A model generated the notes under the pieces. The model did not search any database. It had not been told where the DNA came from and was given only the letters and a program-made list of their open reading frames with translations. Below, one piece after another: positions 1-12,485 of a stretch of DNA of 12,485 nt. Source of the stretch: Oscillospiraceae bacterium. GTDB lineage: Bacteria > Bacillota > Clostridia > Saccharofermentanales > Saccharofermentanaceae. Numbering within the stretch: position 1 is the first letter of the stretch; each line of letters opens with the position of its first letter. The stretch covers positions 1 to 12,485 of the forward strand of contig CACXGG010000013.1 of assembly GCA_902767145.1 (NCBI GenBank), in the 5' to 3' direction. Position numbers and translations under genes: made by a program.

Positions 1-665
1 CCTGTTCTGACCAGCCGGGAAAGATAAGGGAGACTTCCCTGTCGCCTTCGGGTCTTTACCGCATCGATGAGGTGGACTGGAGTGGCGGAGCTACGGCAGG
101 AGAGAGCTATCTTATGATCGAATATTCTGATGACGGTTTTGCCGAGGTGGGCGACTACGAACCCTCAAAGGCTATAAAGATAGAGGAGACCCTGAGCGCG
201 TACCGTACTGATTACCACGTTTTCTGGGATGCGGATGATTCCTTTACCGTGACCTGGAGCGGACATGACAGGGCTGAATGGTTTGAGATCGCCAGAGTGG
301 AGATCAAGTCCGGCGGGTATGAGATATCCTGCGGCAAGGTATCGGTGGATCTGGATGGGTCCTATTTCAGCGACTTTGTCATCGATGGGGATAATGTATA
401 TATGACCTGTTCCTTTTCTGTCGTCAGTACCTTTGACAGAGATGTAAGTTTTATCATGGAGGCTGCGGACATAGATGATGCCGGAGGGCTCCTTGAAAAT
501 GGTGATCTTAAGGCCCTGGATGATAATGGGCAGGCAGAAGTATTTGTCATCGGAGGAGGACAGACCGAAACTATCGAGGTGACCTTCACGGGAACTAAGG
601 GACCTTCTGATACAAAGTACGACAGAAACCTTCCCAAGTGGATCTATATAGATTATTGCGGGTAA
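1..665 (+). CDS. Uncharacterised protein, 5' end outside the window
   Basis: The reading frame is open from base 3 to a TAA at 663-665, with no stop between the window edge and the first internal GTG at 72. The gene therefore almost certainly starts upstream and the visible part is about 220 residues. The visible protein is acidic, rich in aromatic residues and in short beta-type segments (for example a DSFTVTWSG stretch), and ends in WIYIDYCG. It has no membrane segment. The first complete codon is Cys followed by SDQPG; because the nearby lipoprotein begins its mature part with CSDEEE, this could be a lipobox cysteine at the very edge, but that is speculation. The next gene starts 5 bases after the stop, so they are probably co-transcribed. 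I recognise no family. Confidence 0.7.
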   Translation, partial: CSDQPGKIRETSLSPSGLYRIDEVDWSGGATAGESYLMIEYSDDGFAEVGDYEPSKAIKIEETLSAYRTDYHVFWDADDSFTVTWSGHDRAEWFEIARVEIKSGGYEISCGKVSVDLDGSYFSDFVIDGDNVYMTCSFSVVSTFDRDVSFIMEAADIDDAGGLLENGDLKALDDNGQAEVFVIGGGQTETIEVTFTGTKGPSDTKYDRNLPKWIYIDYCG

Positions 666-670
666 ATGAT

Positions 671-1621
671 ATGGATAATACTATTCGGGATGAGATCTTT
701 GGAGAGATCACCTTTGACGGGCTTTGCTGGATAAAGACAGAGCCTGTGCGTGTGACTGTTTCTGACAGGACCTTCGAGCTTAGGACGGAGATCGGATCAG
801 TGGATCTGGTATACGACTGGAAGCGGATCGGAAAGCTGAATAAGGAAGTCGCGGATATGATCTTTGATCCCAGCCTGGGCGGGTTATCATATACTCTTTC
901 CAGAATGGAAGAGCAGAAGGCTCTTTATTCAGAAGTCATACTGAATAGCGATGTTGGACATCTGATCTCCGGGACTGTCATCAGGTCTTTTTCCGGCTCT
1001 AATGAGACAGCTTCACTTCGTGAAGAAAAGCTGGGTTCACTTGAGCTTTCTGTTATACGTGTATATACCGGCAGGATCGAGATCGGGTTCAGTTCTGACC
1101 GGTATGAGAAGGGACTGGGATGCTTCGTGATAAAAAAAGACGGAGAGATATCCATAAGGCCTCTGGATCCTGAAATAGAGAAACTTAAGGATGAGCTTCG
1201 AAAGCTGGGATTTGAGATAAAGGAAGGGGAGCAGAGGTACTTTTATGCCTGCGACAGAGAGATCCCTTCCGCGGAAAAGGTCCGGGGAATGCTGGATCTT
1301 CTTACAGATAATGAGGAGATGCTCTTCTGGAATTATTATCACAGAGGAGGCGTGGAGCCCGGATCTTATATCTATGTCAGGTTCGCGGAGGGAAAGCCAT
1401 ATGTAAGGGAGGCAACCCACGGCTGCAGCGGAAGTGCTAAGACAGTGGATATGGATGTGCTGGCTGAGTTCATAATAAGGAACTGGGACAAGGACATGGA
1501 CTGGGGAAAGTATGATCATCAGGTGGCCATCGGGCCTACTAACCCTGAATATCTGCTTGATGAGATCAGCCGCATAAAGATAGGGACATTTATCCCTGAC
1601 TATTCTGCTACTCCGCGGTGA
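671..1621 (+). CDS. Uncharacterised 316-residue protein
   Basis: I place the start at the ATG at 671 (MDNTIRDEIFG), just past the stop of the preceding gene. The in-frame GTG at 638 would overlap that gene by 28 bases and adds an unconvincing N-terminus. The Shine-Dalgarno is weak (GCGGGTAA region), consistent with translational coupling. The protein is soluble-looking with no signal peptide or membrane segment. The N-terminal part opens with FGEITFDGLCWIK, a pattern reminiscent of small uncharacterised DUF2262/DUF6985-like domains that recur in Bacillota accessory gene clusters; this is a resemblance from memory only. The C-terminal part contains a charged linker and an NWDKDMDWGKYDHQ stretch. 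Function unknown; probably in one operon with its neighbours. Confidence 0.75.
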   Translation: MDNTIRDEIFGEITFDGLCWIKTEPVRVTVSDRTFELRTEIGSVDLVYDWKRIGKLNKEVADMIFDPSLGGLSYTLSRMEEQKALYSEVILNSDVGHLISGTVIRSFSGSNETASLREEKLGSLELSVIRVYTGRIEIGFSSDRYEKGLGCFVIKKDGEISIRPLDPEIEKLKDELRKLGFEIKEGEQRYFYACDREIPSAEKVRGMLDLLTDNEEMLFWNYYHRGGVEPGSYIYVRFAEGKPYVREATHGCSGSAKTVDMDVLAEFIIRNWDKDMDWGKYDHQVAIGPTNPEYLLDEISRIKIGTFIPDYSATPR

Positions 1622-1626
1622 AACAT

Positions 1627-1683
1627 ATGATGATAGAACGTGACAGGAAAGTCCTGGAGCTCATAAGATCAGAGATAGCATGA
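1627..1683 (+). CDS. Possible 18-residue ORF in the gap between two genes
   Basis: A short frame starts ATGATGATAGAA and encodes MMIERDRKVLELIRSEIA before a TGA at 1681-1683. Its last bases overlap the GAGG ribosome site of the following gene at 1692. Its composition (alternating charged and hydrophobic residues, helix-forming) resembles the end of a real protein, so it may be a relic or a coupling mini-ORF. It has no clear ribosome site of its own and could easily be chance. Confidence 0.15.
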   Translation: MMIERDRKVLELIRSEIA

Positions 1684-1691
1684 GGTAAGTC

Positions 1692-2066
1692 ATGAAATAC
1701 ATGAGGATACAGGGTCGTGAGGACTCGTATATCACCAAATATCCCAAAGGTGTCTTCGCCCTTTGCTGGAATCTCATAAGGGACGGGTTCCTGAGCGAGG
1801 AAGAAAAGGAACTGTTCATATCCATAGATGACTGGTTCAAGGAAAACCTTCCGGAGCCGAAGCCCTGCGTGGATCATGAGAAGGTCATCACTTTCTTTAA
1901 GTGTGATACTACTGAAGAGATGTATTCAAGACTTCAGCCCGCCATCGATCTTCTGGATAAATATGGAAAGCCTTACGATATCGTATATACTAACTTTATA
2001 GGTGAGATAGTCTGCGAAGATGACTGGCAGGTCGCTGTCAGGGTGGAAGACGGAAAGATGGTTTAA
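1692..2066 (+). CDS. Uncharacterised small cytoplasmic protein (124 residues)
   Basis: The ATG at 1692 is preceded by GAGG at 1682-1685 with a six-base spacer, which supports this start. The protein has no signal or membrane segment. Notable is the block at residues 18-53 (PKGVFALCWNLIRDG, then an acidic helix and DDWFKENLPEP). It is followed by a compact alpha/beta half with ITFFKCDTTEEM (66-77) and a PYDIVYTNFIGEIVCEDDWQV strand region (94-114). I recall similar short proteins in clostridial genomes as hypothetical or immunity-like proteins, but cannot name a family. It lies 12 bases upstream of the split-barrel flavoprotein gene, suggesting co-transcription. Confidence 0.75.
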   Translation: MKYMRIQGREDSYITKYPKGVFALCWNLIRDGFLSEEEKELFISIDDWFKENLPEPKPCVDHEKVITFFKCDTTEEMYSRLQPAIDLLDKYGKPYDIVYTNFIGEIVCEDDWQVAVRVEDGKMV

Positions 2067-2078
2067 AGGAGGTTCAGG

Positions 2079-2585
2079 ATGGATTACGATAAGTTAGCAC
2101 AGCTTTGGACTGAGAGGGAAAAGGAATATGTCCATATGGACAGGGATGCTCTTCAGGCCAGGATAGATTCCTTTATCAGGGACCATAATACCGGAGCTCT
2201 CGCCACGGCATCGGAGGAGTTCGTCAGATGCACCCCCATCGAATATAACTTTGTAAACGGATATATCTATCTGTTCTCTGAAGGCGGCATGAAGTTCAAG
2301 GCCCTTAAGGACAACAAGAAGATAGGATTTTCCATCTTTGAACCCTTCGAAGGCTTCAATAAGGTCAAGGGACTTCAGATCACCGGACGTGCCGAGATGA
2401 TAGAGCCCTTCTGTGATGAATATCTTCAGGTGATGGAATATAAGCATATCCCTCTGGAAGCCATGAAGAAGCTTCCCAACTTCTTAAACCTTATAAAGAT
2501 CCTTCCGGATTCTTACGATCTTCTGGATTCTGATCTTACCAAGGATGGTTTTGGCAACAGACAGCACCTGGATATGGGCAGCTGA
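2079..2585 (+). CDS. Pyridoxamine 5'-phosphate oxidase-like (flavin split-barrel) protein
   Basis: This 168-residue protein has the layout of small split-barrel flavoproteins. An N-terminal helix (residues 20-37) is followed by an HNTGALATASEEFVRCTPIEYNF-type strand pair (36-58), the GYIYLFSEGGMKFKALKDNKKIGFSI segment (61-86) that in this superfamily contacts the flavin phosphate, and a KGLQITGRAEMIE strand (97-109). Members bind FMN or F420 and often reduce small substrates; the substrate here cannot be told from sequence. The start is secure, with AAAGGAGG at about 2065-2072 at good spacing. It is the last gene of the leftmost + strand run and is followed by a stem-loop array rather than another gene. 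Confidence 0.85.
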   Translation: MDYDKLAQLWTEREKEYVHMDRDALQARIDSFIRDHNTGALATASEEFVRCTPIEYNFVNGYIYLFSEGGMKFKALKDNKKIGFSIFEPFEGFNKVKGLQITGRAEMIEPFCDEYLQVMEYKHIPLEAMKKLPNFLNLIKILPDSYDLLDSDLTKDGFGNRQHLDMGS

Positions 2586-2590
2586 ATAGG

Positions 2591-2694
2591 TTTCCGCACA
2601 ATTTCCGCACAAAACGTCATTTTTTGCGGAAGAATGTGTGTTTTCACACAAAATGCCGCACAAAACTTAAGATCATGAGGAAAATGTGCGGAAA
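2591..2694. repeat. Three-hairpin array built on a CCGCACA motif
   Basis: The convergent gap holds repeated motifs: TTTCCGCACA at 2591-2600 and 2602-2611, CCGCACAAAAC at 2605-2615 and again at 2656-2666, and the inverse TGTGCGGAAA at 2685-2694. These can fold into three consecutive stem-loops. The first has a 12-bp stem with one mismatch (2603-2614 with 2620-2631, loop CGTCA). The second is a perfect TGTGTG-TTTT-CACACA hairpin (2635-2650). The third is a 7-bp CCGCACA/TGTGCGG stem (2656-2662 with 2685-2691). None has a following T-run, so they are not ordinary terminators. They could be a small mobile palindromic repeat, an mRNA 3'-end stabiliser or a protein-binding cluster. Confidence 0.6.
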
Positions 2695-2710
2695 GGATCG
2701 ATTGGATCAA

Positions 2711-2737
2711 AAAGGCCGGAGCTTTTGCCCCGGCCTT
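2711..2737 (-). terminator. Intrinsic terminator of the lipoprotein gene
   Basis: AAGGCCGG (2712-2719) and CCGGCCTT (2730-2737) form a perfect 8-bp stem, extended by an inner GC/GC pair around a TTTT loop. Read on the - strand the stem is followed by a TTTTT run, directly after the stop of the lipoprotein gene. On the + strand the following bases are only moderately T-rich, so it may work less well in that direction. Confidence 0.85.
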
Positions 2738-2742
2738 CTCTG

Positions 2743-3636
2743 TTATTTGATGGTTATGGTGTCTGTGAGCATAAGCTCTGAATCGTAGTAGTAGCTGAAC
2801 TCATATGTTCCTGCCTGAAGGGGCGATCCGTCAGGGTTCTCGAAGGAGAACAGGTGGTAGGTGTCGAAGCTGTCACGGTCTGTATCATAATCATATGTGA
2901 GTGTTTCCATGGGTGTTCCGTTGTAGGACCATTCAACCTCATATGTTCCCTGGGCGAGTACTACGCCTCCGTGGAATCTGGTGTAGATACCGGTGCATCC
3001 TGCCTGATAGAAATCAGTAGGCTCCATCCAGCCTGCCTGGTCAGGATTGTCATAGTGAGTGATGTCTGCCAGACCGAAGCGGTGTGTAATGATGCCCAGC
3101 TCGGGAGCTGTAGCTTCATCAAAGTTGACTGTAGCTGTAGCCTCGCCGATGAGCTCGTCATTATAGAAGATGCTTACTACATAATCTCCGGGAATGACAT
3201 ATCCCTGATCGTTGGTGGGGAATGCCGACTGGCCATTCTCTGTGATGCCGGACTCAGGGAAGGTGCCGTCATAGACTGTCTCTCCGTCACGGGTGACTGT
3301 GCAGTTAAGAAGATAGAAGATAGGTGTTGAGTCAAATGTGCTCACCAGGTCCATCTCATATGTATTGGTGTAGATGGCAGTGTCTGTCAGTGCATCGACT
3401 TCCCAGTCACCATTATCAGCTCCCCACCAGGTGAGTGATGTGATGACCACAGGTTCGATCACCATCTCAGTCTCTTCGGAAGCAGTAGTCTCTTCCTCTT
3501 CCTCGACAGTTGATGGAGCTGTCGCGGTCTTTTCTGTCTCATCTGTTACTTCCTCCTCATCAGAGCAGCCTGAGAACATGAGTGCTGAGCCCATGATGCA
3601 GGAGACCAAAAGTACTGATAAGATCTTTCTTTTCAT
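2743..3636 (-). CDS. Secreted lipoprotein of unknown function
   Basis: The 297-residue product starts with a lipoprotein signal peptide: MKRK, a hydrophobic core (residues 5-21) and a lipobox-like F-S-G-C with Cys24 as the predicted acylated residue. Phe at -3 is less usual than Leu. An acidic Thr/Glu/Ser linker follows (about 25-60), typical of a spacer through the cell wall. The rest is a beta-rich extracellular region with two similar closing patterns, PGDYVVSIFYNDELIGEATATV and QAGTYEFSYYYDSELMLTDTITI, suggesting two Ig-like beta-sandwich domains. The start is fixed by GGAGGG (complement of 3645-3650), eight bases before ATG. It is monocistronic, with its own promoter, 5' hairpin and terminator. 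No enzyme motif is visible; a surface binding role is only a guess. Confidence 0.85.
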   Translation of the reverse strand: MKRKILSVLLVSCIMGSALMFSGCSDEEEVTDETEKTATAPSTVEEEEETTASEETEMVIEPVVITSLTWWGADNGDWEVDALTDTAIYTNTYEMDLVSTFDSTPIFYLLNCTVTRDGETVYDGTFPESGITENGQSAFPTNDQGYVIPGDYVVSIFYNDELIGEATATVNFDEATAPELGIITHRFGLADITHYDNPDQAGWMEPTDFYQAGCTGIYTRFHGGVVLAQGTYEVEWSYNGTPMETLTYDYDTDRDSFDTYHLFSFENPDGSPLQAGTYEFSYYYDSELMLTDTITIK

Positions 3637-3664
3637 TTTTCTATCCCTCCAAAATATTATTGAA

Positions 3665-3691
3665 CCCCGGGGAAAAACTTCATCCCCGGGG
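3665..3691 (-). promoter_or_regulatory. 5'-UTR hairpin made of two CCCCGGGG palindromes
   Basis: CCCCGGGG occurs at 3665-3672 and 3684-3691. Each copy is itself palindromic, and the two can pair to form an 8-bp GC-only stem with an 11-base loop. It lies between the predicted - strand transcription start (about 3696) and the lipoprotein ribosome site, so it would form at the extreme 5' end of the mRNA. Such hairpins can protect an mRNA from decay. Alternatively the two copies, centred 19 bp apart, could be a double operator. No T-run follows, which argues against a terminator. Confidence 0.55.
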
Positions 3692-3702
3692 ATCTGATAT
3701 CG

Positions 3703-3731
3703 ATTATAGGATCAAGGATAATTGATGTAAA
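3703..3731 (-). promoter_or_regulatory. Sigma-A type promoter of the lipoprotein gene
   Basis: On the - strand, TTTACA (complement of 3726-3731) and a perfect TATAAT (complement of 3703-3708) are separated by 17 bp. Transcription should start near 3696, about 60 bases before the lipoprotein ATG. Confidence 0.75.
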
Positions 3732-3747
3732 TATTTCCGGAACCAAC

Positions 3748-3777
3748 TTAAACAATTCTTTAACCATCCTGTATAAT
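3748..3777 (+). promoter_or_regulatory. Candidate promoter for the membrane-hairpin protein
   Basis: A perfect TATAAT lies at 3772-3777 with a weak TTAAAC at 3748-3753 (18-bp spacer), about 80 bases upstream of the gene at 3859. A TTGACT at 3797-3802 is nearer but lacks a convincing -10, so I prefer this site. It is divergent from the lipoprotein promoter. Confidence 0.45.
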
Positions 3778-3858
3778 TCTTAAATCCTTTTTGGCGTTGA
3801 CTTAATTTCGGAGCTTTATCATGTAGCCATAGAACAAAAAACGCCCGGAGGTCATCAA

Positions 3859-4431
3859 ATGGAAAAGTACATCGTATCAGGAGAATTCAGTTCATCATCT
3901 CTTGAGGTTCAGGGTTATTCACTTATAGAAGTAGGAAAAGGAAAAGCAAAGAGTGAGAATTTCAGGGAGATGTCAGAAGTCAGCTTTGATCCCGAGAAGC
4001 TCCTGGATGCACTTGAGAATAAAGGTAATGTATATGCATATAAGAAGAAGGGTATCGTTAAGGCCCTCTATATCGTGAGATGGAGCGGAAACAGATATTC
4101 CTGCAATGAATGCTTCTATGCTCCCGATATAGAAGATGAGCCCGTGAAGGATCTCATGGATGCCCAGATGGCATTCCTCATCAGCCACAATTCCCTTAAT
4201 CTCTCCAAGGATGAAAGACCTGTCTTCAAGAATGCCGTAATGCCTGAGCTCAAGGTGAAAAAGGGCGGTTTTAACTGGGCCATGGGTGCCGCTTTTGCAG
4301 CTTTGTATGGAGTGATCTTTTCCCAGTCCCTGGGTAACATGACCGGATATCTTATCGGCATCCCCATGGGTATCTCCATGGGACTGTGCCTTCAGAACAA
4401 GACATATCACTATGATTTAACTGAGGCATGA
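3859..4431 (+). CDS. Uncharacterised protein with a C-terminal membrane hairpin
   Basis: The start is supported by GGAGG at 3847-3851, seven bases before the ATG. The 190-residue protein has a soluble N-terminal part (1-130) without signal peptide. It contains paired cysteines (SCNEC, residues 81-85) and lysine-rich beta-type segments. It ends in two Gly/Ala/Met-rich hydrophobic stretches (about 137-155 and 160-178) that look like a tight transmembrane hairpin (GAAFAALYGVIF and GYLIGIPMGISMGLCL). A membrane-anchored cytoplasmic domain is the simplest reading. It appears to have its own promoter, and another promoter for the ANL gene overlaps its end. I recognise no family. Confidence 0.75.
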   Translation: MEKYIVSGEFSSSSLEVQGYSLIEVGKGKAKSENFREMSEVSFDPEKLLDALENKGNVYAYKKKGIVKALYIVRWSGNRYSCNECFYAPDIEDEPVKDLMDAQMAFLISHNSLNLSKDERPVFKNAVMPELKVKKGGFNWAMGAAFAALYGVIFSQSLGNMTGYLIGIPMGISMGLCLQNKTYHYDLTEA

Positions 4432-4444
4432 CCTGTTGTATAAT
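4416..4444 (+). promoter_or_regulatory. Candidate promoter of the acyl-activation cassette
   Basis: TATAAT at 4439-4444 lies just after the stop of the preceding gene, with a weak TTTAAC at 4416-4421 (17-bp spacer). It is followed by AACCCC, a pattern shared with two other TATAAT boxes in this window. The predicted start, near 4451, gives a leader of about 30 bases with an AGGGGAA ribosome site before the ATG at 4482. Confidence 0.55.
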
Positions 4445-4481
4445 AACCCCAGGTATATAACTTATATAGCAGGGGAATCAG

Positions 4482-5888
4482 ATGTTATTTGAACTTGAAA
4501 GATTCGGCGGACGTACCGCCATAGAAGAAGAGGACAGGGCTGTCAGTTACAGTGAGCTCTGTTCTTTTTCGCGTGAGATAGCAGGTCATATCGGGGGCAG
4601 GACACTATGCTTTATCATGGCATCAAATACGTATCCTTCCATTGCCGGATATGTGGGATGCATAAACGGAAGTATCGTCCCGGCCATGGTGGACAGCGGA
4701 CTTCATCATGATCTTAAGATCTCCATGCTGGATCTCTACAAGCCTTCCTTTATCTGGATGCCGGAGTCGGAGGAGACCTTCCCGGGATATGAGAACATCT
4801 GGTCGAAGGAGGGATATTTCCTTCTTAAAGCTGCTGATCCCGTTCCCTGTGATCTCTTTCCTGATCTGGCTCTTCTCATCACCACATCAGGTTCCACGGG
4901 AAGTCCCAAGCTGGTAAGACAGAGCTATAGAAATATCGAGTCGAATACACGCTCCATCATCGAGTATCTTGAGATAACCGAAAAGGAGAGGGCCATCACA
5001 TCACTTCCCATGAATTATGTTTACGGCCTCTCTGTCATCAACACCCATCTCTATGCGGGAGCGGCGCTTGTGCTTACTGACCTTAACTGTTACTCCCCCA
5101 AGTTCTGGGATCTCTTTAATGAGAAGGAGGCTACTTCCTTTGCAGGTGTCCCTTTTATGTATGAGGTCATCAACAAGCTGAAGGTGTTTAAGAAGAAAGA
5201 TCTGCCTACACTTAAGACCATGACCCAGGCGGGAGGAAAGATCACCCCTGAACTTCATAAGGTGTTTGCGGAATTTGCTTCTGAGACAGGCCGCCGCTTC
5301 GTAGTTATGTACGGAGCATCGGAGGCTACTGCCAGGATGGGATATCTCCCTCCCGAAAAGTCCCTGGAGAAGAACGGAAGCATGGGAATAGAGATCCCCG
5401 GAGGAAGGTTCGAGCTGGTGGATGACGGCGGAAATATCATCACTGACACTGATGTTCCGGGAGAGCTTGTCTACTACGGCGACAATGTTACTCTTGGATA
5501 TGCGGAATGCAGGGAAGACCTTTCCAGGGGCGACGAGAACAGAGGACGCCTTGTAACCGGCGATGTGGCGAAAAGAGATGCTGACGGCTACTACTATGTG
5601 GTGGGCAGGAAAAAGAGATTTATCAAGGTAGTGGGAAAGAGAGTCAACCTGGATGAGGTGGAGAGAAATCTCAAGAACGCACTTCAGACATCTGATGTGG
5701 CATGTACCGGAAAGGATGACAGCCTTCTTGTCTATCTGGCAGACGCATCCATGGAGAAAGCTGCCACGGAATACGTATTTGAGAAGATAGGAATAAGCAG
5801 GGGACTTTATAAGACCATAGTCATTCCCGAGATCCCCAAGAATGCATCGGGAAAGATCCTGTACAGCGAACTTAAGACAGAGGTATAA
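4482..5888 (+). CDS. ANL-superfamily acyl-activating enzyme (AMP-forming ligase)
   Basis: The enzyme should adenylate a carboxylic acid with ATP and pass it to a thiol, most likely the carrier protein encoded at 6571. All core ANL motifs are present in order: the phosphate loop TTSGSTGSPK (134-143), YGASEAT (277-283), TGD (359-361), the hinge GRKKRFIK (375-382) and the C-terminal ASGK with catalytic Lys458. At 468 residues it is somewhat shorter than typical acyl-CoA synthetases (500 or more), closer to carrier-protein ligases such as DltA. There is no membrane segment. The ribosome site is AGGGGAA. The acyltransferase gene follows after two bases. The substrate (fatty, amino or aryl acid) cannot be read by eye; acyl-CoA ligase is the alternative to acyl-carrier ligase. 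Confidence 0.9.
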   Translation: MLFELERFGGRTAIEEEDRAVSYSELCSFSREIAGHIGGRTLCFIMASNTYPSIAGYVGCINGSIVPAMVDSGLHHDLKISMLDLYKPSFIWMPESEETFPGYENIWSKEGYFLLKAADPVPCDLFPDLALLITTSGSTGSPKLVRQSYRNIESNTRSIIEYLEITEKERAITSLPMNYVYGLSVINTHLYAGAALVLTDLNCYSPKFWDLFNEKEATSFAGVPFMYEVINKLKVFKKKDLPTLKTMTQAGGKITPELHKVFAEFASETGRRFVVMYGASEATARMGYLPPEKSLEKNGSMGIEIPGGRFELVDDGGNIITDTDVPGELVYYGDNVTLGYAECREDLSRGDENRGRLVTGDVAKRDADGYYYVVGRKKRFIKVVGKRVNLDEVERNLKNALQTSDVACTGKDDSLLVYLADASMEKAATEYVFEKIGISRGLYKTIVIPEIPKNASGKILYSELKTEV

Positions 5889-5890
5889 AG

Positions 5891-6553
5891 ATGATCGTCG
5901 GAAAGATGAATGATGCCCCCTACAAGGTGGGAGAGAATACAAAGGTAAAGGCCAGCGACATCGGAGCCGGTACCACCATCGACAGGGACTGTCTCGTCCT
6001 TAAGTCCAAGATCGGCAGCAATGTGGATATCGAAAAGAGAAATCTTATCCAGTCCTCGGTGATCGGTGATATGACATATACGGGAGAGGATACTTCCATC
6101 ATGTGGGCTGAGGTGGGCAAGTACTGCTGCATCTCAAGGATGGTGGATATCGGAGGCAATGAGCATGACTATGAGGCTGCAGCCATGATGCCCGCCTACA
6201 GGATGGGGAACAAGCTGGGTGGCCAGCTGTCAAAGCATCCCGAAGAGGCCATGATCTCTGTGGGAAATGATGTCTGGATAGGACAGGGAGTCTCCATCGT
6301 CAGGAAGGAAGGGCTCCGCATCGGTAACGGAGCTGTCATCGGAAGCGGTGCCGTAGTGACGAAGTCGGTGCCCGATTATGCAATAGTTGCCGGGGTTCCT
6401 GCAAAAGTTATCAAATACAGGTTCCCTGATGATATAATCAAGAGGCTTCTGGATCTAAAATGGTGGGACTGGGATCCCCCAAAGATCCTTGAGCATAAGG
6501 ATCTTCTGACAGGTAAGCTGGATGAAGAGACCTTAAAGGTACTTGAAGGGTAA
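5891..6553 (+). CDS. Left-handed beta-helix (hexapeptide repeat) acyltransferase
   Basis: The 220-residue protein is a typical single-domain hexapeptide-repeat transferase of the xenobiotic/sugar acetyltransferase type (CatB-like). Residues 12-88 and 122-168 carry imperfect hexapeptide turns such as IGAGTTIDRD, ISVGNDVWIGQGVSI and IGNGAVIGSGAVV, interrupted by a loop with GNEHDY. His92 in that loop matches the catalytic His of CatB-type enzymes. A YAIVAGVPAKVIKYRF segment (163-178) and a C-terminal helix complete the fold. Such enzymes form trimers and acylate sugar or antibiotic hydroxyls. Most use acyl-CoA, but the LpxA/LpxD branch uses acyl-ACP. Position between an ANL ligase (two-base gap) and an ACP suggests carrier-borne acyl transfer here; that is inference. 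Confidence 0.88.
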   Translation: MIVGKMNDAPYKVGENTKVKASDIGAGTTIDRDCLVLKSKIGSNVDIEKRNLIQSSVIGDMTYTGEDTSIMWAEVGKYCCISRMVDIGGNEHDYEAAAMMPAYRMGNKLGGQLSKHPEEAMISVGNDVWIGQGVSIVRKEGLRIGNGAVIGSGAVVTKSVPDYAIVAGVPAKVIKYRFPDDIIKRLLDLKWWDWDPPKILEHKDLLTGKLDEETLKVLEG

Positions 6554-6570
6554 AACAGGAGGGAACAGTT

Positions 6571-6798
6571 ATGGATGAATTATTAAAGATCATGTCCGCA
6601 GTAAGACCTGATATCGATTTCGAGAATGAGACAAAGCTCATCGACGACGAGCTCCTTGATTCTTTTGATATCATCTCCATCGTCAGCGACGTAAATGATG
6701 AGTTCGATGTGGATATCAATGTGGACGATCTTCTGCCTGAGAACTTTAATTCCGCGGCAGCTCTTTATGAACTGATCACAAAGCTTCAGGAAAGCTGA
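6571..6798 (+). CDS. Acyl/aminoacyl carrier protein
   Basis: This is a 75-residue, strongly acidic four-helix carrier protein. The LLDSFDI motif places the phosphopantetheine-accepting serine at Ser31 at the start of helix II, which continues as IISIVSDVNDEFDVDI. FDI replaces the DSL of fatty-acid ACPs and is more like DltC-type or specialised carriers. The ribosome site AGGAGGG at 6557-6563 is the strongest of the cassette, fitting the high copy needed of a carrier. It closes the ANL-acyltransferase-ACP operon and is followed by a large palindrome. Confidence 0.9.
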   Translation: MDELLKIMSAVRPDIDFENETKLIDDELLDSFDIISIVSDVNDEFDVDINVDDLLPENFNSAAALYELITKLQES

Positions 6799-6813
6799 GA
6801 GATCTGGTAATCC

Positions 6814-6887
6814 GGTGACAAATGGGGACGGTTCTCTACTGTCACGCAAATGCGTGACATAAAGAGAACCGTCCCCTCGTTGTCACC
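6814..6887. repeat. Nested palindrome of the GGGGACGGTTCTC (REP/MITE-like) type
   Basis: Three perfect nested stems form one 74-base element: GGTGACAA (6814-6821) with TTGTCACC (6880-6887), GGGGACGGTTCTCT (6824-6837) with AGAGAACCGTCCCC (6863-6876), and GTCACGCA (6841-6848) with TGCGTGAC (6851-6858), with small bulges between them. From memory, GGGGACGGTTCTC palindromes flanked by TGAC/GTCA recur in many bacterial genomes, often beside IS200-like TnpA_REP (Y1) transposases, so this is probably a dispersed repetitive extragenic palindrome mobilised in trans. It lies between convergent genes and may also act as a transcription barrier; on the + strand it is followed by TTTCTT. Confidence 0.8.
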
Positions 6888-6891
6888 TTTC

Positions 6892-8031
6892 TTATACTTC
6901 CGAATAGCTTCCCAGGAAGGTGAAGGCAGCCGGGTCATTGTCCAGCTGGCATAGCAGGGTCACAAAGGGTTCTGAGTAGATCGAGGCATCCACATCCAGA
7001 TAGAACATGAACTCGAAGTCCCTTCCGGAGATGGGCCTTGATTCGATCTTCGTAAGGTTAAGTCCCAGAGAGGAAAATCTTGCCAGGGTGTTGGAAAGGG
7101 ATCCGGGAGTGTGGTCCAGGGCCAGCATGATGGAAGCCTTGTTAGCGCCGGGATAGATCTCCAGATCCTTGGAGATGCAGATGAACCTGGTGTAGTTATG
7201 ATCGCTGTTCTGGATATCGTCCCTGATCACTTCAAGGCCATAGAGTGCAGAACAGTCCTGGGAGGAGATGGCAGCGATATCTGTCCTGTCGGAGTCTGCC
7301 ACCGCCTGTGCGGCCATGGCAGTGTTTTCCACTACCGTGACCTTGATGTCCCTGTTATCCTTGAGGAACCTGGAGCACTGGCCCAGGGCCTGCTCGTGGG
7401 AGACGATCTCCTTTATATCCTTGAATTCTGTTCCGGGCTTGGCCAGGAGACGGTGGCTTATCTGAAGCTTAAGGGACCTGATGATGTGGAACCTGTGTGA
7501 CTTCATAAGATCGTACACCTGGGTAACTGAACCGTAGGAGCTGTTCTCGATGGGGAGAAGGCCGTATTTGCAGAAACCGCTCTCAACCGCCTGGAATACT
7601 CCGTCGAAGGTCCTGAAGTACATGATGTCAGCACCGGGGAAGAGCTTGTCTGCCGCGATCTGTGAATATGCTCCCTCAACGCCCTGGCATGCCACAAGAG
7701 CGTTCTTGGGAAACTCTTTGGGAGTCTCCTTCAGGGCTTTGGCGATGATGTCTGCCAGCTCCGATCTCTTTGTAAGATTTGATGCGCTGTAGGAATGGGA
7801 AAGGTTAAACAGGGTCTGGAACATTACTCTCTCGCAGCTCTCGAGACTGGGGTCGCCGTCGTACTCTATGCCGTTTAGGATTTCCCTCTCGTATCTTCTT
7901 CCTGCAAGAGCTGCTTCGCTCCTTGTCATAACTGATTCAGATTCAGTGGTGAGCTTGAGCCTCTTTTCCACCAGTTCTGAGATCTCCCTGTCGATCCTTG
8001 CGATCTCGTTCTGTGTTTCCTGACTTACCAT
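6892..8031 (-). CDS. pheA: P-protein: chorismate mutase-like domain, prephenate dehydratase, ACT domain
   Basis: The 379-residue protein has the P-protein layout for phenylalanine synthesis (chorismate to prephenate to phenylpyruvate). Residues 5-85 are an AroQ-type chorismate mutase helix bundle. Residues 110-290 are prephenate dehydratase, with GVEGAYSQIAA (117-127), IENSSYGSV (161-169), SHEQALGQC (211-219) and the catalytic NYTRF motif (Thr281). Residues 298-376 are an ACT domain with TPGSLSNTL and ESRP (330-333), the usual Phe-binding feedback site. Aligned by eye with the E. coli enzyme, mutase Arg11, Lys39 and Gln88 correspond to Gln7, Met35 and Ser82, while Arg28 is Arg24, so mutase activity is doubtful. 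AAGGAG (complement of 8039-8044), seven bases upstream, fixes the start. A Phe-rich leader and attenuator precede it. Confidence 0.95.
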   Translation of the reverse strand: MVSQETQNEIARIDREISELVEKRLKLTTESESVMTRSEAALAGRRYEREILNGIEYDGDPSLESCERVMFQTLFNLSHSYSASNLTKRSELADIIAKALKETPKEFPKNALVACQGVEGAYSQIAADKLFPGADIMYFRTFDGVFQAVESGFCKYGLLPIENSSYGSVTQVYDLMKSHRFHIIRSLKLQISHRLLAKPGTEFKDIKEIVSHEQALGQCSRFLKDNRDIKVTVVENTAMAAQAVADSDRTDIAAISSQDCSALYGLEVIRDDIQNSDHNYTRFICISKDLEIYPGANKASIMLALDHTPGSLSNTLARFSSLGLNLTKIESRPISGRDFEFMFYLDVDASIYSEPFVTLLCQLDNDPAAFTFLGSYSEV

Positions 8032-8057
8032 GTTTTTTCTCCTTTTCCGTTTCCATC

Positions 8058-8091
8058 AAAAAAGCTCCACAGCGGTCTCACTGTGAAGCTT
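8058..8091 (-). terminator. Attenuator (intrinsic terminator) upstream of pheA
   Basis: On the - strand, AAGCTTCACAG (complement of 8081-8091) pairs with CTGTGGAGCTT (complement of 8062-8072) in an 11-bp stem with one G-U pair and an 8-base loop. A run of six U (complement of 8058-8063) follows at once. It lies after the leader ORF and before the pheA ribosome site, where an attenuator must be. Confidence 0.88.
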
Positions 8092-8120
8092 ATTGCGGTA
8101 CTTGTTTATCTACTCACAAT
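8080..8120 (-). promoter_or_regulatory. Candidate antiterminator of the pheA attenuator
   Basis: ATTGTGAG (complement of 8113-8120) can pair with TTCACAGT (complement of 8080-8087) with six Watson-Crick and two G-U pairs. This would use up the 5' arm of the terminator. ATTGTGAG begins just three bases after the leader stop codon. A ribosome that finishes the leader would cover it and let the terminator form, whereas one stalled at Phe codons would leave it free. The leader segment TTTCAC (complement of 8131-8136) could compete for the same GTGAG. Confidence 0.55.
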
Positions 8121-8123
8121 CTT

Positions 8124-8210
8124 TCAGGCAGTGAAACCGGACTTCGTTTTCGTAAAGAAAAACTCGAAGCCTGCAAAAAATCCAAAACCTGTAAAGACAT
8201 TGTGTTTCAT
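8124..8210 (-). CDS. pheL: Phenylalanine-rich leader peptide of pheA (28 residues)
   Basis: The - strand ORF starts MKHNVFTGFGFFAGFE and continues with FFF and a final GF before TGA (complement of 8124-8126). Nine of 28 residues are Phe (6, 9, 11, 12, 15, 17, 18, 19, 26), six of them encoded by TTT. It sits between a strong promoter and an intrinsic terminator in front of the phenylalanine gene pheA, exactly as PheL does in enterobacteria, whose peptide also begins MKH. The symbol is by analogy of function. The expected reaction is ribosome stalling when Phe-tRNA is scarce, which prevents termination. No Shine-Dalgarno precedes the ATG, and the -10 box ends only seven bases before it, so the leader seems to be translated from a leaderless 5' end. 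Confidence 0.85.
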   Translation of the reverse strand: MKHNVFTGFGFFAGFEFFFTKTKSGFTA

Positions 8211-8217
8211 GGGGTTG

Positions 8218-8246
8218 ATTATAAGACACGTTTTTTCGTTATGCAA
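8218..8246 (-). promoter_or_regulatory. pheA promoter
   Basis: On the - strand TTGCAT (complement of 8241-8246), a 17-bp spacer and a perfect TATAAT (complement of 8218-8223) form a good sigma-A type promoter. The usual start point, about seven bases downstream, falls at or next to the leader-peptide ATG. A GGTGAAA/TTTCACC inverted repeat (8262-8268 and 8293-8299) lies just upstream. Confidence 0.8.
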
Positions 8247-8349
8247 CAGGAAATCCAAAGCGGTGAAATATCAGCCATAATTACTATTGAATTTTCACCT
8301 GAAATTATACAAAATCTTATTAGACTTAGTGAAAAGGGAGAACAGGAAT

Positions 8350-8607
8350 ATGCATTATACATATCTGCCCAAGGGCGTTTGTTCCGTAAAGATAGACTTC
8401 GAGATCAACGATGATGTGATCTCTGACGTAGCTTTCACCGCCGGATGTAACGGTAACCTCAAGGCTATCTCCAAGCTGGTGGACGGAATGAAAGTAGATG
8501 ACATCGAGAGGATCCTTCTGGGAAATACCTGCGGCATGAAGGGCACATCCTGTGCTGACCAGTTTGCAAAGGCAGTCCGTGAGGCCTCCGACAGCATGAA
8601 GGGCTGA
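8350..8607 (+). CDS. TSCPD-domain protein, TIGR03905 type
   Basis: The 85-residue protein matches the small TSCPD family of clostridia: MHYTYLPKGVCSVKIDFEI at the N-terminus, the VAFTAGCNGNLKAISKLVDGM core (residues 29-49) and the GNTCGMKGTSCADQ motif, in which Ala replaces the family Pro. The conserved cysteines (11, 35 and the two in CGMKGTSC) suggest metal or cofactor binding. The domain also occurs at the C-terminus of some class II ribonucleotide reductases; the function of the stand-alone form is unknown. I chose ATG 8350, because GGGAG at 8336-8340 is well placed and family members start here; an in-frame ATG-less extension to TTG 8287 is unlikely. The next gene begins four bases after its stop. 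Confidence 0.88.
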   Translation: MHYTYLPKGVCSVKIDFEINDDVISDVAFTAGCNGNLKAISKLVDGMKVDDIERILLGNTCGMKGTSCADQFAKAVREASDSMKG

Positions 8608-8611
8608 TCAC

Positions 8612-9730
8612 ATGGCTGATACCATCAAGTGTCCCAACTGTACCGCCAATCTGGTATTTGATGCTGATACCCAGAAGCTGGTCTGCGATTTCTGCGGAGC
8701 GTCTTTCCTTCCTGACGAACTGACATTTATCCCGGAGGAGACAAAGGACCACCCTGAGGAGATGAAGAAGCCTGAAGAGACATCTGAAGTCTCTTCAGAA
8801 AAAGCAGCCCCTTCGGAGGAGGAAGCTCCTGAGATCTCAACCGACGATTATTCCCAGTTTGTATGTAATGCCTGTGGTGCGGCAGTCATAACTGACAAGA
8901 CCACCAGCGCATCCTTCTGCGCCTTCTGCGGATCTCCGGCACTTATCGGCCAGAGGCTTACAAATGAGTTCCGCCCCAAGTATATTATCCCTTTCGCCTA
9001 TGGCAGGGAGAAGGCGATCCAGAAATTCTTTTCCTGGTGCAAAGGCGGAAGATATACTCCCATCAGCTTCGTATCTGACAAGAATATCGAGAAGCTCACA
9101 GGGCTTTATGTTCCCTTCTGGCTCTTTGATATAGACGGACATATGGACTTCAGCGGTACCGGTATCGATGTCAACGTGGTCAGTACCGGTTCTAAGACCG
9201 TCACCACCACCAAGTATTATGATGTGAAGAGAAAAGGGACACATCACTGGCAGAGGATCCCCCTGGATGCGGAGACAAAGATAGACGACAAGCTCATGGA
9301 GGCCATCGAGCCCTTTAATTACAAGGGCCTTCGAAACTATGACTTTAAATATATCCCGGGATTCTTCGCGGATACATATGACCTTAAGCCCAAAGATCTG
9401 GATCAGAGGATCAGGGACAGGGCAAAGGCATATATGAAGGAAGAGTTCAAGTTGAGTACCAAGAACTATGACAGGATGTCAGACGTTAAGGACAACAGTA
9501 CGTACGGGGAGCCCAAGGCCGAACTTGCCCTCCTTCCCGTGTGGTTCCTGAGCTACAAGTATCTGGGCAAGAAATATCAGTTCGCCATGAACGGACAGTC
9601 CGGCGAAGTCGCAGGAACACCTCCCATCAGCATGGTCAAGAGATTCATATTATTCTCTGTCCTGCTGGCGGTACTGGCCGTGATCACCAAGATCATAGTC
9701 GGACTTATGCTGGGAGGTTATGTCGGATGA
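8612..9730 (+). CDS. Double zinc-ribbon membrane-anchored protein
   Basis: The 372-residue protein has two zinc ribbons of the CxxC-CxxC kind: Cys7/10/25/28 at the N-terminus (CPNC, CDFCGA, TFIIB-like) and Cys85/88/103/106 (CNACGAA, CAFCGS). A Glu/Pro/Ser-rich linker (about 40-80) separates them. A large beta-rich domain follows (about 120-335), with LYVPFWLFDIDGHMDFSG and LLPVWFLSYKYLGKKYQFAMNGQSGEVAG. One transmembrane helix ends the protein (about 344-367). Proteins of this design are widespread in Firmicutes next to TPM-domain genes, as here; none has a role I can state with confidence. Its TGA overlaps the next ATG (ATGA), implying translational coupling. Confidence 0.85.
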   Translation: MADTIKCPNCTANLVFDADTQKLVCDFCGASFLPDELTFIPEETKDHPEEMKKPEETSEVSSEKAAPSEEEAPEISTDDYSQFVCNACGAAVITDKTTSASFCAFCGSPALIGQRLTNEFRPKYIIPFAYGREKAIQKFFSWCKGGRYTPISFVSDKNIEKLTGLYVPFWLFDIDGHMDFSGTGIDVNVVSTGSKTVTTTKYYDVKRKGTHHWQRIPLDAETKIDDKLMEAIEPFNYKGLRNYDFKYIPGFFADTYDLKPKDLDQRIRDRAKAYMKEEFKLSTKNYDRMSDVKDNSTYGEPKAELALLPVWFLSYKYLGKKYQFAMNGQSGEVAGTPPISMVKRFILFSVLLAVLAVITKIIVGLMLGGYVG

Positions 9731-10584
9731 GTAAAAAAGCAAAGACAACAAAGATCGGGAACGGCAAGGAGATCAAAAAGAGCATCTGGGGAGATTTCTC
9801 ATTCCTTTCAGTGGGAGCACTCCTTCTCATAATCCTTCTGTTCCTCACGTGTACCGGTATCTACTTCTACATGATCCAGATCCCCAAGAAGAAGGTGGTC
9901 CTGGATGACGATGCCAATATCTTCAGCAGACAGGAAGAAAAGGAGTTGGAGGAACTGGCCAATAAGTTAAAGAAGGACAAGGGCATCAACGTGGTCATCG
10001 TCACTACCCGCGACAAGGGCAGGGGATATGACAACAGCGATGAGGACTGTGCCAGGTTCGCAGCTGACTACTATGCAGACAAGGCCATAAGCGGCCAGTT
10101 CCAGGATAATTCCGGAATATGCATCCTGGTGGACCTGACCCTGGACTACAGCGGCGGAAGGTTCTTCTGGCTCTATACATACGGAACGGCCTACTATACC
10201 ATCGATGACGATGAGGCATATGATATCTTCTACAAGTTCAAGAGCGAACTCAGCGACGAGCAGTATTACGATGCTATAGAGGGTATCCTGGGAAAGATCG
10301 GCAAATATGATTTCGACAGCGGAGCGGTCTCCCTCATGAACGGACTGATCATAATCGTCCCCGCAGGATTAGCACTTCTTATCGCAGTCTTTATCACAGC
10401 TCCCAAGAGGCTCGATAAGGCGCCTGTTTCCAGTAAGTACAGATCATCTTCCGATGATGTGAACAATGTGGATGAATTCCTGAGAAAGACTGTGGTGGTA
10501 ACATCCAACAGCTCCTCCGGCGGCGGAGGAGGCGGTGGTGGCGGCGGAGGCGGCCACAGCGGCGGAGGCGGAGGACGCTTCTGA
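9727..10584 (+). CDS. TPM-domain (DUF477) membrane protein with polyglycine tail
   Basis: The start is ATG 9727, overlapping the previous stop by four bases. A longer in-frame reading from 9541 would lie inside the upstream gene and lacks sense. The 285-residue protein has a cytoplasmic basic N-terminus, a transmembrane helix (about 27-50), a TPM domain (about 58-192) with DDANIFSRQEEKELEELANKL, INVVIVTTRDKGR and SGICILVDLTLD, a second membrane helix (about 203-224), a Ser-rich linker and a tail of 12 Gly, His-Ser, five Gly and Arg-Phe. Such GGGxSGGGG tails are usual in bacterial TPM proteins. TPM domains act as phosphatases in plants (TLP18.3) or in membrane assembly and repair; the zinc-ribbon neighbour is probably a functional partner. 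Confidence 0.88.
   Translation: MSKKAKTTKIGNGKEIKKSIWGDFSFLSVGALLLIILLFLTCTGIYFYMIQIPKKKVVLDDDANIFSRQEEKELEELANKLKKDKGINVVIVTTRDKGRGYDNSDEDCARFAADYYADKAISGQFQDNSGICILVDLTLDYSGGRFFWLYTYGTAYYTIDDDEAYDIFYKFKSELSDEQYYDAIEGILGKIGKYDFDSGAVSLMNGLIIIVPAGLALLIAVFITAPKRLDKAPVSSKYRSSSDDVNNVDEFLRKTVVVTSNSSSGGGGGGGGGGGGHSGGGGGRF
10519..10575 (+). repeat. GGN tract encoding the polyglycine tail
   Basis: Codons for Gly265-276 and Gly279-283 form a GGC/GGA/GGT tract broken by CACAGC (His-Ser). The mix of synonymous codons suggests that selection keeps the glycines rather than recent slippage. The tract could still vary in length between strains. Confidence 0.8.
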
Positions 10585-10597
10585 TAACAGGCTTACC

Positions 10598-11392
10598 ATG
10601 GAAAGAAACGAAAAGATCATGATAATGATAGCGACGCACAAAGAGTATCCGCTCCCGGAGAGCGGATGCTTTCTGCCTGTCTGGGCGGGATCTTCTGTGT
10701 CGTCCGCAGATCTTTCATACCAGAGGGATGATGAAGGGGAGAATATCTCCTCCTTAAATCCCGGATTCTGCGAACTGACAGTCCTTTACTGGGGATGGAA
10801 GAACCTCCCCGGGTGTGAGTTCATTGGTCTTGAACACTACAGAAGAAGGTTCGGGAAAAAGGGAGAGGATATCTCTTCTGAGGAGCTTGAAAAGGCTGCA
10901 GGCGAAGGCGTGGCTCTTTTCGTGCCCCAAAAGAGAAGATATCTCATAGAGTCCTTAAGGTCCCACTACTGTCATACCCACAGTGAGGAACATCTGAAGG
11001 TCATGGATCAGGTGGTGCTGACGAAGCACCCTGAGATGAAGGAGTCCTATGACAGGGCGCTTAAGAGGACTTACGGATATATGTTCAACATGATGATCGC
11101 CAGAAGGGATGTGCTGGATGAGTACTGCACCTGGCTCTTCGATCTCCTTTTCGAGATACGGGAGAAGACAGATGTGACAGGCCTTTCCTCCTACGATGCA
11201 AGACTTTACGGAAGACTGTCGGAGCTCCTTTTCAATGTGTGGGTCGAGCACAAGATCTCAAGCGGTGTACTCAAGGCATCAGAAGTCAGGGAGATCCCTT
11301 ATTACAATACCGAGAAGACCAACTGGATGAGAAAAGGCGGGTCTTTTCTCAAGGCGAAGTTTCTTGGCAGGAAGTATTCGGGAAGTTTCTGA
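10598..11392 (+). CDS. DUF4422 family glycosyltransferase-like protein
   Basis: The 264-residue protein has the hallmarks of DUF4422 proteins from capsular and exopolysaccharide clusters: IMIMIATHKEYPLP at the N-terminus (residues 7-20), NPGFCELTVLYWGWKNL (54-70), the diagnostic IGLEHYRRRFG (76-86), YGYMFNMMIARRDVLDEYC (159-177) and RLYGRLSELLFNVWV (202-216). The family is thought to transfer sugars, but its chemistry is not firmly known to me. I prefer ATG 10598, since the frame upstream to 10535 only reads the glycine tract of the preceding gene out of frame. The ribosome site is weak. It lies 13 bases after the TPM gene but fits functionally with the exporter downstream. Confidence 0.88.
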   Translation: MERNEKIMIMIATHKEYPLPESGCFLPVWAGSSVSSADLSYQRDDEGENISSLNPGFCELTVLYWGWKNLPGCEFIGLEHYRRRFGKKGEDISSEELEKAAGEGVALFVPQKRRYLIESLRSHYCHTHSEEHLKVMDQVVLTKHPEMKESYDRALKRTYGYMFNMMIARRDVLDEYCTWLFDLLFEIREKTDVTGLSSYDARLYGRLSELLFNVWVEHKISSGVLKASEVREIPYYNTEKTNWMRKGGSFLKAKFLGRKYSGSF

Positions 11393-11443
11393 TCCTTAGG
11401 GTAAAATCTACAGTTTAGAGCAGCTGAAACATCTATAAATTGG

Positions 11444-11467
11444 GTATCATGTGAATTTGTTTGATAC
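11444..11467 (+). promoter_or_regulatory. Dyad overlapping the exporter -35 box (possible operator)
   Basis: GTATCA (11444-11449) and TGATAC (11462-11467) form a perfect inverted repeat around a 12-base centre that includes the -35 hexamer. The layout is that of a repressor site, but a 6-bp dyad can arise by chance. Confidence 0.35.
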
Positions 11468-11485
11468 TAATAATAAGGGTATAAT
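11457..11485 (+). promoter_or_regulatory. Promoter of the polysaccharide ABC exporter
   Basis: TTGTTT (11457-11462), a 17-bp spacer and a perfect TATAAT (11480-11485) lie immediately before the permease ATG at 11494. Only eight bases separate the -10 box from the start codon and none resembles a ribosome site, which predicts an mRNA with almost no 5' leader. Confidence 0.75.
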
Positions 11486-11493
11486 ATCCCCGT

Positions 11494-12291
11494 ATGGAAA
11501 GCATAGGAAAGTCAATAAAGAGAACTGCCGGTAATCTCCGCAAGAATAAGTTCCTTTTCGAGGAGCTTGTAAAGAGGGATTTCGAGCAGAAGTACAAGAG
11601 GACCATCCTGGGAATGGGATGGAGTGTATTGGCTCCCCTTTTACAGCTCCTTGTCATGAAGATCGTGTTCACCGAATTCTTCGGAAAGAACACTCCCCAC
11701 TTCACCATGTACCTTCTTTCAGGTAACGTGGTAATGAGCTATTACAAGGAAGCTACCAAGAACGGAATGACCAGCCTTGTGAGCAATTCATCCATCATCA
11801 CCAAGATCAATGTGCCCAAGTATCTCTTCCTGTTCTCAAAGAATGTGTCGGCCCTGGTAAATATGGGCCTTACCATGATCGTATTCTTCTTTTTCTGCAT
11901 TATCGATCACATCACTTTCCATGTTAATTTCGTAATGCTCCTCTATCCTATAATCTGTCTTCTGATCCTGAACCTGGGCGTGGGTATGATCCTTTCCGCC
12001 CTCTACGTATTCTTCAGGGACATCACATATCTCTACGATATCTTCCTTACGATCCTTACATATCTGTCGGCTATCTTCTATACCATCGACAGGTTCCCGG
12101 AAAAAGTCCAGAGGATGTTCCTCCTGAATCCGGTATATGTCATCATCAAGTACTTCCGTGTACTGGTAATAGACGGTCAGGTGCCGTCCCTGCAGTATCA
12201 TATGCTCTGCATGGGATATGCGCTCTTCTTCTTTATCATCGGCTGTATCTTCTACAAGGCCTTTAATAAGAGATTCGTATACTACTTCTAA
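11494..12291 (+). CDS. ABC-2 type polysaccharide export permease
   Basis: The 265-residue protein is a Wzm/TagG-like permease that, with its ATPase, flips lipid-linked polysaccharide or teichoic acid to the cell surface. The family entry motif LFEELVKRDFEQKYKRTILGMGW (residues 21-43) leads into six membrane segments (about 42-61, 73-85, 110-138, 146-173, 178-198, 236-255). The conserved SALYVFFRDITYLYDIFLTILTYLSAIFYTIDRFPE block (168-203) precedes the LLNPVYVIIKYFR motif (210-222). Its length is normal for the family and ATG 11494 gives the expected N-terminus. There is no Shine-Dalgarno, so it is a candidate for leaderless translation. The ATPase gene starts 11 bases after its stop. Confidence 0.92.
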   Translation: MESIGKSIKRTAGNLRKNKFLFEELVKRDFEQKYKRTILGMGWSVLAPLLQLLVMKIVFTEFFGKNTPHFTMYLLSGNVVMSYYKEATKNGMTSLVSNSSIITKINVPKYLFLFSKNVSALVNMGLTMIVFFFFCIIDHITFHVNFVMLLYPIICLLILNLGVGMILSALYVFFRDITYLYDIFLTILTYLSAIFYTIDRFPEKVQRMFLLNPVYVIIKYFRVLVIDGQVPSLQYHMLCMGYALFFFIIGCIFYKAFNKRFVYYF

Positions 12292-12302
12292 CGGGGTCGG
12301 AT

Positions 12303-12485
12303 ATGTCAGTCATCGAATGTAACAACGTCAGCATAAAGTACATCACAGGCGATCTTAAGGCCATAGGTCTTAAGGAGTATGTGGTAAGAAAGCTCACGAA
12401 CAATTATCACATCACTGAATTCTGGGCTGACAGGAATATCACATTCTCCATCGAAGAGGGAGACATGCTCGGTATCATCGTATCC
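12303..12485 (+). CDS. ABC exporter ATP-binding subunit, cut by the window edge
   Basis: The 61 visible residues start MSVIECNNVSIKYITGD, pass through GLKEYVVRKLTNNYHITEFWADRNITFSIEEGDMLGIIVS and stop at the window end just before the expected Walker A loop. The GLKEY...EFWA insertion between the first strand and the xFxIxxGDxLGI strand is typical of Wzt/TagH ATPases of polysaccharide exporters. It follows the permease by 11 bases with a GGGGT-type ribosome site, so the two subunits are co-expressed. Catalytic motifs lie outside the window and cannot be judged. Confidence 0.88.
   Translation, partial: MSVIECNNVSIKYITGDLKAIGLKEYVVRKLTNNYHITEFWADRNITFSIEEGDMLGIIVS

Follow-up and report, generated by a model that had tools for sequence, protein, structure and literature searches.

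The pheA locus

The window, that is, the whole analysed stretch of 12,485 nucleotides from an Oscillospiraceae bacterium (contig CACXGG010000013.1), carries on its minus strand the gene pheA, preceded by a promoter-like pair of hexamers, a small Phe-rich ORF and a terminator (Table 1). Residues 7-376 of PheA align with the model PRK10622 of the bifunctional chorismate mutase/prephenate dehydratase, with a score far under its cut-off. An earlier note on this DNA had described the TTGCAT and TATAAT hexamers, the leader ORF with nine Phe codons (one FFF and one FF run) and the pheA ribosome site, and all of these were confirmed in the window sequence. Its terminator was confirmed as well, with the U6 tract and a stem given there as 11 bp, for which we counted 10 bp, or 13 bp when the hairpin was folded. 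The note overlooked that the -10 box leaves no space for a ribosome site upstream of the leader. A divergent gene encoding a TSCPD-domain protein (TIGR03905; 8347-8604, plus strand) has the intergenic region in common with the pheA promoter.

Table 1. Features upstream of pheA in the window, with positions in the numbering of the whole stretch.
Feature	Position	Strand	Remarks
-35-like hexamer TTGCAT	8241-8246	-	17 nt upstream of the -10 hexamer
-10 hexamer TATAAT	8218-8223	-	7 nt upstream of the leader AUG
Phe-rich leader peptide ORF MKHNVFTGFGFFAGFEFFFTKTKSGFTA	8124-8210	-	28 codons and TGA; no Shine-Dalgarno sequence
Antiterminator 5' element CGGUUUCACUG	8129-8139	-	within the last leader codons; partner 8083-8073
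Terminator 5' arm	8079-8091	-	hairpin -19.1 kcal/mol
Antiterminator 3' element CAGUGAGACCG	8073-8083	-	upper 5' arm of the terminator, loop and first bases of the 3' arm
Terminator 3' arm	8062-8074	-	pairs with 8091-8079
U6 tract	8058-8063	-	read in the window sequence
pheA ribosome site AAAAGGAG	8039-8046	-	7 nt upstream of the ATG
pheA, prephenate dehydratase	6892-8031	-	ATG at 8031; PF00800 at residues 113-289

The Phe-rich leader in relatives

We read 61 pheA loci, among them two without upstream sequence and two (L029, L030) from other families of the order, and found a Phe-rich leader at 50, of which 42 are distinct. One row was left out as a false leader (L054, which could not be aligned and has 5 Phe among 37 codons), as was the second copy of eight identical pairs, while L052, in which the pheA frame is too short in the sequence, was left out of the tree and of the pheA codon count. 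Allowing GTG and TTG in addition to ATG starts led to identical frames. The 42 distinct leaders comprise 17-30 codons with 5-10 Phe each, together 303 Phe in 957 codons (32%) compared with 5% in the window's pheA. Given this composition and the occurrence at 50 of 61 loci, the leader is more than a chance frame. A TTTACA (Phe-Thr) near the start is nearly invariant, and TTT makes up 79% of the Phe codons in the leaders compared with 9% in pheA itself at 41 of the loci with a leader, a bias that could partly stem from AT-rich sequence. Of the features that the earlier note had proposed to look for in an alignment of relatives, the Phe richness and the terminator pairing were retained, but its antiterminator pairing was not (see below).

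The leader is absent at seven pheA loci of the genus, representing six distinct genomes: a clade of five (L026, identical to L057, L054, L055, L058 and L059) and L038. On a tree of 51 rows the presence of the leader changes three times, a pattern consistent with a single gain and two losses. A covariance model of the leaders matched in 66 of the 115 genomes of the family, all within one of its five genera, and in one of these genomes (G026) the sole match precedes glmS. Among 49 more distant pheA loci (L061-L110 without L067), a scan by Phe count found no upstream ORF of 8-60 codons with more than 4 Phe.

Terminator and antiterminator

Across the 42 distinct loci, 98.8% of the cells of the terminator helix are paired, nine of the ten counted pairs show changes on both sides, and at least nine of ten pairs are kept in 41 loci. 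The distance from the leader AUG to the U-tract is 133-158 nt. As antiterminator, the earlier note had proposed the complement of 8113-8120 with 8080-8087. This pairing of 8120-8113 with 8087-8080 (AUUGUGAG/UUCACAGU) does exist in the window, with 8 bp including two G-U pairs; with all 8 pairs counted, however, only 34.6% of the cells are paired, compared with 33.9% in shuffles and 31.4-48.3% in slid controls, and a 6-pair version was rejected likewise. Because its pairs are kept no more than in either control, we consider this assignment wrong.

The antiterminator that the alignment does support joins 8139-8129 to 8083-8073, with 85.7% of the cells paired compared with 33-56% in slid controls. 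Doubly changed cells numbered 40 compared with 17.5 in shuffles, and seven of the eleven pairs show double changes, a count only moderately exceptional, being reached in 9 of 500 shuffles; further pair types (16 compared with 14.4) were not exceptional, with 92 of 500 shuffles as high. Since the 42 sequences are related, the figures of the shuffle tests are inflated, those of the slid controls less so. The helix holds at least 8 contiguous bp in 40 of the 42 loci, a length that a shuffled element reaches in 4.9% of 2000 trials, and in L003 and L005 eleven pairs form with one bulge or mismatch. The duplex with short flanks in the window has a predicted energy of -17.7 kcal/mol. The comparison supports a terminator and an antiterminator that would be mutually exclusive, both with compensatory changes.

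In the window, 17 nt separate the last core Phe codon from the start of the 5' element, and this spacing is 16-21 nt in 37 of the 42 loci. The exceptions are L013 and L021 with 24-25 nt, L051 with 9 nt, and L003 and L005, which the geometry script put on the wrong helix. The element ends no more than 15 nt from the first stop base in 39 loci, L003 and L005 included; it ends 24 nt past that base in L008 and L009 and 17 nt past it in L019, beyond the expected footprint. Counted from the start of the A-site codon, a ribosome covers about 13 nt. Leaders of 27-30 codons contain the element within their ORF, and leaders of 19-23 codons have it at the stop or immediately behind it; with either length, a ribosome at the stop codon would usually cover the element and one stalled at the Phe codons would leave it free. 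The 26th codon of the window's leader, within the element, is itself a Phe codon.

Promoter position

An exact TATAAT stands 6-9 nt upstream of the leader AUG in all 42 distinct loci, at 6 nt in 19, 7 nt in 19, 8 nt in three and 9 nt in one (thus 6-7 nt in 38 and 8-9 nt in four), and the stretch that separates it from the AUG is free of ribosome-site-like 4-mers in all 42. In three loci (L003, L006, L025) a ribosome-site-like 5-mer directly precedes or overlaps TATAAT. The best -35 hexamers of the relatives, searched at 15-19 nt, are TTGNNN- or TTTACA/T-like with 3-5 consensus matches. The conserved position of the -10 box argues that the pheA leader ORF is probably leaderless, its mRNA beginning at the first base of the ORF; we infer that transcription starts at the leader AUG or no more than 1-2 nt away from it. 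In three loci without the leader (L038, L055, L059) TATAAT lies 7 nt upstream of pheA's own ATG, and L026/L057 and L058, also without it, have an ordinary, longer pheA upstream region.

In genome-wide counts, TATAAT-N6/7-ATG was more frequent than TATAAT-N13/14-ATG in 32 of 35 genomes of the genus (3003 compared with 2356), compared with 12 of 24 in other genomes of the order (1236 compared with 1232). This excess is modest, at about 18 sites per genome, and suggests that leaderless mRNAs may be a wider habit of the genus.

Related leaders at other genes

We located a DAHP synthase gene in 19 of the 20 genomes of the genus searched, in each followed within about 170 bases by a prephenate dehydrogenase gene, and a Tyr/Phe-rich leader precedes this aroF-tyrA pair in 18 of the 19. 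In the window's own genome the aroF leader reads MSKKFFENAYYYYFYFGDNK (L274, upstream of 1501; G000:C26, aroF at 4364); a leader with a terminator was found there and in 17 of the 18 other genomes of the genus that have the gene. A helix of at least 11 bp between the stop-codon region and the terminator is present in 11 of the 18 leaders, and in the other seven no helix beyond chance was found. Judged by eye, 15 of the 18 have a ribosome site, while in L275 and L276 a TTTAAT stands 7 nt upstream of the AUG in its place. The leader of L281 (G020:C27) looks broken, with a short frame after the start that misses the Tyr run.

A class-wide search of 391 genomes with two models returned 17 matches at E 0.001 and 15 at E 0.01. 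Phe/Tyr-rich leaders were found upstream of DAHP synthase-like genes in ten genomes of six other families, and in G436 upstream of a chorismate mutase/prephenate dehydratase-like gene, the gene names at these loci (L235-L239, L252-L257, L261; an example leader begins MKNQLFAFAYFYFYFYF) being judged by eye from the start of the protein. A scan of 20 loci gave no match to any Rfam leader family. The matches in G315, G325, G496, G207 and G243:C39 were judged spurious by eye.

An attenuator of the same layout was also seen upstream of glmS in nine genomes of the genus (L243-L251, e.g. L248:498-639). Its leader reads MK(I/M)IWFISY(A/E)YAL... and has a TAAAAT box 6 nt upstream of the AUG, and an element resembling UAUUCACUGC pairs, by eye, with a terminator arm resembling GCAGUGAAUA. 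In a survey of 20 genomes, 19 of which had a readable glmS start, this attenuator occurred only in G009, and no glmS ribozyme reached the cut-off in those 19 loci.

Proposed mechanism and alternatives

Comparison of the loci finds the Phe frame, the terminator, the antiterminator, their spacing and the position of the promoter conserved. The earlier note had proposed that ribosome-mediated attenuation acts on pheA, and its proposal gains support from the kept Phe frame, the terminator, the exclusive antiterminator and the geometry of the elements. We consider it highly probable that pheA is under Phe-sensing, ribosome-mediated transcription attenuation, an estimate that refers to the attenuator and not to the leaderless step. 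Against it speak the pheA loci of the genus that lack the leader, the loci in which the spacing or the end of the element deviates, and the Phe codon within the element. The transcript start, the leaderless translation, the stalling and the response to Phe are what we infer from this arrangement. RNA polymerase would start at or beside the leader AUG, and the ribosome would begin on the leaderless 5' end. When charged tRNA-Phe is scarce, the ribosome would stall in the Phe run and leave 8139-8129 free to pair with the upper arm and loop of the terminator (8083-8073) as these emerge; the terminator could then not nucleate and pheA would be transcribed. When Phe is plentiful, the ribosome would reach the stop codon and cover the element, so that the terminator would form and transcription would end near 8058. 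A separate protector hairpin would not be needed in such an attenuator, because the terminating ribosome itself would mask the element.

Classical leader-peptide attenuators include a protector or pause (1:2) hairpin, and a four-segment attenuator of the PheL/TrpL type, with such a hairpin and the antiterminator of the earlier note, would account for the Phe-rich leader, the terminator and the 8-bp pairing, all of which are present in the window. We tested two candidates for the hairpin. UUCAC:GUGAG was not kept, with 36.5% of the cells paired compared with 37.9% in shuffles. UUUAC:GUAAA speaks for the arrangement in that it is paired in 72.1% of the cells and three of its five pairs are doubly changed, a number reached in 25 of 500 shuffles, but its share of paired cells does not exceed that of the shuffles (71.6%), and one slid version has 65.9%. 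The proposed antiterminator is not conserved, and we regard the four-segment arrangement as improbable. Somewhat less improbable, albeit still unlikely, is that the attenuator is the same but a transcript starting further upstream supplies an ordinary ribosome site for translation of the leader, TATAAT not being the promoter used. The AGGAG-like ribosome sites of the aroF leaders and the 5-mers near TATAAT in L003, L006 and L025 would agree with this. Nevertheless, TATAAT keeps its place close to the AUG in every distinct locus with no ribosome-site-like 4-mer behind it, stands equally close to the ATG of pheA in three loci that have no leader, and shows the same short spacing in excess in the genus and not in the other genomes of the order.

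That the small ORF encodes a working peptide, or one that arrests the ribosome through the nascent chain, in place of stalling at Phe codons, would explain the conservation of certain positions other than Phe, for example in the Phe-Thr close to the start. This reading is very unlikely in view of the 32% Phe composition, the variable length of 17-30 codons, the retained spacing between the Phe codons and the element, and the Tyr/Phe-rich sister leader upstream of aroF-tyrA. Control of pheA by a T-box or a metabolite riboswitch, with the ORF as an accident, has in its favour that every one of 59 genomes from the genus contains T-box matches, which in 53 of them exceed the cut-off. The window's genome has six T-box matches elsewhere; a match at its trpE, with 82.8 bits and E 1.1e-17, is below the cut-off of 93, and eight of 20 trpE loci reach the Rfam cut-off at which those beyond the window's genome were scanned. 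At the window's pheA, however, the Rfam scan found neither a T-box nor any other family at the cut-offs, and with E values up to 10 the four families returned were unrelated and scored low (best E 0.12), with no leader-peptide family among them; moreover, only 133-158 nt lie between the AUG and the U-tract in the 42 loci. We give this last explanation hardly any credence and retain Phe-sensing attenuation by a leader peptide as the preferred reading.

Relation to known attenuators and significance

In the PheL/pheA attenuator of enterobacteria (Rfam Phe_leader), a Phe-rich leader peptide is followed by a terminator and an exclusive antiterminator. The leader described here has these three parts upstream of pheA in common with it. 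It differs in belonging to another phylum, in lacking a ribosome site, with a -10 box 7 nt from the AUG, in an antiterminator that recruits the terminator's loop together with its upper arm, and in that neither of the two tested 1:2 hairpins is clearly conserved; the Rfam covariance model does not match it even at E up to 10. The aroF-tyrA and DAHP synthase-like leaders of Clostridia resemble it in an aromatic-rich leader peptide and a terminator, and 11 of the 18 aroF-tyrA leaders of the genus also in the long pairing between stop region and terminator, but those of the genus encode Tyr in addition to Phe, precede another operon and mostly have a ribosome site.

Leader-peptide attenuation is already known, including His leaders in Firmicutes. 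His leader-peptide attenuators were described at hisS and hisZ in bacilli (PMC2965389) and at his genes in the B. cereus group, in Peptostreptococcaceae such as C. difficile and in Erysipelotrichales (PMC9413887). The statement of the earlier note that Bacillota mostly control amino acid genes by T-box riboswitches agrees with the T-box matches in every genome of the genus, but these His leaders qualify it. They have in common with the pheA leader that a leader peptide with cognate codons takes the place of a T-box in Firmicutes; their amino acid is histidine and their genes are others, and the passages that describe them do not mention leaderless starts. For mycobacteria, Cys-rich leaders (Shell 2015, PMC4633059) and leaderless poly-Cys attenuator ORFs (Canestrari 2020, as cited in PMC9031893) were reported, and a study of actinobacterial leaders (PMC1262725) reported that a conserved terminator hairpin is absent upstream of the mycobacterial cys operons. 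Like the pheA leader, the poly-Cys ORFs are rich in the regulatory codon and, according to the cited work, leaderless; unlike it, they belong to Actinobacteria, use Cys and, as that study reported, come without a conserved terminator hairpin. Among the matches listed in PubMed Central, a coverage that leaves subscription papers outside, no title or abstract opening reported a clostridial leader peptide for Phe or Tyr. A leaderless Phe leader of this kind, from Clostridia and with no clearly conserved protector hairpin, is probably new.

Taken together, the data are compatible with a wider reading, to which we give an even chance: in this lineage of Clostridia, leader-peptide attenuators may take the place of T-boxes in the control of the Phe/Tyr branch (pheA, aroF-tyrA), and their design would comprise a leaderless ORF, one element that is either masked by the terminating ribosome or invades the terminator loop, and no protector hairpin. 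The module might be re-usable, an attenuator with this layout preceding glmS in nine genomes; the start of the leader might switch between ribosome-site-led and leaderless. If this is true, leader-peptide attenuation would govern the synthesis of both Phe and Tyr in little-studied gut Clostridia, and the T-boxes used elsewhere, trpE included, would provide a natural comparison of two sensors inside one cell. Furthermore, the arrangement suggests a regulatory role for leaderless initiation in Bacillota and would give a minimal attenuator of two helices, in which the masking ribosome stands in for the protector hairpin. The Tyr/Phe leaders at DAHP synthase-like genes of other families suggest that such leaders may have been overlooked in Clostridia.
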